NCBI RefSeq assembly: GCF_030817355.1 | Contig: NZ_JAUSZH010000001.1 | Location: 6,386,501 to 6,450,500 of the forward strand | Origin: Streptomyces sp. V1I1 | GTDB taxonomy: Bacteria; Actinomycetota; Actinomycetes; Streptomycetales; Streptomycetaceae | Length of the DNA: 64,000 nt | Direction: 5' to 3' | Part shown: piece by piece, positions 1 through 64,000 of the stretch | Position numbering within the stretch: the stretch's first letter is position 1 | How the letters are laid out: each line of letters starts with the position of its first letter | Made by a program: the position numbers and the translations under genes | Notes under the pieces: generated by a model | What the model saw: only the letters and a program-made list of their open reading frames with translations | Told to the model about the DNA's origin: nothing | Database searches by the model: none

Positions 1-278
1 GCCTGATGGGCCGCTGAGCGCAGCCGGTACGAGTCGATGCGCGCCTCCTCGGCGACCGCGCTGCCCGGCGACTCCTTCGCCCGGTGCCAGCGGTCGTTCT
101 GGCCGCGCCGGTAGTCGACGAGCGCGCCCGCGAAGGCGCTGTACGCGGAGATCCGTTCCTGGCGCAGCTGTTCGGCGCGGGTGAGGGCGGCGGTGCGTTC
201 GGCCGCCTGGCGCTGGAAGAAGTGGGTGGCGATCGAGCCCAGCAGGGTGCCTATGACCGCGATGACGGCTGTCTCCAT
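1..278 (-). CDS. Small membrane-anchored conserved protein, N-terminal part only (runs off window)
   Basis: About 92 codons are visible before the gene leaves the window. ATG at 278 is preceded by GGGGAG at a good distance. The first 15 residues (METAVIAVIGTLLGS) are hydrophobic and probably a membrane anchor. They are followed by a charged Arg/Gln/Glu/Ala-rich stretch that looks helical. I do not recognise a catalytic motif. The protein resembles short Streptomyces proteins of unknown function with one N-terminal helix. Its upstream side faces the 13-nt repeat array and the divergent gene at 413, so the interval 279-412 must hold promoters for both. Confidence 0.65.
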   Translation of the reverse strand, partial: METAVIAVIGTLLGSIATHFFQRQAAERTAALTRAEQLRQERISAYSAFAGALVDYRRGQNDRWHRAKESPGSAVAEEARIDSYRLRSAAHQ

Positions 279-305
279 GGTGCGTACTCCCCGAAGGATG
301 TCAAC

Positions 306-370
306 AAGCGGTCTGAATAGGCAGTCTGAACAAGCGGTCTGAGCAACGGATCTGAACAGGGATCTGAATA
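306..370. repeat. 13-nt tandem repeat, five degenerate units, in a divergent intergenic region
   Basis: The core TCTGA starts at 312, 325, 338, 351 and 363, giving spacings of 13, 13, 13 and 12 nt. The unit is roughly CGGTCTGAACAAG. It lies between two divergent genes and ends about 40 nt before the right-hand start. It could be a minisatellite or an array of regulator sites. No family is recognised. Confidence 0.7.
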
Positions 371-412
371 ATCGTTCGAGCGGGGGTCGCAGGTCTTGCT
401 AGCTTGATCGAC

Positions 413-1144
413 GTGGCGAAACTCAATCAGATCATCGCAGTCGAGAAAGGCGTCAAGTCCAAGGCGCACCAGGACCTGACGGCGGCCCATCACGGGCTGC
501 AGAAGCCTGCGCTGCTGGCCGGAATCTCGCGTACGTACCAGCCCAAGGACGAGGAGGGCGAGCAGCTGCCGCCCGAGTCCACGCGGGTCCAGGTCAAGGC
601 CGAGGACGTGCTGCGCGAGACCGCGAAGACGCTGACCCGGCTGTTCGACGTGACCGCCACCAAGGACTGGGCCAACTGCGCCGCACGCGCCGATGTGACG
701 GTGGACGGGCGCGTCCTGGTGAGCGAGGTGCCGGTGGCGTATCTCCTCTTCCTCGAGAAGCAGTTGACGGACATCAACACCTTTGTGCGCAAGCTCCCGG
801 TGCTCGATGCCTCGGAGTCCTGGACGCAGGACCCGTCGACCGACGCGTGGAAGACCGAGTCGGTACGCACTCTCCGTACGAAGAAGGTCCCCCGCAATCA
901 TGTGAAGGCGGAGGCGACCGAGAAGCACCCGGCGCAGGTCGAGGTGTACTACGAGGACATTCCTGTCGGTTACTGGACGACCGTGAAGTTCTCCGGTGCG
1001 CTGCCGGCCCGGCGGGTGAACGAGCTGCTGGAGCGGGTGGAGAAGCTGCAGCAGGCTGTGAAGTTCGCCCGCGAGGAGGCGAATGGCGCGGAGGTCACCG
1101 ACCAGCGGGTGGGTGACGCCGTATTTGGCTACCTGTTCGGGTAG
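413..1144 (+). CDS. Conserved actinobacterial protein of unknown function (DUF7873-like)
   Basis: The 243-residue soluble protein begins MAKLNQIIAVEKGVKSKAH when read from GTG at 413. A TTG at 404 is in frame but adds only three residues. I recall this N-terminus as a conserved Streptomyces family of unknown function (DUF7873). There is no signal peptide or membrane segment. The C-terminal third contains a long amphipathic helix (residues about 200-230). A TAGCTT hexamer at 400-405 lies 7 nt before the GTG and there is no Shine-Dalgarno sequence, so a leaderless transcript is likely. The gene stands alone and is closed by the hairpin at 1156-1181. Confidence 0.8.
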   Translation: MAKLNQIIAVEKGVKSKAHQDLTAAHHGLQKPALLAGISRTYQPKDEEGEQLPPESTRVQVKAEDVLRETAKTLTRLFDVTATKDWANCAARADVTVDGRVLVSEVPVAYLLFLEKQLTDINTFVRKLPVLDASESWTQDPSTDAWKTESVRTLRTKKVPRNHVKAEATEKHPAQVEVYYEDIPVGYWTTVKFSGALPARRVNELLERVEKLQQAVKFAREEANGAEVTDQRVGDAVFGYLFG

Positions 1145-1155
1145 CCTCAAAGATT

Positions 1156-1181
1156 CCCCGTCCGCCGTCGTGCGGACGGGG
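1156..1181 (+). terminator. Terminator hairpin after the DUF7873-like gene
   Basis: CCCCGTCCGC at 1156-1165 pairs perfectly with GCGGACGGGG at 1172-1181 around a six-base loop. It lies 12 nt after the stop codon. It separates this gene from the permuted tRNA-like RNAs, which therefore probably have their own promoter or arise by readthrough. Confidence 0.8.
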
Positions 1182-1224
1182 TGCGCGAGGAGCGCAAGCT
1201 GAAACTGAAGCTTGTCGTGACTGA

Positions 1225-1310
1225 GCGGTTCCAGTGGAGGTTCGAGTCCTCCCCGCGGCACTTTCCGTACGTACGGGCCGCGGTAGCCCAACTCGGCAGA
1301 GGCAGACCGC
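1225..1310 (+). ncRNA. Circularly permuted tRNA-like gene 1 (3' half, 16-nt linker, 5' half)
   Basis: In transcript order the 3' half comes first. It holds the anticodon-stem strand CGGTT (1226-1230), a 5-nt variable loop (1231-1235), a T-arm GGAGG-TTCGAGT-CCTCC (1236-1252), the acceptor strand CCGCGGC (1253-1259) and discriminator A1260. After a 16-nt linker containing the palindrome CCGTACGTACGG comes the 5' half: acceptor GCCGCGG (1277-1283), T8 A9, a D-arm with G18 G19 (1286-1303) and anticodon-stem strand GACCG (1305-1309). All 7 acceptor pairs are Watson-Crick, and 5 of 5 anticodon-stem pairs form (one G-U), plus an extra C1310-G1225. The D-stem has three pairs and one C-A mismatch. The anticodon loop would have to be made by joining the outer ends. 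Neither flank supplies an obvious U33, so no anticodon is assigned. Function and processing are unknown. Confidence 0.7.
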
Positions 1311-1385
1311 GATCAATCTCAGACTATTGCTCCAGACTCAGCATTCGCCGCCGATCGCCGGATCGACCGGGCCCGGGCCCTGGTG

Positions 1386-1454
1386 CGTCGAAATGCCGGT
1401 TCAAGTCCGGCCCGCGCAGCTCGATGTGCGGTGGTCCAAAGGCAGGACGCGGCG
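1386..1454 (+). ncRNA. Circularly permuted tRNA-like gene 2 (3' half, 5-nt linker, 5' half)
   Basis: This has the same permuted layout 75 nt downstream. The 3' half has anticodon strand CGTCG (1386-1390), variable AAAT, T-arm GCCGG-TTCAAGT-CCGGC (1395-1411), acceptor CCGCGCA (1412-1418) and discriminator G1419. The linker is only CTCGA (1420-1424). The 5' half has acceptor TGTGCGG (1425-1431), T8 G9, a D-arm GTCC-AAAGGCA-GGAC (1434-1448) with a perfect 4-bp stem, G26, and anticodon strand CGGCG (1450-1454). All 7 acceptor pairs and all 5 anticodon pairs form, with one G-U each. The base sequence differs from gene 1, so this is a second tRNA type and not a local duplication. ACATAA follows the 5' half, so a CAU-like triplet is near the expected loop, but U33 is absent. 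Confidence 0.68.
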
Positions 1455-1512
1455 ACATAACGACTGACTCGGGTTCTCAAGCGTGCCGGTGTGCGACATG
1501 GGCGGCATCACA

Positions 1513-1543
1513 GGGCTCGGGGGCCGGCTACGCCCCCGGGCCC
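1513..1543 (+). terminator. Strong hairpin between the permuted tRNAs and the cupin gene
   Basis: GGGCTCGGGGGC (1513-1524) pairs with GCCCCCGGGCCC (1532-1543) around a 7-nt loop, 12 bp with one T-G. It is positioned to end the tRNA-like transcript before the gene at 1625. Confidence 0.6.
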
Positions 1544-1624
1544 GCTCCCGTTTCCGGCCCGGAACGGACTTCTCATCCGGTACGTTGAGGCGGTTTCGGC
1601 GCGCCGCTGAGTTGGAGGGGTTCC

Positions 1625-2089
1625 ATGGGAGTCAAGGACAGAACGCGTACGGCGATGGTCCTGGTCGGATGCCTCGCAGCGCTCGCGACGGTGCCGTCCG
1701 CCGCGAACGCCACACCCGGCAGCGGCGTTTCGGGCACGGTACTCGCGCAGGGCGTTTCGGAGGGGACCCTCAAGCTGAAGGCGAGGGGGAAGACGGATGT
1801 GGTCGTACGGACGATCACGGTGGCGCCGGGCGGCTCCACCGGCTGGCACACCCACCCCGGGCAGCTCCTCGCCGTCGTCAAATCCGGGACGCTGACCCGG
1901 ACTCTGGATGACTGTTCCGTCGAGGTGACTCCTGCCGGTACGGCGTTCATCGAGCCCTCCGGCCCGAAGCACCGGCACATCGGGCGCAACCTGGGCAGCG
2001 AGCCGGTGGTGCTGTACGTGACGTATCTGCTGCCCAAGGGCAGCCCGCTGTCGATCGACGCCGACGCGCCGGCCTGCGCCGGAGCATGA
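1625..2089 (+). CDS. Secreted cupin-fold protein
   Basis: The 154-residue protein has a Sec signal peptide (residues about 1-29, cleaved near SAANA-TP). It then has one small cupin barrel. Motif 1 is visible as PGGSTGWHTHPGQLLAVVKSG, with the metal-ligand pair HTH but Gln where many cupins have Glu. Motif 2 is the later GPKHRHIGRN. A metal-binding role is plausible, but no substrate can be read. GGAGGGG stands 6 nt before the ATG. The gene is monocistronic or weakly coupled to the next gene 7 nt downstream. Confidence 0.8.
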   Translation: MGVKDRTRTAMVLVGCLAALATVPSAANATPGSGVSGTVLAQGVSEGTLKLKARGKTDVVVRTITVAPGGSTGWHTHPGQLLAVVKSGTLTRTLDDCSVEVTPAGTAFIEPSGPKHRHIGRNLGSEPVVLYVTYLLPKGSPLSIDADAPACAGA

Positions 2090-2096
2090 TGGACGG

Positions 2097-2735
2097 GTGC
2101 GACTCGAAGCGATCACCTGGGAGCGGCTGACCGAGGCCCTCGCCGACCGGGCCATGGCGGCGAAGGCCGAGGACGGCAGTCCCTGGCTGCGCATCGGCGT
2201 CGACGGCGCTCCCGCCGCGCGGACCGGTGAGCTTGCCGAGCAGGTCGCCGAGGCGCTGCGGCTGCGCGGGCGGAGGGTGCTCGTGGCCGGGACGAGTGGG
2301 TTTCTGCGGCCCGCCTCGCTGCGGTACGAGTACGGGCGCGAGGACCCCGATACGTACTACAGCGGCTGGTTCGACACCGGGGCGCTGTGGCGGGAGGTCT
2401 TCGGGCCCCTGGAGGCCGGTGGCAGCGGGCGTGTGCTGCCCGATCTGTGGGATCCCGTGACCGACAGGGCGACGCGCAGTCCGCATGTCGAACTCCCTCC
2501 CGGGGGCGTGCTGTTGCTGCACGGGCCGTTTCTGCTCGGGCACTGGTTCCCGTTCGATCTGAGCGTGCATCTGCGGCTGTCGCCCGCGGCGCTGCGGCGT
2601 CGTACGCCGGAGGGCGAGCGCTGGACACTGCCCGCGTTCGGGCGGTACGAGGACGAGGTGGGGCCGGCGGAGGCCGCCGATGTGGTCGTACGGGCCGATG
2701 ATCCGCGTCACCCCGCGTGGGGCGGCCTCCGCTGA
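2097..2735 (+). CDS. Uridine kinase-like P-loop protein with degenerate Walker A
   Basis: The 212-residue protein resembles the Streptomyces uridine kinase / nucleoside kinase-like family. The region where GxDGxxxSGKST is expected reads GVDGAPAARTGEL, so the invariant GK-S/T is missing. The later segments FLRPASLRYEYGRED and WDPVTDR match the lid and substrate regions of the family. Phosphotransfer by the normal mechanism is doubtful. The GTG start at 2097 has only a weak ribosome-binding site. The gene ends 3 nt from the convergent kinase gene stop, leaving no room for a terminator between them. Confidence 0.7.
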   Translation: MRLEAITWERLTEALADRAMAAKAEDGSPWLRIGVDGAPAARTGELAEQVAEALRLRGRRVLVAGTSGFLRPASLRYEYGREDPDTYYSGWFDTGALWREVFGPLEAGGSGRVLPDLWDPVTDRATRSPHVELPPGGVLLLHGPFLLGHWFPFDLSVHLRLSPAALRRRTPEGERWTLPAFGRYEDEVGPAEAADVVVRADDPRHPAWGGLR

Positions 2736-2738
2736 GCC

Positions 2739-3716
2739 TCAGCCCGGGCTGTGCGGTTGCTTCCGCTCAGGCTCCCCCGGGCTCCGCGGTCGGCCGCCGA
2801 TCAGCGTCACCGCCTCCGCGCCCGCCCGGCAGCCCTCCGCCGCGGCCGTCGCCGCATCCGCCCCGGCCAGCCGGGCGGCGAGGAACGCGCCGGTGAAGGC
2901 GTCGCCCGCGCCCGTCGAGTCCACCGCGACCGCCGGGACCGGCGGTACACGCGCCGTGACCGTGCCGGACTCGGCGACCAGCGCGCCGTCCGCGCCCAGC
3001 GTGACGACGGTCAGCGGGACAAGGCGGCTCAGCTTCGCGGCCGCGTCGGCCGGGTCGGGCAGGCCGGTGAGGAGGCGGGCCTCGTCGGCGTTCGGGAACA
3101 GCACATCCGCGCCCGCGAGCGCTGCCAGCGCGCCGTCGACGCCCAGCTCCGCGATGAAGCCCGCCGAGGCCGGGTCCACGCTCACCGTGGCGGCGCGGGT
3201 CCTTGCCGACTCCAGGGCGAGCCGGGCCAGTTGACGGCTGGCGGGGGAGAAGAGGAGGTAGCCGGAGAGGTGCAGATGGCCGACGCCGTCGAGCAGCGAC
3301 GGCGACCAGTCGGCAGGGGAGATACGCAGCACCGCACCGCTGTCGGTGAGGAACGTCCGCTCGGCGGTCGCGTCGACCAGCGCGATGACCGTGGCCGTCG
3401 GGGCCTCGGCGTCCGCGACGAGGAGCGGCCGTACGCCCGCGGCGCGCAGTCGCGCCTCGTGCCAGCCCGCCTCGTCTCGGCCGACCCGGCCGAGGAGTCG
3501 TACGTCCGCGCAGCCCCAACGCGCCGCCCAGCACGCCGCATTGGCGCCCGCCCCGCCCGGCAGGATGCGGATCCGGGCCGCCGTGTCCGTCCCCCGGGCG
3601 AACGATGTGAGACGGGGGTCCCCCCGGCCGAAGGCCGGGGGAGGAGCCCGGTGCCGGGCCACGACATCGGTGACTACATCGCCGATGACCAGCAACCCGT
3701 CGGCGGCGAGCGTCAC
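2739..3716 (-). CDS. PfkB-family sugar kinase, probable pseudouridine kinase
   Basis: The 325-residue ribokinase-fold enzyme has an N-terminal substrate motif GGAGANAACWAA and a C-terminal anion hole plus catalytic base, DSTGAGDAFTGA. The GTG start overlaps the psuG stop by four bases (GTGA), so the two are translationally coupled. The partner points to phosphorylation of pseudouridine before PsuG cleaves the C-C glycosidic bond. Residues about 22-40 (APPPAFGRGDPRLTS) look like an insertion encoded by a dispersed Streptomyces repeat (see 3612-3647). Assignment to pseudouridine rests on the neighbour, because PfkB substrates are hard to tell from sequence. Confidence 0.78.
   Translation of the reverse strand: MTLAADGLLVIGDVVTDVVARHRAPPPAFGRGDPRLTSFARGTDTAARIRILPGGAGANAACWAARWGCADVRLLGRVGRDEAGWHEARLRAAGVRPLLVADAEAPTATVIALVDATAERTFLTDSGAVLRISPADWSPSLLDGVGHLHLSGYLLFSPASRQLARLALESARTRAATVSVDPASAGFIAELGVDGALAALAGADVLFPNADEARLLTGLPDPADAAAKLSRLVPLTVVTLGADGALVAESGTVTARVPPVPAVAVDSTGAGDAFTGAFLAARLAGADAATAAAEGCRAGAEAVTLIGGRPRSPGEPERKQPHSPG
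3612..3647. repeat. Dispersed CCCCCGGCC hairpin element inside the kinase coding sequence
   Basis: CCCCCGGCC (3621-3629) and GGCCGGGGG (3633-3641) form a perfect 9-bp hairpin with a GAA loop, flanked by GGGGGT and GGAGGAG. I recall this composition as a common short repeat in Streptomyces intergenic regions. Here it lies in frame near the N-terminus of the kinase. Confidence 0.5.
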
Positions 3717-4627
3717 AGCGCCGACGCGATCCGCGCCGCCAGCCGCACATTCCCGCGCACCGCCGCCACATTGGCCTCCAGCGAAGCCCCCTCCGTCCGC
3801 CGCATCAGATGGTCGAGCAGGAACGGCGTCACGGCCTGGCCGCTGATCCCCCGCTCCCGGCATTCGTCGAGCGCCTCGCCGAGCACCCGGTCGTGCAGCG
3901 CCGGATCCAGCTGCTCCGCCTCCGGGACCGGATTCGCGACGATCAGCGCCGAATCCGGCCCGCCCAGCGCCTCCTTCGCCCGGATCACCTCCGCCGCCTC
4001 CTCCGGAGTACGGACCGTCCAGTCGACCGGCTGCCCGGAGGAGGTCAGATAGAAGCCGGGGAAGCGGTCGGTGCCGTACCCGAGAACCCCGACGCCCAGC
4101 GTCTCCAGCCGCTGGAGCGTCGCCGGCACGTCGAGGACCGACTTCACGCCCGCGCACACCACCGCGATCCGGGTCTGCGCCAGCACCCGCAGGTCCGCCG
4201 ACTCGTCCTGCGTCTCGGTCCACTCGCGGTGCACCCCGCCGAGTCCGCCGGTCGCGAAGACCCGGATCCCGGCCCGCGCCGCCAGGAACGCCGTCGCCGA
4301 CACGGTCGCCGCCCCGCTCACCCCGGCCGCCAGCGCGGGCGCGAGGTCCCGCTGCCCGAGCTTGCGTACGTCGGCATCTTCGGCGACCCGCTCCAACTGC
4401 CGCTTGTCCAGGCCGATATGGATCTTTCCGTCCAGTATCGCGATGGTGGCGGGGACAGCGCCCCCGGACCGTACGAGCGCCTCCAGCTCCTCGGCGACGG
4501 CCAGATTGCGCGGACGCGGCAGTCCGTGCGCGATGATCGTCGACTCCAGGGCCACGACGGGCCGGTGCGCGGCGAGCGCTTCTTGTACTTCCGCGGATAC
4601 TTCCGTCACTTCCGTGGTCAGCAGCAT
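3713..4627 (-). CDS. psuG: Pseudouridine-5'-phosphate glycosidase
   Basis: PsuG reversibly converts pseudouridine 5'-phosphate to uracil and ribose 5-phosphate. The 304-residue length is typical. Family signatures are ALESTIIAHGLPRP near the start, FATGGLGGVHR, VVCAGVKSVLD (Lys of the active site) and GYGTDRFPGFY. Starting at ATG 4627 gives MLLTTEVTEVSAEVQEAL with GGGATGG just upstream. An in-frame start at 4684 would overlap the previous gene and is less likely. It is the first gene of a two-gene pseudouridine catabolic operon with the PfkB kinase. Confidence 0.9.
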   Translation of the reverse strand: MLLTTEVTEVSAEVQEALAAHRPVVALESTIIAHGLPRPRNLAVAEELEALVRSGGAVPATIAILDGKIHIGLDKRQLERVAEDADVRKLGQRDLAPALAAGVSGAATVSATAFLAARAGIRVFATGGLGGVHREWTETQDESADLRVLAQTRIAVVCAGVKSVLDVPATLQRLETLGVGVLGYGTDRFPGFYLTSSGQPVDWTVRTPEEAAEVIRAKEALGGPDSALIVANPVPEAEQLDPALHDRVLGEALDECRERGISGQAVTPFLLDHLMRRTEGASLEANVAAVRGNVRLAARIASAL

Positions 4628-4676
4628 GTCCCATCCCTGGCACGGGAGCGCCGCGCCCAAACCCGAACCACAGTGC

Positions 4677-5906
4677 TCAGCCACACCGCGGCAGCCCGGG
4701 CAGCCGGTCCGTCCGCACCACCTGGATCACCGATCGCGATCCGGCCGACTTCGCATCGCCCCTGCTGTGCGCGATCGCGAGCGCGCCGTCCCTTGCCTGG
4801 GCGTAGCCGTACCGAGGAGTGATACGCGAGTACGCCGCCGAGCGGAGATCGAGGGCGTATGCGGCCTCCGGCGTACGCCAGGTGATCAGGTCACCGCTGA
4901 TGCGCAGCTGGTCGATCCCTTCCGCCGCGGCCGCGCCGCCCGTCACTCTGGCGACGGGTGCGGGCTGTCCCGTACGCCACACCATCAGCGTCGGCTGCTG
5001 CTCGCCCGCGATCCACGCCCAGGTGGTGCCGTCCGAGACCGGCGAGCGGAAGTCGCGCAGCTCAGCGAGCGGGGCGGGGAGCGGGACCGCGCGCAGTGTC
5101 GCGAACGACAGCGCCCGCAGACGGGTGGCCGTGCCGGACGCGTCGGCCTCGCGCCAGGCGAGCAGCCCGCCCGCGGGGAAGGGCGCGTCGAGGACGCCGG
5201 TGTGCAGGGTCCGGGGTGCGCCGCCGGTTGCGGGGGCCGCGCGGACGGCGGCCTTTCCGCCGCCCGTTCCCTGCGCCCAGAAGACGGTTCCGCCGCGTAC
5301 GACGGGCTGGGGCAGCGGTCCCGGCAGCCCGCCGGAGCGGGCGAGCACACGGGCGCGGCCGGTGCGCTCGTCCCAGACGTGAAGGGTCCAGGGGCTGCCG
5401 AGCGTACGGCCTTCGAGCACCGCGAAGGCGGCCCACCGGCCGTCGAAGTCGGCGCTGAGGAGTTGGTGTTCGACGGGGTCGGCGAAGTCGAGCAGGGTGC
5501 GCGGGGTGTGTGGGGAGCGGCCGTCCTGGATCAGGGCGGCCCGTCGTCGCCGGTCGCCGGATAGCTGCACGGCGGTCCAGCGGGCCCCCGGCCCCACCTC
5601 GGTGAGGACGGGCCGCTCGCCTGCCGGGGCCCGGAGCTCACCGGCGGCGAAGGCGGTACGCCAGCCGGCGGGCAGGGGGACTTCGCAGGCGGCGGCCGGA
5701 GGCGGGGTGGTTGGCTTCGTGGTCGGCGCCGGCGCCTTCGTGGGGGCGGGCTTCGGGACGGGCTTCGGGACGGGCTTCGGGACGGGCGTCGAGGCGGACG
5801 TCGGGGTGGGCGCGGGAGCCGGCGAGCATCCGGTGAGAGCGATGCCCGCCAGCAGTGCCGCACACGCGGCCGTACGAAGGGGCCGGGACCTACCAGACGT
5901 ACCCAC
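4677..5906 (-). CDS. Lipoprotein with Lys-Pro repeat linker and beta-propeller-like domain
   Basis: Read from GTG 5906, the protein has a lipoprotein signal peptide ending LAGIALTGC (Cys about 27). A proline/lysine/threonine-rich linker follows (VPKPVPKP repeats). After it comes a 300-residue Ser/Gly/Trp-containing domain with repeated ALVxW-like strands, reminiscent of a TolB-type propeller. It should be anchored outside the membrane. Its first codons overlap the last 17 nt of the protease gene upstream, so the two are probably co-translated. The true start is uncertain, because in-frame codons extend to 5963. Function is not recognised. An accessory role to the protease is an inference from overlap. 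Confidence 0.65.
   Translation of the reverse strand: MGTSGRSRPLRTAACAALLAGIALTGCSPAPAPTPTSASTPVPKPVPKPVPKPAPTKAPAPTTKPTTPPPAAACEVPLPAGWRTAFAAGELRAPAGERPVLTEVGPGARWTAVQLSGDRRRRAALIQDGRSPHTPRTLLDFADPVEHQLLSADFDGRWAAFAVLEGRTLGSPWTLHVWDERTGRARVLARSGGLPGPLPQPVVRGGTVFWAQGTGGGKAAVRAAPATGGAPRTLHTGVLDAPFPAGGLLAWREADASGTATRLRALSFATLRAVPLPAPLAELRDFRSPVSDGTTWAWIAGEQQPTLMVWRTGQPAPVARVTGGAAAAEGIDQLRISGDLITWRTPEAAYALDLRSAAYSRITPRYGYAQARDGALAIAHSRGDAKSAGSRSVIQVVRTDRLPGLPRCG
5748..5795. repeat. 12-nt tandem repeat within the lipoprotein gene
   Basis: GGGCTTCGGGAC occurs at 5748, 5760 and 5772, with a fourth diverged unit at 5784. It encodes the Lys-Pro-Val-Pro linker repeats on the minus strand, so linker length may vary between strains. 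Confidence 0.85.
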
Positions 5907-6786
5907 GGCCGCCCATGATCGTGGTGATGGTGTCGGAGGAGATCCGCGCCGACTTGGGCACACTGCCCGCCCAGGAGATGACGCTGGTGCTCACCCCGCC
6001 CACCGGGTCGAGGTAGTTGACCTGTCCGGCCGACGTGTCGCTGTTGTACCCGTCGATCGCGACCCAGTGGAAGATCTCGATGTTGGGATGGCCGACGAGA
6101 TGCGGCCCGCCCGGCACCTCCCAGGCGTTGCCCGCGATCGCGTAGTCGTTGCCGGTGTTGTGGACGATGTGCTTCTTGAAGTTCGTCTTGTCCGTGGCGG
6201 TCGGGGTGTAGGGCAGCGCCTTGGGTACGTAACCCGCCCCGGGCAGCCGGTTGTTGAGTGCGTCGGCGACCGGATAGCCGGTCGGATTCGGCACATTGAT
6301 GTTGATGCCGTACCAGGCGGTGCCGCTGGAGTTGGTCTTGAGGAGCGTCGCGGCGCTCTGCTGTGAGCGGCCCGCGACCTCGTCATGGGCGGACTGCGCG
6401 ATGACGAGGGTGGCGGGGCCACACCAGTAGGAGGTCTTCTGCGACTGGTGCAGCCCGCCGGAGAGTACGTATCCGGCTTGCGCCGAGCGGGTGGAGACGC
6501 CTTGGCTCTCGTACGATCTCGCCGCATCCGCCTGCTTCCTGGCGGCGAGTCTGCGCTGCTCGGCGGTGAGCTTCTGCGGTCCGAGGGTGTCGTGGGCGGC
6601 TTTGTACGAAGCCCCGGGGACGGGCTCGGTGTTGGTGTTCTGGGTGGCGGTGGTGTTCGCGGTGGTGTCAGTGGTGTTCGGGGTGGCGGTGGTGGCTGCT
6701 GTCGCGGGTGCTGCGAGGGTCAGGGCCGCGGCCAGACCTGTGACGGCGGTGAGGGCGAGACAGCGCCCGGTGAGCTGTGCCGGCAT
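5890..6786 (-). CDS. Secreted C39-like cysteine peptidase
   Basis: Read from ATG 6786 (AGGAGAG upstream), the 298-residue protein has a Sec signal peptide (ending APATAA) and a Thr/Asn-rich low-complexity stretch to about residue 55. A peptidase C39-like domain follows. The catalytic Cys is in SYWCGPATL (about residue 122), the His in IFHWVAIDGYN, and the acidic residue in YLDPVGG. Such domains cleave peptides or amide bonds outside the cell. It precedes and overlaps the lipoprotein gene. Substrate is unknown. Confidence 0.78.
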   Translation of the reverse strand: MPAQLTGRCLALTAVTGLAAALTLAAPATAATTATPNTTDTTANTTATQNTNTEPVPGASYKAAHDTLGPQKLTAEQRRLAARKQADAARSYESQGVSTRSAQAGYVLSGGLHQSQKTSYWCGPATLVIAQSAHDEVAGRSQQSAATLLKTNSSGTAWYGININVPNPTGYPVADALNNRLPGAGYVPKALPYTPTATDKTNFKKHIVHNTGNDYAIAGNAWEVPGGPHLVGHPNIEIFHWVAIDGYNSDTSAGQVNYLDPVGGVSTSVISWAGSVPKSARISSDTITTIMGGRGYVW

Positions 6787-6856
6787 GGGGCTCTCCTGTC
6801 CGGGGTGGGGGGCGTGCTGCAAGGCCGAGTTTGACGGGAGCACGCCATGCTGGACA

Positions 6857-6870
6857 GGGGATGCATCCCC
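6857..6870. promoter_or_regulatory. Perfect 14-bp palindrome upstream of the C39-like peptidase
   Basis: GGGGATGCATCCCC at 6857-6870 is fully self-complementary and sits 71 nt upstream of the peptidase start, in the 196-nt gap before the MFS gene stop. It is a possible operator. No regulator is assigned. Confidence 0.35.
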
Positions 6871-6982
6871 CTCTCTGCGAGCAACATTGGCCCTACCAAA
6901 GACGGATGCGCCGACCAGCGAGGACGCTGATCGGCGAAAGATTTCCGGGCGGTGAATTTCGGCGCAGGCAGGAGCGGAACGG

Positions 6983-8242
6983 TCAGCTGAGCGCCCTGCG
7001 TATGGCGAGTGCGGCCATCGGCAGCAGCAGGCAGGCGCCGACCACGTTCAGCCAGCCGTAGCTCGCTTGCGCGACGATCAGTCCGGCGGCCGCGCCGCCG
7101 ACGCCCGCCGCCGTGTTCGAGGTCAGGTCGGACAGGCCCTGCACGGCGGCCCGGGCGGGCTGCGGCACGGAGTCGGTGAGCAGCGTGGAGCCGGACACCA
7201 GGCCCGCCGACCAGCCGAGTCCGAGGACGAAGAGCCCGGCGGCGGTCTGCCCGTGGCTCGCCCCCGCCGTACCGGCGAGCAGCGCGGCCGAGCAGAGCAG
7301 CCCGACCGCGAGGCCGATCACCGCGAGCCGGCCGACCCGGTCCACCAGCCAGCCCATCACCGGCGAGAACGCGTACATGCCCGCGATATGGCCGCTGATC
7401 ACCAGGCCGATCAGCTGGATGCCCGCGCCGTGGTGGCTGAGCGCGACCGGGGTCATCGTCATGATCGACACCATCGCGGTGTGCGAGACGGCGACGGTGA
7501 CCAGCGCCAGCCGGGCCATCGGCGACTCACGCACGGCCCGCATCCCGGCCCGTAGCGAGCGCCCCTCGGGGGAGCGGTCGGCAGGGGACAGCGCGCGGGC
7601 GGTCAGCAGCGGATCGGGGCGCAGCAGGACGAGGACCATGACCCCGGAGACGAGGAACACCCCGGCCGCCCAGAAGAACGGCCCCGCGGCCGCCGGTATC
7701 CCGAGCCCGGACACGCTGCGGCCCGCGGGCGCCGCGATATTGGGGCCGAGCACCGCGCCGATCGTGGTCGCCCACACGACATTGGAGATGGCCCGGCCGC
7801 GCTGCTCGGGCTCGGCGAGGTCGGCGGCAGCAAAGCGGGCCTGCAGATTCGCCGACGAGCCGGCGCCGAAGAGGGCCATGCCCAGGAGCAGCAGCGGAAA
7901 GTTCTCGACGACCGCGGCCAGCACGACCACGCTCGCGCCCAACGCGCCGAGCAGATAGGCGAGTACGAGTCCGGGCCGCCGCCCGCGGGCCGTCATCAGC
8001 GCGGCCAGCGGCATGGACAGCAGCGCGGTCCCGGCCACGGTGGCGGTCGGCGCAAGACCGGACAGCGCCTCGGTCCCGCTCACCTGCTGCGCCAGCACGG
8101 TGGCGAGCGCGATGCCGGTCGCGACGCCGAGCCCGCCGAGGATCTGGCTGGCGATGAGCACCCCGGTGATCCGCCGCCGCAGCGCGGGCAGCTCGTCGGC
8201 CGACACCGGCGCGGGAGCCGCGGCCTTGTCGATAGACGTCAC
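6983..8242 (-). CDS. MFS transporter (drug/metabolite exporter type)
   Basis: The 419-residue protein has about 12 hydrophobic helices. The major-facilitator loop between helices 2 and 3 reads LMTARGRRPGL and the mid-protein loop reads WLVDRVGRL. The N-terminus is cytoplasmic and Pro/Ala-rich. The GTG start at 8242 overlaps the stop of a short upstream frame (GTGA). A TTG at 8263 is an alternative. Substrate is not predictable. Confidence 0.82.
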   Translation of the reverse strand: MTSIDKAAAPAPVSADELPALRRRITGVLIASQILGGLGVATGIALATVLAQQVSGTEALSGLAPTATVAGTALLSMPLAALMTARGRRPGLVLAYLLGALGASVVVLAAVVENFPLLLLGMALFGAGSSANLQARFAAADLAEPEQRGRAISNVVWATTIGAVLGPNIAAPAGRSVSGLGIPAAAGPFFWAAGVFLVSGVMVLVLLRPDPLLTARALSPADRSPEGRSLRAGMRAVRESPMARLALVTVAVSHTAMVSIMTMTPVALSHHGAGIQLIGLVISGHIAGMYAFSPVMGWLVDRVGRLAVIGLAVGLLCSAALLAGTAGASHGQTAAGLFVLGLGWSAGLVSGSTLLTDSVPQPARAAVQGLSDLTSNTAAGVGGAAAGLIVAQASYGWLNVVGACLLLPMAALAIRRALS

Positions 8243-8478
8243 CGCGCGTACGCCGTTCCACAACCGGGCGCGAGACCGGCCACGGCGCTCGCGAGACCGG
8301 CCACGGAGGCGGGCGCGAGACCGGTCGCGAAGGCGGCCGCACGACCGGGCACGGAGACGGCCAGGGAGGCGGTCGTGAAGGCGGCCGGGCTCCCGGCGGT
8401 CGCGGCAGGGGCGACCGCTCCCGCAGCGACCGCGGCAGGCGCATCGGATATGTCAGGCTCGTCAGGACTGGTGGTCAC
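8239..8478 (-). CDS. Possible short Ala-rich leader protein coupled to the MFS gene
   Basis: A 79-residue frame from GTG 8478 starts MTTSPDEPDISDAPAAV and then becomes Ala/Val/Gly-rich low complexity. Its TGA overlaps the MFS start as GTGA, which is how real coupled genes look here. It lacks a ribosome-binding site, and the DNA is repetitive (GCGAGACCGG at 8270, 8291 and 8315). It could instead be a frameshifted N-terminal extension of the MFS protein, or noncoding. Confidence 0.3.
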   Translation of the reverse strand: MTTSPDEPDISDAPAAVAAGAVAPAATAGSPAAFTTASLAVSVPGRAAAFATGLAPASVAGLASAVAGLAPGCGTAYAR

Positions 8479-8496
8479 GGGCGCAGTGTGCCAGCC

Positions 8497-8510
8497 CGTA
8501 CGCGCGTACG
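8497..8510. promoter_or_regulatory. Perfect 14-bp palindrome CGTACGCGCGTACG
   Basis: This is a fully self-complementary dyad between the ogt stop and the MFS-side frame, 19 nt upstream of GTG 8478. It would overlap the -35 region of a transcript toward the MFS gene. It is a candidate operator for exporter induction. Confidence 0.4.
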
Positions 8511-8559
8511 AAACCGCATACCTCTGCATCCGGACCGTTTGCGTCGGCGCCGGCCCCCA

Positions 8560-9090
8560 TCAGAACAGCGGCTCTGGCAGTACCCCCTCCAGCGCCAGCA
8601 GCTTCCGCTTGGTCTCCAGGCCGCCCCCGAACCCGCCCAGCCCGCCGTCCGTCTCCACCACGCGGTGGCACGGCACCACCACCGGCAGAGGATTGGAGCC
8701 CATCGCCGCGCCCACGGCCTGCGCAGCGCCCGGCTGGCCCACCCGGGCCGCCAGGTCGCCGTACCCGACGACCGTGCCGTACGGCACGCCGTCCGCCAGC
8801 TCCCGCAGCACCTGCCGGTTGAACCCGCCGGACAGCGACCAGTCCAGCGGCAGGTCGAACTCCCGCAGCCCGCCCGCGAAATACGCCTCCAGCTGGCATA
8901 TCGGCTCGGCCAGCAGGCCCGCCGCGTCCTGAACCGGCTCAGCGCCGAGCCGCCCCGCCAGCTGCCCGAGCGCCCTGTCCCGTATCGCCGCGTCGGCATG
9001 GAAGACCACGCTCACCAGGCCCTCATCGGTCGCGGCGAGCAGCAGCGGCCCGATGTCCGTGCCCACGACGGTCCACTCGAAGCTCTTCAT
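8560..9090 (-). CDS. ogt: Methylated-DNA-protein-cysteine methyltransferase
   Basis: Ogt transfers the alkyl group from O6-alkylguanine in DNA to its own cysteine in a suicide repair reaction. The 176-residue protein carries the active-site signature VVPCHRVVETDGGLGGFGGG. The DNA-binding helix region YGTVVGYGDLAARVG lies before it. ATG 9090 (MKSFEW) is the start. A PafBC-type promoter ends only 7 nt upstream, so the mRNA should be leaderless. A longer in-frame start at 9114 would lie inside that promoter and is rejected. Confidence 0.93.
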   Translation of the reverse strand: MKSFEWTVVGTDIGPLLLAATDEGLVSVVFHADAAIRDRALGQLAGRLGAEPVQDAAGLLAEPICQLEAYFAGGLREFDLPLDWSLSGGFNRQVLRELADGVPYGTVVGYGDLAARVGQPGAAQAVGAAMGSNPLPVVVPCHRVVETDGGLGGFGGGLETKRKLLALEGVLPEPLF

Positions 9091-9097
9091 GCGAACC

Positions 9098-9120
9098 ACC
9101 GTACGACCGGGCACTGACAG
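9098..9120 (-). promoter_or_regulatory. RecA-independent DNA-damage promoter of ogt
   Basis: On the minus strand CTGTCAGTG (9120-9112) is followed by exactly 8 nt and then TACGGT (9103-9098). This matches the mycobacterial/actinobacterial RecA-NDp consensus tTGTCRgtg-N8-TAnnnT used by PafBC. Seven bases separate the -10 from the ATG. Confidence 0.75.
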
Positions 9121-9127
9121 TGCCGGT

Positions 9128-10018
9128 TCAGTCCACCGCGTCCCGTACGACGTCCGGATTGTTGGTGATGATGCCGTCCACCCCGAAGCCGTCCACCCGC
9201 GCCGCCCCCGCCGCGTCGTTCACGGTCCAGGTGCTGATCCACAGCCGCTTGCCGTGCGCGCCCTTGAGCCGGTGCACCGCGGCCACGTACTCGGCCGAGA
9301 TAGAGGTGTGCGTCGGGTTGATCTGGTCGGTGAACGCCGCGTACGACGGCAGATCGGCGACCGCGGGCGTACCGAGGAAGCCGGTCGTGATGTCGGGCCG
9401 CTGCTGGTGCACGGCCTTCACGCTGCCCGCGCCGAAGCTCTGGATGACCAGCCTGTGCTTGACGTGGTGGCGGTCGAGCCAGCCCTCCTCGCGCAGCACC
9501 CGCAGGGTGTCCTTCTCGATGCCCGGGTAGGTCTCGGGCTTCTTGATCTCCAGGAGCAACTTCTGGCCGTTGTCGTCGACCCGGTTCAGATACTGCTTGA
9601 GCGTCGGCACTCGCGCACCCGCCCACTTCGGGCCGAACCAGCTGCCCGCGTCCAGCGTGGCGATCTCAGCGGCCGTGAAGTCATTGATCTTCCACGGCGC
9701 GCGCCCGGGGAAGCGCTGCTCCACGTCGGTGGTACGCGCCAGGGAGTCGTCGTGGACGACGACCAGCTCGCCGTCCTTGGTGCGCTGGACGTCGTTCTCG
9801 ACCCAGGCGAAGCCCATGTCGGCGGCGAGATCGATAGCCGCGAAGGTGTTCTCGGGCGCGTACGCGGAGGCGCCGCGGTGGGCGATCACAAGGGGTTCAC
9901 CGTGCCGGCCCGCGGTCTGGGCCGCGGCCTCGGCGGCCTCTGTCGCGGGGCCCTGAAGCAGCAGCGCGCTGACTCCCAGGAAGGCGGCGGCCGTTGCTGC
10001 GGCGGGTCGTACGTACAC
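9128..10018 (-). CDS. glpQ: Secreted glycerophosphodiester phosphodiesterase
   Basis: The 296-residue protein has an N-terminal signal segment (hydrophobic residues about 8-24) and a TIM-barrel GDPD domain. The signature is IAHRGASAYAPENTFAA, with the metal ligands in ENDVQRTKDG and the second His in VVVHDDSL. It hydrolyses deacylated phospholipids to glycerol 3-phosphate and an alcohol, scavenging phosphate and glycerol. GTG 10018 has GAGGAG upstream. The relative at this locus in S. coelicolor (glpQ2, from memory) is phosphate-controlled. I see GTTCACG at 10109-10103 on the minus strand but no clear 11-nt PHO-box repeat. Confidence 0.87.
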   Translation of the reverse strand: MYVRPAAATAAAFLGVSALLLQGPATEAAEAAAQTAGRHGEPLVIAHRGASAYAPENTFAAIDLAADMGFAWVENDVQRTKDGELVVVHDDSLARTTDVEQRFPGRAPWKINDFTAAEIATLDAGSWFGPKWAGARVPTLKQYLNRVDDNGQKLLLEIKKPETYPGIEKDTLRVLREEGWLDRHHVKHRLVIQSFGAGSVKAVHQQRPDITTGFLGTPAVADLPSYAAFTDQINPTHTSISAEYVAAVHRLKGAHGKRLWISTWTVNDAAGAARVDGFGVDGIITNNPDVVRDAVD

Positions 10019-10180
10019 CTGGACTCCTCACGGCGTCGGGTCACGGACGGGCCGACGGTGGCAGTTGACGGCCAACGTGGAACAGGCGAAGTATGGCCAG
10101 AACGTGAACGGATCCGCCCAGAACGAATCACGTGACAGTTTCTGTGTCGATAAATCTCCGTTCAATTGTTTGCTTACAGT

Positions 10181-10201
10181 GGCGAGAGCCCTACTCTCGC
10201 C
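10181..10201 (+). promoter_or_regulatory. Leader hairpin upstream of the MHYT gene
   Basis: GGCGAGAG (10181-10188) pairs with CTCTCGCC (10194-10201) around CCCTA. It follows a TACAGT hexamer at 10175-10180 that could be a -10, so the hairpin would form at the 5' end of the mRNA. No known riboswitch consensus was recognised. Confidence 0.4.
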
Positions 10202-10261
10202 CCCGGACCAGACGTTCCGTCAGGGATCGCGGGGATCACAAGGAGCGAAGGGCTTACCGGC

Positions 10262-11131
10262 ATGCAGGGGACTGTCGACGGATTCAGTTACGGCCTCGTC
10301 ACACCCGTGGCGGCCTACATGATGGCGTGCCTCGGCGGGGCCCTCGGCCTGCGCTGCACCACCAGATCCATCCGCAACGGGCGCTCCTTCAAGCCGGGCT
10401 GGCTCGCCCTGGGCGCGACTGCCATCGGCTCGGGCATCTGGACGATGCACTTCATCGCGATGATGGGCTTCACCGTCGCGGAGGCCCCCATCGGCTACGA
10501 CAGAGCGACGACCTTCGCCAGCCTGGCGGTCGCAATCGTCATGGTCGGCATCGGGATCTTCATCGTCGGATACCGCGGCGCGACCCCCATGGCCCTGGTC
10601 ACCGGCGGCACGATCACCGGCCTGGGGGTGGCCTCCATGCACTACCTCGGCATGGCCGGAATGCGACTGCAGGGACGCCTCGAGTACGACACCCTGACCG
10701 TCGTACTCTCCGTCGTCATCGCCGTCGTGGCCGCCACCTCGGCACTCTGGGCGGCCGTATCGGTCCACGGCTTCCTGGCGAGCCTCGGGGCCAGCCTGGT
10801 GATGGGCATCGCCGTGAGCGGCATGCACTACACCGGGATGGCGGCGGTCAGCGTCCATCTGCACGGGGCGGCCGGCACAGGCGACTCGGCCGCCAGCCTC
10901 CTCGCGCCCATGCTGATCGGCCCGGTGGTCTTCCTGCTCATCGCCGGAGTGGTGGTGATGTTCGACCCGCTGCTCGTCATGGGAGCGCCGGACTGGCAGC
11001 GGGCCGCCCAGGGGGTTCCCGCCCGCCCCGGAGTGCCCGCGCAGCGCGCCGGGCAGCGGCAGGGACAGCCCGCGGCCTGGGCCGCCGACCGGTCCCCTCG
11101 CCGGGGCGCGCCGCGGTCCGGCGACTGGTGA
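10262..11131 (+). CDS. MHYT-domain integral membrane sensor protein
   Basis: The 289-residue protein has about seven transmembrane helices. The three MHYT-type motifs near the outer face are WTMHFIAMMG, SMHYLGMAG and GMHYTGMAA. In this family the Met/His residues are proposed to bind copper and sense a diatomic gas. No output domain (GGDEF, EAL or kinase) is fused. The C-terminal 45 residues are Pro/Arg/Gln-rich and disordered. Start ATG 10262 (MQGTVDG) is chosen over longer frames because the AAGGAG/GAAGGG region lies upstream. Confidence 0.85.
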   Translation: MQGTVDGFSYGLVTPVAAYMMACLGGALGLRCTTRSIRNGRSFKPGWLALGATAIGSGIWTMHFIAMMGFTVAEAPIGYDRATTFASLAVAIVMVGIGIFIVGYRGATPMALVTGGTITGLGVASMHYLGMAGMRLQGRLEYDTLTVVLSVVIAVVAATSALWAAVSVHGFLASLGASLVMGIAVSGMHYTGMAAVSVHLHGAAGTGDSAASLLAPMLIGPVVFLLIAGVVVMFDPLLVMGAPDWQRAAQGVPARPGVPAQRAGQRQGQPAAWAADRSPRRGAPRSGDW

Positions 11132-11161
11132 GTGCCTGAGGCCACAGCGGATCGCCCCCGG

Positions 11162-11184
11162 TTGTCAGTGGTGGGTCGTACGGT
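11162..11184 (+). promoter_or_regulatory. RecA-independent DNA-damage promoter of uvrB
   Basis: TTGTCAGTG (11162-11170), 8 nt, then TACGGT (11179-11184) is an exact match to the PafBC-type tTGTCRgtg-N8-TAnnnT consensus. The ATG follows 6 nt after the -10, predicting a leaderless uvrB mRNA. Confidence 0.8.
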
Positions 11185-11190
11185 GGATCC

Positions 11191-13311
11191 ATGCGGCCCG
11201 TTTCCAAGATCGAACGTACGGTGGCGCCCTTCGAGGTCGTCAGTCCCTACCAGCCCAGCGGCGACCAGCCGACGGCCATCGCCGACCTGGAGCGGCGCAT
11301 CCGCGCAGGTGAGAAGGATGTCGTCCTGCTGGGTGCGACCGGCACCGGCAAGTCGGCGACCACCGCCTGGATGATCGAGCAGCTTCAGCGCCCCACCCTG
11401 GTGATGGCGCCGAACAAAACCCTGGCCGCCCAGCTGGCGAACGAGTTCCGCGAGCTCCTGCCGAACAACGCCGTCGAGTACTTCGTCTCGTACTACGACT
11501 ACTACCAGCCCGAGGCGTATGTCCCGCAGTCGGACACCTACATCGAGAAGGACTCCTCGATCAACGAAGAGGTCGAGCGGCTGCGCCACTCCGCGACGAA
11601 CTCCCTGCTCACCCGCCGCGATGTGATCGTGGTCGCCTCCGTCTCGTGCATCTACGGCCTCGGCACCCCGCAGGAGTACGTCGACCGGATGGTGCCCCTC
11701 AAGGTCGGCGACGAGATCGACCGCGACCAGCTGCTGCGCCGCTTCGTCGACATCCAGTACACGCGCAACGACGTGGCCTTCGCGCGCGGCACCTTCCGGG
11801 TCCGCGGCGACACCATCGAGATCTTCCCGGTCTACGAGGAGCTCGCCGTCCGCATCGAGATGTTCGGCGACGAGATCGAGGCGCTCTCCACCCTCCACCC
11901 GCTCACCGGCGAGATCATCAGCGAGGACGATTCGCTGTACGTCTTCCCGGCGAGCCACTATGTGGCGGGCCCGGAGCGCATGGAGAAGGCGGTCAATGGC
12001 ATCGAGCTGGAGCTGGAGCAGCGCCTCGCCGAGCTCGACAAGCAGGGCAAGCTGCTGGAGTCCCAGCGACTGCGCATGCGCACGTCGTACGACATCGAGA
12101 TGATGCGCCAGATCGGCTCCTGCTCCGGCATCGAGAACTACTCGATGCACTTCGACGACCGGAGCCCCGGCTCCGCGCCCAACACCCTCCTCGACTACTT
12201 CCCCGAGGACTTCCTCCTCGTCATCGACGAGTCGCATGTCACCGTGCCGCAGATCGGCGCGATGTACGAGGGCGACGCCTCGCGCAAGCGGACCCTGGTC
12301 GACCACGGCTTCCGGCTGCCGTCAGCCCTCGACAACCGGCCGCTGAAGTGGGAGGAGTTCCAGCAGCGGATCGGCCAGACCGTCTATCTGTCGGCGACCC
12401 CGGGAAAGTACGAACTCTCCCGCGGCGACGGCTTCGTGGAGCAGATCATCCGCCCTACCGGACTGGTCGACCCGGAGGTCGTCGTCAAGCCCACCGAGGG
12501 CCAGATCGACGACCTGGTGCACGAGATCCGCCTGCGCACCGAGAAGGACGAGCGAGTCCTGGTCACCACCCTCACCAAGAAGATGGCCGAGGACCTCACC
12601 GACTACTTCCTCGAACTGGGCATCCAGGTCCGGTACCTGCACAGTGACGTCGACACCCTGCGCCGGGTCGAGCTGCTGCGCGAACTGCGCGCCGGTGAGT
12701 ACGACGTGCTGGTCGGCATCAACCTGCTGCGTGAGGGCCTCGACCTCCCCGAGGTGTCACTGGTGGCCATCCTCGACGCCGACAAGCAGGGCTTCCTGCG
12801 CTCCGGCACTTCGCTGATCCAGACCATCGGCCGCGCGGCGCGGAATGTCTCCGGCCAGGTCCATATGTACGCGGACACCATCACCCCGGCGATGGCACAG
12901 GCCATCGAGGAGACCAACCGCCGCCGGGAGAAGCAGGTCGCTTACAACACCGAGCGCGGCCTCGACCCGCAGCCGCTCCGCAAGAAGATCAACGACATCG
13001 TCGCGACCATCGCGCGCGAGGAGGTCGACACCGAGGAGCTGCTCGGCAGCGGCTACCGCCAGGCGAAGGCGGACAAGCCGGGCAAGGGCGCCAAGGCGCC
13101 GGTCCCGGTGCTCGGCGGCCGGGGCGGAAAGACGGGCGCGGTGCTCACCGACCGGCCCGCGGCCGAACTGGCCGGGATCATCGAGGAGATGACCGACCGG
13201 ATGCGGGCCGCTGCCGCCGACCTGCAGTTCGAGATCGCCGCACGGCTGCGCGACGAGGTGAGCGAGTTGAAGAAGGAGCTGCGCCAGATGAAGGAGGCGG
13301 GCCTCGCCTGA
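11191..13311 (+). CDS. uvrB: Excinuclease ABC subunit B
   Basis: UvrB is the damage-verifying helicase of nucleotide excision repair, loaded by UvrA and cut partner of UvrC. The 706-residue protein has Walker A GATGTGKS (48-55). The damage-probing beta-hairpin region has [24 protein letters not shown] Walker B, helicase motifs SATPG and IGRAARN, and a C-terminal UVR motif for UvrC contact are also present. Residues about 625-645 form a Lys/Gly/Pro linker typical of actinobacteria. Start ATG 11191 fits the leaderless promoter. uvrA and uvrC are elsewhere in this window with separate promoters. Confidence 0.97.
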
Positions 13312-13448
13312 GCCCCACACACCTGGTGTGTTTCAAGACCGACACAAAAACGAGCCAATTCTGCTGCGCCCTTGGCGCTACTGCGTAGGGTTTCAGTCCA
13401 ACCGCCCAGACAGGCGGCCGAGGGGAACGTTCTGAGAGGGGACAGCGC

Positions 13449-14027
13449 GTGAGCGTCAACTTGTCCAAGGGACAGGGCATCAGCCTGCAGAAGTCCGACG
13501 GGGGCGAACTGAGTGCGGTGCGGATGGGCCTGGGCTGGCAGGCGGCCCCTCGCCGTGGACTGTTCGGGTCGCGCACGAGGGAGGTCGACCTCGACGCGTC
13601 GGCCGTGCTGTTCGCCGACAAGCAGCCGGTGGACGTGGTCTTCTTCCGCCACCTCGTCAGCGACGACGGCTCGGTCCGGCACACCGGAGACAACCTGGTC
13701 GGCGGCGCGGGCTCGGGCGGCGACGACGAGGCCATCCTCGTCGACCTCCAGCGGGTGCCGGTCCACATCGACCAGATCGTCTTCACGGTGAACTCCTTCA
13801 CCGGGCAGACCTTCGCAGAGGTGCAGAACGCGTTCTGTCGCATCGTCGACGAGACCAACAGCCAGGAGCTCGCCCGCTACACGCTCACCGGCGGTGGCCA
13901 GTACACCGCTCAGATCATGGCGAAGGTGCACCGCGTGGGCGGCGGCTGGCAGATGACCGCCGTCGGCACCCCGGCCAACGGCCGTACCTTCCAGGACCTG
14001 ATGCCGGCGATCCTGCCGCACCTGTAG
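13449..14027 (+). CDS. TerD-family calcium-binding stress protein
   Basis: The 192-residue soluble protein opens with the TerD signature MSVNLSKGQGISLQK. It contains acidic Ca2+-binding segments (VDLDASAVLF, SGGDDEAILVDL) and the conserved FTVNSFTGQTFAEVQNAFCRI. TerD proteins belong to the tellurite/membrane-stress systems together with TerC. The GTG start has GAGGGGAC upstream. The next genes are a TerD fusion and TerC, so the three form a Ter module, although a hairpin at 14050 separates the first two. Confidence 0.92.
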   Translation: MSVNLSKGQGISLQKSDGGELSAVRMGLGWQAAPRRGLFGSRTREVDLDASAVLFADKQPVDVVFFRHLVSDDGSVRHTGDNLVGGAGSGGDDEAILVDLQRVPVHIDQIVFTVNSFTGQTFAEVQNAFCRIVDETNSQELARYTLTGGGQYTAQIMAKVHRVGGGWQMTAVGTPANGRTFQDLMPAILPHL

Positions 14028-14049
14028 GCGCGGAGCGTACGGAAGACAC

Positions 14050-14084
14050 GCAGCTCCCGGAGGCACCAGGCCGCCGGGAGCTGC
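14050..14084 (+). terminator. Hairpin after the TerD gene
   Basis: GCAGCTCCCGG (14050-14060) pairs perfectly with CCGGGAGCTGC (14074-14084). It may terminate or attenuate transcription into the fusion gene at 14125. Confidence 0.7.
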
Positions 14085-14124
14085 ACCGCTTACCACCACC
14101 GCACAGCACTGAGGGGACAGAGCG

Positions 14125-16131
14125 ATGACGGCCGAGCTGGTCCGGGGGCAGAACCACCCCTTGCCCCACACCCGCCTGGAGATTCGGGTGTCGGCAGGCC
14201 ATCCGGTCATGGCCTGCGTCACCTGCTCCGACCCGCAGGGAGCCGTGCGGGACGAGTGGATCGCGCACCCCGGCTCACCCACGCTGCCCGGCATCGAGGT
14301 GCCCCGGCGGGCCACCGAAGCGCCCCGGTTCACCGTCGACCTGGACGCGGTGCCCGAGGCGGTGCATCAGGTCAATGTGCTGCTCGCCCTCCCCGAAGGC
14401 ACCGCCGGCCCGGCCCACTTCGGCGCCACCGCGGCTCCCTTCGTCGCCGTCATCGGCCAGCAGGACGCCGAGCTGGCGAGCTTCACCATCACCGGCCTTG
14501 ACGCCGAGACCGCGCTCGTCGCGGTCGAGCTGTACCGCCGCCAGGGTGCCTGGAAGGTGCGCGCGGTGGGTCAGGGGTACGCGGGCGGGCTCGCGGAGCT
14601 GCTGGCCGACCAGGGGTTGCACACGGCCCGCGAGACAGCCGCCGGCATCCAGGAGACGGCGGCCATGCGCACACCCCGGGCGGAGCCGGCGCAGCTGCGT
14701 ACGAGCGGCGCCGACGGCGGGTACACCAGGCCGGCCATGCCGCGGCCGAGTCAGACGCCGGGGCCGAGTCAGACGCCCGGGCCGGACGCGACGCTTGCGC
14801 CGGGGCCGGACGTGACCCTTCCGGACGGCCTTTCGGCCGCCGGCACCCAGCCCGGCGCCGCGGGCTCCCAGCAGACGCCCACGCCCGACGCCCCGCAGCC
14901 GGCGGGCGGGCCGATCAACTACGCGCACCCGCGGCGCCAGTCCGTCGCGCCCCCGCCGCCGCCCCCGGCCGCCCATCCCGCCCAGCCAGGGCAGCCGGCC
15001 CCGCCCGTCGCGGGCGACGCCACCGGCTGGTCCATGGAGGAGCGGCTCTACAACCAGATCTGGGGCATGTTCGAGGACCTGGCCCGTAGCGTCGCCGCGT
15101 ACCGCAGCGCCGTCGACTTCGCCGAGACCCGGCTGGACCAGGAGCTCGACCAGGTGCTCTCCGACCCGCGCAGCCGCATCGGCGGCGCCGGGGACGCCGC
15201 CCGCGAGGCGGCCCGCACCAAGTGCGAGCTGCTGACCGACCGGGCCCGCGAGGTCCTCGACCGAGATCTGGCCCAGCTCACTGCCGAGTCCGAGGTCGTC
15301 GAGCCCGCGCTGCCGCCCGCCTTCGCCCGCTGGGACAATCCGGCCTGGCATGCGTACCGCGTCCCGATGGAGATCCCGATGGCGCTGCGCCTGGGCGATC
15401 TCCAGCTGCCCGAGAGCCCCGAGCTGCGCATTCCGTTCCTGGTGCGGCTGCCGCTGGAGCGGGGGCTGTGGGTGGACAGCGGACGTTCCGGCTCCGAGAC
15501 GGCGATGGTGCTGGACGAGGCACAGCTGCGCAAGCTCGCCCTGGACTGCGCGATCGCGCTCGCGGCCCGGCTGCTCGCGGTCTATCCACCGGGCGAGTTC
15601 ACGGTCCATGTCATCGACCCGGCGGGCACCGCGGCCCCCTCGCTCGCCCCGCTGGTCGGCTCCGGGGTCCTCGCCGGTCCGCCGGCGGCGGGCGCGCAGG
15701 GCGTGAGCGACACGCTCGCCAAGCTCACCCAGCGGGTGGACCTGGTGACGATGGCGGTCCGCGGCGGCGCGGCCGACTCGCTCCCGCCCGACCTGGACAC
15801 CGCCGAGCAGCTGCTGATAGTCAACGACTTCCCACACGGCTTCGACGACCGCGCGGTTACCCAGCTGCGCTACCTCGCCGACGAGGGCCCGGCGGTCGGC
15901 GTCCATCTGCTGATGGTGGCGGACCGCGAGGACGCGAGCGCGTACGGACCGGTACTCGACCCGCTCTGGCGCTCGCTGCTGCGCATCACCCCGGTCCCGG
16001 ACGACCATCTGGCCGACCCGTGGGTCCGGCACGCCTGGACGTACGAGCCGCTCACCGTGCCGCAAGGCAGCGCCGTGCTGCGCCAAGTGCTGGACCAGGT
16101 GGCCGAGGCCCGTCGCTCCTGGCGTCGCTGA
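14125..16131 (+). CDS. TerD-linker-ATPase-like fusion protein
   Basis: The 668-residue protein has a TerD-like N-terminus (about 1-175: LVRGQNHPLP, FTITGLDAETALVAVELYRR, KVRAVGQGYAGGLAELL). A 130-residue disordered linker with PSQTPG repeats and a proline run follows. The C-terminal domain (about 305-668) starts with a helical bundle (YNQIWGMFEDLARSVAAYR) and continues as an alpha/beta domain that recalls FtsK/HerA-type P-loop proteins. There the Walker A position reads VDSGRSGSETAM, so ATP binding is doubtful. Such TerD-ATPase pairings are known from comparative genomics of Ter systems. Its role here is inferred, probably scaffolding in the membrane-stress response. Confidence 0.72.
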   Translation: MTAELVRGQNHPLPHTRLEIRVSAGHPVMACVTCSDPQGAVRDEWIAHPGSPTLPGIEVPRRATEAPRFTVDLDAVPEAVHQVNVLLALPEGTAGPAHFGATAAPFVAVIGQQDAELASFTITGLDAETALVAVELYRRQGAWKVRAVGQGYAGGLAELLADQGLHTARETAAGIQETAAMRTPRAEPAQLRTSGADGGYTRPAMPRPSQTPGPSQTPGPDATLAPGPDVTLPDGLSAAGTQPGAAGSQQTPTPDAPQPAGGPINYAHPRRQSVAPPPPPPAAHPAQPGQPAPPVAGDATGWSMEERLYNQIWGMFEDLARSVAAYRSAVDFAETRLDQELDQVLSDPRSRIGGAGDAAREAARTKCELLTDRAREVLDRDLAQLTAESEVVEPALPPAFARWDNPAWHAYRVPMEIPMALRLGDLQLPESPELRIPFLVRLPLERGLWVDSGRSGSETAMVLDEAQLRKLALDCAIALAARLLAVYPPGEFTVHVIDPAGTAAPSLAPLVGSGVLAGPPAAGAQGVSDTLAKLTQRVDLVTMAVRGGAADSLPPDLDTAEQLLIVNDFPHGFDDRAVTQLRYLADEGPAVGVHLLMVADREDASAYGPVLDPLWRSLLRITPVPDDHLADPWVRHAWTYEPLTVPQGSAVLRQVLDQVAEARRSWRR

Positions 16132-16163
16132 CCTGCACACTTGAAGCCCGCTTTACCAAGCTC

Positions 16164-16193
16164 TTTACCTTCCCTTGGGGATTCCTGTACGCT
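16164..16193 (+). promoter_or_regulatory. Likely promoter of the terC transcript
   Basis: TTTACC (16164-16169), an 18-nt spacer and TACGCT (16188-16193) would place the start of transcription at about 16200, directly before the riboswitch P1 strand. Confidence 0.45.
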
Positions 16194-16195
16194 CC

Positions 16196-16312
16196 TTTGA
16201 GCGGAGGGGAGTACTCCCGGCTGCGGCGTTCCCGTCAATACGGACCGATACCGGTCCCGGGGCGCCGGCCCGTGGCGGCATAGCCGCTCGGCGGGTGGAG
16301 GAGACCTCCGGC
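16196..16312 (+). promoter_or_regulatory. yybP-ykoY manganese riboswitch upstream of terC
   Basis: The P1 strands CGGAGG (16202-16207) and CCTCCG (16305-16310) pair. The conserved GGGGAGTA follows the first strand (16206-16213) and GGAGGAGACC precedes the second. This is the signature of the yybP-ykoY class, which senses Mn2+ and commonly controls TerC-family genes. About 45 nt separate it from the GTG start, enough for an expression platform. Confidence 0.8.
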
Positions 16313-16354
16313 AGCGACGACGCTGATCAGTAGCCGTACGACGCCGGAGGCGCA

Positions 16355-17362
16355 GTGGACGTTTCATGGACCCTGTGGGTGCTGACCATCCTTGGTCTGT
16401 GTGCCCTGATCGCAGTCGACTTCTTCATCGGGCGCAAGCCCCATGACGTGTCGATCAAGGAAGCCGGAATCTGGACCGTCGTCTGGATCGTTCTGGCCGC
16501 TCTCTTCGGCCTCGGCCTGCTGATATTCGGCGAGAGTCAGGCATCGGGAGAGTTCTTCGCGGGCTTCATCACCGAGAAGTCGCTGAGCGTCGACAATCTC
16601 TTCGTCTTCGTCCTGATCATGGCGAAGTTCGCGGTGCCGTCCCACCTCCAGCAGCGGGTGCTGCTCGTCGGCGTACTGATCGCTCTCGTCCTGCGCGCCA
16701 TCTTCATCGCCGCCGGCGCCGCGATCATCGCCAGCTTCTCGTGGGTCTTCTACATCTTCGGCGCGTTCCTGATCTACACCGCCTGGAAGCTCATCCAGGA
16801 GGCGCGCTCCGACGAGGAGGAAGAGGAGTTCGAGGAGAACCGCCTCCTCAAGTCCATCGAGAACCGCTTCGGCGTCGCCGACAAGTACCACGGCACCAAG
16901 CTCTTCATACGCAACAACGGCAAGCGCGTCCTGACCCCGCTGATGGTGGTCATGCTCGCCATCGGTACCACCGATGTGCTCTTCGCGCTGGATTCCATCC
17001 CCGCGATCTTCGGCCTGACCCAGGATCCGTACATCGTCTTCACCGCGAACGCCTTCGCGCTGATGGGCCTGCGCCAGCTGTACTTCCTCATCGGCGGACT
17101 GCTGAGGAAGCTGGTCCACCTCAGCTACGGCCTGTCGGTGATCCTCGGCTTCATCGGCGTCAAGCTGGTGCTGCACGCACTGCACGAGAGCGGGGTGCAT
17201 GTCCCCGAGATCTCGATTCCGTTCTCGCTGGCGGTCATCTGTGGCGTGCTGATCGTCACCACGATCACCAGCCTGATCGCCTCGAAGAAGAAGGCGGAGC
17301 GGGAAGTGGCGGAGGCGGCGGAGTCGGATGAAGGGTCTCAGAAGGACAGCGTCGAGGCCTGA
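16355..17362 (+). CDS. TerC-family integral membrane protein (probable Mn2+ exporter/metallation protein)
   Basis: The 335-residue protein has about nine transmembrane helices. The family acidic motifs within membranes are VDFFIGRKPHDVS near the N-terminus, EKSLSVDNLFVF, and GTTDVLFALDSIPAIFG. Cytoplasmic acidic loop EARSDEEEEEFEEN lies mid-protein. TerC proteins are linked to manganese export or metallation of secreted proteins. Control by an upstream yybP-ykoY element supports Mn2+ as the ligand. Start is GTG 16355 just after GGAGGC. The gene ends at a strong bidirectional terminator. Confidence 0.92.
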   Translation: MDVSWTLWVLTILGLCALIAVDFFIGRKPHDVSIKEAGIWTVVWIVLAALFGLGLLIFGESQASGEFFAGFITEKSLSVDNLFVFVLIMAKFAVPSHLQQRVLLVGVLIALVLRAIFIAAGAAIIASFSWVFYIFGAFLIYTAWKLIQEARSDEEEEEFEENRLLKSIENRFGVADKYHGTKLFIRNNGKRVLTPLMVVMLAIGTTDVLFALDSIPAIFGLTQDPYIVFTANAFALMGLRQLYFLIGGLLRKLVHLSYGLSVILGFIGVKLVLHALHESGVHVPEISIPFSLAVICGVLIVTTITSLIASKKKAEREVAEAAESDEGSQKDSVEA

Positions 17363-17369
17363 CGCACCT

Positions 17370-17413
17370 CACCGGCGGGGTGCGGACGGCGTTGCCGTCG
17401 CACCCCGCCGGTG
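17370..17413. terminator. Bidirectional terminator between terC and the permease relic
   Basis: CACCGGCGGGGTGCG (17370-17384) pairs perfectly with CGCACCCCGCCGGTG (17399-17413). An inner ACGGC/GCCGT stem completes a hairpin of about 20 bp. It lies between convergent genes. Confidence 0.85.
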
Positions 17414-17453
17414 CCTCCCCTTCCGGGCGCCCCCGTCGACGCGCGGCGGCCTG

Positions 17454-18458
17454 CTACGGCGTGGCCAGTGCCTCGGTGGGAGACAGACGTGAGGCGCGGA
17501 CGGCCGGATAGAGGCCGGCCAGCGCGCCGATGGCGAGGGTGGCGCCGACGCCGCCGAGCATCGCCCACGGCGGGACCACCGCGGGCCAGCCCTGGTAGAC
17601 GGCATAGCCCGCGGTGACGCCGACGCCCAGCACGGCCCCGCCCACTCCACCCAGGGCGGAGAGCAGCAGCGACTCGGCGAGGAACTGCGTACGGATCTGG
17701 CCCCGGGTCGCCCCCAGCGAGCGGCGCAGCCCGATCTCCGCCCGCCTCTCCAGCACCGAGATCACCATGGTGTTGGCGACCCCCACCCCGCCGACGAGAA
17801 GCGCCACCGCGCCAAGTCCCAGCAGCAGCCCGGTGAAGGCCTTGCCCGCGGCCTGCTGGGCGGCGAGCGCGTCGGAGGGGCGGGACACCTCCACCTCGCC
17901 CGGCGCCTGGGGGTTGGCCGTGCCACCCAGGACCGACTGGACCGAGGGCACGGCCGCGTCGTCGGAGCGGGTGTAGATGGTTGTGGGGTGCCCGTCGAAG
18001 CCCAGATACGTCCTGGCCGCCGACCAGCCGACGAGCGCCGCGGTGTCCAGCTCCGGCGCGAGTGGCGTCGGCCGCAGGACGCCGACGACGGTGAACCACC
18101 GCTGGCCGATGAGCACTTGGGTGTCAGGACCGAGGCGCCCGATACCCAGCCGCTCCGCTGCCGAGGCACCGAGCACCGTAGCCGGATACTTGCTGGTGGC
18201 CGCGTTCAGCCAGGTGCCGCTGCGCAGCTCGGCACCGGTGGTGGCGGGCAGGTCGGTGCGGGCGGCATAGGCGCCGAGCCCGTTGGTCTCCGCCAGGGGG
18301 ATCTTGCCGGTGCGGTAGACCTTCGCGTCGTCGAGCGCGCCGATGGCCGACACCGACCGGACCGGGCCGATCCGGGAGACCAAGGCCGTCGTCAAAGGAG
18401 CAGTCCTCCCAACCCGGTCGCCGGGGCCGGGTTTGGGCGGATGGCTGCGCTCCGTCAT
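17454..18458 (-). pseudogene. 5'-truncated MacB/FtsX-type ABC transporter permease
   Basis: The frame encodes the periplasmic MacB core domain (from about residue 23, ALVSRIGPVRSVSA) and three C-terminal FtsX helices (LLLGLGAVALLVGGVGVANTM, then ERRAEIGLRRSLGATRGQI). The N-terminal cytoplasmic segment and first transmembrane helix of this family are missing. The first 22 residues (MTERSHPPKPG...) do not look like them. No ATP-binding partner gene is adjacent. It is most simply a deletion remnant of a two-gene exporter. If expressed, topology would be abnormal. The start is uncertain. Confidence 0.6.
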
Positions 18459-18534
18459 GATCGGGAGCGCAGCCGGGCAGTGTCAGCGAGGACATCGAAT
18501 GGTGCCGGGCCCGAACGGCAAGGACGTGACACCC

Positions 18535-19272
18535 ATGCGCGTACAGGAAGAGGGGCGGCCGCCCGCCCCCGCTCTGCGGCTCGACCGGGCCGCGGAGCCG
18601 CCGCAGGGCGCCGTTCTGCTGCTGCACGGGGGTACGGCCGACGCCCTGGAGCCGCCGACGCAGTGGAACCTGCCCGGCGTCCGGATGCGCCCCTTCGCCC
18701 GGGCGATCGCGCGCGCCACGGTCGACCACGATGTGGTGCTGGGCAGAGTCAGCTACCGCCACCGCGGCTGGAACGGCGTGCGCGCCGACGCGGCGCGTGA
18801 CGCGCTGCGCGCCCTGGACGAACTGGCCTTTCTCACCGGGCCGGTTCCGGTCGTCCTGGTCGGCCACTCGATGGGCGGCCGGGCCGCCCTGCGAGCCGCG
18901 AGCCACCCCCTCGTGGAGGCCGTCGTCGGCCTCGCCCCGTGGTGCCCGGCCGGAGAGCCGGTGGCGCATCTGGAGGGCAAGCGCGTCGTCCTGGTGCACG
19001 GCGACCGCGACCGGGTGACGGACCCGCGCGGCTCCTGGGAGCTCGCGGCCGCGGCACGCGTAGCCGGCGCCGAGTCCTGCGCGCTGCGGATGCCCGGCGG
19101 CGACCACGCCATGCTCCGCCGCGCCGGCGTCTGGCACGCGCTCACTGCCCGCCTGGTCACCGGACTCCTGCGGCTGGGACCGCTGCCGTCGGCGGTGGCG
19201 GACAGCTTCGACGACTTCGACAGGTTCGGCGACTTCGGGCCGAACGACGTCCCGTCGGCGGACGGCAGTTGA
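18535..19272 (+). CDS. Alpha/beta-fold hydrolase
   Basis: The 245-residue cytosolic hydrolase has an oxyanion-region motif VLLLHGGTAD, nucleophile elbow VLVGHSMGGRAAL, an acidic residue in VLVHGDRDRVTD and the catalytic His in PGGDHAML. This is a complete Ser-Asp-His triad of the dienelactone-hydrolase/lipase type with no signal peptide. ATG 18535 (MRVQEEG) follows AAGGA. ATG 18499 with GAGG upstream is an alternative adding 12 residues. Substrate is unknown. Confidence 0.82.
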   Translation: MRVQEEGRPPAPALRLDRAAEPPQGAVLLLHGGTADALEPPTQWNLPGVRMRPFARAIARATVDHDVVLGRVSYRHRGWNGVRADAARDALRALDELAFLTGPVPVVLVGHSMGGRAALRAASHPLVEAVVGLAPWCPAGEPVAHLEGKRVVLVHGDRDRVTDPRGSWELAAAARVAGAESCALRMPGGDHAMLRRAGVWHALTARLVTGLLRLGPLPSAVADSFDDFDRFGDFGPNDVPSADGS

Positions 19273-19283
19273 GACGGCGGCGT

Positions 19284-19332
19284 ACGAGAGCGCGGAACGA
19301 GAGGGCGGAATGAGAGCGCGAAACGAGAGCGC
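19284..19332. repeat. 13-nt tandem repeat between convergent genes
   Basis: ACGAGAGCGCGGA begins at 19284, followed in register by units at 19297, 19310 and 19323, giving 3.8 copies with one or two changes each. It fills the gap between two convergent stop codons. Confidence 0.85.
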
Positions 19333-19988
19333 TACCAGCCGCGCTTGCGCCACTCCGGCAGATGCGGCCGCTCGTCGCCCAGCGTCGTGTCCTTGCCGTG
19401 CCCCGGGTAGACCCAGGTCTCGTCCGGAAGCACGGCGAAGAGCTTCGTCTCGACGTCGTTGATCAGGCTCGCGAAGGCCTCGGGGTCCTTGCGCGTGTTG
19501 CCCACCCCGCCGGGGAAGAGGCAGTCGCCCGTGAAGACGTGCGCGTGGCCGTGCGGGTCGTCGTAGACCAGGGCGATCGAGCCGGGAGTGTGCCCCACGA
19601 GATGACGGGCGGTCAGCTCGACGCGGCCCACCCGGATCGTGTCCCCGTCCTCGACGAGCACGTCGGTCGGGACGGGGATGCCCTCGGCGTCGTACCGGCC
19701 GGCGTAGGTGCGGGCACCGGTCGCGCGGACGACGTCGGCCAGCGCCTGCCAGTGATCGCCGTGGCGGTGGGTGGTGACGACGGACGCGATGGAGTCGTCA
19801 CCGATCAGCGTCAGCAGCGTCTCGGGTTCATTGGCCGCGTCGATCAGCAACTGCTCGTCGGTGGCCCGGCAGCGCAGCAGATAGGCGTTGTTGTCCATCG
19901 GGCCGACCGCGACCTTGGAGATCATCAGGTCTGGGAGTTCGTGCACATCCGCAGCGCCGCCGACCTTCACCACTCCGCTGTACGTCAT
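19332..19988 (-). CDS. MBL-fold metallo-hydrolase (glyoxalase II-like)
   Basis: The 218-residue protein has the metal-binding signature THRHGDHW, the second His in GHTPGS, the bridging Asp in VFTGDCLFPGGVGN and the final His in VYPGHG, so both zinc/iron sites look complete. The family includes glyoxalase II and persulfide dioxygenases. Its upstream neighbour, 9 nt away in the same direction, belongs to a mycothiol-dependent enzyme family. A thioester or persulfide derived from mycothiol is therefore a reasonable substrate, but this is inference. Confidence 0.85.
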   Translation of the reverse strand: MTYSGVVKVGGAADVHELPDLMISKVAVGPMDNNAYLLRCRATDEQLLIDAANEPETLLTLIGDDSIASVVTTHRHGDHWQALADVVRATGARTYAGRYDAEGIPVPTDVLVEDGDTIRVGRVELTARHLVGHTPGSIALVYDDPHGHAHVFTGDCLFPGGVGNTRKDPEAFASLINDVETKLFAVLPDETWVYPGHGKDTTLGDERPHLPEWRKRGW

Positions 19989-19997
19989 GGGGTCAGC

Positions 19998-20690
19998 CTA
20001 TAGCGGGGGCAGTGCCGGAAGCAGGCCTCCCGCAGTGTCCAGATCCGCCCCGTCGCGGCGGCCGGCGAGCCACCCGAGAAGTGCGGGGGCGGGGCCGGTG
20101 ACCGTCACCGGGGCGCCCTCCGTGCCGCCCGTGTGCCACTCGCCGGAGCCCTTGCCGGCCGCGACGATCCGGGTCGGCGGGACGTCCGCGCGCCCGGAGA
20201 AGCGATGGGCGAGGAAGGCGATCTCCCGATCGGTGAACTCCTCGGGCAGGTCCTCCAGCTCGTAGCCGATGTCCAGGTCGACGTGGTGCAGCTCGACCTC
20301 GACGAGCCGGCGGAAGGGGACGCGGGCCGCGGCGTCCGTGATGCCGTTGCGCAGCTCGACCGTGCGCCTCCAGTCGGCGGGGACCTCGCACGCGGACTGG
20401 AAGCGGACGGCACTCTCGCGTACGTCGGCGAGCTGGGCGGCGAGCGGGCGGTGTGCGTCCCGCCCGATGTCCGTTTCGCGCGCCTCGGCGCTCACATACA
20501 TCGGGCGGCCCTCGAGAACATTTACGAGCGCGTCAGCGTTACGGGAGAGGTGGGCCAGCACATGGCCGCGGCTCCAGCCCGGGAGCCGGGACGGTGCGGC
20601 GGCCCCGGAGTCGTCAAGACCGGCGGCTGCGGTGAGGAGCCGGTCGGTGGCTTCACGTACAGAGGCCAGGTCACGCAAGGGATCGATCAT
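19998..20690 (-). CDS. Maleylpyruvate isomerase-family mycothiol-dependent protein (DinB fold)
   Basis: The 230-residue protein has the DinB/MDMPI four-helix fold. The first metal-ligand region reads GWSRGHVLAHLSRNADAL, and a later His-containing motif reads LVEVELHHVDLDIGY. Members use a divalent metal and mycothiol for thiol-transfer or isomerisation. It is the first gene of a likely two-gene operon with the MBL hydrolase (9-nt gap). ATG 20690 is the start. The exact reaction is unknown. Confidence 0.82.
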   Translation of the reverse strand: MIDPLRDLASVREATDRLLTAAAGLDDSGAAAPSRLPGWSRGHVLAHLSRNADALVNVLEGRPMYVSAEARETDIGRDAHRPLAAQLADVRESAVRFQSACEVPADWRRTVELRNGITDAAARVPFRRLVEVELHHVDLDIGYELEDLPEEFTDREIAFLAHRFSGRADVPPTRIVAAGKGSGEWHTGGTEGAPVTVTGPAPALLGWLAGRRDGADLDTAGGLLPALPPL

Positions 20691-20891
20691 GGGGCCGACG
20701 ATAGCCCCGTGACTCGATCGGGTGAAGGTGGTAGCGCGTGGCCGTAATTCGAATGCGCGTGCTATAGGCTCAGTGGAGGCATCCTGGTTGCAGCAGGCAT
20801 TTCACAGCTTGGAATCCAAACGATCCGGCGGCCCCCATAGTCTGGGACGGGGGCTGTGCCCCCGCTTCTCTCAAGAAAGGTGCGGACCGGC

Positions 20892-23888
20892 GTGGCCGAC
20901 CGTCTCATCGTTCGTGGCGCTCGCGAGCACAACCTCAAGAACGTCTCGCTCGACCTCCCGCGTGACTCCCTCATCGTGTTCACCGGGCTCTCGGGGTCGG
21001 GCAAGTCGTCCCTCGCGTTCGACACGATCTTCGCCGAGGGGCAGCGCCGGTACGTCGAATCGCTCTCCTCGTACGCCCGGCAGTTCCTCGGCCAGATGGA
21101 CAAGCCGGACGTCGACTTCATCGAGGGCCTCTCCCCGGCCGTCTCCATCGACCAGAAGTCGACCTCGCGCAACCCGCGCTCGACGGTCGGCACCATCACC
21201 GAGGTCTACGACTACCTCCGGCTGCTCTTCGCCCGTATCGGCAAGCCGCACTGCCCCGAGTGCGGCCGGCCCATCTCGCGCCAGTCGCCGCAGGCCATCG
21301 TCGACAGGGTGCTGGAGCTGCCCGAGGGCAGCCGCTTCCAGGTCCTCTCTCCCCTCGTGCGCGAGCGCAAGGGCGAGTTCGTCGACCTCTTCGCCGATCT
21401 CCAGACCAAGGGATACAGCCGGGCGCGGGTCGACGGACAGACGATCCAGCTGGCCGAGCCGCCCACGCTGAAGAAGCAGGAGAAGCACACCATCGAGGTG
21501 GTCGTCGACCGCCTCACCGTCAAGGACAGCGCCAAGCGCCGGCTGACCGACTCGGTGGAGACCGCGCTCGGGCTATCCGGCGGCATGGTCATCCTCGACT
21601 TCGTCGATCTCGCCGAGGACGACCCCGAGCGCGAGCGGATGTTCTCGGAGCATCTCTACTGCCCGTACGACGACCTGTCCTTCGAGGAGCTGGAGCCCCG
21701 CTCCTTCTCCTTCAACTCACCCTTCGGCGCCTGCCCCGACTGCACCGGCATCGGCACGCGCATGGAGGTGGACCCCGAGCTGATCGTCCCGGACGAGGAG
21801 AGGTCCCTCGACGACGGAGCGATCCACCCCTGGTCGCACGGCCACACCAAGGAGTACTTCGGGCGGTTGATCGGCGGTCTTGCCCAGGCCATCGGCTTCT
21901 CCACCGACATGCCCTGGGCCGGGCTGCCGCAGCGCGCCAGGAAGGCCCTGCTGTACGGACACAAGACCCAGGTCGAGGTCCGCTACCGCAACAGATACGG
22001 ACGGGAGCGGGCGTACATCTCGCCCGCCTTCGAGGGGGCAGTCCAGTTCGTCAAGCGGCGGCACAGCGAGGCCGAGAGCGACTCCAGCAGGGAGCGCTTC
22101 GAGGGCTATATGCGCCAGGTGCCCTGCCCGACGTGTCAGGGCACCCGGCTGAAGCCGATCGTCCTCGCGGTCACGGTGATGGAGAAGTCCATCGCCGACG
22201 TCGCCGCGATGTCGATCAGCGAGTGCGCGGACTTCCTCGGCGAGCTGAAGCTGAACGCCCGCGACAAGAAGATCGCCGAGCGGGTGCTCAAGGAGGTCAA
22301 CGAACGGCTGAAGTTCCTGGTCGACGTGGGCCTCGACTACCTCTCGCTGAACCGCGCGGCCGGCACGCTCTCCGGCGGCGAGGCCCAGCGGATCCGGCTC
22401 GCCACCCAGATCGGCTCCGGCCTGGTCGGAGTGTTGTACGTACTGGACGAGCCGTCCATCGGCCTGCACCAGCGCGACAACCACCGGCTCATCGAGACCC
22501 TTGTCCGGCTGCGCGACATGGGCAACACCCTCATCGTCGTCGAGCACGACGAAGACACCATCAAGGTGGCCGACTGGGTCGTCGACATCGGCCCGGGCGC
22601 CGGCGAGCACGGTGGCAAGGTCGTGCACAGCGGCTCGCTGAAGGATCTCCTCGCCAACAAGGACTCGGTGACCGGGCAGTACCTCGCGGGGAAGCGGTCC
22701 ATTCCGACGCCCGACATCCGCCGGCCCATGGACCCGACCCGTCAGCTCACGGTCCACGGCGCCCGTGAGAACAACCTGCGCGACATCGACGTCTCGTTCC
22801 CGCTCGGCGTGCTCACCGCGGTCACCGGTGTCTCGGGCTCCGGCAAGTCGACCCTGGTCAACGACATCCTCTACACCCACCTGGCCCGCGAGCTGAACGG
22901 CGCCAAGTCGGTGCCGGGCCGCCACACCCGGGTCGACGGCGACGACCTTGTCGACAAGGTGGTGCATGTCGACCAGTCGCCCATCGGCCGTACGCCGCGG
23001 TCCAACCCGGCGACGTACACCGGCGTCTTCGACCATGTCCGCAGGCTCTTCGCGGAGACGATGGAGGCCAAGGTCCGGGGCTATCTCCCCGGCCGGTTCT
23101 CCTTCAACGTCAAGGGCGGCCGCTGCGAGAACTGCTCGGGCGACGGCACCATCAAGATCGAGATGAACTTCCTGCCGGATGTGTACGTCCCGTGCGAGGT
23201 CTGCCATGGAGCGCGCTACAACCGGGAGACCCTGGAGGTCCACTACAAGGGCAAGTCCATCGCCGAGGTGCTGGACATGCCGATCGAGGAGGCGCTGGAC
23301 TTCTTCGAGGCCGTCCCGACGATCGCCCGTCATCTGAAGACCCTCCACGAGGTGGGCCTCGGCTATGTGCGGCTCGGCCAGTCCGCGCCGACGCTCTCGG
23401 GCGGCGAGGCCCAGCGTGTGAAGCTGGCCTCGGAGCTCCAGAAGCGCTCCACCGGCCGCACGGTCTACGTCCTGGACGAGCCGACGACCGGTCTGCACTT
23501 CGAGGACATCAGCAAGCTGATCAATGTGCTCTCCGGCCTGGTCGACAAGGGCAACACGGTCATCGTGATCGAGCACAACCTGGACGTCATCAAGACCGCG
23601 GACTGGGTCGTCGACATGGGCCCGGAGGGTGGCAACGGCGGCGGCCTGGTCATCGCCGAGGGCAGCCCGGAGCAGGTCGCGGGAGTGCCGACCAGCCACA
23701 CCGGCAAGTTCCTGCGGGACATCCTGGACGCCGAGCGGATCAGTGACGCGGTGGTGCCGGCGGCGCGCAAGGCGCCGAAGAAGGCGGCGGCCAAGAAGAC
23801 CGCCGCGGCGAAGAACGCGGTCGCCGCGAAGGCGGCGCCGGTGAAGAAGACGGCCACGGCCAGGACCGCCCCGGCCCGCAAGGCCTGA
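20892..23888 (+). CDS. uvrA: Excinuclease ABC subunit A
   Basis: UvrA is the dimeric ABC ATPase that finds helix-distorting lesions and loads UvrB. The 998-residue protein has two ABC modules. Walker A sequences are [12 protein letters not shown] and [12 protein letters not shown]. The signatures are [13 protein letters not shown] and [12 protein letters not shown]. Zinc modules are CPECG, CPTCQG and CENCSG...CEVCHG. Starting at GTG 20892 gives [15 protein letters not shown] with AAGGTG upstream. Residues after about 955 are an actinobacterial Lys/Ala-rich tail (AAKKTAAAK) resembling a histone-like DNA-binding extension. Unlike uvrB and uvrC, I found no PafBC-type promoter upstream. Confidence 0.97.
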
Positions 23889-23904
23889 CGCCGGTCACCG
23901 TCGT

Positions 23905-23957
23905 GTCCTCAAGCGCCGGACGGGCTGGAAAATCCGGCCCGTCCGGCGCTTGAGGAC
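23905..23957. repeat. Dispersed Streptomyces inverted repeat acting as uvrA terminator
   Basis: Arms 23905-23925 and 23937-23957 are perfectly complementary over 21 bp (GTCCTCAAGCGCCGGACGGG...). The stem can continue into the loop. I recall this as a high-copy intergenic element in Streptomyces. It lies between convergent genes, and a diverged copy occurs at 28122-28166. Confidence 0.8.
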
Positions 23958-23996
23958 GAACCGGCTGCCGGACGGCCCCGGCTTCTCCCACAGCCG

Positions 23997-24911
23997 TCAG
24001 CCGTTCAGCTCCCACGCGTACGGCGGCTCCGCGCCCGTGCGGGAGCAGGTCACCGCGGCCGCCCGGGACGCGAAGTGCAGCACCTCGTGCCACCCCTCCG
24101 CGCCCAGACCGGCCAGGGCGTTCGCCGACAGGGCGTCCCGGGCCGCGAGGCCGTGCAGCAGGGCCGCGTTCACCGTGTCGCCCGCGCCGATCGTGTCCGC
24201 TACGGTCACCGCCGTGGCCGGGACCGAGACCTCAAGCCCGCCCCGCGTCCGTACCGACAGCCCCGCCGCACCCCGCGTCAGCACCACCGCCGCGGGCCCC
24301 TCCGGCATACCGCCGAGCCACCGGGCGTCGTCCTCCGACAGCTTCAGCAGCGACACATACGGCAGCCAGCCGGCGAAGCGCGCCCGGTAGGCGTCCGCGT
24401 CCGGGATCAGACCGGCCCTGATGTTCGGGTCGAGCAGCGTGAAGATCCCGCGCCCCGCTTCCCGTCGCAGCAGCGCTTCGTACGCACTCGCGCCCGGCTC
24501 CAGCACCAGCGAGCAGGTCCCGAGGGCCAGTGCCCGTACGGAATCCGGCAGTTGGGGCGGCAGCTCGAAGAGCCGGTCCGCGCTGCCCTGCACATAGAAG
24601 CGGTACCCGGCGGAGCCGTCCGCGCCTATGCTCGCGACCGCCAGCGTCGTCGGCTCGGGCCCGCGCTGGACGAGGGACGTCCCGACCCCCGCCGTACGCA
24701 GCCCGGCCAGCAGTGCCTCGCCGAAGCCGTCCGTCGAAACCCGGGAGCAGAAGCCGACCGTCGCGCCGAGCCAGCCGAGCGCGACAGCCGTGTTGTACGG
24801 ACCGCCGCCGAACCGCGGCAGCAGCATGGGCAGCGGGTCGCCGACCCCCTGCGGGACCAGGTCGATCAAGGACTCTCCGGCGACGACGATCACGGCGAGA
24901 ACGTAACCCAT
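23997..24911 (-). CDS. PfkB-family carbohydrate kinase (fructokinase-like)
   Basis: The 304-residue ribokinase-fold enzyme begins VVAGESLIDLVPQG and has the substrate region FGGGPYNTAVALGWLGA. The C-terminal motif is DTIGAGDTVNAALL with the catalytic Asp. The pattern is closest to fructokinase/sugar-kinase types. No transporter or regulator adjoins it to define the sugar. The start is uncertain: ATG 24911 has its AAGGG too close, and GTG 24893 would remove six residues. Confidence 0.83.
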   Translation of the reverse strand: MGYVLAVIVVAGESLIDLVPQGVGDPLPMLLPRFGGGPYNTAVALGWLGATVGFCSRVSTDGFGEALLAGLRTAGVGTSLVQRGPEPTTLAVASIGADGSAGYRFYVQGSADRLFELPPQLPDSVRALALGTCSLVLEPGASAYEALLRREAGRGIFTLLDPNIRAGLIPDADAYRARFAGWLPYVSLLKLSEDDARWLGGMPEGPAAVVLTRGAAGLSVRTRGGLEVSVPATAVTVADTIGAGDTVNAALLHGLAARDALSANALAGLGAEGWHEVLHFASRAAAVTCSRTGAEPPYAWELNG

Positions 24912-25007
24912 CCCTTGCGGGGGCGACCAGGGAGCCCGCCAGGAGGGCCGCCGATCTCCGCCGGTATCGTCGGGTCTGTCACCGACGCCCTGATCAGTGG
25001 AGTTTCC

Positions 25008-25436
25008 ATGTCCGGCCAGCCAGCCGCCCGCCGTACCGTGCTGAAAGGCGCCGCCCTCGCCGGGGCAGCCGGGCTGGGGGTCGCGGCCTGCTCCACCGAA
25101 TCGAAGCTCGGCCACGCCGAGAACCCCACCCCCACCGCACCCGTCGATCTCGGCGCGGCCGACGCCGTCCCGGTCGGCGGCGCCAAGCTCTACCGCGAGC
25201 AGCGCCTGGTCGTGAGCTGCCCGGCCAAGGGCCAGTACAAGGCATTCAGCGCGCAGTGCACGCACGCGGGCTGTGTCCTCGAGAAGGTCGAGGGCACCGA
25301 AGGCAACTGCCCCTGCCACGGCAGCCGCTTCGACGTCACGACCGGCAAGGCGCTCCAGGGCCCGGCGACCGTGCCGCTCCCCGAGGTCCCGATCAAGGCC
25401 GAGGGCGGCAAGCTCGTCGTCGGCCCCGAGGCGTAA
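25008..25436 (+). CDS. Exported Rieske [2Fe-2S] protein
   Basis: The 142-residue protein carries a twin-arginine signal (ARRTVLKGAALAG) ending in a lipobox-like LGVAAC, so it is likely a Tat-exported lipoprotein. The Rieske cluster ligands are in CTHAGC and CPCHGSRF, with the usual Cys-x-His spacing. It is a small electron-transfer protein not linked to a cytochrome b gene here. ATG 25008 has GTGGAG upstream. It is divergent from the kinase gene with a 96-nt gap. Confidence 0.88.
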   Translation: MSGQPAARRTVLKGAALAGAAGLGVAACSTESKLGHAENPTPTAPVDLGAADAVPVGGAKLYREQRLVVSCPAKGQYKAFSAQCTHAGCVLEKVEGTEGNCPCHGSRFDVTTGKALQGPATVPLPEVPIKAEGGKLVVGPEA

Positions 25437-25452
25437 AGCACGACAGCGAGCG

Positions 25453-26385
25453 TCAGTCCCAGTCCCAGTCGATCCCCAGGATCCCCGGCCGTACGCCCTG
25501 CTCCACCAGATGGACCGTGCGGTGCCGGCCGCTCAGCGTCAGATCCGTCCTGGCGCCGCGCGGCGCTCCCGTCGTGGCCTGCGCGAACCGCCGGCACCGC
25601 ACCGGCAGCGCACCCTCGTCGAAGCGCACCTGCAGGACGTACTGCCCGCCCGCGAAGCTGAAGCCGCGGACGTACTCCTCGCTCGGCCCGCCGGTCCCGT
25701 CCTCGAAGCCGTAGCCGAAGAGGTACGTCTCACCCGCGCGCAGCCGGGCGTCGAAGAGCAGCTCCGCGATCAGCACCCCGGTCTCCCGGTTCCACCGCAC
25801 CCGCCCCGTGCGGCAGTTCTCCAGCGCGCTGACCTCCACCCGCGCGGGATCGCAGCCCGGATCGCCGTGGTGGATGGCCAGATAGCGGTCGATGCCGTCG
25901 CGGTGGGCGCGTACGACATGCGCCGAATCGCGCCCCAGCAGCTCGCGCCCCGCCCCGATCCGTACCCGCTCGTGGTGGCCCACCGTGTGCAGCCCGCCGT
26001 CCGCAGGCGACTCCAGGTCGGCAAGCAGCTGCTCCACCGCGCCGGAGGCCTCCACCAGTGAGCGGTAGGAGCGCGTGGCGGGGCGCTCGAAATCGGTTCG
26101 CGCGCCGCCTTCTCCGACGCCGAGCAGCCGGATCAGCGAGTTCCCCGGCAGTTCGAGTACGTCCTCCAGAGCACGCACGGCGCGCAGCGACTCGGGGCGC
26201 TGCGGGCGGCGCGCGCCCTGCTGCCAGTAGCTGAGGCTGGTCACGCCCACCTTTATCCCGCGGTGCGCGAGATGGTGCTGGACGCGCTGGAGCGGCAGCC
26301 CGCGCACCGCGAGGGCAGCGCGTAGCGCCAGATGGAACGGGCCGGTGTGCAGCACCTGCGCCAGATCGGCCTCGGTGTGGCCCAT
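25453..26385 (-). CDS. XRE-like HTH protein with large C-terminal domain
   Basis: The 310-residue protein has an N-terminal helix-turn-helix-like segment (about 15-75: LPLQRVQHHLAHRGIKVGVTSLSYWQ) of the XRE/Cro type. A 200-residue beta-rich domain with no named family follows. I recall such two-part proteins as conserved Streptomyces regulators of unknown target. GGAGG precedes ATG 26385. A perfect GTGAACGTTCAC dyad lies 29 nt upstream, consistent with self-regulation. Confidence 0.7.
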   Translation of the reverse strand: MGHTEADLAQVLHTGPFHLALRAALAVRGLPLQRVQHHLAHRGIKVGVTSLSYWQQGARRPQRPESLRAVRALEDVLELPGNSLIRLLGVGEGGARTDFERPATRSYRSLVEASGAVEQLLADLESPADGGLHTVGHHERVRIGAGRELLGRDSAHVVRAHRDGIDRYLAIHHGDPGCDPARVEVSALENCRTGRVRWNRETGVLIAELLFDARLRAGETYLFGYGFEDGTGGPSEEYVRGFSFAGGQYVLQVRFDEGALPVRCRRFAQATTGAPRGARTDLTLSGRHRTVHLVEQGVRPGILGIDWDWD

Positions 26386-26413
26386 GGTTCCTCCAGCGAC
26401 TTGCGGGAATTGA

Positions 26414-26425
26414 GTGAACGTTCAC
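26414..26425. promoter_or_regulatory. Candidate operator dyad GTGAACGTTCAC
   Basis: This perfect 12-bp palindrome sits in the divergent region between the XRE-like gene and the papain-like protease. Two further GTTCAC half-sites lie at 26487 and 26507, spaced 20 nt. One regulator may control both directions. Confidence 0.45.
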
Positions 26426-26625
26426 GACAGGGGCGAGCCGCTGTGGGTGGGCGGCGACCGGCGTCCAGGTGGAGCGGGACGGAGGTGTTCACATCCCGGC
26501 CGTAGCGTTCACAGCGCCGTGTCACCCCGCATTGAAGCGTGTTGACCCGCCTCCGACAAGGACTGATGCTCATCCGCAGCGTCCGGACGCGATCCTCCAT
26601 CCCCACCCCCACCGGGAGGAACGCG

Positions 26626-27246
26626 ATGCGCACAGAGAGCAAGCCAAAGAGCACAGCAATCAGACGGCTGTCCGCCGCAGCCGTCGTTCTCGCCGCACTG
26701 TTCACTCTGCCCCTGTCGACGGCGACCGCCGCGCCGACCGACGACCAGTCCGACTCGTCCGCCCTCGCCTGGAGGCGCCTGAACATAGCCATGCAGGCCC
26801 AGCAGAAGACCAACTGGTGCTGGGCAGCGGGCGGCAACACCATCGCCGCGTACTTCGGCAGGAACTACTCGCAGAACCAGTTCTGCAACGCCGCCTTCAA
26901 CCGCCAGCAGGGCAGCGAGTGCCCCAACTCGCAGGCCACGCTGGGCAATGTGCAGAACGGTCTGCGCTGGGCGGGCATCAACTCCGGTTCGTACGTCACC
27001 GGCTGGCTGGGCTACCCGACCGTGCAGACGGAGATCGACGCGGACCGCCCCATCGAGACCCGTATCCAGTGGTCGAGCGGCGGGGGCCATATGCATGTGA
27101 TCTACGGCTACGACACCGCGAACAGCTGGGTCTACTGGGGCGATCCATGGCCCTCCAGCGACCGCTACAACTGGGCCTCCCACGCCTGGTACGTCAACAA
27201 CAGCTCCTTCTCCTGGACCCACTCGCTCTACCGGATCGGGGCGTGA
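26626..27246 (+). CDS. Secreted papain-like cysteine protease (C70/AvrRpt2-type)
   Basis: The 206-residue protein has a Sec signal peptide (charged MRTESKPKSTAIRR, then a hydrophobic core, cleavage near TATAA). The protease domain has the catalytic Cys in QKTNWCWAAGGNT, His in GGGHMHVIYGY and the acidic/Asn site in VYWGDPWP. This Cys-His arrangement is that of papain-like C39/C70 bacterial proteases. The GGGAGGA site precedes ATG 26626. Its stop codon overlaps the start of the next gene, so the two products are made together. Confidence 0.83.
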   Translation: MRTESKPKSTAIRRLSAAAVVLAALFTLPLSTATAAPTDDQSDSSALAWRRLNIAMQAQQKTNWCWAAGGNTIAAYFGRNYSQNQFCNAAFNRQQGSECPNSQATLGNVQNGLRWAGINSGSYVTGWLGYPTVQTEIDADRPIETRIQWSSGGGHMHVIYGYDTANSWVYWGDPWPSSDRYNWASHAWYVNNSSFSWTHSLYRIGA

Positions 27247-28076
27247 GCGCGATGAAGAGGACCTCACGAGCGACCGCGCGAGCCGCCGTCACCACCGCCG
27301 TCGCGGCCTGCCTCTCCCTCGGCGCCATCGGTACGGCCACCGGCGCAGGCACGGCCACCGGCGTAGGCACCGCCACCGGCGTCGCCACCTCCACCGGCCC
27401 CTCGGCGGCGGACCGGGCCGCGGCCCGCCGCGTCGCCACGGCCCCCGCAACCCTGGAGACCCTGTCCCGTTTCTTCGCCCGCGACGGTGCCGTCAGCAAG
27501 GCGGCGGCGGCTCCCCGCGTCGAAGGCGCGACCGTCCCCGTCCACACGCTCGCCCCGGAGTTCGTGGCCGGAAAGGCGGGAGCTCCCGTGGCGAAGGAGG
27601 AGTTCCTCGCCAGTCGGGCGGTCTCGTCGGACGGGCAGCAGGCCTCGCTGTGGACGGCCCGACAGGGCGGTCAGTGGCAGGTGGTGAACATCGCCACCGG
27701 CGACGACGAGTTCCGCTACGCGCGGCTCGGCGACCAAAAGCTCCCCGGCGGCACCGTCTTCCGCGAACCGCAGATCGACGCCTGGTACGTCAACAAGGGC
27801 ACGAAGGTGCTCCCGTTGGACGAGGACGCGATACGCGCGGTGGGCAGCCGCGGCACGACGCTCACCGCCTACCAGGACCGGGTCCGGGCCGCGTACGCCG
27901 ACAAGCTCCCGGGGTCGGCGTACGCGAAGAAGGGCGGCGCGGGCGGCTACGCCGTGCATGAGGAGAAAGACAGGAACGGCGGCGTCACTTTCGCCTCGGC
28001 GGCCGCCGGAGCAGGCGCCCTCGCGGCCCTCGTCCTGTGCGGGCCGGCGGCAGTCCGTCTGCGCCGCCGCGCCTGA
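27243..28076 (+). CDS. Secreted, C-terminally membrane-anchored partner of the papain-like protease
   Basis: The 277-residue protein, read from GTG 27243, shares GTGA with the protease stop. It has a signal peptide, then GTATG-type low-complexity repeats (about 30-52). A 190-residue domain of unknown family follows. It ends in a hydrophobic C-terminal helix (AGAGALAALVLCG) and RLRRRA, a membrane anchor with cytoplasmic basic tail. It looks surface-exposed. Overlap with the protease suggests it is a substrate, inhibitor or tether, which is inference. ATG 27252 is an alternative start. Confidence 0.72.
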   Translation: MSAMKRTSRATARAAVTTAVAACLSLGAIGTATGAGTATGVGTATGVATSTGPSAADRAAARRVATAPATLETLSRFFARDGAVSKAAAAPRVEGATVPVHTLAPEFVAGKAGAPVAKEEFLASRAVSSDGQQASLWTARQGGQWQVVNIATGDDEFRYARLGDQKLPGGTVFREPQIDAWYVNKGTKVLPLDEDAIRAVGSRGTTLTAYQDRVRAAYADKLPGSAYAKKGGAGGYAVHEEKDRNGGVTFASAAAGAGALAALVLCGPAAVRLRRRA

Positions 28077-28121
28077 TCGGCCGCGGCTCCGCCCCGGACC
28101 GCGTACGGCCTTCGGTCGTGC

Positions 28122-28166
28122 CCTCAACGCCGGGCGGCTGAATTTCAGCCCCTCCGGCGCTTGAGG
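28122..28166. repeat. Diverged copy of the dispersed inverted repeat after the membrane-anchored protein
   Basis: CCTCAA-CGCCGG at 28122 and CCGGCGCTTGAGG ending at 28166 form an imperfect hairpin closely related to the element at 23905-23957. A second small hairpin, GGGGCGGAGCCCC, follows at 28184-28196, as often seen next to this repeat. Confidence 0.65.
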
Positions 28167-28254
28167 TGGGGGGAGGGGGTTCGGGGCGGAGCCCCGACGA
28201 GCCCCGGGCGCCCGGCGCTTCCCCACGGTGCCGGGCGCCCGGTCCCGGCCCGCA

Positions 28255-28277
28255 CTGTCACTGCGCGCCAGTAGGCT
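28255..28277 (+). promoter_or_regulatory. RecA-independent DNA-damage promoter of uvrC
   Basis: CTGTCACTG (28255-28263), exactly 8 nt, and TAGGCT (28272-28277) match tTGTCRgtg-N8-TAnnnT with two differences in the upstream element. The ATG is 7 nt after the -10, so uvrC should be leaderless, like ogt and uvrB. Confidence 0.65.
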
Positions 28278-28284
28278 GGTCGAC

Positions 28285-30255
28285 ATGGCAGACCCCTCCA
28301 GCTACCGCCCCAAGCCGGGACAGATCCCCGACTCGCCGGGGGTCTACAAATTCCGCGACGAGCACCGCCGGGTGATCTACGTCGGGAAGGCCAAAAGCCT
28401 GCGTCAGCGCCTCGCCAACTACTTCCAGGACGTGGCGAATCTCCACCCGCGCACCGCCACCATGGTCACCACGGCGGCCTCCGTGGAGTGGACGGTGGTC
28501 TCCACCGAGGTCGAGGCGCTCCAGCTGGAGTACTCCTGGATCAAGGAATTCGACCCGCGGTTCAACGTCAAGTACCGGGACGACAAGAGCTATCCGTATC
28601 TCGCGGTCACCCTCAATGAGGACTTCCCGCGGGTCCAGGTGCTGCGCGGCGCCAAGAGGAAGGGCGTGCGCTACTTCGGTCCGTACGGCCACGCCTGGGC
28701 GATCCGCGAGACCGTCGACCTGATGCTGCGGGTCTTTCCCGTACGCACCTGCTCGGCCGGGGTCTTGAGGAATCACCAGCAGAAGGGCCGCCCCTGTCTG
28801 CTCGGCTACATCGGCAAGTGCTCCGCGCCCTGCGTGGGCCGGGTCACCCCCGAGGAGCACCGCGAACTGGCCGAGGAGTTCTGCGACTTCATGGCCGGCC
28901 GCACCGGCACGTACATCCGCCGTCTGGAGAAGCAGATGATGGCGGCCGCCGAGGAGATGGAGTACGAGAGGGCGGCCCGGCTGCGTGACGACATAGAGGC
29001 CCTCAAGCGGGCCCTGGAGAAGAACGCCGTCGTGCTCGCGGACGCCACCGACGCCGACCTGATCGCCGTCGCCGAGGACGAGCTCGAAGCCGCGGTGCAG
29101 ATCTTCCACGTCCGCGGCGGCAGGGTGCGCGGCCAGCGCGGCTGGGTCACCGACAAGGTCGAGGCCGTCGACACCGCCGGCCTCGTCGAGCACGCGCTCC
29201 AGCAGCTGTACGGCGAGGAGCGGGGCGACGCGGTCCCCAAGGAGGTCCTCGTGCCGGCCCTCCACGAGGACAGCGACGCGGTCAGTCTGTGGCTGAGCGG
29301 CCGGCGCGGCTCGAACGTCTCACTCCGTATCCCTCAGCGTGGCGACAAGAAGGACCTGATGGAGACGGTCCAGCGCAATGCCCAGCAGGCCCTGGCCCTG
29401 CACAAGACCAAACGCGCCAGCGATCTCACCACCCGCTCGCGCGCCCTGGAGGAGATCGCCGAGGCCCTCGGCCTGGACTCGGCGCCGCTGCGGATCGAGT
29501 GCTTCGACATCTCGCACCTCCAGGGCGAGGACGTGGTGGCGTCCATGGTCGTCTTCGAGGACGGCCTGGCGCGCAAGAGCGAGTACCGCCGGTTCCAGAT
29601 CAAGGGCTTCGAGGGCCAGGACGACGTCCGCTCGATGCACGAGGTGATCAGCCGCCGCTTCAAGCGCTATCTGGCGGAGAAGGACAGGACGGGGGAGTGG
29701 ATCGGCGACGACACCCCGGAGGACGAAAGCAAGCCCAAGCGCTTCGCGTATCCGCCGCAGCTCGTCGTCGTGGACGGCGGACAGCCGCAGGTGGCAGCCG
29801 CCCAGCGCGCCCTCGACGAACTCGGCATCGACGATGTCGCCGTGTGCGGACTGGCCAAGCGCCTCGAAGAGGTCTGGCTGCCGCACGACGACGACCCGGT
29901 GGTCCTGCCGCGCTCCAGCGAGGGGCTGTATCTCCTTCAGCGGGTCCGTGACACAGCTCACGACTTCGCCATCCGCTACCAGCGCTCCAAGCGGACCAAG
30001 CGCATCAGGACCAGCCCGCTGGACGCGGTCCCGGGTCTCGGCGAAACCCGGAAACAGGCGCTGATCAAGCATTTCGGCTCGGTGAAGCGGCTGAAGCAGG
30101 CGACAATCGAGCAGATCTGCGAGGTTCCAGGCATGGGCCGCAAGACGGCGGAGTCCGTCGTGGTGGCCCTCGCCCAGGCGGCTCCGGCCGCTCCTGCCGT
30201 GAATACGGCAACAGGAGAGATCATTGAAGAGAACGACGGGGGCAGCAGGACATGA
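28285..30255 (+). CDS. uvrC: Excinuclease ABC subunit C
   Basis: UvrC makes the two incisions flanking a lesion bound by UvrB. The 656-residue protein has the N-terminal GIY-YIG nuclease ([23 protein letters not shown]). A UVR motif follows ([20 protein letters not shown], about 215). The RNase H-like 5'-nuclease has [15 protein letters not shown]. Tandem helix-hairpin-helix motifs close it ([30 protein letters not shown]). ATG 28285 is the start supported by the adjacent promoter. Its ATGA stop overlap starts rapZ, heading the uvrC-rapZ-yvcK-whiA operon. Confidence 0.97.
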
Positions 30256-31190
30256 ATGAGCACGATGGAGACGGAGCAGCAGACGTGAGTACGGGCACCA
30301 CGATCGAGCCCGGCGGGGCCGCGGACGCGGCAATCCCCGAGCTGGTGATCATCTCCGGAATGTCGGGCGCCGGGCGCAGCACGGCCGCGAAGTGTCTGGA
30401 GGACCTCGGCTGGTTCGTCGTCGACAACCTGCCGCCTGCGCTGATCCCCACCATGGTGGAGCTCGGCGCACGCTCGCAGGGCAATGTCGCCCGGATCGCC
30501 GTCGTCGTCGACGTACGCGGCCGGCGGTTCTTCGACAACCTCCGCCAGTCCCTCGCCGACCTGGACACCAAGCAGGTCACCCGGCGGATCGTCTTCCTCG
30601 AGTCCTCCGACGACGCCCTGGTCCGCCGCTTCGAGTCGGTCCGCAGGCCGCACCCCCTCCAGGGCGACGGCCGGATCGTCGACGGCATCGCTGCCGAGCG
30701 CGACCTGCTGCGCGAGCTGCGCGGCGACGCCGACCTGGTGATCGACACCTCCAGCCTCAACGTCCATGAGCTGCGCGCCAAGATGGACGCCCAGTTCGCG
30801 GGCGACGAGGAGCCGGAGCTGCGGGCCACGGTGATGTCGTTCGGATTCAAGTACGGACTGCCGGTCGACGCGGACCTCGTCGTCGACATGCGCTTCCTGC
30901 CGAACCCGCACTGGGTTCCGGAGCTGCGTCCGTTCACCGGCCTCAACGAAGAGGTGTCGAACTACGTCTTCAACCAGCCCGGCGCCAAGGAGTTCATCGA
31001 CCGCTACACCGAGCTGCTTCAGCTGATCGCCGCGGGCTACCGCCGCGAGGGCAAGCGGTATGTGACCATCGCGGTCGGCTGCACCGGCGGTAAGCACCGC
31101 TCCGTCGCCACGTCCGAGAAGCTCGCCGCCAGGCTCTCGTCCGCGGGGATCGAGACCGTCGTTGTCCACCGGGACATGGGGCGCGAGTGA
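30252..31190 (+). CDS. rapZ: RapZ-family nucleotide-binding protein
   Basis: The 312-residue P-loop protein has Walker [12 protein letters not shown] near residue 36 and the C-terminal conserved block [23 protein letters not shown]. In E. coli RapZ is an RNA adaptor that senses glucosamine-6-phosphate. In actinobacteria and Bacillus (YvjC/YvcJ) its role is less clear and it is a nucleotide hydrolase. ATG overlaps the uvrC stop by 4 nt, and the stop overlaps yvcK by 4 nt. This is the conserved neighbour set of whiA. Confidence 0.93.
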
Positions 31191-32221
31191 CCGGACGCAA
31201 CCTCCGTCTGCGGCGACTGCGCAGGTCCACGCATGCGCCGACCGGGCGGAAGCGCGGCGCACAGCCCAAGGTCGTCGCGCTCGGCGGCGGCATGGGCCTG
31301 TCCGCGTCGCTCACGGCCCTGCGCCGTATCACGGGCGACCTCACCGCGGTCGTCACCGTCGCCGACGACGGCGGCTCCAGCGGCCGGCTCCGCGACGAGC
31401 TCGGCGTGCTGCCGCCCGGTGACCTGCGCAAGGCCCTGGCGGCGCTGTGCGGCGACGACGACTGGGGCCAGACCTGGGCCCGGGTGATCCAGCACCGCTT
31501 CCAGTCCCAGGGCGACCTGCATGAACACGCGGTCGGCAATCTGCTGATAGTGGCGCTGTGGGAGCAGCTCGGCGACCATGTCCTGGCCCTGGACCTGGTC
31601 GGCAAGCTGCTCGGCGCGCACGGCAGGGTGCTGCCGATGTCCGCCGTCCCGCTGGAGTTGCAGGCGCTGGTCCGGGGCCACGACCCGGCTCGCCCGAACG
31701 ACGTGGAGACCGTGCGCGGCCAGGCGACCGTCGCGCTCACGCCCGGTGAGGTGCAGTCGGTGCACCTCGTCCCGCACGACCCGCCCGCCGTCCCGGAGGC
31801 CGTTGCCGCCGTCCTGGACGCCGACTGGGTGGTGCTCGGCCCGGGTTCCTGGTTCTCATCGGTGATCCCGCATCTGCTCGTGCCCGAACTGCTGGACGCG
31901 CTGATCGAGACGAAGGCCCGCCGGGTCCTCTCGCTCAACCTCGCGCCGCAGCCCGGCGAAACAGATGGCTTCTCACCGCAGCGTCATTTGGAGGTTTTGG
32001 GACGACACGCGCCTAAACTCGCCCTGGACGTGGTGCTGGCCGACGAGGCCGCCGTGCCCGACCGTGAGTCCCTCGCCGAAGCCGCCACGCGGCTCGGCGC
32101 CGCGGTCGAGCTGGCCCCCGTGGCCTCGCCCGACGGCGTTCCGAAGCATGATCCGGAGCTGTTGGCCGCCGCGTACGACCGTATTTTTCGGATGCATGGA
32201 AGGATCGGCCCATGGCGATGA
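31187..32221 (+). CDS. yvcK: YvcK/CuvA family gluconeogenesis-type protein
   Basis: The 344-residue CofD-like protein has the nucleotide-binding loop [14 protein letters not shown] and the motifs [14 protein letters not shown] and [17 protein letters not shown]. YvcK proteins bind UDP-sugars and influence cell shape, peptidoglycan precursor flow and gluconeogenic growth. The basic N-terminus ([13 protein letters not shown]) is unusual but common in the genus. The start overlaps rapZ (GTGA), and its 3' end overlaps whiA by 10 nt. Confidence 0.93.
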
Positions 32222-33201
32222 CGGCAGCGGTGAAGGACGAAATCTCCCGGCTTCCCGTCACCCGGACCTGCTGCAGAAAAGCGGAGGTCTCGGCGATCCT
32301 TCGGTTCGCGGGCGGGCTGCACCTGGTGAGCGGCCGCATCGTGATCGAGGCGGAGCTGGACACCGGCATCGCGGCGCGCCGGCTGAAGCGGGACATCCTG
32401 GAGATCTTCGGGCACAGCTCCGAGCTGATGGTGATGGCGCCCGGCGGACTGCGCCGCGGCTCGCGCTACGTCGTACGAGTGGTGGCCGGCGGTGACCAAC
32501 TGGCCCGCCAGACCGGTCTCGTCGACGGCCGGGGCCGCCCGATCCGCGGGCTGCCCCCGCAGGTCGTCTCCGGTGCAACCTGTGACGCGGAGGCCGCCTG
32601 GCGTGGCGCGTTCCTGGCACACGGCTCGCTCACCGAGCCGGGCCGCTCCTCCTCGCTGGAGGTCACCTGCCCCGGCCCGGAGGCGGCTCTGGCTCTCGTC
32701 GGCGCGGCCCGCCGGCTCTCCATCGCCGCCAAGGCGCGCGAGGTTCGCGGCGTGGACCGCGTCGTCGTGCGCGACGGGGACGCGATCGGCGCGCTGCTGA
32801 CCCGCCTTGGGGCGCACGAGTCGGTGCTGGCCTGGGAGGAGCGGCGGATGCGCCGCGAGGTGCGCGCCACTGCCAACCGCCTCGCCAACTTCGACGACGC
32901 CAACCTGCGCCGCTCGGCGCGCGCCGCGGTCGCCGCGGGCGCCCGGGTGCAGCGCGCGCTGGAGATCCTCGGCGAGGAGGTGCCCGAGCACCTCGCCGCG
33001 GCCGGCCGGCTGCGGATGGAGCACAAGCAGGCTTCGCTCGAGGAGCTGGGTGCGCTGGCCGACCCACCGCTGACCAAGGACGCGGTCGCGGGCCGTATCC
33101 GCCGGCTGCTTGCGATGGCCGACAAGCGGGCCCAGGACTTGGGCATTCCGGGTACGGAGTCCAATCTGACCGAGGAAATGGCCGACGGTCTCGTCGGCTG
33201 A
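32212..33201 (+). CDS. whiA: Sporulation transcription factor WhiA
   Basis: WhiA, with WhiB, switches Streptomyces aerial hyphae from growth to septation and activates ftsZ and other genes. The 329-residue protein begins [21 protein letters not shown]. It has an N-terminal LAGLIDADG-like domain that lost nuclease residues and a C-terminal helix-turn-helix ([25 protein letters not shown]). A conserved actinobacterial tail [10 protein letters not shown] ends it. It overlaps yvcK by 10 nt, so upstream transcription and any promoter inside yvcK both matter. I could not confirm a specific internal promoter. It is a strong lineage marker. Confidence 0.96.
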
Positions 33202-33268
33202 GTCCCTGCTGAGTCCTGCCTGAGCCGCGGCTGAGTCCCGCCTGATTCCCGACGGAGTTCCGGCTGAA
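33198..33268. repeat. 11-nt tandem repeat, seven units, starting at the whiA stop codon
   Basis: CTGAG-like cores begin at 33198, 33209, 33220, 33231, 33242, 33253 and 33264, an exact 11-nt period. The consensus is CTGAGTCCNGC. The first unit contains the whiA stop TGA and the array ends 23 nt before the terminator hairpin. Confidence 0.85.
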
Positions 33269-33290
33269 TGTCCACCGCCATGATCGACCC

Positions 33291-33325
33291 ACCGCTGTCG
33301 GCGCCTTCCCGGCGCCGACAGCGGT
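33291..33325 (+). terminator. Terminator of the uvrC-rapZ-yvcK-whiA operon
   Basis: ACCGCTGTCGGCGCC (33291-33305) pairs perfectly with GGCGCCGACAGCGGT (33311-33325) around TTCCC, followed by a T-rich stretch. Confidence 0.88.
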
Positions 33326-33346
33326 GTTATGTCTATTTGTATGCTC

Positions 33347-33371
33347 TTGACATGATCATGAAGTGTCATGA
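33347..33371 (+). promoter_or_regulatory. Promoter/operator region of the M14 peptidase
   Basis: TTGACA (33347-33352) is a consensus -35. It overlaps an inverted pair TGACA-TGTCA and two direct copies of TCATGA at 33356 and 33366 (10-nt spacing) in locally AT-rich DNA. No clear -10 is visible. The repeats look like a regulator site. Confidence 0.45.
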
Positions 33372-33419
33372 GCCTGTCGTCTGTCCACTTTCGTGGCACA
33401 CAAAAGAAAAGGGGGGCTC

Positions 33420-36365
33420 ATGAGACGCAGAGCGAGATCGATCCTCGCCGCGGCTTCACTGCTGATGGCCGGACTGGCGGCCGCGCCGGTCGCCCAGGCG
33501 GAACAGGGGGGTGACGACGACGGACTTGCCGTATGGCACGCGAAGGTCACCAAGGCCCAGGTCCCGCTGATCCTCGCGGCGGGCGCCGACGGACATGAAC
33601 TCAGCGAGCAGGTGCCCGACAAGGGCACCGCCACCGTCGAGCTCTACCTCACCGAACAGCAGGCCGGCGAACTGCGCGAGCAGGGCATCGGCATCACCGA
33701 GCACACCGTCTCGGCCACGGCCGAGAAGCGCGCTGCCGCCGCGGGCGACGGCGTCTTCCGCCCGTACGGCGGCGAGACGGGCCTGAAGCGCGAGATCCTC
33801 GCCACCGCGCAGGCCAATCCCGCCCTCACCAAGGTCGTCAGCATCGGCAAGACCGTGGGGGGCCAGGACATCCTCGCCCTCAAGCTCAGCAAGGGCGCCA
33901 AGAAGTACAAGGACGGCTCCAAGCCCGCCGCGCTGTATATGTCCAACCAGCACGCCCGCGAGTGGATCACCCCGGAAATGACCCGCCGGCTGATGCACCA
34001 CTACCTCGCGGGCTACGGCAAGGACCCGCGGATCACGAAGATCGTCGACTCCACCGAACTGTGGTTCGTCATCTCCGCCAACCCCGACGGCTACGACTAC
34101 ACGTTCAAGGGCACCGCCGAGCGCCAGTGGCGCAAGAACCTCCGCGACAACAACGGCGACGGCAAGATCGCCCCCGGCGACGGTGTCGACCTCAACCGCA
34201 ACTTCGCCTACAAGTGGGGCTACGACAACGAGGGTTCGTCCCCCGACCCGGCATCCGAGACCTACCGCGGCACCGGTCCGGCCTCCGAGCCCGAGACGAA
34301 GGCGCTCGACGCCTTCCAGAAGCGCATCGGCTTCGAGTACGGCATCAACTACCACTCCGCGGCCCAGCTGCTCCTGTACGGAGTCGGCTGGCAGGTCGCC
34401 ACCCCGACGCCCGACGACGTCCTGTACGAGTCCCTCGCCGGTACGCCCCAGAACTCCGCCGTCCCCGGCTACCGCCCCCAGGTGTCCTCCGAGCTCTACA
34501 CCACCAACGGCGAAGCCGACGGCCACGCGGCAAACGTCAACGGGATGATGATGTACACCCCGGAGATGTCGACCTGCGCCACCGCCTCCAGGATCGACCC
34601 CAACGACCCCTGGAACGCTGCCGACTGCGCGTCCATCTTCACCTTCCCGGACGACGAGAAGCTGATCCAGCAGGAGTTCGCCAAGAACATCCCGTTCGCG
34701 CTCTCCGTCGCCGAAACCGCGGCCCACCCCGACCAGCCGTCCTCCTCGATCGGCCTGAAGGCCGCGGACTTCACCCCCGACGCCTTCACCACCTCCTACG
34801 CCCGCGGCGGCGACCAGGAAGTCTCCGTCATCGCGCGCAAGTCCGTACGCGACAAGGAGCTCAAGTACCGCGTCAACGGCGGCCGTACGCACGATCAGGC
34901 GCTCAGGGCCTGGAAGGGCGGCGAGGTCTACGGCGGCGACGACAACATCCGCTTCGACGAGTACCGCGCCAAGGTCCAGGATGGCGATGTCGGCGACAAG
35001 GTCGAGGTCTGGTTCACCGGTGAGACCAAGGCCGGACAACCCACCTCCAGCGAGCACTTCACCTACACGGTCGCCGAACGGCCGCGCGGCAACACGCTGG
35101 TGATCGCCGAAGAGGGCGGCACCACCCCGGCGCAGCACACCGCCGCGTACACCAGGGCCCTCGCGGACAACGGCCACAGGGCCTCGGTCTGGGACGTCGC
35201 CACGCAGGGCGTCCCGGACGCCCTCGGCGTGCTCGGCCACTTCAAGACGGTCCTCTGGTACACCGGCGCGGGACAGCCCTCCGCAGCGACCACGGGCGCC
35301 GTACGGGACTACCTCAACGAGGGCGGGAGGCTGATCAACGCCGGTGAGCTGGCCGGCGGCGACGTCGACCTCGGCGGAGCCGACTCCAACGACTTCGCGC
35401 AGTACTACCTCGGCGCGTACAACCGCGTCGGGCTGAAGTCCCCGTTCTCCTTCGCGGGCACCGGAAGGCTCGCGGGCGCGAATGCCTCACTCGCCGCCGC
35501 GGCCGGGAACCCGCTCGACCTGGCCGGGGCGTACACGATCACCTCGGACACCCTGAAGCCGGACCAGTTCCCGCAGTTCAAGAGCGCTGCCGCGGGCGGC
35601 TACCCGGGCATCCGCACCCCGTTCGAGCCGGCCGACGGATCCTGGTTCGCGGCGGCGAAGCACGAGGACGACGCGTACATGCGGCTGTCGCGCACCGTGG
35701 ATCTGACCGGCACCGCGGCCGGTGCCAAGCCGAGCCTGCAGTTCCAGCTCAGCCATGACACCGAGCGCGGCTACGACAACGTCGTCGTCGAGGCGCACAC
35801 GGTCGGCCAGGACGACTGGACGACCCTGCCGGACGCCAACGGCGGCACCACGACCGAGGTGCCCGTCCAGTGCGAGGAGGGCTTCTACGTAGAGGGCCAC
35901 CCGTTCCTCGCCCACTACCTGACCGTCGCCGAGAGCGGCTGCACGCCGACCGGCACCACGGGCGCCTGGAACCGCTTCACCGGCTCCTCCAACGGCTGGC
36001 AGCCCGTCTCCGTCGACCTCAGCGCCTACCCGGGCAAGCAGGTCGAGCTCTCCATCTCGTACATCACGGACCCGGGCACCGGCGGAATCGGCGCCTTCGT
36101 CGACGACACCAAGCTCGTCGTCGGCGGCACCCCGCAGGGTCCCGAGGGCTTCGAGACCGCGCTCGGCCCGTGGACCGTCGCGGGACCGCCGGCCGGCAGC
36201 CCCGGCAATACCGGCGACTGGGCACGCGCCCAGGCGCTGTTCCACGCCCATTCGGCCGTCACCACCCGGGACACAGTGCTCATCGGCTTCGGCCTGGAGC
36301 ATGTGCCCGGCGCGGCCGACCGCAAGCAGCTCATCGGAAAGGCTCTCAGCGCGCTCCGGCGCTGA
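33420..36365 (+). CDS. Secreted M14-family zinc carboxypeptidase with C-terminal accessory domains
   Basis: The 981-residue protein has a Sec signal (MRRRARSILAAASLLMAGLA) and a propeptide-like region. The M14 catalytic domain (about 115-420) has the zinc ligands in SNQHAREWITPEM and NYHSAAQLLL and the substrate motif DLNRNFAYKWG. The remaining 550 residues include Ig-like/fibronectin-like and jelly-roll segments typical of Streptomyces extracellular carboxypeptidases. It should degrade peptides outside the cell. ATG 33420 follows AAAAGGGGGG. GTG 33393 in frame is less likely. A strong hairpin terminates it. Confidence 0.88.
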   Translation: MRRRARSILAAASLLMAGLAAAPVAQAEQGGDDDGLAVWHAKVTKAQVPLILAAGADGHELSEQVPDKGTATVELYLTEQQAGELREQGIGITEHTVSATAEKRAAAAGDGVFRPYGGETGLKREILATAQANPALTKVVSIGKTVGGQDILALKLSKGAKKYKDGSKPAALYMSNQHAREWITPEMTRRLMHHYLAGYGKDPRITKIVDSTELWFVISANPDGYDYTFKGTAERQWRKNLRDNNGDGKIAPGDGVDLNRNFAYKWGYDNEGSSPDPASETYRGTGPASEPETKALDAFQKRIGFEYGINYHSAAQLLLYGVGWQVATPTPDDVLYESLAGTPQNSAVPGYRPQVSSELYTTNGEADGHAANVNGMMMYTPEMSTCATASRIDPNDPWNAADCASIFTFPDDEKLIQQEFAKNIPFALSVAETAAHPDQPSSSIGLKAADFTPDAFTTSYARGGDQEVSVIARKSVRDKELKYRVNGGRTHDQALRAWKGGEVYGGDDNIRFDEYRAKVQDGDVGDKVEVWFTGETKAGQPTSSEHFTYTVAERPRGNTLVIAEEGGTTPAQHTAAYTRALADNGHRASVWDVATQGVPDALGVLGHFKTVLWYTGAGQPSAATTGAVRDYLNEGGRLINAGELAGGDVDLGGADSNDFAQYYLGAYNRVGLKSPFSFAGTGRLAGANASLAAAAGNPLDLAGAYTITSDTLKPDQFPQFKSAAAGGYPGIRTPFEPADGSWFAAAKHEDDAYMRLSRTVDLTGTAAGAKPSLQFQLSHDTERGYDNVVVEAHTVGQDDWTTLPDANGGTTTEVPVQCEEGFYVEGHPFLAHYLTVAESGCTPTGTTGAWNRFTGSSNGWQPVSVDLSAYPGKQVELSISYITDPGTGGIGAFVDDTKLVVGGTPQGPEGFETALGPWTVAGPPAGSPGNTGDWARAQALFHAHSAVTTRDTVLIGFGLEHVPGAADRKQLIGKALSALRR

Positions 36366-36380
36366 CGCTGCGTAGCCGGA

Positions 36381-36421
36381 ACGGCGGTCCGTGGACCCTA
36401 CTGGGGGGTACGGACCGCCGT
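36381..36421 (+). terminator. Terminator after the M14 peptidase
   Basis: ACGGCGGTCCGT (36381-36392) pairs perfectly with ACGGACCGCCGT (36410-36421) around a 17-nt loop, 14 nt after the stop. Confidence 0.8.
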
Positions 36422-36470
36422 GCCACGCACGGAGCCACTCGATGTCACTCCGGGGCCCTCATGGAGGTAG

Positions 36471-37550
<1,080 letters not shown>

Positions 37551-37652
37551 TCTGCAACGAGAGCACCACGATGTGAGCGACAGGGCTCGGGCAGCGCAAC
37601 GCAGCGCGGTTCGAGCCCTTCGCACGTCCCAGCCCTCTGAGGAGCCCTACAC

Positions 37653-38865
37653 ATGAAGACGATCGACCAACTTCTCGCCGAAGGGGTCGCCGGCAAGCGG
37701 GTATTCGTCCGCGCCGACCTCAATGTGCCGCTCGACGGCACCACGATCACCGACGACGGCCGCATCCGCGCCGTAGTACCGACCGTCGCCAAGCTCGCCG
37801 AGGCGGGCGCGCGCGTCGTCGTCGCCTCCCACCTGGGCCGTCCCAAGGGCGCCCCGGACCCGGCCTTCTCGCTCGCCCCCGCGGCCGCGCGGCTCGGTGA
37901 ACTGCTCGGCGCCGATGTCGCCTTCGCCACCGACACCGTCGGCGAGTCGGCCAAGGTCGTCGTAGCGGGCCTCGCCGACGGCCGGGTCGCCGTCATCGAG
38001 AACCTCCGCTTCAACGCCGGCGAGACCAGCAAGGACGCCGCCGAGCGCGGCGCCTTCGCCGATCAGCTCGCCACTCTTGCCGATCTGTACGTGGGCGACG
38101 GCTTCGGCGCCGTACACCGCAAGCACGCCTCGGTGTACGACCTCCCGGCCCGCCTGCCGCACGCCGCCGGCTACCTCATCGCCACCGAGGTCGGCGTCCT
38201 GAAGAAGCTCACCGAGGACGTCAAGCGCCCGTACGTCGTCGTCCTCGGCGGCGCCAAGGTCTCCGACAAGCTCGGGGTCATCGACCACCTCCTGGAGAAG
38301 GCCGACCGCATCCTGATCGGCGGCGGCATGGCGTACACCTTCCTCAAGGCCCAGGGGCACGAGGTCGGCATCTCGCTGCTGCAGGCGGACCAGATCCCGG
38401 CGGTCCTGGAGTACCTGGAGCGGGCCAAGGCGAAGGGCGTGGAGTTCGTGCTCCCCGTCGATGTCCTGGTCTCGACCGAGTTCCCGGACCTGAAGACCAA
38501 GGCTCCGGCCAACCCGTCCCGTCGTCGCCGCGGACGCGATCCCGGCCGACCAGGAGGGTCTGGACATCGGTCCCGAGACCCGCAAGCTGTACGCATCGAA
38601 GCTCGCCGACGCGGCCACCGTCTTCTGGAACGGTCCGATGGGCGTCTTCGAGCACCCCGACTACGCCGAGGGCACCAAGGCCGTTGCCCAGGCGCTCGTC
38701 GACTCCCCGGCGTTCTCGGTCGTCGGCGGTGGCGACTCCGCCGCGGCCGTCCGGATCCTGGGCTTCGACGAGAAGGTATTCGGCCACATTTCGACCGGTG
38801 GCGGCGCGAGCCTCGAGTACCTCGAGGGCAAGACGCTTCCCGGCATCGCCGCACTGGAGGACTGA
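37653..38865 (+). CDS. pgk: Phosphoglycerate kinase, interrupted by a +1 frameshift
   Basis: The enzyme makes ATP and 3-phosphoglycerate from 1,3-bisphosphoglycerate. Codons from ATG 37653 encode a normal pgk ([31 protein letters not shown]) up to KTKAPANPS near 38519. From 38521 the coding frame moves by one base and resumes as [29 protein letters not shown] and GGGDSAAAV to the stop at 38863-38865. Removing one C from CCC at 38518-38520 restores a full-length protein of about 403 residues. An essential single-copy glycolytic gene is unlikely to be broken, so a sequencing error is the leading explanation. A real mutation or frameshifting cannot be excluded. Confidence 0.93.
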
Positions 38866-38871
38866 CCCTCA

Positions 38872-39660
38872 ATGACTGCTCTTGAAAACGGCCGCACGCC
38901 GCTGATGGCGGGCAACTGGAAGATGAACCTCAACCACCTCGAGGCCATCGCCCATGTCCAGAAGCTCGCTTTCGCCCTGGCGGACAAGGACTACGACGCC
39001 GTAGAGGTCGCGGTACTGCCGCCCTTCACCGACCTGCGGTCCGTGCAGACCCTGGTTGACGGCGACAAGCTCAGGATCAAGTACGGCGCGCAGGACCTCT
39101 CCGCGCACGACTCCGGCGCGTACACCGGCGAGATCTCGGGCTCGATGCTGTCCAAGCTGAAGTGCACCTACGTCGCCGTGGGCCACTCCGAGCGCCGGCA
39201 GTACCACGCCGAGACGGACGAGCTCTGCAACGCCAAGGTGAAGGCCGCCTTCAGGCATGGCCTGACCCCGATCCTCTGCGTCGGTGAGGGCCTGGACGTC
39301 CGCAAGGCCGGCCAGCAGGTCGAGTACACGATCACGCAGCTCGACGGCGGACTGAAGGACATCCCGGCCGAGCAGGCCGAGTCCATCGTGATCGCGTACG
39401 AGCCGGTGTGGGCCATCGGCACCGGCGAGGTCGCCACCCCCGAGGACGCGCAGGAGGTCTGCGGGGCGATCCGCGGGCGTCTTGCCGAGCTGTACTCCCA
39501 GGAGCTGGCCGACAAGGTCCGCATCCAGTACGGCGGCTCGGTGAAGTCCGGGAACGTCGCCGCGATCATGGCGCAGCCCGATGTGGACGGTGCTCTGGTG
39601 GGCGGTGCGGCGCTGGACGCGGACGAGTTCGTCAAGATCGTCCGGTTCCGCGACCAGTAA
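38872..39660 (+). CDS. tpiA: Triosephosphate isomerase
   Basis: This enzyme interconverts dihydroxyacetone phosphate and glyceraldehyde 3-phosphate. The 262-residue TIM barrel has the catalytic Lys in [10 protein letters not shown], His in [10 protein letters not shown], Glu in [13 protein letters not shown] and the phosphate loop YGGSVKSGN. It lies 6 nt after the pgk stop in the gap-pgk-tpiA operon. Confidence 0.97.
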
Positions 39661-39692
39661 GTATGCGGTAGCGCGGATCCGTCGTACCCTTG

Positions 39693-39726
39693 CGGGGGCC
39701 TGAGGCTTTCCGAGCCCGGGCCCCCG
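39693..39726 (+). terminator. Terminator after tpiA
   Basis: CGGGGGCC (39693-39700) pairs with GGCCCCCG (39719-39726), with an inner GGCT/AGCC stem. It lies 35 nt before secG and may only partly separate it from the operon. Confidence 0.7.
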
Positions 39727-39760
39727 TCGTCTATTTCAGTCCGAGGAAGTTGGTCCAGCC

Positions 39761-39997
39761 GTGATTATGGGGTTTTCGATCGCCCTGATCGTCTTCAGCC
39801 TGCTGATGCTGCTGCTGGTGCTGATGCACAAGGGGAAGGGCGGCGGCCTCTCCGACATGTTCGGTGGCGGTATGCAGTCCTCAGTAGGCGGCTCCTCGGT
39901 CGCCGAGCGCAACCTCGACCGCATTACGGTGGTCGTCGGTCTGCTGTGGTTTGCGTGCATTGTCGTACTTGGGCTGCTGATGAAGCTGGACAGCTGA
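39761..39997 (+). CDS. secG: Preprotein translocase subunit SecG
   Basis: The 78-residue protein has two transmembrane helices (IALIVFSLLMLLLVLM and ITVVVGLLWFACIVVLGLLM). They are joined by the characteristic Gly-rich loop KGKGGGLSDMFGGGM. SecG assists SecYEG in protein export. GTG 39761 is the start (VIMGFSIAL), with GAGGAAG about 13 nt upstream. Its position after tpiA is conserved. Confidence 0.93.
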   Translation: MIMGFSIALIVFSLLMLLLVLMHKGKGGGLSDMFGGGMQSSVGGSSVAERNLDRITVVVGLLWFACIVVLGLLMKLDS

Positions 39998-40042
39998 CCA
40001 CGTCGCCGTCAGCGTCTCGGTGCGGGGTGTAACTCCAATCAC

Positions 40043-40070
40043 TGGACGCACGTTGGGCCTTACGTAGACT
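40043..40070 (+). promoter_or_regulatory. Likely promoter of the RbpA-type gene
   Basis: TGGACG (40043-40048), 16 nt, TAGACT (40065-40070), about 40 nt before the GTG start. Confidence 0.5.
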
Positions 40071-40109
40071 GGGGCATCTTCGAGCACCATCACGCAGGGA
40101 GTTACGACC

Positions 40110-40445
40110 GTGGCAAGTGGCAACGCGATCCGGGGAAGCCGGGTCGGAGCGGGGCCGATGGGTGAGGCCGAGCGGGGCGAGTCCGCGCCGCGCCTGCGCA
40201 TCTCCTTCTGGTGCTCGAACGGGCACGAGACGCAGCCGAGCTTCGCCAGCGACGCACAGGTTCCGGATACTTGGGACTGTCCTCGCTGCGGGTTCCCGGC
40301 CGGACAGGACCGGGACAATCCGCCGGACCCGCCGCGCACCGAGCCGTACAAGACGCACCTCGCCTATGTACGCGAGCGGCGCAGCGACGCGGACGGCGAG
40401 GCGATCCTCGCCGAGGCGCTCGCGAAACTGCGGGGCGAAATCTAG
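40110..40445 (+). CDS. rbpA: RNA polymerase-binding protein RbpA-type
   Basis: The 111-residue protein starts MASGNAIRGSRVGAGPMGEA, the RbpA N-terminal arm. It then has the central zinc-ribbon-like fold with C34-SNGHE and WDCPRCGFPAG, and a C-terminal sigma-interaction helix (THLAYVRERRSDADGEAILAEAL). RbpA binds RNA polymerase holoenzyme with the housekeeping sigma factor and stabilises open complexes in actinobacteria. I recall a main rbpA elsewhere in Streptomyces, so this secG-linked copy may be the paralogue. AGGGAG precedes the GTG start. Confidence 0.88.
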   Translation: MASGNAIRGSRVGAGPMGEAERGESAPRLRISFWCSNGHETQPSFASDAQVPDTWDCPRCGFPAGQDRDNPPDPPRTEPYKTHLAYVRERRSDADGEAILAEALAKLRGEI

Positions 40446-40501
40446 AAGTTGTTACCGGCCGGATGCCTGTGGGCGTCCGGCCGGAGTGCGTTCGCGGCTG
40501 A

Positions 40502-40524
40502 TTGTCAGTGGCACCCCCTACCGT
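40502..40524 (+). promoter_or_regulatory. RecA-independent DNA-damage promoter of an MFS gene
   Basis: TTGTCAGTG (40502-40510), 8 nt, TACCGT (40519-40524) is an exact PafBC-type match. The GTG start is 30 nt downstream with its own GGGGGA site, so this transcript has a short leader. Confidence 0.7.
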
Positions 40525-40554
40525 TTTGAATCAACGGACCGGACGGGGGATGTT

Positions 40555-41766
40555 GTGACGGCGACCGAAGCGGTGCAGACGCGAACACCCGCGTGGCGCG
40601 GAGGGTTCGGACGACTGTGGACGGCCGCCGTCGTCTCGAAACTCGGCGACTCGCTGCGGATCGCCGCGATGCCGCTGTTTGCCGCCTCGCTGACCGACGA
40701 CCCCCTCCTCATCGCCTCGGTGACAGCGTGCGGTTATCTGCCCTGGCTGCTGTTCGGCCTGCTCGGCGGCGCGGTCGCCGACCGGGTGGACCAGCGGCGG
40801 GCGATGTGGGCCGTTGATCTGCTGCGCGGCCTGCTGATGGCGGGCTTCGCGGGCGCGGTATGGCTGGACCTTGGATCCATAGCGCTGCTGCTCGCGCTGG
40901 CCTTCGCCCTCACCACGCTCCAGACACTCTTCGACAACGCTGCGACGGCCCTGCTGCCCTCGCTGGTGCCGGCCGAGGCGCTGAGCAGCGCCAATGCCCG
41001 GCTGATGACCGCACAGCAGATCGTCGGGGGCTTTGTGGCCGCGCCCCTGGTTCCGGTGCTGCTCGTGGTGGGCGCCGCCATGCCGTACGCAGCGGATGCG
41101 GCCACCTATGCCGTGGCGGCGGCGCTGGTGGCATCCCTGCGGGTCGCTGCGCCGGAGCGGGACCCCAGACCGGCCGGGAGCACCCTGCGCGGGGAGATCG
41201 CGGAGGGGCTGCGCACCCTGTGGCTGGACCGGGCACAGCGCGGGCTCTGCATCGCCACCACACTCTGCAACATCGGCATGGGCGCGCTCATCGCCACCCT
41301 CGTCGTCCATGTCACCGGCTGGCTCGGCGCGGGGGCCGGCGGATACGCGGCGGTGATCACGGCCTTCGGGGCCGGCAGCGCGGCGGGCGGCCTGCTTGCC
41401 CGCAGGCTGGCCGACCGGATCGGGCGAATACGGAGCGTGTTCGTCGCCGGGCTTGTGCAGACCGGATGCCTGGCCGCCATGGGGTCCGTGCGCGCGCTGT
41501 GGGTCACGATCGCCGCGATGGCGGTGTTCGCGGTCATGGGCATGGTGTGGAACGTCAACCAGACGACGCTGATCCAGGAGCGCAGCCCGGCGCAGCTGCT
41601 GGGCCGGATCAGCTCCGCCTTCCGTACGCTCGCGGTCGCCGGCGCTCCGCTCGGCGCGCTGCTCGGCGGAGCGGCGGCGGCCGCCTGGGGACCAAACACC
41701 CCCGCCTTGCTGGCGGCAGGACTGTTCATTCCGGCAGTCGCATCGCTCGCCCCGCTGATCAATTAG
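40555..41766 (+). CDS. MFS transporter, probably DNA-damage inducible
   Basis: The 403-residue exporter-type protein has about 12 hydrophobic helices. The MFS loop reads GGAVADRVDQRRAM between helices 2 and 3 and LARRLADRIGRIR between 8 and 9. It belongs to the group with a short N-terminal tail often annotated as enterobactin/antibiotic exporter-like. GTG 40555 follows GGGGGA. The promoter motif shared with uvrB and ogt suggests a role in exporting genotoxic compounds or metabolites under damage, which is inference. Confidence 0.83.
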   Translation: MTATEAVQTRTPAWRGGFGRLWTAAVVSKLGDSLRIAAMPLFAASLTDDPLLIASVTACGYLPWLLFGLLGGAVADRVDQRRAMWAVDLLRGLLMAGFAGAVWLDLGSIALLLALAFALTTLQTLFDNAATALLPSLVPAEALSSANARLMTAQQIVGGFVAAPLVPVLLVVGAAMPYAADAATYAVAAALVASLRVAAPERDPRPAGSTLRGEIAEGLRTLWLDRAQRGLCIATTLCNIGMGALIATLVVHVTGWLGAGAGGYAAVITAFGAGSAAGGLLARRLADRIGRIRSVFVAGLVQTGCLAAMGSVRALWVTIAAMAVFAVMGMVWNVNQTTLIQERSPAQLLGRISSAFRTLAVAGAPLGALLGGAAAAAWGPNTPALLAAGLFIPAVASLAPLIN

Positions 41767-41916
41767 GTTGGAGACGCAGCGGGGCACGCAGGCAGGTACG
41801 AGAAGAAGTGGGCTGATGTCCAGGATGCTGTGTCTTCCCGGGGGACAACCCCCGGACCCCCGGCCGAAAAGCAGGTCAGCGGGGCTGAACCGACCGTCCA
41901 CGCGAGGTGAATCTCT

Positions 41917-43569
41917 GTGAACGCAGAAGGCCGTACCAGGCTCAATCAGACGCCCGAATGGACTGCTCTCGGCAAGTACCGCGAGCAACTCGGACAGACG
42001 CATCTGCGCGAGCTGTTCGCAGCCGACCAGGCGCGCGGCAGCCGGTACACCCTCCAGGTCGGCGATCTCTACCTCGACTACTCCAAGCATCTGGTGACCG
42101 ACGAGACGCTGGCGCTGCTGCGTGAGCTGGCCGAGGCCACCAACGTCGCCGAGCTGCGGGACGCGATGTTCCGCGGCGAGAAGATCAACACCACCGAGGA
42201 CCGCGCCGTCCTGCACACGGCGCTGCGCGCCCCGCGGGACGCCGTGATCGAGGTGGACGGCGAGAACGTGGTGCCCGCGGTGCACGCCGTACTCGACAAG
42301 ATGGCCGCCTTCTCCGACCGCGTCAGGTCGGGCGAGTGGACCGGCCACACCGGCAAGCCCATCAAGAACGTGGTGAACATCGGCATCGGCGGCTCCGACC
42401 TGGGCCCGGCCATGGCGTACGAGGCGCTACGCTCCTACACCGCGCGCGATCTGACATTCCGTTTCGTGTCGAACGTCGACGGGGCCGATCTGCACGAGGC
42501 CGTAAGGGACTTGGACCCGGCCGAGACGCTCTTCATCATCGCCTCCAAGACATTCACCACCATCGAGACCATCACCAACGCCACCTCCGCCCGCGACTGG
42601 CTACTCACCGAGCTGAAGGCCGGTCAGGAGGCCGTCGCCAAGCACTTCGTGGCGCTGTCCACGAACGCCGAGAAGGTCTCCGACTTCGGCATCGACACGG
42701 CGAACATGTTCGAGTTCTGGGACTGGGTCGGCGGGCGCTACTCCTTCGACTCCGCGATCGGCCTCTCGCTGGTGATCGCGATCGGGCCGGACCACTTCCG
42801 GGACATGCTCGCCGGCTTCCATCTGGTCGACGAGCACTTCCGTACGGCTCCGGCGGAGGCCAACGCGCCGCTGCTGCTCGGCCTGCTGGGCGTCTGGTAC
42901 GGCGAGTTCTTCGACGCGCAGTCGCACGCGGTGCTGCCGTACTCCCACTATCTGAGCAAGTTCACCGCCTATCTCCAGCAGCTCGACATGGAGTCCAACG
43001 GCAAGTCCGTGGACCGCGAGGGCAACCGCGTCGAGTGGCAGACCGGACCGGTGGTCTGGGGCACGCCCGGCACCAATGGACAGCACGCGTACTACCAGCT
43101 GATCCACCAGGGCACCAAGGTCATCCCGGCGGACTTCATCGGCTTCGCCAAGCCGGTCGGGGATCTGCGGCCCGGTCTGGTCGCCCAGCACGACCTGCTG
43201 ATGGCCAACTTCCTCGCACAGACGCAGGCGCTCGCCTTCGGCAAGACGCCTCAGGAGGTACGGGCGGAGGGTGTGCCCGAGGAACTGGTGGCGCACAAGA
43301 CGTTCCAGGGCAACCACCCGACGACCACGATCCTCGCCAACGAGCTCACGCCTTCCGTGCTCGGCCAGTTGATCGCGCTCTACGAGCACAAGGTGTTCGT
43401 CCAGGGCGCCATCTGGAACATCGACTCCTTCGACCAGTGGGGCGTCGAGCTCGGCAAGGTGCTCGCCAAGAAGATCGAGCCGGTGCTCACCGAGGGGACA
43501 GGCGGGGAGCAGCTGGACAGCTCGACCTCGACACTGGCCGCCAAGTACCGCACGCTGCGGGGTCGTTGA
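41917..43569 (+). CDS. pgi: Glucose-6-phosphate isomerase
   Basis: The 550-residue enzyme interconverts glucose 6-phosphate and fructose 6-phosphate, linking glycolysis with the pentose phosphate genes downstream. Signatures are the phosphate-binding [26 protein letters not shown], the catalytic-Glu region [14 protein letters not shown] and the C-terminal [10 protein letters not shown] with Lys. GTG 41917 follows GCGAGGTGA. The 150-nt gap before it contains a CCCGGGGG-rich dispersed repeat. Confidence 0.96.
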
Positions 43570-43588
43570 GCCGATGGAGGAGGAGGGG

Positions 43589-44071
43589 GTGAGGCTGAGG
43601 CCGCCGAACAGCACACTGAACGAGCGGGTGGTCGGCTGGTGGCGGGTTCAGTTGCTGCTGACGACCGCGATTCCGGTGGCCGTGCTCGCCGTACTGGGGC
43701 TGCTCATCGAACCGGCCCGGCTGTGGCTGCTGACGCCCGCCGTCGTACTGGCGGTGCTGGGCCTGGCCTGCACCCTCTTCCTCCCCAACTGGTGGTTCCG
43801 GGTGCACCGCTGGGAGGTCACGGACGAGGCGGTCTACGTCCGTACGGGGGCGCTGTGGCAGGAATGGCGGATCGCGCCCATGTCCAGGATCCAGACTGTG
43901 GATACGATGCGCGGGCCGCTGGAGCAGGTGTTCCGGCTCGCCACGGTCATCGTCACCACCGCGTCCTCCAAGGGCGCGATCAAGATCGAGGGGCTCGACC
44001 ATGAGGTCGCCGCGGAGCTCGCGGAGCAGCTGACCCGGATAACCCAGGCCACGCCCGGGGACGCGACATGA
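43589..44071 (+). CDS. Membrane protein with bacterial PH domain (YdbS-like)
   Basis: The 160-residue protein has two transmembrane helices in its first 75 residues (LLLTTAIPVAVLAVLGLL and LLTPAVVLAVLGLACTLF). A bPH2 domain follows with WWFRVHRWEVTDEAVYVRTG and RIQTVDTMRGPLEQVF. Such YdbS proteins pair with multi-PH YdbT partners at the membrane. Their function is poorly known. GTG 43589 has an ideal GGAGGAGG site; ATG 43574 is an alternative. The stop overlaps the next start (ATGA). Confidence 0.83.
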   Translation: MRLRPPNSTLNERVVGWWRVQLLLTTAIPVAVLAVLGLLIEPARLWLLTPAVVLAVLGLACTLFLPNWWFRVHRWEVTDEAVYVRTGALWQEWRIAPMSRIQTVDTMRGPLEQVFRLATVIVTTASSKGAIKIEGLDHEVAAELAEQLTRITQATPGDAT

Positions 44072-45654
44072 GCGCGGCCGAGCCGCAGCCGGTGGCCGAG
44101 CCGCAGCCGGTGGCCGAGGAGGAGTGGCGGCGGCTCGACAAGCGCACCGTGCTCGTCACCGCCTCCGTCATGGCGGGGGTGGCCGCGGGCGCAGGGCTGC
44201 CCACCACCCTCGGCCTCGCCGGCGGAATGCCGCTCGGGCAGGCGTTCGGCTGGGTGCTGGCCGGTGCCGTGCTGCTGATCGCCGTGGGCGCGGGCGCGGA
44301 CTACGTACGGTGGCGCCGGACGCGCTACCGCATCGGCCTCGAACGCGCCGAACTCCACACCGGACTGCTGCTGGTCAAACGCCGTTCGCTGGCCCGCGAG
44401 CGCATCCGTAGCGTCGACCTGTCCGCCAACCCACTGCTGCGCGTCCTCGGCCTGGTCAAGGTGCGTATCGGCACGGGCGAGCACACAGGCGGCGAGTCCA
44501 CGCTGGAGCTCGACCCGGTCAGCAAGGCGGAGGGCGAGCGGCTGCTTACGCAGCTGCTGGCCCGGACGGCGACGACCGATCTCGGCACCCACCGGGAGGG
44601 CGAGCTCGCTGCCCTCGATCCGTCCTGGATCCGGTACGCACCGGTCAGCTTTGTCGCCCCGCTGCTCGGCGGCGCCGCGGTCGGCGGTGTGATGCAGGTC
44701 AGCGAGTGGTTCGGGGCGCAGGGCAAGGTCATCGACTGGGTGGGGGACCGGTTCCAGGACACCTCCATCGCCATGATGGTCGTGGTGCTCGTCACCGTGG
44801 CCGTGACCGCCGGAGTCGTCGGAGCGCTCGGCCTGTGGATCGAGATGTGGTGGAACTACCGACTGGAGCGGGAGCCTGGCGGCACCCTGCGAGTGCGGCG
44901 TGGCCTGTTCACCGCGCGCTCGATCTCCATAGAGGAGCGCCGCCTGCGCGGTGTCGAACTCGTCGAGCCGCTCGGCGTCAGACTGTTCGGCGCGGCCCGG
45001 GTCGACGCGGTCGCCACCGGTCTCACCGACGACGAGGAGGACAAGCACGCCGATCTGAAGGTGCTGCTGCCGCCGGCGCCGCGGGCCATGGCGGACGAGG
45101 TGGCCGCGCAGGTGCTGCGCGAGCCCGTGGCCCCGACGAGCGCTCACCTGACCGCCCACCCCAGGGCGGCGCGCACCCGGCGGCTGCGCTGGGCGCTGGC
45201 ATCGGCGCTGCTGCCGCTGCTGGTGCTGACGGTTCTGGGCGCCTGGCTCAATTCCGTACTGCTGTACATCGCGGCGGCGTGCGCGGTCGTGGCGCTGCCG
45301 GCCGCGGTGATCCTCGCCTTGGATGCGTACCGCAGTCTCGGGCACGGCATCAGCGGTGCGTATCTGGTGGCCCGCTCCGGCACGGTCCGCCGCGCGACGG
45401 TCGCGCTGCAGCGGGGCGGGGTCATCGGCTGGACGGTGAAGCAGTCGGTCTTCCAGCGCCGGGCCGGGGTGCTGACGCTGACCGCGACGACGGCCGCGGG
45501 GGCGGGAGCGTATTCGGTGTACGACGCGGGGGAGAGCGAGGGCCTGGCGTTCGCGTCGGACGCGGTACCGGGGCTGCTGGAGCCGTTCCTCGTACGGGGC
45601 GACGGGACGGCGGGGTGCGGTTCGGCCGAGGCCGGCGCGACAATCCCCGTATGA
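44068..45654 (+). CDS. Membrane protein with multiple PH domains (YdbT-like)
   Basis: The 528-residue protein has three copies of a two-helix plus bPH2 unit: one after about residue 85 (YRIGLERAELHTGLLLVKRRS), one about 270-350 (YRLEREPGGTLRVRRGLFTARS) and one about 430-510. The N-terminus carries a duplicated EPQPVA hexapeptide (18-nt DNA repeat). It overlaps the YdbS-like gene by 4 nt, the conserved pairing of these families. I recall the Bacillus homologues as linked to resistance to some bacteriocins. No such role can be read here. Confidence 0.83.
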   Translation: MSAAEPQPVAEPQPVAEEEWRRLDKRTVLVTASVMAGVAAGAGLPTTLGLAGGMPLGQAFGWVLAGAVLLIAVGAGADYVRWRRTRYRIGLERAELHTGLLLVKRRSLARERIRSVDLSANPLLRVLGLVKVRIGTGEHTGGESTLELDPVSKAEGERLLTQLLARTATTDLGTHREGELAALDPSWIRYAPVSFVAPLLGGAAVGGVMQVSEWFGAQGKVIDWVGDRFQDTSIAMMVVVLVTVAVTAGVVGALGLWIEMWWNYRLEREPGGTLRVRRGLFTARSISIEERRLRGVELVEPLGVRLFGAARVDAVATGLTDDEEDKHADLKVLLPPAPRAMADEVAAQVLREPVAPTSAHLTAHPRAARTRRLRWALASALLPLLVLTVLGAWLNSVLLYIAAACAVVALPAAVILALDAYRSLGHGISGAYLVARSGTVRRATVALQRGGVIGWTVKQSVFQRRAGVLTLTATTAAGAGAYSVYDAGESEGLAFASDAVPGLLEPFLVRGDGTAGCGSAEAGATIPV

Positions 45655-45727
45655 CCGCATCCGGCCACCCGGGCAGCCTCGTGGGGGTCCCGCCGGACGA
45701 AGTCTGGGGGAGTTTGAGGCGCGGGGT

Positions 45728-45744
45728 CTGGGGCGGAGCCCCAG
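45728..45744. terminator. Short dispersed hairpin between convergent genes
   Basis: CTGGGGC-GGA-GCCCCAG (45728-45744) lies immediately beside the pgl stop. The same core occurs at 28184-28196, and I recall it as frequent in Streptomyces intergenic DNA. Confidence 0.6.
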
Positions 45745-46527
45745 TCAGGGCGACGCCGGCGGATACAGGGCCCGCGGCAGCTGTGACGCCGCCGCCGCGT
45801 CGAGCAGCCACAGCGTCCGGCTGCGGCCCCTCGCGCCCGCTGCCGGGGCCTGGACCTCGCCCGCGCCCGACAGCGCTATCGCCACCGCCTTCGCCTTGTC
45901 CTCGCCCGCCGCCAGCAGCCATACCTCGCGCGCCGACCGGATCGCCGGGAGCGTGAGCGAGATACGTGTCGGAGGCGGCTTGGGCGCGCCGTGCACGCCG
46001 ACCACCGTGCGGTCCGTCTCGCGGACCGCGGGCAGCTCGGGGAAGAGCGACGCCACATGGGTGTCGGGCCCCACCCCCAGCATCAGCACATCGAAGCTCG
46101 GCACCGGACCGTGGTCCTCCGGGCCCGCCGCCGCGGCGAGTTCGGCCGCGTACGCTGCCGCTGCCGCGTCCACGTCACTGTCGTACACACCGTCCGACGC
46201 GGGCATCGCGTGCACCCGCTTCGGGTCCACCGGCACGCTGTCCAGCAGGGCCCCGCGGGCCTGCGTGATATTGCGCTCCGGGTCGCCCTCCGGGAGGAAC
46301 CGCTCGTCGCCCCACCACAGATCGAGACGCGGCCAGTCGATCGCGTCCCGGGCCGGCGAGGTCCCGAGGGCGGCGAGCAGGGCATTGCCGTTGCGGCCGC
46401 CCGTCAGCACCACCGACGCGGAGCCGCGCGCGGCCTGGGCGTCCACGATCTTCGTGATCAGCCGGGCCGCCGCGGCCTGCGCCATCAGCTCCTTGTCGTG
46501 ATGGACGACGAGCTGCGGGGCACTCAC
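45745..46527 (-). CDS. pgl: 6-phosphogluconolactonase
   Basis: Hydrolyses 6-phosphogluconolactone made by Zwf. The 260-residue protein has the family motifs VVLTGGRNGNALLAAL, LWWGDERFLPEGDPERN and VLMLGVGPDTHVASLFP. The usual motif is GxGxDGHxxSLFP, so Gly-Pro-Asp-Thr-His here is a conservative variant. GTG 46527 overlaps the opcA stop (GTGA), the last gene of tkt-tal-zwf-opcA-pgl. Confidence 0.93.
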   Translation of the reverse strand: MSAPQLVVHHDKELMAQAAAARLITKIVDAQAARGSASVVLTGGRNGNALLAALGTSPARDAIDWPRLDLWWGDERFLPEGDPERNITQARGALLDSVPVDPKRVHAMPASDGVYDSDVDAAAAAYAAELAAAAGPEDHGPVPSFDVLMLGVGPDTHVASLFPELPAVRETDRTVVGVHGAPKPPPTRISLTLPAIRSAREVWLLAAGEDKAKAVAIALSGAGEVQAPAAGARGRSRTLWLLDAAAASQLPRALYPPASP

Positions 46528-47597
46528 TTCGCCGCCGCCTTCTTGGCCGGAGCCGCCTTCTTGGCCGGAGCGGCCTTCTTCGCGGGGGCGGACTTGGCCT
46601 CGGACTTGGTCTCCGACTTCCCTCCGGACGTGGCCTGCGAAGCGGACGCCCCGGCGCCCGACGCCTCGTCGCCGTAACTGAGCCGCTCCACGCCGAGCCG
46701 CAGCGCCGACGCATACGTGTCGTCCGGGTCGAGGCGCCGCAGTTCCTCCGCCATCAGCTCGGCCGTGTCACGCCGCTTCAGCGCCACCGCCCGGTCCGGC
46801 TGTCCCTGGATGGACAGCGTCGCCAGGGAGCCGTCCGCCCGGTCCAGCACGATCGGACCGCAGTTCGTCTCCATCCGTACGGCCGTGAGACCAGGCCCCG
46901 ACGAAGCCGAGCGCGTCACCGGCACCTTCAGCCGGTCGGCGAGCCACATCCCGAGCAGTTCGCAGCTCGGGTTGAACTCCTCGCCCTCTACCTCCACCGA
47001 GGTGACCTCGCACATCACCTGGTCCAGAGCGGCCGCGAGCATGGAGCGCCACGGCGTGATCCGGGTCCACGCCAGATCGGTGTCGCCGGGGGTGTACGCC
47101 TCGGCGCGCGCCATCAGGTCACGCACCGGCTGTTCGGAGGCGTACGAGTCCGTCACCCGGCGCTGCGCCAGCACGCCCAGCGGGTCACTGGCCGGGTCGG
47201 TCGGCCCGTTCACCGGCCACCAGACCACGACTGGCGCGTCCGGCAGCAGCAGCGGCAGAACCACCGACTGGGCGTGATCGATGACCTCGCCGTACAGCCG
47301 AAGCACGACCGTCTCGCCGGTGCCCGCGTCCGCGCCCACCCGCACCTCGGCGTCCAGGCGTGCCTTCGCCCGGTCGCGCGGCGAGCGCGAGATCCGCTTG
47401 ATGACGACCAGCGTGCGAGAAGGGTGCTCGCGCGACGCCTCGTTGGCCGCCTTCAGCGCGTCGTAGGCGTTCTCCTCGTCGGTGACGATGACAAGGGTGA
47501 GCACCATGCCGACGGCCGGGGTGCCGATCGCCCGGCGCCCCTGCACCAGCGCCTTGTTGATCTTGCTGGCCGTGGTGTCCGTAAGGTCGATCTTCAT
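46524..47597 (-). CDS. opcA: Glucose-6-phosphate dehydrogenase assembly protein OpcA
   Basis: OpcA binds and activates glucose-6-phosphate dehydrogenase in cyanobacteria and actinobacteria. The 357-residue protein begins MKIDLTDTTASKINKALVQG and has the core LLPDAPVVVWWPVNGP and ITPWRSMLAAALD. The C-terminal about 55 residues are a Lys/Ala/Pro tail with repeated KKAAPAKK, absent from minimal OpcA proteins. ATG 47597 overlaps the zwf stop by 4 nt. Confidence 0.93.
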   Translation of the reverse strand: MKIDLTDTTASKINKALVQGRRAIGTPAVGMVLTLVIVTDEENAYDALKAANEASREHPSRTLVVIKRISRSPRDRAKARLDAEVRVGADAGTGETVVLRLYGEVIDHAQSVVLPLLLPDAPVVVWWPVNGPTDPASDPLGVLAQRRVTDSYASEQPVRDLMARAEAYTPGDTDLAWTRITPWRSMLAAALDQVMCEVTSVEVEGEEFNPSCELLGMWLADRLKVPVTRSASSGPGLTAVRMETNCGPIVLDRADGSLATLSIQGQPDRAVALKRRDTAELMAEELRRLDPDDTYASALRLGVERLSYGDEASGAGASASQATSGGKSETKSEAKSAPAKKAAPAKKAAPAKKAAAK

Positions 47598-49126
47598 GGC
47601 CGACGCCAGCTCCGTCCGTCTCGTGCGAGCATTTCGTCCGCCTCGACCGGCCCCCACGTACCAGCCGGGTACTGCGCGGGCTTGCCGTGCTTGTCCCAGA
47701 ACTGCTCGATCGGGTCGAGGATCTTCCAGGACAGCTCGACCTCCTCAAGTCTCGGGAAGAGGTTGGAGTCGCCGAGCAGGACGTCGAGGATGAGCCGTTC
47801 GTACGCCTCCGGGCTGGACTCCGTGAAGGACTCGCCGTACGCGAAGTCCATCGAGACGTCCCGCACCTCCATCGAGGTGCCAGGCACCTTCGAGCCGAAC
47901 CGCAAGGTCACGCCCTCGTCCGGCTGGACGCGGATGACCAGGGCGTTCTGGCCCAGTTCCTCGGTGGCCGTGTGGTCGAAGGGGGAGTGCGGGGCGCGCT
48001 GGAAGACCACCGCGATCTCGGTGACCCGGCGCCCAAGCCGCTTGCCCGTACGGAGATAGAAGGGGACGCCCGCCCAGCGGCGGTTGTCGATCTCCAGCTT
48101 GACCGCGGCGTAGGTGTCGGTCTTCGACTTGGGGTCGATGCCGTCTTCCTGGAGATAGCCGACGGCCTTCTCGCCGCCCTGCCAGCCCGCCGTGTACTGC
48201 GCGCGCACCGTGCTCCTGGACAGGTCCTGGGGCAGCTTCACCGCGCCGAGGACCTTGGTCTTCTCGGCCGCGAGCGCGTCCGCGTCGAAGGAGGCGGGCT
48301 CCTCCATCGCGGTCAGCGCGAGCAGCTGGAGAAGGTGGTTCTGGATGACGTCACGGGCGGCGCCGATGCCGTCGTAGTAGCCGGCGCGGCCGCCGATGCC
48401 GATGTCCTCGGCCATGGTGACCTGGACATGGTCGACGTACGACCGGTTCCAGATCGGCTCGAACAGGGTGTTGGCGAAGCGCAGCGCCAGAATGTTCTGG
48501 ACGGTCTCCTTGCCCAGGTAGTGGTCGATCCTGAAGACCTCGTTGGCCGGGAAGACCTCGTGCACCACCTGGTTGAGCTCCTTGGCGGAGACCAGGTCGT
48601 GGCCGAACGGCTTCTCGATGACCGCGCGGCGCCAGGAGCCCTCCTTCTGGTCGGCCAGCCCGTGCTTCTTCAGCTGCTGGACGACCCTGGGGAAGAACTT
48701 CGGCGGCACGGACAGATAGAAGGCGAAGTTGCCGCCGGTGCCCTGCTTCTTGTCGAGGTCCTCGATGGTGGCCTTCAGCTTCTCGAAGGCGTCATCGTCG
48801 TCGAAGGTGCCCTGGACGAAGCGCATCCCCTGGATGAGCTGCTGCCACACCTCCTCGCGGAACGGCGTACGCGCGTGGGCCTTGACGGCGTCGTGGACCT
48901 CCTGCGCGAAGTCCTCGTCCTGCCATTCACGGCGGGCGAAGCCGATGAGCGAGAAGCCCGGTGGCAGCAGCCCGCGGTTGGCCAGGTCATAGACCGCAGG
49001 CATCAACTTTTTACGTGACAAATCGCCCGTGACACCAAAGATGACCAGGCCCGACGGCCCCGCGATACGCGGGAGCCGTCGGTCTGCTGGGTCACGGAGC
49101 GGATTGGCTCCGCCAATACCTGACAA
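47594..49126 (-). CDS. zwf: Glucose-6-phosphate dehydrogenase
   Basis: First enzyme of the oxidative pentose phosphate pathway. The 510-residue protein has the NADP-binding IFGVTGDLSRKKLMPAVY, the substrate site RIDHYLGKETVQN and EKPFGHDL. The TTG start at 49126 is supported by GGAGGG about 10 nt upstream and yields MSGIGGANPLRDPADRRLP, close to the usual Streptomyces N-terminus. It starts 6 nt after the tal stop. Confidence 0.96.
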   Translation of the reverse strand: MSGIGGANPLRDPADRRLPRIAGPSGLVIFGVTGDLSRKKLMPAVYDLANRGLLPPGFSLIGFARREWQDEDFAQEVHDAVKAHARTPFREEVWQQLIQGMRFVQGTFDDDDAFEKLKATIEDLDKKQGTGGNFAFYLSVPPKFFPRVVQQLKKHGLADQKEGSWRRAVIEKPFGHDLVSAKELNQVVHEVFPANEVFRIDHYLGKETVQNILALRFANTLFEPIWNRSYVDHVQVTMAEDIGIGGRAGYYDGIGAARDVIQNHLLQLLALTAMEEPASFDADALAAEKTKVLGAVKLPQDLSRSTVRAQYTAGWQGGEKAVGYLQEDGIDPKSKTDTYAAVKLEIDNRRWAGVPFYLRTGKRLGRRVTEIAVVFQRAPHSPFDHTATEELGQNALVIRVQPDEGVTLRFGSKVPGTSMEVRDVSMDFAYGESFTESSPEAYERLILDVLLGDSNLFPRLEEVELSWKILDPIEQFWDKHGKPAQYPAGTWGPVEADEMLARDGRSWRRP

Positions 49127-49131
49127 GGTGG

Positions 49132-50250
49132 TCAGCCCTCCGAAGGAGCGAGGCGCTGAAGCTCGGCCTCGGTCGACTTGAGCAGGTCGTTCCAGGCCGA
49201 GGCGAACTTCTCGACGCCCTCGTCCTCGAGCAGCTGCACGACGTCGTCGTAGGAGATCCCGAGCTTCTCGACGGCGTCGAGTTCGGCGCGGGACTGCTCG
49301 TACGTGCCGCGCACCGCGTCACCCCTGATCTCGCCGTGGTCGGCGGTGGCTTCGAGGGTGGCCTCCGGCATGGTGTTCACCGTGCCCGGCGCGACGAGCT
49401 CGTCGACATACAGCGTGTCCTTGTACGCCGGGTCCTTGACGCCCGTCGAGGCCCACAGCGGACGCTGCCTGTTGGCCTGCGCCTTGTCGAGCGCGGCCCA
49501 GCGGTCGGAGGAGAAGACCTCCTCGTACGCCTCGTAGGCGAGCCGCGCGTTGGCCAGCGCCGCCTTGCCGCGGGCCTCCTTGGCCTCCGGCGTGCCCAGC
49601 GCGTCCAGACGCTTGTCGATCTCGGTGTCCACGCGCGACACGAAGAAGGACGCCACCGACTGGATCTTGGAAAGGTCCAGGCCCGCGGCCTTCGCCTTCT
49701 CCAGACCGGCCAGGTAGGCGTCCATGACCTCGCGGTAGCGCTCCAGCGAGAAGATCAGCGTGACATTGACGCTGATGCCCTTGCCGATGACCTCGGTGAT
49801 CGCCGGCAGGCCGGCCTTCGTCGCCGGGATCTTGATGAGGGTGTTCGGCCGGTCCACCAGCCAGGCCAGCTGCTTGGCCTCGGCGATGGTCGCCGGGGTG
49901 TTGTGGGCCAGGCGCGGGTCGACCTCGATGGAGACCCGGCCGTCCTGGCCGCCGGTGGCGTCGAAGACCGGCCGCAGGATGTCGGCGGCGTCCCGGACGT
50001 CCGCCGTCGTGATCATGCGTACGGCTTCCTCGACGGTCACCTTGCGTACGGCGAGGTCGGCGAGCTGCTGCTCGTAGCCGTCACCGCTGCTGATGGCCTT
50101 CTGGAAGATCGAGGGGTTGGTGGTGACGCCCACGACGTGCTGCTGGTCGATCAGTTCGGCGAGATTGCCGGACGTGATCCGCTTACGCGACAGGTCGTCG
50201 AGCCAGATCGCGACGCCTTCGTCGGAGAGGCGCTTGAGTGCGTCTGTCAT
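49132..50250 (-). CDS. tal: Transaldolase
   Basis: Transfers a dihydroxyacetone unit between sugar phosphates in the non-oxidative pentose phosphate pathway. The 372-residue length fits the long actinobacterial type. Signatures are [14 protein letters not shown] and the Schiff-base Lys in [13 protein letters not shown] with [14 protein letters not shown] 50250 follows GGAGATG. It lies 34 nt after tkt. Confidence 0.96.
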
Positions 50251-50284
50251 GAGAGTTGCATCTCCTACTTGTCGTTTACCGGCG

Positions 50285-52390
50285 TCAGCGCGCGGCGGCG
50301 GCCAGCCCACTAACAAATTCAAGCGAGTCCCGGGCGGCGGCGGCCACGTTCTCGGCAGTGAAGCCGAACTCGCGGAAGAGGACCTTGCCGTCGGCCGAAG
50401 CCCCGAAGTGCTCCAGCGAAACGATGCGACCGGCGTCGCCCACGAAGCGGTGCCAGGTAAGACCGATACCGGCCTCGACCGCCACCCGCGCCTTGACGGC
50501 CGGCGGCAGAACGCTGTCCTTGTACTCCTGGTCCTGCTCCTCGAACCACTCGACGGACGGCATCGAGACGACCCGGGTCGGCACGCCTTCGGCCTGCAGC
50601 CGCTCGCGCGCCTCGACGGCGAGCTGCACCTCGGAGCCGGTGCCGATCAGCACGACCTGCGCGTCGCCGCCCTCGGCGTCGAACAGGACGTAACCGCCCT
50701 TCGCCGCATCGTCGTTGCGCTCGTAGGTGGGCACACCCTGGCGGGTCAGCGCCAGACCATGCGGGGCGCCGACCCCGAACTCCTTGGTGTAGCGCTTGAG
50801 GATCTCGCGCCAGGCGATCGCGGTCTCGTTGGCGTCGGCCGGGCGGACGATGTTCAGACCCGGGATGGCGCGCAGCGAGGCCAGGTGCTCCACCGGCTGG
50901 TGGGTCGGGCCGTCCTCGCCGAGACCGATCGAGTCGTGCGTCCAGACGTACGTCACCGGCAGGTGCATCAGCGCCGAAAGCCGTACCGCGTTGCGCATGT
51001 AGTCGGAGAACACCAGGAAGGTGCCGCCGTAGATACGGGTGTTGCCGTGCAGGGCGATGCCGTTCATGGTCGCGGCCATGGCGTGCTCGCGGATGCCGAA
51101 GTGGATCGTGCGGCCGTACGGCTCGGCTCCCGGCAGCGGGTTGCCCTTGGGCAGGAACGACGAGGTCTTGTCGATCGTCGTGTTGTTCGAGCCGGCCAGG
51201 TCGGCGGAGCCGCCCCACAGCTCGGGGATGACCGCGCCCAGCGCCTGGAGGATCTTGCCGGAGGCCGCGCGGGTGGCGACGCCCTTGCCGGTCTCGAACT
51301 CCGGGAGCCGGTCCTCCCAGCCCGCGGGGAGCTCGCCCGCGCGGATCCGGTCGAACTCGGCGGCCCGCTCCGGGGTGGCGGTGCGCCATGCGGCGAAGGT
51401 CTTCTCCCACTCGCCGCGGGCCTCGCGGCCGCGGTCGAGCGCCTCACGGGTGTGCGCGAGGACCTCGTCGGAGACCTCGAAGGACTTCTCCGGGTCGAAG
51501 CCCAGGACGCGCTTGGTGGCCGCGACCTCTTCCTCGCCGAGGGCCGAGCCGTGCGCGGCCTCGGTGTTCTGCGCGTGCGGCGCGGGCCAGGCGATGATCG
51601 AGCGCATCGCGATGAAGGAGGGGCGCTCGGTCTCGGCCTGCGCCGCCTTCAGGGCGTTGTACAGGCCGACGGGGTCCAAGTCGCCGTTCGCCAGCTGCTC
51701 GACGCGCTGGACGTGCCAGCCGTACGCCTCGTACCGCTTGAGGGTGTCCTCGGAGACGGCCGTCTCCGTGTCGCCCTCGATCGAGATGTGGTTGTCGTCC
51801 CAGAGGAGGACGAGGTTGCCCAGCTTCTGGTGGCCGGCCAGCGAGGACGCCTCGTGGGAGATGCCCTCCTGGAGGCAGCCGTCACCGGCGACGGCCCAGA
51901 TGGTGTGGTCGAACGGGGAGGTACCCGCAGGGGCATCCGGGTCGAACAGACCGCGCTCGTAGCGGGAGGCCATGGCCATGCCCACAGCGTTGGCGACACC
52001 CTGGCCGAGCGGCCCGGTCGTCGTCTCGACGCCCGGGGTGTGCCCGTACTCCGGGTGGCCCGGGGTCTTCGAGCCCCAGGTCCTGAACGCCTTCAGATCA
52101 TCGAGCTCCAGGCCGTACCCGGCCAGGTAGAGCTGGATGTAGAGGGTCAGCGACGAGTGGCCCGCGGAGAGCACGAACCGGTCGCGCCCGGTCCAGTCCG
52201 GATCGGCGGGGTCGTGCCGCATCAGCTTCTGGAACAGCACGTACGCGGCGGGCGCGAGGCTCATGGCCGTACCGGGGTGGCCGTTGCCGACCTTCTGTAC
52301 GGAATCCATGGCCAGGACGCGGACGGTATCAACGGCCCGCTGGTCCAGATCGGTCCACTCGAGGTCTGTGGTGGTCGGCTTGGTGCTCAC
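50285..52390 (-). CDS. tkt: Transketolase
   Basis: The 701-residue thiamine-diphosphate enzyme moves two-carbon units between pentose and hexose phosphates. ThDP and metal motifs are [40 protein letters not shown] and the dimer-interface Glu region [14 protein letters not shown], with [19 protein letters not shown] 52390 starts the tkt-tal-zwf-opcA-pgl operon. The divergent region 52391-52707 holds its promoter and that of ctaB. Confidence 0.97.
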
Positions 52391-52707
52391 CCTGGGTCAG
52401 GGCTCCTCTCCACATGTTCGTATCCCGGTGACGACGGAAGCACCGGGCGTTGTCGAGCCTACCCCCGGAACAACGCGCAACTTTTCGAGTGCAGGTCTTT
52501 GAAAGAATCGCGTAAAGCCAGGGTGCAATCGCTGGGTCTTCTTCGCCTCCTGGCGAGGTATACGCATGGGCCGGGGCAGCCGCTCAACACGTGCCCACCC
52601 CCGCGAAGATCGGCGTATCGGCAACGTCTAGAGTGGCGTGGTACGCGCAAGTCTTTACCCGGTCTTCACTCCGGGAGCTTGCTGGGAATTCTCTGTCAGG
52701 GGTGTAC
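52391..52707. promoter_or_regulatory. Divergent tkt/ctaB intergenic region
   Basis: This 317-nt interval has no credible gene. On the plus strand TAGAGT (52629-52634) could be a -10 for ctaB. On the minus strand TAGGCT (about 52462-52457) could be one for tkt. Neither has a convincing -35. No riboswitch or long dyad was recognised. Confidence 0.4.
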
Positions 52708-53655
52708 GTGACGGCCGTCGAGTCCCGACCCGCAGGGGTCGTCTTGACTCCCAGCCCGGGGGGCCATCGGCCGTTCGGGGCCCGCGTCAAGGCATTCGTG
52801 GCGCTGACCAAGCCGCGGATCATCGAGCTGCTGCTGATCACCACCGTCCCGGTGATGTTCCTGGCCGCGCAGGATGTGCCCGACCTTTGGCTCGTGCTCA
52901 CGACGTGCATCGGCGGTTACCTCTCGGCCGGCGGCGCCAACGCGCTGAACATGTACCTCGACCGCGACATCGACGCCCTGATGGACCGTACGTCGCAGCG
53001 CCCGCTGGTCACCGGAATGGTGTCGCCCCGCGAGGGCCTGGTCTTCGGCCTGGTACTCGCCGCCGTCTCCACCCTCTGGTTCGGGCTGCTCGTCAACTGG
53101 CTGTCCGCGGCACTGTCACTCGGCGCGCTGCTCTTCTACGTCGTCGTCTACACGATGATCCTCAAGCGCCGAACCTCGCAGAACATCGTCTGGGGCGGCA
53201 TCGCCGGCTGTATGCCGGTCCTGATCGGCTGGTCCGCCGTCACCAACTCGCTGTCGTGGGCCGCGCTCATCCTCTTCCTCGTCATCTTCTTCTGGACGCC
53301 GCCGCACTACTGGCCGCTGTCGATGAAGGTGAAGGAGGACTACGCGCGCGTGGGCGTCCCGATGCTCCCCGTCGTCGCCTCCAACAAGGTCGTCGCCCGC
53401 CAGATCGTCCTCTACAGCTGGGTGATGGTCGCGGTCTCGCTGATGCTGACGCCGCTCGGCTACACCGGCTGGTTCTACACCGTGGTGGCGCTGGCGACGG
53501 GCGGCTGGTGGCTCTGGGAGGCGCACTCGCTGCAGAACCGCGCGAAGGGCGGCGCCACCGGCGCCAAGCTCAAGGAGATGCGGCTCTTCCACTGGTCCAT
53601 CACCTACGTCTCGCTGCTCTTCGTGGCCGTCGCGGTGGACCCCTTCCTGCGCTAG
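52708..53655 (+). CDS. ctaB: Protoheme IX farnesyltransferase (heme O synthase)
   Basis: Converts heme B to heme O for aa3-type cytochrome oxidase. The 315-residue UbiA-family protein has about nine membrane helices. The first Asp-rich motif is [20 protein letters not shown] and the second active loop [32 protein letters not shown] opens the fold. GTG 52708 has AGGGG 5 nt upstream. Longer in-frame starts back to 52591 are less likely. ctaA, the next pathway step, is at 55158. Confidence 0.95.
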
Positions 53656-53679
53656 CTACCAGTGGGTAGCATCCTGTTC

Positions 53680-54018
53680 ATGGCAGACACGAAGCAGGCC
53701 AAGCAGGTCAAGCAGGCAGAGCGCAAGGCGGCCAAGCTCGCCAAGCAGATCGGCGCCTTCGCCAAGGCGCACGGCGGCGCCGAGGGGCAGCTCGCGTACC
53801 TCGGTCAGATGGGCACCCGCATCGTGCTCGTCGGCGAGGACGGCACCTGGGGCGACCTCGTGGCGCCGAGCCACGACATCGCGCAGGCCGCCGCCGAGAA
53901 GGCCGGGATCACGCTCCACGAGTCGTTCGACGGCGAGTTCGCGGCGAAGGTCCGCACTGGTCCGTACGAGTGGACCCGGATGGCGGGCATCCAGGTCGGA
54001 GGCCCGTCCAATAGCTGA
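53680..54018 (+). CDS. Small conserved protein with Lys-rich N-terminal helix
   Basis: The 112-residue protein begins MADTKQAKQVKQAERKAAKL, a highly charged helix. A compact alpha/beta domain follows (TRIVLVGEDGTWGDLVAPS, FAAKVRTGPYEW). No family function is known to me. TAGCAT at 53667-53672 stands 7 nt before ATG 53680 with no ribosome-binding site, suggesting a leaderless mRNA. It also overlaps the dyad GCTACC-AGTG-GGTAGC (53655-53670). The dyad overlaps the -10, so a repressor site is possible. Confidence 0.75.
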   Translation: MADTKQAKQVKQAERKAAKLAKQIGAFAKAHGGAEGQLAYLGQMGTRIVLVGEDGTWGDLVAPSHDIAQAAAEKAGITLHESFDGEFAAKVRTGPYEWTRMAGIQVGGPSNS

Positions 54019-54047
54019 CCAACACCTCGTGCGGGTGTCACCCGTTA

Positions 54048-54067
54048 GGACTGTGCAAGCACAGTCC
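54048..54067. promoter_or_regulatory. 9-bp dyad upstream of the amidohydrolase-like gene
   Basis: GGACTGTGC (54048-54056) and GCACAGTCC (54059-54067) are perfectly complementary with a 2-nt centre, too tight for an RNA hairpin but suitable for a dimeric repressor. It ends 16 nt before the ATG. Confidence 0.45.
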
Positions 54068-54083
54068 ATGACTGGGAGCCCGG

Positions 54084-55172
54084 ATGATCGACACCCCGAC
54101 CCTCGTGGACCAGTACTGCCACGGCGTGCTCCGTACGGAGCTCGGCCTCGGCACCTTCGAGGCGCATCTGGGCCGGACCGCCGGGCCGCCGGCCCCCGGC
54201 ACCACCTTCTTCGACACGCAGACCGGCTTCGCGGTACGGCGCTGGTGCCCGCCGCTGCTGGGTCTTGAGCCGCACTGCCCGCCCGCCCGCTATCTCGCCC
54301 GCCGGCGTGAACTGGGTGTGCTGGAGGCGGGCAGGCGGCTGCTGAGGGGCAGCGGAATCTCCACCTATCTAGTGGACACCGGGCTGCCGGGGGATCTCAC
54401 CGGGCCGCCCGAGATCGCCGCCGCGGGCGCGGCCGAGGCCCGTGAGATCGTCCGCCTCGAACTCCTCGCCGAACAGGTCGCCGACACCTCGGGCACCGTC
54501 GAGAGCTTCCTCGCGAACCTCGCCGAGGCCGTGCACGGAGCCGCCGCGTCCGCCGTCGCCTTCACCTCCGTCGGCGCCGTGGGCCACGGGCTCGCCCTCG
54601 CGCCCGAGCCACCGGGCCCCGGGGAGGTGCGCGGGGCGGCCGGCCGCTGGCTGGCCGCACGGCATGTCGGCGGCAAGCTCACCGATCCCGTACTGGTGCG
54701 GCATCTGCTGTGGATCGCGGTCGCATCGGGACTGCCGCTCCAGCTCCATGTCGGCGTGGAGGACCCGATGCTGATGACCGGCTTCGCGGCCGCCACCGCT
54801 GGTCTCGGCACCGATCTGGTGCTGCTGCACGGCTATCCGTACCACCGCCATGCCGCGCATCTGGCGAGCGTGTACCCGCATGTGTACGCCGATCTGGGGC
54901 CCGCCCTGGTGCACACGGGGGCGCGCGCCGCGGCCGTGCTCGCGGAGATCCTGGAGCTGGCGCCGTTCGGGAAGCTGCTCTTCTCCAGCGGCGCGCGCGG
55001 GCTGCCCGAGCTGCATGTGGTGGGCGCCCGCATCTTCCGTGAGGCGCTCGCCCGGGTGCTCGGCGGCTGGGTCGGCGACGGCGCCTGGGCCCGTACGGAC
55101 GCGGAACGGGTCGCCGGGATGATCGCGGCCGGCAATGCCGCCCGCGTCTACGGACTGTCAGACGCTCGATAG
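54084..55172 (+). CDS. Amidohydrolase-like protein
   Basis: The 362-residue protein resembles the amidohydrolase-2 (TIM-barrel) family. The N-terminal VDQYCHGVLRTEL aligns with the family HxH metal region but keeps only one His. The later LHVGVEDPML, LLHGYPYHRHAAHLA and LFSSGARGLPEL match downstream strands, including a metal-site His. Loss of the first His makes full metal binding uncertain. GGGAG precedes ATG 54084. Its 3' end overlaps the convergent ctaA by 15 nt. Confidence 0.75.
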   Translation: MIDTPTLVDQYCHGVLRTELGLGTFEAHLGRTAGPPAPGTTFFDTQTGFAVRRWCPPLLGLEPHCPPARYLARRRELGVLEAGRRLLRGSGISTYLVDTGLPGDLTGPPEIAAAGAAEAREIVRLELLAEQVADTSGTVESFLANLAEAVHGAAASAVAFTSVGAVGHGLALAPEPPGPGEVRGAAGRWLAARHVGGKLTDPVLVRHLLWIAVASGLPLQLHVGVEDPMLMTGFAAATAGLGTDLVLLHGYPYHRHAAHLASVYPHVYADLGPALVHTGARAAAVLAEILELAPFGKLLFSSGARGLPELHVVGARIFREALARVLGGWVGDGAWARTDAERVAGMIAAGNAARVYGLSDAR

Positions 55173-56117
55173 CGCCGAGTCGGTCCGGTCCGGGATCCCG
55201 GCATCCGTCAGCGGCCGCTCGCGCAGGCTCAGCGCGAGCCGCACCACCGCGATCCACATCAGCGCGGAGCCGAGCATATGGGCGGCGACCAGGGCCTCGG
55301 GAACCCCGGTGAAGTACTGCAGGTAGCCCACTCCCCCCTGCAGGAGCAGCACGATCAGCAGGTCGCGGGCGCGCGCCCGGGTGTCGTCGGGGGCGTCGAC
55401 CACCCGCAGCACCAGCCACATCGCGACGGCCAGCGCGCAGACCACCCAGGCGGCGATCGCGTGGACGTGTGCGGCGTCCACCCAGTCCCAGGGCATGCGC
55501 GGCACATCGCTGCTGTCGCCGGCGTGCTTGCCGGAACCGGTCACCGAGGTGCCCAGCGCGATCAGCAGTATGGAGGTGACGACGATTGCCCACGACAGCT
55601 TGCGGACCGGGCGCGGGACGCGCGGGCGCGGTGCGCCGTCGCCCTCGCGGGACCGCTGCCAGGTGACGGTGGCGACCGTGAGCAGCCCGGTGGCGAGCAT
55701 GAAGTGCCCGGCCACAGTCCACGGGTTGAGGCCCGCCCACACGGTGATGCCGCCGAGCACCGCGTTGCCCATCACGATCCAGAACTGCGACCAGGCGAGC
55801 CGGGTCAGTCCGCGCCGCAGCGGCTTGACCGCGCGTGCCGCGATGATCGTCCAGCCGACCGCGGCCGACAGGACGTACGTCAGCATCCGGTTGCCGAACT
55901 CGATCGCGCCGTGGATGCCCTGCTCGGGCGTGGCGAAGAGGCTGTCGTCCGTGCACTTGGGCCAGGCGTCGCAGCCGAGGCCGGAGCCGGTCAGCCGGAC
56001 CGCGCCGCCGGTGACGATGATGACCACGCTCATCACGACGGCGGAGAGCGCGGCGCGCCGGAGCGTTTTGGGAGTCGGCGTCCAGCGCTGGGCGATATAG
56101 GCGAGGGGGGTCAGCAC
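55158..56117 (-). CDS. ctaA: Heme A synthase
   Basis: Oxidises heme O to heme A for cytochrome aa3 oxidase. The 319-residue protein has eight membrane helices in two four-helix halves. The paired His and Cys motifs include TGSGLGCDAWPKC, EFGNRML, AGHFMLATGLL, DAAHVHAIAAW and VAAHMLGSALMW. GTG 56117 lies 7 nt after TACGAT on the minus strand, predicting a leaderless mRNA. It is in the same pathway as ctaB 2.5 kb away. The 3' ends of ctaA and the amidohydrolase-like gene overlap. Confidence 0.94.
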   Translation of the reverse strand: MLTPLAYIAQRWTPTPKTLRRAALSAVVMSVVIIVTGGAVRLTGSGLGCDAWPKCTDDSLFATPEQGIHGAIEFGNRMLTYVLSAAVGWTIIAARAVKPLRRGLTRLAWSQFWIVMGNAVLGGITVWAGLNPWTVAGHFMLATGLLTVATVTWQRSREGDGAPRPRVPRPVRKLSWAIVVTSILLIALGTSVTGSGKHAGDSSDVPRMPWDWVDAAHVHAIAAWVVCALAVAMWLVLRVVDAPDDTRARARDLLIVLLLQGGVGYLQYFTGVPEALVAAHMLGSALMWIAVVRLALSLRERPLTDAGIPDRTDSALSSV

Positions 56118-56207
56118 GGGCCCTATCGTAAACGGGCGATTGTGCACGTTTTCACGAGGGGTCCGGTCCGGGGATGGTCCGGGTACGGCCCGGTCGCGCG
56201 GTCCAGG

Positions 56208-57344
56208 TCAGGGCGGTGCGTACGTCAGCCGGAAGCGCGCGCCGTCGAGGTGGTCCTCCTCCTCCCACCACACGGCGATCCGCCAGTGCACCGACGGCGG
56301 CGGACGGTCGGGCGAGTGCACGAACGCGTCGGTCAGCTCGGCGGCGACCGCCTCGGCGCTGCGGTCGGCCACCGCGTCCCTGCCGCGCCAGGGGTATGTC
56401 ATCGGGGTCCAGGTCCCGTCGGCCTCCTGGACGTCGAACCGCCACACCGCACGCCAGGAGCGCGCCCGCAGGATCCGGCGGACCTCCGTGCCGTCCAGCC
56501 GCAGCCCCTCGGCGATCGCTTCCGCTTGCACACCTTCGATACGCGCCGCCACCACCGCCAGCGGCAGCAGCCGCTCCGGGAGCAGGTCCTGCTCCCGCAG
56601 CCGGGTCAGACCGCCGTCGAAGGGGCAGCGCCGCAGCCTGCGCTCCAGCTGGTCACCGAGGTGCTCGAGGGCCGCGGCATGGGCGGTCTCGCGCGCATCG
56701 GGTGCTCCGGGAGCATCGGGCGCATCGAGAGCCGCCGGCCACAAGGTGTGGAACTCGCGCTCCGCCCGTACCGCCCAGGCCGCCGCGTCCACCGGCTCTC
56801 CCAGCTCCTCCAGCCGGTCGCCCAGGAAGACATGGGCCTGAGCGAGGCCCTCCCGGTTGCGCGGCTCCGACCCGTCCAGGCTCTCCCAGACCTCGATGGC
56901 CCGGCGGGTGGCAGCCAGCGCCGCGAGCCCGTCCTCGCGGTCAACGGGCGGGGGCTGCTCCCCGTTCGGGTGAAAGGCGTACCGCGGCATGCCGAGCTCG
57001 TCGCTGAGCGGGTCGGCGAGATACACGGACTGGTTGATCAGCGCTCTGGCGTACCAGCGGGCGTGCTCCTCGTCGTGCCTGGCGGGCTCCTCGCAGCGCT
57101 GGACCGCCTCGCCGACGGCACTCAGCGCGTCCTCGCGTCGGCCGGTGTCGAAATGGTGCCGTGCCAGATCGCCGTACCGCAGGCTCAGCCTCGCGGCGAG
57201 CGAGAGATCGTCATCGGCGTGCGGGGCGAGCGCGGCGATCAGATCCGTCAGCATGCGCTCGCGCTCGCCGGGTGAGACGCCGGCTCTGCCGGACCTCACC
57301 TTGGCCCATTCCGCGTCCAGTCGCAGCGCGGCAGTCCGGTCCAT
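56208..57344 (-). CDS. TPR-like helical protein of unknown function
   Basis: The 378-residue soluble protein has an N-terminal two-thirds of paired helices resembling tetratricopeptide repeats (LSLRYGDLARHHFDTGRREDALSAVG; HARWYARALINQ; AQAHVFLGDRLEELGEPVDAAAW). A C-terminal domain contains a helix-turn-helix-like segment (EAIAEGLRLDGTEVRRILRAR). No family name is recognised. ATG 57344 has GGGAGG upstream. ATG 57380 is an alternative. It follows the ABC exporter genes by 49 nt and may be in their transcript. Confidence 0.65.
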   Translation of the reverse strand: MDRTAALRLDAEWAKVRSGRAGVSPGERERMLTDLIAALAPHADDDLSLAARLSLRYGDLARHHFDTGRREDALSAVGEAVQRCEEPARHDEEHARWYARALINQSVYLADPLSDELGMPRYAFHPNGEQPPPVDREDGLAALAATRRAIEVWESLDGSEPRNREGLAQAHVFLGDRLEELGEPVDAAAWAVRAEREFHTLWPAALDAPDAPGAPDARETAHAAALEHLGDQLERRLRRCPFDGGLTRLREQDLLPERLLPLAVVAARIEGVQAEAIAEGLRLDGTEVRRILRARSWRAVWRFDVQEADGTWTPMTYPWRGRDAVADRSAEAVAAELTDAFVHSPDRPPPSVHWRIAVWWEEEDHLDGARFRLTYAPP

Positions 57345-57393
57345 CGAGGCCTCCCACCGTGCGAATCTCAGCGGGCTCATCCTGGCGCGTGCG

Positions 57394-58161
57394 TCACTCC
57401 CAGCGGAAGAGCCGGGCGGCCGCGCCCAGTGCGAGCACTGCCCAGACGGCGAGGATGCCGAGATCGCCCCACGGCATCGCGGCACCGTGCTGGAGCACAT
57501 CGCGCAGACCGTCCGAGAGCGCTGAGATCGGCAGCAGCGCGAGCACCGACTGGACGCCGTCCGGGAACCTGTCCAGCGGCACGATCACGCCGCCGCCCAC
57601 CAGGAGCAGCAGAAAGACCAGGTTGGCGGCTGCCAGCGTCGCCTCGGCCCTGAGCGTCCCGGCCATCAGCAGACCGAGGCCGGAGAAGGCGGCGGTGCCG
57701 AGGACGAGCAGCAGCAGTACGGAAAGAGGGTTGCCGTCCGGGGACCAGCCGAGCGCGAACGCGATCACGGTCAGCAGCACGATCTGGAGTATCTCGGTGG
57801 CCAGGACCGAGAGCGTCTTGGCGGTCATCAGCGCCCAGCGGGGGAGCGGCGAGGCGCCGAGCCGCTTGAGGACTCCGTACCGCCGCTCGAAGCCGGTCGC
57901 GATGGCCTGCCCGGTGAAGGCGGTGGACATCACGGCGAGGGCGAGGACACCGGGGGCCAGGAAGTCGACCGCCCTGCCTTCTCCCGTGTCGATGATGTCG
58001 ACGGCCGAGAACAGCACCAGCAGGAGCGAGGGGATGATGACGGTGAGCAGCAGCTGCTCGCCGTTGCGCAGCAGCATCTTCGTCTCGAACGCGGTCTGCG
58101 CCGCGATCATGCGGGGCAGCGGCGCGGCGCCGGGCGCCGGGGTGTACGTACCGACGCTCAT
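57394..58161 (-). CDS. ABC-2 type transporter permease
   Basis: The 255-residue protein has about six membrane helices in the ABC-2 arrangement (FLAPGVLALAVMSTAFTGQ and GFERRYGVLKRLGASPLPRW are typical). With the ATPase it forms a drug- or polymer-export complex. The ATG overlaps the ATPase stop by 4 nt, so subunit synthesis is coupled. I recall this pair as conserved near ctaA and suf genes in Streptomyces. Confidence 0.9.
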   Translation of the reverse strand: MSVGTYTPAPGAAPLPRMIAAQTAFETKMLLRNGEQLLLTVIIPSLLLVLFSAVDIIDTGEGRAVDFLAPGVLALAVMSTAFTGQAIATGFERRYGVLKRLGASPLPRWALMTAKTLSVLATEILQIVLLTVIAFALGWSPDGNPLSVLLLLVLGTAAFSGLGLLMAGTLRAEATLAAANLVFLLLLVGGGVIVPLDRFPDGVQSVLALLPISALSDGLRDVLQHGAAMPWGDLGILAVWAVLALGAAARLFRWE

Positions 58162-59084
58162 GAGCGCAGCTCCTTGCCGGTCAGCTCAAGAAAGACATCC
58201 TCCAGGGTGTGGCGCTCGACCGAGATGCCGCCGGGCATCACGCCGTGCTGTGCGCACCAGGACGTCACGGTCGCCAGCAGCTGCGGGTCCACCTGGCCGG
58301 TGATCCGGTACGCGCCGGGCGTGAGCTCCGCCGCCTCCGTGCCGTCCGGCAGCGCCTTCAGCAGCGAGCCGACGTCCAGGCCGGGCCGCCCCGTGAAGCG
58401 CAGCGTGTTCTCGGCGCCGCCGCGGCAGAGCTGTTCCGGGCTGCCTTCGGCGACGACCTTGCCCGCATCGATGATCGCGACATGGTCCGCCAGCTCTTCG
58501 GCCTCGTCCATGAAGTGGGTGGTGAGGACGGTGGAGACGCCGTCCGCGCGCAGTTCGCGTACGAGCTCCCAGGTGGACCGGCGGGCCTGCGGGTCCAGGC
58601 CGGCGGTCGGCTCGTCCAGGAAGACCAGTTCGGGGCGGCCGACGACGGCCATCGCCAGGGCGAGCCGCTGCTGCTGGCCTCCGGAGAGCCGCCGGTAGGT
58701 CGTACGGCCGCAGCCGCCGAGGCCGAGCCGCTCGATCAGCGCGTCCACGTCCAGTGGATTGGCGTGCAGTTTCGCCATGTGGCGGAGCATCTCGTCGGCG
58801 CGGGCGCCGGAGTAGACGCCGCCGGACTGGAGCATCACGCCGATCCTGGGTCGCAGCTTCGCGGCGTCGGCGACCGGATCGAGGCCGAGGACCCGAACCG
58901 TTCCGGCGTCGGGGCGGCGGTAGCCCTCGCAGGTTTCGACCGTGGTGGTCTTGCCCGCTCCATTGGGGCCGAGGACGGCGGTCACGGAGCCCTGGGGGAC
59001 CTCGAGGTCGAGGCCGTCCACGGCCGTCTTGGATCCGTACCGCTTGACCAGTCCCCGGATCTGGACGACGGGCTCGCTTCGCAT
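58158..59084 (-). CDS. ABC transporter ATP-binding protein
   Basis: The 308-residue ATPase has Walker A GPNGAGKTTTVE, signature RLSGGQQQRLALA, Walker B LVFLDEPTAGLDP and the H-loop TTHFMDEAEEL. It has the long C-terminal domain of DrrA-type exporters. ATG 59084 is the start. The substrate is unknown; export of a hydrophobic compound is typical of the type. Confidence 0.94.
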   Translation of the reverse strand: MRSEPVVQIRGLVKRYGSKTAVDGLDLEVPQGSVTAVLGPNGAGKTTTVETCEGYRRPDAGTVRVLGLDPVADAAKLRPRIGVMLQSGGVYSGARADEMLRHMAKLHANPLDVDALIERLGLGGCGRTTYRRLSGGQQQRLALAMAVVGRPELVFLDEPTAGLDPQARRSTWELVRELRADGVSTVLTTHFMDEAEELADHVAIIDAGKVVAEGSPEQLCRGGAENTLRFTGRPGLDVGSLLKALPDGTEAAELTPGAYRITGQVDPQLLATVTSWCAQHGVMPGGISVERHTLEDVFLELTGKELRS

Positions 59085-59264
59085 GCCGGGAAGTCTAGGC
59101 GGGGTGGCAAGGCCGCCGGGGGGCGGGGCCGGGTCCTCCCGCAGAAGGGCAGGGACACCCGGGACAGGAATGGCCTGAACTGACTATTGAGGCGTTCTTC
59201 ACATGAACCTGCCAACTCCTTCACGATCGAGTGTCGGTACGAACCCACTCACGAAGGAGCGTTC

Positions 59265-62200
59265 GTGGCTAGACGCAGACCGGGGCGGCGGGCAGCACTC
59301 GCCGCCCTGACCGCCATATCCGTAGCCCTGCCCCTCGCCCTCGGCGCCGCCCCCGCGCACGCACAGGACCCCGACGCCGCCTTACGCTCCGGTCCCTCCG
59401 CGTATCGGATCAAGACCGAGGCCGGCGTCCTCGCGCAGCTCGACGCCAAAGACAGGGCGACCTTCTGGGTCGCCCTGACGCATGAGGCGGACACCTCGGC
59501 CGCCCGCCGGGCCAAGGGCAAGACTGCCAAGGCACGCACGCTCTACGAGACGAAGCTGGCGTACGCCAAAAAGTCCCAGGCCCCGCTCAGGGCTCTGCTG
59601 GACAGCGCGGGCGTCCGCTACGAGTCCTTCTGGATCGCCAACACCCTCAAGGTCACCGCCGACAAGGCGCTCGCCGAGAAAATCGCGGCGCGCACCGACG
59701 TCGCCGCGCTCGAGGCCGACGACCCGATCACCATCCCCGACCCGCTGCCGGGGAAGAACGAACCGCGCCTGGACGCCGTCGAGTGGAACATCGACCGGAT
59801 CAACGCCCCCAAGGTCTGGTCCGAGCTCGGCGTACGAGGCGAGGGAGTGGTCGTCGCCAGCATCGACTCCGGCGTGCAGTTCGACCACCCGGCCGTCAAG
59901 GCGAAGTACCGCGGGCTGAAGTCCGACGGCAGCTACGACAACGCCTACAACTGGTTCGATCCGGCCAAGGTCTGCACCGGCACCGCCCCCTGCGACAACA
60001 ACGGCCACGGCACCCACACCATGGGCACCATGGTCGGCGACGACGGCGCGGGCAATCAGGTCGGCGTCGCCCCCGACGCCAAGTGGATCGCCGCCAAGGG
60101 CTGCGAGTCCAGCTCCTGCAGCCGCGACTCGCTGCTCCGCTCCGGCCAGTGGATCGTCGCCCCCACCGACCCGGCAGGCGCCAACCCTCGCCCCGACCTC
60201 GCACCGGACGTGGTGAACAACTCCTGGGGCAGCACTGTCCTGGACCCCTGGTACAAGGAGGTCGTGCAGTCGTGGCGGGACGCGGGCATCTTCCCGGCGT
60301 TCTCCAACGGCAACAGCGGCCCCGGCTGCAACACCTCGGGCTCGCCCGGCACGTACACCAACTCGTACTCCTCCGGCGCCTTCGACATCAACAACGCCAT
60401 CGCGTCCTTCTCCTCGCGCGGCACCGGTGAGGCCGGCGGCCTCAAGCCCAACCTCGCCGCACCCGGCGTCAACGTCCGCTCCTCCTGGACGGGCGGCGGC
60501 TACAACTCCATCTCCGGTACGTCGATGGCCTCACCGCACACCGCCGCCACCGTGGCGCTGATGTGGTCGGCGTCGCCCGCGATCCGCGGCAATGTCGCCG
60601 AGACCGAGAAGCTCCTCGACTCCACCTCCGTCGACGTGGACAACACCAGCTGCGGCGGCACGGCCGCCGACAACAACGTCTTCGGTGAGGGCCGCCTCGA
60701 CGCGTACGCCGCCGTCACCGCCGCCCCGCGTGGCGCGCTCGGCGCGGTCAGCGGCAAGGTCAGCACGGCCACCGGCCCGCTCGCCGACGCCACCCTGCGC
60801 TTCGAGGGCCCGATGAAGACGACCGTCACCACCGGCGCCGACGGCGGCTACGCCCTGCCGAAGCTGATGGTCGGCGACTACACGGTCAGGGTCGCCAAGT
60901 TCGGATACGTCGCGGCCCAGGGCGCCGTCACCGTCGTCGAGAACGGCAGCACGGTCAAGGACTTCGCGCTCGACGAGGCCGCGTCCGCCGATGTCACCGG
61001 CAAGGTCACCAGCCATGGCGGGGCCGAGGCGAGCGCCGTCGTCACCGCCCAGGGCACCCCGGTCACCACCAAGTCCGGCGCCGACGGCGCGTACACGCTG
61101 CGGCTCCCGGTCGGCACGTACGACCTGGCCGTCACCCCCGGCCACCGCTGCGCATCCGCGACCAGCGTCCGCGTCGAGGTCACCGGGAACACGGTCAAGG
61201 ACATCGTCCTGCCCGACCGGACCGACGCTTTCGGCACCGCCTGCACGGTGGGCGCCGGCGACTTCCCGGCGGGTGCCACCAAGCTGGCGTACACCAGCAC
61301 CACCTTTGGCACGGCCTCCTTCGAGCTGCCGTTCCCGGTGGCGTTCTACGGACGCACCTACCGGTCGGCGAGCGCGTCCATCGACGGGGTGCTCTCCTTC
61401 GGGACCGCCTCCACCTCCAGCAGCAACACCACTCTGCCCACCACCTTCGCCCCCAACGGCTCGCTCTATCCGTTCTGGGACAACCTCACGGTCGACGCCG
61501 ACGCGGGCGTGTACTGGTCCGCGACCGGCACCGCCCCGCACCGGAAGATCGTCGTCGAGTGGCGCAACGCGCTGATCGCGGCGACCACGGCCGAGCGGGT
61601 CTCCTTCGCCGCGGTCCTCGGCGAGGACGGCTCCGCGTCCTTCCAGTACAAGGACATCTCCGGAACCGGATTCGAGAACGGCTCCGGCGCGACCATCGGT
61701 GCCGAGAACGCGACCGGCACCGACGCGCTTCTCTACTCCTTCAATGAGGGCACCGTCCGCGACGGGACGGTCATCGCCTTCCGTACGACCAAGACCGCGG
61801 TCGTCGCGGGCCGGGTCACCGACGCCAACGACAGCAAGCCGGTGACGGGCGCGTCCGTCGCGGTGAGCAGCGCCGGCACGGCCACCGGCAGCGACACCAC
61901 CGGCGCCGACGGCGGCTATCTCCTCCAGGTGCCCGCCGGTGCTCCGTACGACATCGCCGTCTCCGCCCCCGCCTACACCGGGGCGAGCGCCCAGCAGACC
62001 CCGAAGCCGGGTGAGATCGCGGTGTCCGACACGGCCCTCAAGACCGGCCGGGTCGCCGCCGACAGCACGGCTCTGACCGTCGTCGTACCGGCGGCGCAGC
62101 AGCGCGCCCGTACGCTCACCCTCGCCAACACCGGCTCCGCCACCCCCTTCACGGTCGCCGAGAAGGACGGCAAGAGCTGGATCAAGGCGGCGCCCGGCAC

Positions 62201-62837
62201 CGGACAGCTGGCGGCCGGCGCATCGCGGCAGGTCGCGCTCAGCGTCGACACCACCGGGGCCGCCCCGGGCACGGTCCTGACCGGGACCTTGCAGGTGAAG
62301 TCCGACAGTGGCCGCAGACCGGTGATCGACATCCCCGTCACCGTGGTCGTGCCCGCCTATCAGACGGCGATCGACACCGGCACAGCCAAGTCCTCGGTGG
62401 ATGCCCTCGGCGACACCTGGGGGCCGGACCGTAAGCACGCCGCGGGCGCGTACGGATATCTGGGCAGCGCCAGTGAGCTCTCCACCACTCGTTCGATCAC
62501 GGGCGCGGCCGACCCGAAGCTGTTCCGGACCGCCCGCCAGGGCATGTACGAGTACCGCTTCGACGGCCTGCCGGCCGGCACCTACCGGATCGAGCTGGGC
62601 TTCGCGGAGCTGAGCTCCAAGGATCCGACGGACCGGGTCTTCGACGTGATGGCCGAGGGGACGCAGTACGTGCCCAACCTTGACCTGGCGCTGGAGGCGG
62701 GCGTCCGTACCGCGCACGAGCGGGGCTTCACGGTGAAGGTCACCGACGGCCGGCTCAACCTGCGTTTCGTGGCGAATTCCGGCAAGACTCTGGTGAATTC
62801 GATCAGGGTCACGGACCGCCCGGATCTTGCCGGGTAA
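59265..62837 (+). CDS. Secreted S8 subtilisin-family protease with carboxypeptidase-regulatory and malectin-like domains
   Basis: The 1190-residue protein has a signal peptide (RRRPGRRAALAALTAISVALP, cleavage near AHAQD) and an I9-like inhibitor prodomain to about residue 170. The subtilisin domain carries the triad Asp in VVASIDSGVQFDHP, His in NNGHGTHTMG and Ser in SGTSMASPH. The remaining 700 residues include three carboxypeptidase-regulatory-like beta sandwiches (VSGKVSTATGPLADATLR, VTGKVTSHGGAEASAV, VAGRVTDANDSKPV). A C-terminal malectin-like fold (GTYRIELGFAEL) closes it. GTG 59265 has AAGGAG 6 nt upstream. Confidence 0.92.
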   Translation: MARRRPGRRAALAALTAISVALPLALGAAPAHAQDPDAALRSGPSAYRIKTEAGVLAQLDAKDRATFWVALTHEADTSAARRAKGKTAKARTLYETKLAYAKKSQAPLRALLDSAGVRYESFWIANTLKVTADKALAEKIAARTDVAALEADDPITIPDPLPGKNEPRLDAVEWNIDRINAPKVWSELGVRGEGVVVASIDSGVQFDHPAVKAKYRGLKSDGSYDNAYNWFDPAKVCTGTAPCDNNGHGTHTMGTMVGDDGAGNQVGVAPDAKWIAAKGCESSSCSRDSLLRSGQWIVAPTDPAGANPRPDLAPDVVNNSWGSTVLDPWYKEVVQSWRDAGIFPAFSNGNSGPGCNTSGSPGTYTNSYSSGAFDINNAIASFSSRGTGEAGGLKPNLAAPGVNVRSSWTGGGYNSISGTSMASPHTAATVALMWSASPAIRGNVAETEKLLDSTSVDVDNTSCGGTAADNNVFGEGRLDAYAAVTAAPRGALGAVSGKVSTATGPLADATLRFEGPMKTTVTTGADGGYALPKLMVGDYTVRVAKFGYVAAQGAVTVVENGSTVKDFALDEAASADVTGKVTSHGGAEASAVVTAQGTPVTTKSGADGAYTLRLPVGTYDLAVTPGHRCASATSVRVEVTGNTVKDIVLPDRTDAFGTACTVGAGDFPAGATKLAYTSTTFGTASFELPFPVAFYGRTYRSASASIDGVLSFGTASTSSSNTTLPTTFAPNGSLYPFWDNLTVDADAGVYWSATGTAPHRKIVVEWRNALIAATTAERVSFAAVLGEDGSASFQYKDISGTGFENGSGATIGAENATGTDALLYSFNEGTVRDGTVIAFRTTKTAVVAGRVTDANDSKPVTGASVAVSSAGTATGSDTTGADGGYLLQVPAGAPYDIAVSAPAYTGASAQQTPKPGEIAVSDTALKTGRVAADSTALTVVVPAAQQRARTLTLANTGSATPFTVAEKDGKSWIKAAPGTGQLAAGASRQVALSVDTTGAAPGTVLTGTLQVKSDSGRRPVIDIPVTVVVPAYQTAIDTGTAKSSVDALGDTWGPDRKHAAGAYGYLGSASELSTTRSITGAADPKLFRTARQGMYEYRFDGLPAGTYRIELGFAELSSKDPTDRVFDVMAEGTQYVPNLDLALEAGVRTAHERGFTVKVTDGRLNLRFVANSGKTLVNSIRVTDRPDLAG

Positions 62838-62858
62838 TTCCCCGGTGATTCCCTGGTC

Positions 62859-62890
62859 AGGGCCCGTCCGGCAGCTGCCGGACGGGCCCT
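62859..62890 (+). terminator. Terminator after the S8 protease
   Basis: AGGGCCCGTCCGGCAG (62859-62874) and CTGCCGGACGGGCCCT (62875-62890) are a perfect 16-bp inverted repeat with no spacer. The centre will open as a loop. Confidence 0.85.
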
Positions 62891-62944
62891 GCGGTTAGGT
62901 GACCCTTAGTGATGAAGCGCACCGGTTCACGCCTCGGACGGCGG

Positions 62945-62981
62945 TTGTCACTGTCAGAGGAATTACGCAACAATGGCGTTG
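62945..62981 (+). promoter_or_regulatory. sufR promoter and SufR operator (CAAC-N6-GTTG)
   Basis: TTGTCA (62945-62950), 18 nt, and AACAAT (62969-62974) form a promoter whose -10 lies inside CAACAATGGCGTTG (62968-62981). That palindrome matches the CAAC-N6-GTTG site I recall for Streptomyces SufR. Its last base is the G of the GTG start, so the mRNA is leaderless and autorepression is direct. Confidence 0.7.
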
Positions 62982-63709
62982 TGAAAAACGTCGGCGAGGC
63001 TCCGCACGAGGAACTCGCGACCGGTGAGCACTCCACGCGCAACCGGGTCGCGCGCTCCATCCTGGACCACGGCCCGTCCACCGTGGCCGATCTCGCAGGT
63101 CGCCTCGGCCTCACCCAGGCCGCCGTCCGCCGCCACCTCGACTCGCTCGTCACCGAGAACGTCATCGAGCCCCGTGAGCAGCGGGTCTACGGCGCACGCA
63201 CCCGTGGGCGACCCGCCAAGGTGTTCGCGCTGACCGACTGCGGCCGGGACGCCTTCGACCAGGCGTACGACGCACTGGCCGTGGACGCGCTCCGCTGGAT
63301 CGAGCGGACCGCAGGGGGAGGGGCAGCCGGAGAGGCGGCCGTCGCCGCCTTCGCCCGCAACCGCCTCGAGACACAGGCGGAGGCTTACCGCGAGGCGATA
63401 GAGGCCGCACCACCCGAGCAGCGCACCGAAGCGCTGGCCAAGGCTCTGAGTGCCGACGGGTACGCTGCTACGGCGCGTAACGCACCGGTCGGCGAGCAGC
63501 TCTGCCAGCACCACTGCCCGGTGGCCCATGTGGCCGAGCAGTACCCGCAGCTGTGCGAGGCGGAGACCGAGACCTTCTCGCGCCTGCTCGGTACGCATGT
63601 ACAGAGACTGGCCACCATCGCGCACGGCGACGGGGTCTGCACGACGTTCATCCCCAAGACCACGACACCATCAGCATCTGCAAGCACGGCCGGGAGGAAC
63701 CCCGCATGA
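62981..63709 (+). CDS. sufR: Fe-S cluster assembly transcriptional regulator SufR
   Basis: The 242-residue winged-helix repressor has the DNA-binding segment STVADLAGRLGLTQAAVRRHLDSL and a wing with ARTRGRPAKVFALT. C-terminal cysteines in EQLCQHHCPVAHVAEQYPQ and LCEAE are the likely 4Fe-4S ligands. With cluster bound it represses suf; cluster loss under iron or oxidative stress releases it. The stop overlaps sufB as ATGA, so it is the first gene of the suf operon. GTG 62981 is chosen because the operator and promoter abut it. Confidence 0.92.
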   Translation: MKNVGEAPHEELATGEHSTRNRVARSILDHGPSTVADLAGRLGLTQAAVRRHLDSLVTENVIEPREQRVYGARTRGRPAKVFALTDCGRDAFDQAYDALAVDALRWIERTAGGGAAGEAAVAAFARNRLETQAEAYREAIEAAPPEQRTEALAKALSADGYAATARNAPVGEQLCQHHCPVAHVAEQYPQLCEAETETFSRLLGTHVQRLATIAHGDGVCTTFIPKTTTPSASASTAGRNPA

Positions 63710-64000
63710 CTCTCCCCACGGAGACTGCCCACCCCGAACTCGAGGGTCTGGGTACATACGAATTCGGCTGGGCCGACTCCGACGCGGCCGGTGCCGCGGC
63801 CAAGCGCGGCCTGTCCGAGGAAGTCGTCCGCGACATCTCGACGAAGAAGAACGAGCCGGAGTGGATGCTGAAGCTGCGACTCAAGGGTCTGCGGCTGTTC
63901 GACAAGAAGCCCATGCCCAGCTGGGGCTCGGACCTGTCGGGGATCGACTTCGACAACATCAAGTACTTCGTGCGGTCCACCGAGAAGCAGGCGGAGTCCT
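63706..64000 (+). CDS. sufB: Fe-S cluster assembly protein SufB, N-terminal part (runs off window)
   Basis: The 98 codons seen encode MTLPTETAHPELEGLGTYEF and the conserved KRGLSEEVVRDISTKKNEPEWMLKLRLKGL, then PMPSWGSDLSGIDFDNIKYF. These are the actinobacterial SufB N-terminus, the scaffold subunit of the SufBCD complex. ATG 63706 overlaps the sufR stop by 4 nt. The catalytic C-terminal beta-helix lies beyond the window. Confidence 0.95.
   Translation, partial: MTLPTETAHPELEGLGTYEFGWADSDAAGAAAKRGLSEEVVRDISTKKNEPEWMLKLRLKGLRLFDKKPMPSWGSDLSGIDFDNIKYFVRSTEKQAES

Follow-up and report, generated by a model that had tools for sequence, protein, structure and literature searches.

Two circularly permuted tRNA-like arms in a ~400-nt candidate non-coding RNA located downstream of DUF7873 genes in Streptomyces and phages

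Introduction

Among known RNAs, the one closest in kind to that described here is YrlA, a bacterial Y RNA and an established case of tRNA mimicry by permutation. According to one report, the structure of a bacterial Y RNA (6CU1) superposes on those of tRNAs when a circular permutation is allowed for (PMC11472068). A second report states that Deinococcus Rsr is tethered to PNPase by Y RNA, and that the tRNA-like domain of YrlA might inhibit anticodon nuclease (PMC7790460). Y RNAs have also been reported from phages (PMC12282133). A preliminary description of the window, by which we mean the whole 64-kb stretch of Streptomyces DNA analysed here, had stated that no bacterial case of a permuted tRNA was known; for tRNA-like RNAs this is wrong, as the account of Y RNA 6CU1 makes clear (PMC11472068). 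The RNA family reported here shares with YrlA (RF02553; 6CU1) a permuted tRNA-like domain that is entered via the anticodon end and has a loop-closed acceptor stem. It differs from YrlA in that it is ~400 nt long and carries two modules on another scaffold, has DUF7873 and not Ro60 as its neighbor, scores below the Rfam threshold, and encodes CCA in half of its phage and viral modules.

Other known systems are similar in part. In algae and archaea, circularly permuted tRNA genes likewise have their 3' half ahead of the 5' half, with a short linker in between; here, in contrast, U33 is not conserved, the anticodon stem continues into conserved helices, and the host is a bacterium or a phage. 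Two-piece tmRNA also has a permuted gene and a tRNA-like domain that is opened at the acceptor end, but the DUF7873-linked RNA has two tRNA-like arms. GOLLD and ROOL resemble it in being large structured phage RNAs near tRNA genes; unlike these, it is not covered at gathering thresholds by any Rfam family in the window and 16 related loci. In the literature covered by our search we found no description of the DUF7873-linked RNA, no mention of DUF7873 or PF25283, and no paper in which "Y RNA", "Streptomyces" and "Ro60" occurred together. The RNA family thus appears to be undescribed and, together with a candidate protein partner, joins the few RNAs that mimic tRNA by permutation.

Results

The preliminary description had proposed that tRNA parts occur twice in a row in swapped order on the + strand of the window. 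Both units are indeed permuted tRNA cloverleaves, in which the 3' half lies upstream of the 5' half in tRNA register. Unit 1 (1225..1310) consists of an anticodon strand, a T-arm and the acceptor 3' strand (1253-1259), followed after a linker (1260-1276) by the acceptor 5' strand (1277-1283), a D-arm and the second anticodon strand. The order is the same in unit 2 (1386..1454), where the acceptor 3' strand, the linker and the acceptor 5' strand occupy positions 1412-1418, 1419-1424 and 1425-1431, respectively. All the pairings that had been listed for the two units are present where they had been placed. Thus, in unit 1 the acceptor strands pair 7/7, the T-stem 5/5 and the anticodon stem (1226-1230/1305-1309) 5/5, the latter extending to 6 bp when 1225/1310 is added; in unit 2 the acceptor stem pairs 7/7 including one G-U, the T-stem 5/5, the D-stem 4/4 and the anticodon stem 5/5. 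The claim that both units fall in standard tRNA register is supported overall, except that the D-stem of unit 1 is off standard, having only 3 bp and a 13.22 mismatch (GCCC/AGGC). The D-arm of this unit, GCCC(AAnnGGnAG)AGGC, has a form that we take to be typical of tRNA-Leu.

A strict descriptor (T-arm, acceptor stem 7/7, U8, D-arm with GG, anticodon stem and a linker of 3-59) retrieved units 1 and 2 as its sole matches in the 64-kb window and none on the opposite strand. No matches were obtained on one strand of 100 block-shuffled windows, which supports the double occurrence of the swapped order. As had been predicted for ordinary tRNA finders, neither ARAGORN nor Rfam at gathering thresholds, tmRNA (RF00023) included, gave a match in the window, and the region is not distinguished by folding energy alone (z -0.83). 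A looser descriptor (acceptor stem 6/7, linker up to 159) gave two extra, weaker matches in the window, at 10947-11157 and 39760-39874; they are missing in the strict scan and are probably due to chance.

Directly upstream of the RNA lies a gene encoding a DUF7873 protein (PF25283; 413..1144, + strand; Pfam E 1.6e-121). Its start is probably the GTG at 413, which gives the N-terminus MAKLNQII found in homologues, and not position 404 as assigned by the ORF lister. Among 7999 scored candidates, 7077 were DUF7873 homologues. The protein is not basic (pI 6.25), and its structure, predicted from 20 sequences (pLDDT 90, pTM 0.74), gave no significant or convincing fold match.

The distribution of the RNA closely follows that of this gene. 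DUF7873 is present in 70 of 150 Streptomyces genomes; in agreement with the conservation in related genomes that the preliminary description had proposed to look for, BLASTN with the RNA region as query (1130-1480) gave matches in 73 of these 150, including the window's own genome. Both were present in 69 genomes (Fisher p 1e-36). In the sole genome with DUF7873 but no BLASTN match to the RNA (G010), the second module and the scaffold motifs are readable behind the gene, and the four genomes with an RNA match but no DUF7873 gave weak matches (E 7.8e-5 to 7.2e-4). In a phylum-wide sample of 296 genomes DUF7873 was found in six, all of them Streptomyces (one of 198 genera). We then scanned up to 1.3 kb downstream of DUF7873 genes with the strict descriptor. 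A module was found in 148 of 163 unique loci, i.e. in 80/80 from Streptomyces, 1/1 from Nonomuraea, 8/9 from named phages and 59/73 viral loci. Upstream of the gene a strict module was found in 1/163 loci, some upstream flanks being shorter than 1.3 kb, and one was found in antisense orientation, also in 1/163.

The two units are probably arms of a candidate RNA of ~400 nt that spans positions about 1150-1555 behind the DUF7873 gene and would lie on the same transcript. Its conserved scaffold reaches from a 10-bp hairpin (1156..1181, + strand), probably the start of the RNA, whose stem, judged by eye, is kept despite sequence changes in aligned Streptomyces loci, to a GC-rich hairpin (1513..1543, +), probably its end, which by eye is conserved in 30 aligned loci and might act as a terminator. 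Unit 1 is enclosed by an outer helix formed by 1198..1220 (+) and 1319-1342 (+). The latter strand is the first part of the central scaffold (1311..1371, +), which contains the conserved motifs TTGCTCCA and ATCGACCG. This helix is 100% paired and nearly invariant, so that its support comes from conservation and not from covariation. Unit 2 is enclosed by an outer helix between 1372..1377 and 1468..1473 (both +) which does covary, showing two-sided changes in 4/6 pairs in Streptomyces. In eight aligned loci (L024-L031) a shorter hairpin takes the place of the tRNA-like part of unit 1 while the outer strands are kept, and in 30 of the 80 named Streptomyces loci the strict descriptor found a single module, indicating that the scaffold is conserved whereas the arm formed by unit 1 can be replaced. 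Scaffold motifs were also found in the 33 two-module phage and viral loci. These were picked post hoc, after the sequences had been read, and their counts were therefore judged against shuffles: TYGCTH between the modules occurred 23 times (2.6 expected), ATCGA 16 times (2.1 expected) and TTAAAY 3' of module 2 24 times (1.9 expected).

Compensatory changes in the stems, which had been proposed as a check, were seen for both units in Streptomyces. For unit 2, 99.1% of the cells in an alignment of 30 sequences were paired, with two-sided changes in 11/27 pairs. On four of the five measures no shuffle out of 500 equalled this, and on the fifth 3/500 did; shifting the partner by one column lowered pairing to 35-40%. 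For unit 1 (21 sequences) 99.3% were paired and 5/35 pairs showed two-sided changes, but in the number of further pair types shuffles were as good in 282/500 cases. The variants in the unit 1 acceptor stem do change jointly with the downstream strand.

A covariance model built from Streptomyces unit 2 plus its outer helix was used to search 55 of the 83 non-Streptomyces loci. Matches with E ≤0.01, down to 4e-12, were obtained for 40 of these 55 phage, viral and Nonomuraea sources. In a second run, 38 sources at E ≤2e-5 gave 36 aligned matches (the window, Nonomuraea, three from named phages and 31 viral). These modules were 97.2% paired, compared to 61.8% in shuffles, and showed two-sided changes in 26/27 pairs, including all six of the outer helix, in an alignment that was fitted to the structure and therefore leans towards it.

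Two features that were not among the search criteria fit a true tRNA-like three-dimensional fold, as predicted from sequence. The first one is the Levitt pair 15-48. We sorted the modules into two types according to their D-arm, the unit-1 type being defined by an unpaired 13.22 with A22; these types track module order in most loci. In the 53 phage and viral modules of unit-2 type the pair is A-U in 32, G-C in 21 and other in none, and in those of unit-1 type it is A-U in 44/47. The second one is the placement of CCA. In 50 of the 100 phage and viral modules CCA occurs at linker offset 1, corresponding to positions 74-76, and at any other linker offset from 0 to 8 it occurs in 0-2 each. CCA is encoded in Streptomyces in 1/80 units 2 and 8/50 units 1, and the linker of unit 2 has 6-7 nt in the aligned set; short linkers and the rarity of CCA make an opening at the acceptor end doubtful in this genus.

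Position 33 is U in 14/47 and 19/53 of the phage and viral modules of the two types, and in 1/130 Streptomyces modules. Since U33 lacks conservation and the anticodon stem extends into the outer helix, which covaries for unit 2, the units are very unlikely to be decoding tRNAs. Together with the 30/80 loci that have a single module, this argues against the reading of the preliminary description, in which they would be tRNA genes with the two halves reunited at the anticodon loop.

By tblastn, DUF7873 was found in 73 phage records, comprising phages of Vibrio, Gordonia, Rhizobium, Klebsiella, Serratia, Arthrobacter, Pseudanabaena, Rhodococcus and Microcoleus, and in four records of a plasmid collection, one of them chromosome-sized. 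In seven of nine phage regions about 410-1160 nt without any annotated feature follow the 3' end of the gene; a short ORF is annotated at this place in Fryberger and Vibrio K479. The gene lies within a tRNA array in Mimi, Phendrix, NiceHouse and Rhizobium TM21B. The viral loci were taken from IMG/VR; 80 were fetched and seven duplicates were dropped, leaving 73 unique ones. The strict module was absent behind DUF7873 in the Microcoleus phage (one of the nine named phages) and in 14 of the 73 viral loci. The covariance model recovered six of the viral misses (L095, L109, L113, L143, L146 and L149) and linkers of >60 nt another two (L098 and L116), and in the other six (L089, L115, L123, L132, L135 and L151) no module was found by strict descriptor, model or longer linkers. 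The RNA modules of L149 (3168-3406) are located upstream of DUF7873, and the module of L146 (5473-5581) is on the strand opposite to it; these are rearranged gene and RNA pairs, which indicates that the tie between gene and RNA survives rearrangement.

Among the 16 related loci that were searched with Rfam at gathering thresholds, tmRNA (RF00023) was found only in that of Gordonia phage Phendrix, where it occupies an unannotated gap before a tRNA-Arg gene (L065:1063-1591), away from the RNA.

Discussion

Comparative sequence data support the predicted tRNA fold of the modules and its tertiary contacts, their tie to DUF7873 and their spread to phages. Of what had been proposed for this locus, the permuted order, the tRNA register, the conservation and the compensatory changes stand; that the units are tRNA genes with rejoined halves is not supported. 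What had been overlooked is that they form parts of one longer candidate RNA tied to DUF7873. We consider it fairly probable that the units are arms of a single ~400-nt non-coding RNA located 3' of the DUF7873 gene, which would serve as a tether or decoy that plugs the DUF7873 protein into tRNA metabolism. Each arm would present a tRNA elbow and an acceptor stem, entered where the anticodon loop would sit, and its anticodon stem would continue into the helices of the scaffold. The DUF7873 protein and the RNA may form a ribonucleoprotein, in which the protein would be a putative RNA binder. The arms could attract tRNA-binding factors, as is thought for the tRNA-like domain of bacterial Y RNA. 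Where CCA is encoded, tRNA-processing enzymes might open the linker and so generate a mature tRNA-like 3' end. Through such contacts the RNA would link DUF7873 to tRNA metabolism as a tether or as a decoy. The close linkage of gene and RNA could alternatively reflect a 3' UTR element.

The family is shared by phages whose hosts differ widely and by 70 of the 150 Streptomyces genomes sampled. DUF7873 thereby gains a first testable role. It also becomes testable why phages keep tRNA mimics in their tRNA arrays, and whether there is a Ro60-free counterpart of Ro60-Y RNA particles.

A bolder version of this proposal, which we put forward tentatively, is that DUF7873 and its RNA constitute a separate class of ribonucleoprotein of phages and Streptomyces, in which a scaffold RNA displays two tRNA mimics; their acceptor ends would be opened, provided with CCA and possibly charged with amino acids, so that the particle, although it lacks an anticodon, would enter pathways of tRNA or aminoacyl-tRNA.

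Unlikely, in our opinion, is a pure decoy, in which tRNA mimics without an anticodon loop would occupy tRNA-cleaving or tRNA-sensing enzymes and thereby shield phage or host tRNAs. The position of the phage copies in tRNA arrays would fit such a role, and it has been suggested for the YrlA tRNA-like domain (PMC7790460). However, a decoy leaves the constant DUF7873 neighbor and the conserved scaffold motifs unexplained.

It is rather unlikely that the RNA is an ordinary bacterial Y RNA of the YrlA type, i.e. a partner of Ro60/Rsr, although the permuted layout is identical, both having a permuted tRNA-like domain. The best weak Rfam match of unit 1 is to YrlA (full model, 23 bits, E 0.022), and the two DUF7873-linked modules of viral contig L058 score 28.4 and 20.1 bits with this model, the higher score (E 0.0018) being that of the second module; these values for unit 1 and L058 are, however, below the YrlA gathering score of 69. 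Ro60 matches were obtained in some DUF7873 phages (3/25 and 3/18 records), and Deinobacterium chartae, the only genome with DUF7873 among 14 controls, is also alone in having TROVE. On the other hand, the RNA of the window is not encoded with or near Ro60 (TROVE), and no TROVE match was obtained in the window's 99.7% complete genome. Across the 150 Streptomyces genomes the presence of TROVE is not associated with that of the RNA (both in 41, TROVE only in 39, RNA only in 32, neither in 38; Fisher p 0.52), and no TROVE was found in 37 of 43 tested phage and viral records, many of which are fragments. Moreover, in L058 it is the YrlA-like RNAs that lie beside the Ro60 match, ~1 kb apart from the DUF7873 RNA.

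We regard as improbable that the modules are processing signals only, at which RNase P and tRNA 3' enzymes would cleave the DUF7873 mRNA or process its 3' end. Their location directly behind the DUF7873 stop codon and the encoded CCA of phages are in line with this, but two modules, a conserved scaffold and outer helices exceed the needs of a processing signal, and the linkers of Streptomyces unit 2 are short and capped.

It is very improbable that the units are genuine circularly permuted tRNAs which are joined at the anticodon loop and take part in translation. In favor of this are the swapped order and full tRNA register, the CCA encoded by 50 of the 100 phage and viral modules, the phage copies within tRNA arrays and the occurrence of a gene for RtcB ligase in the genome to which the window belongs. 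Joining would, however, not create an anticodon loop bearing a conserved U33, it is the outer helix that covaries instead, and RtcB was found in just 2/25 phage and viral records, which makes a general ligation step unlikely.

That the units are leftovers or side products of ordinary tRNA genes, i.e. halves of tandem tRNAs or an ordinary tRNA using an upstream strand, can practically be dismissed: ARAGORN does overlap 35 of 232 modules (34 Streptomyces, one viral), but its drawings have broken stems in two of three cases (L082 and L203), the permuted stems and pair 15-48 covary over wide distances, and the unit 1 acceptor variants follow the downstream strand. What ARAGORN calls in 34 of the 80 Streptomyces orthologues is an ordinary tRNA that borrows the 3' half of unit 1, whose acceptor 3' strand is in many Streptomyces also able to pair with a strand of the upstream hairpin. 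In the drawing for L159 the acceptor and anticodon stems are complete, but the "anticodon" has four bases; this well-paired cloverleaf indicates that in some species the 3' half of unit 1 could fold alternatively with the upstream strand. A permuted match is also given by two tandem tRNA-Asn genes of the window's genome (L239:1476-1627), in which the 3' half of the first tRNA-Asn is combined with the 5' half of the second; it shows how a permuted module could have arisen.

Viral contig L058 contains three further permuted tRNA-like units at 4980-5650 (below gathering for YrlA, E 2e-6 to 5e-4), together with a similar enclosure that lacks a tRNA part; as judged by eye, a long closing stem surrounds each of them. 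They precede a Ro60 (TROVE) match at about 6399-6635 by some 0.8 kb, and have the appearance of a group of true Y RNAs, at a distance of about 1 kb from the DUF7873 RNA. In addition, 80 of the 150 Streptomyces genomes have large ORFs with a short TROVE match, mostly of about 63 positions, the listed matches spanning about 60-75 model positions. These ORFs possibly encode divergent Ro60 proteins, with a distribution unrelated to that of the DUF7873 RNA.
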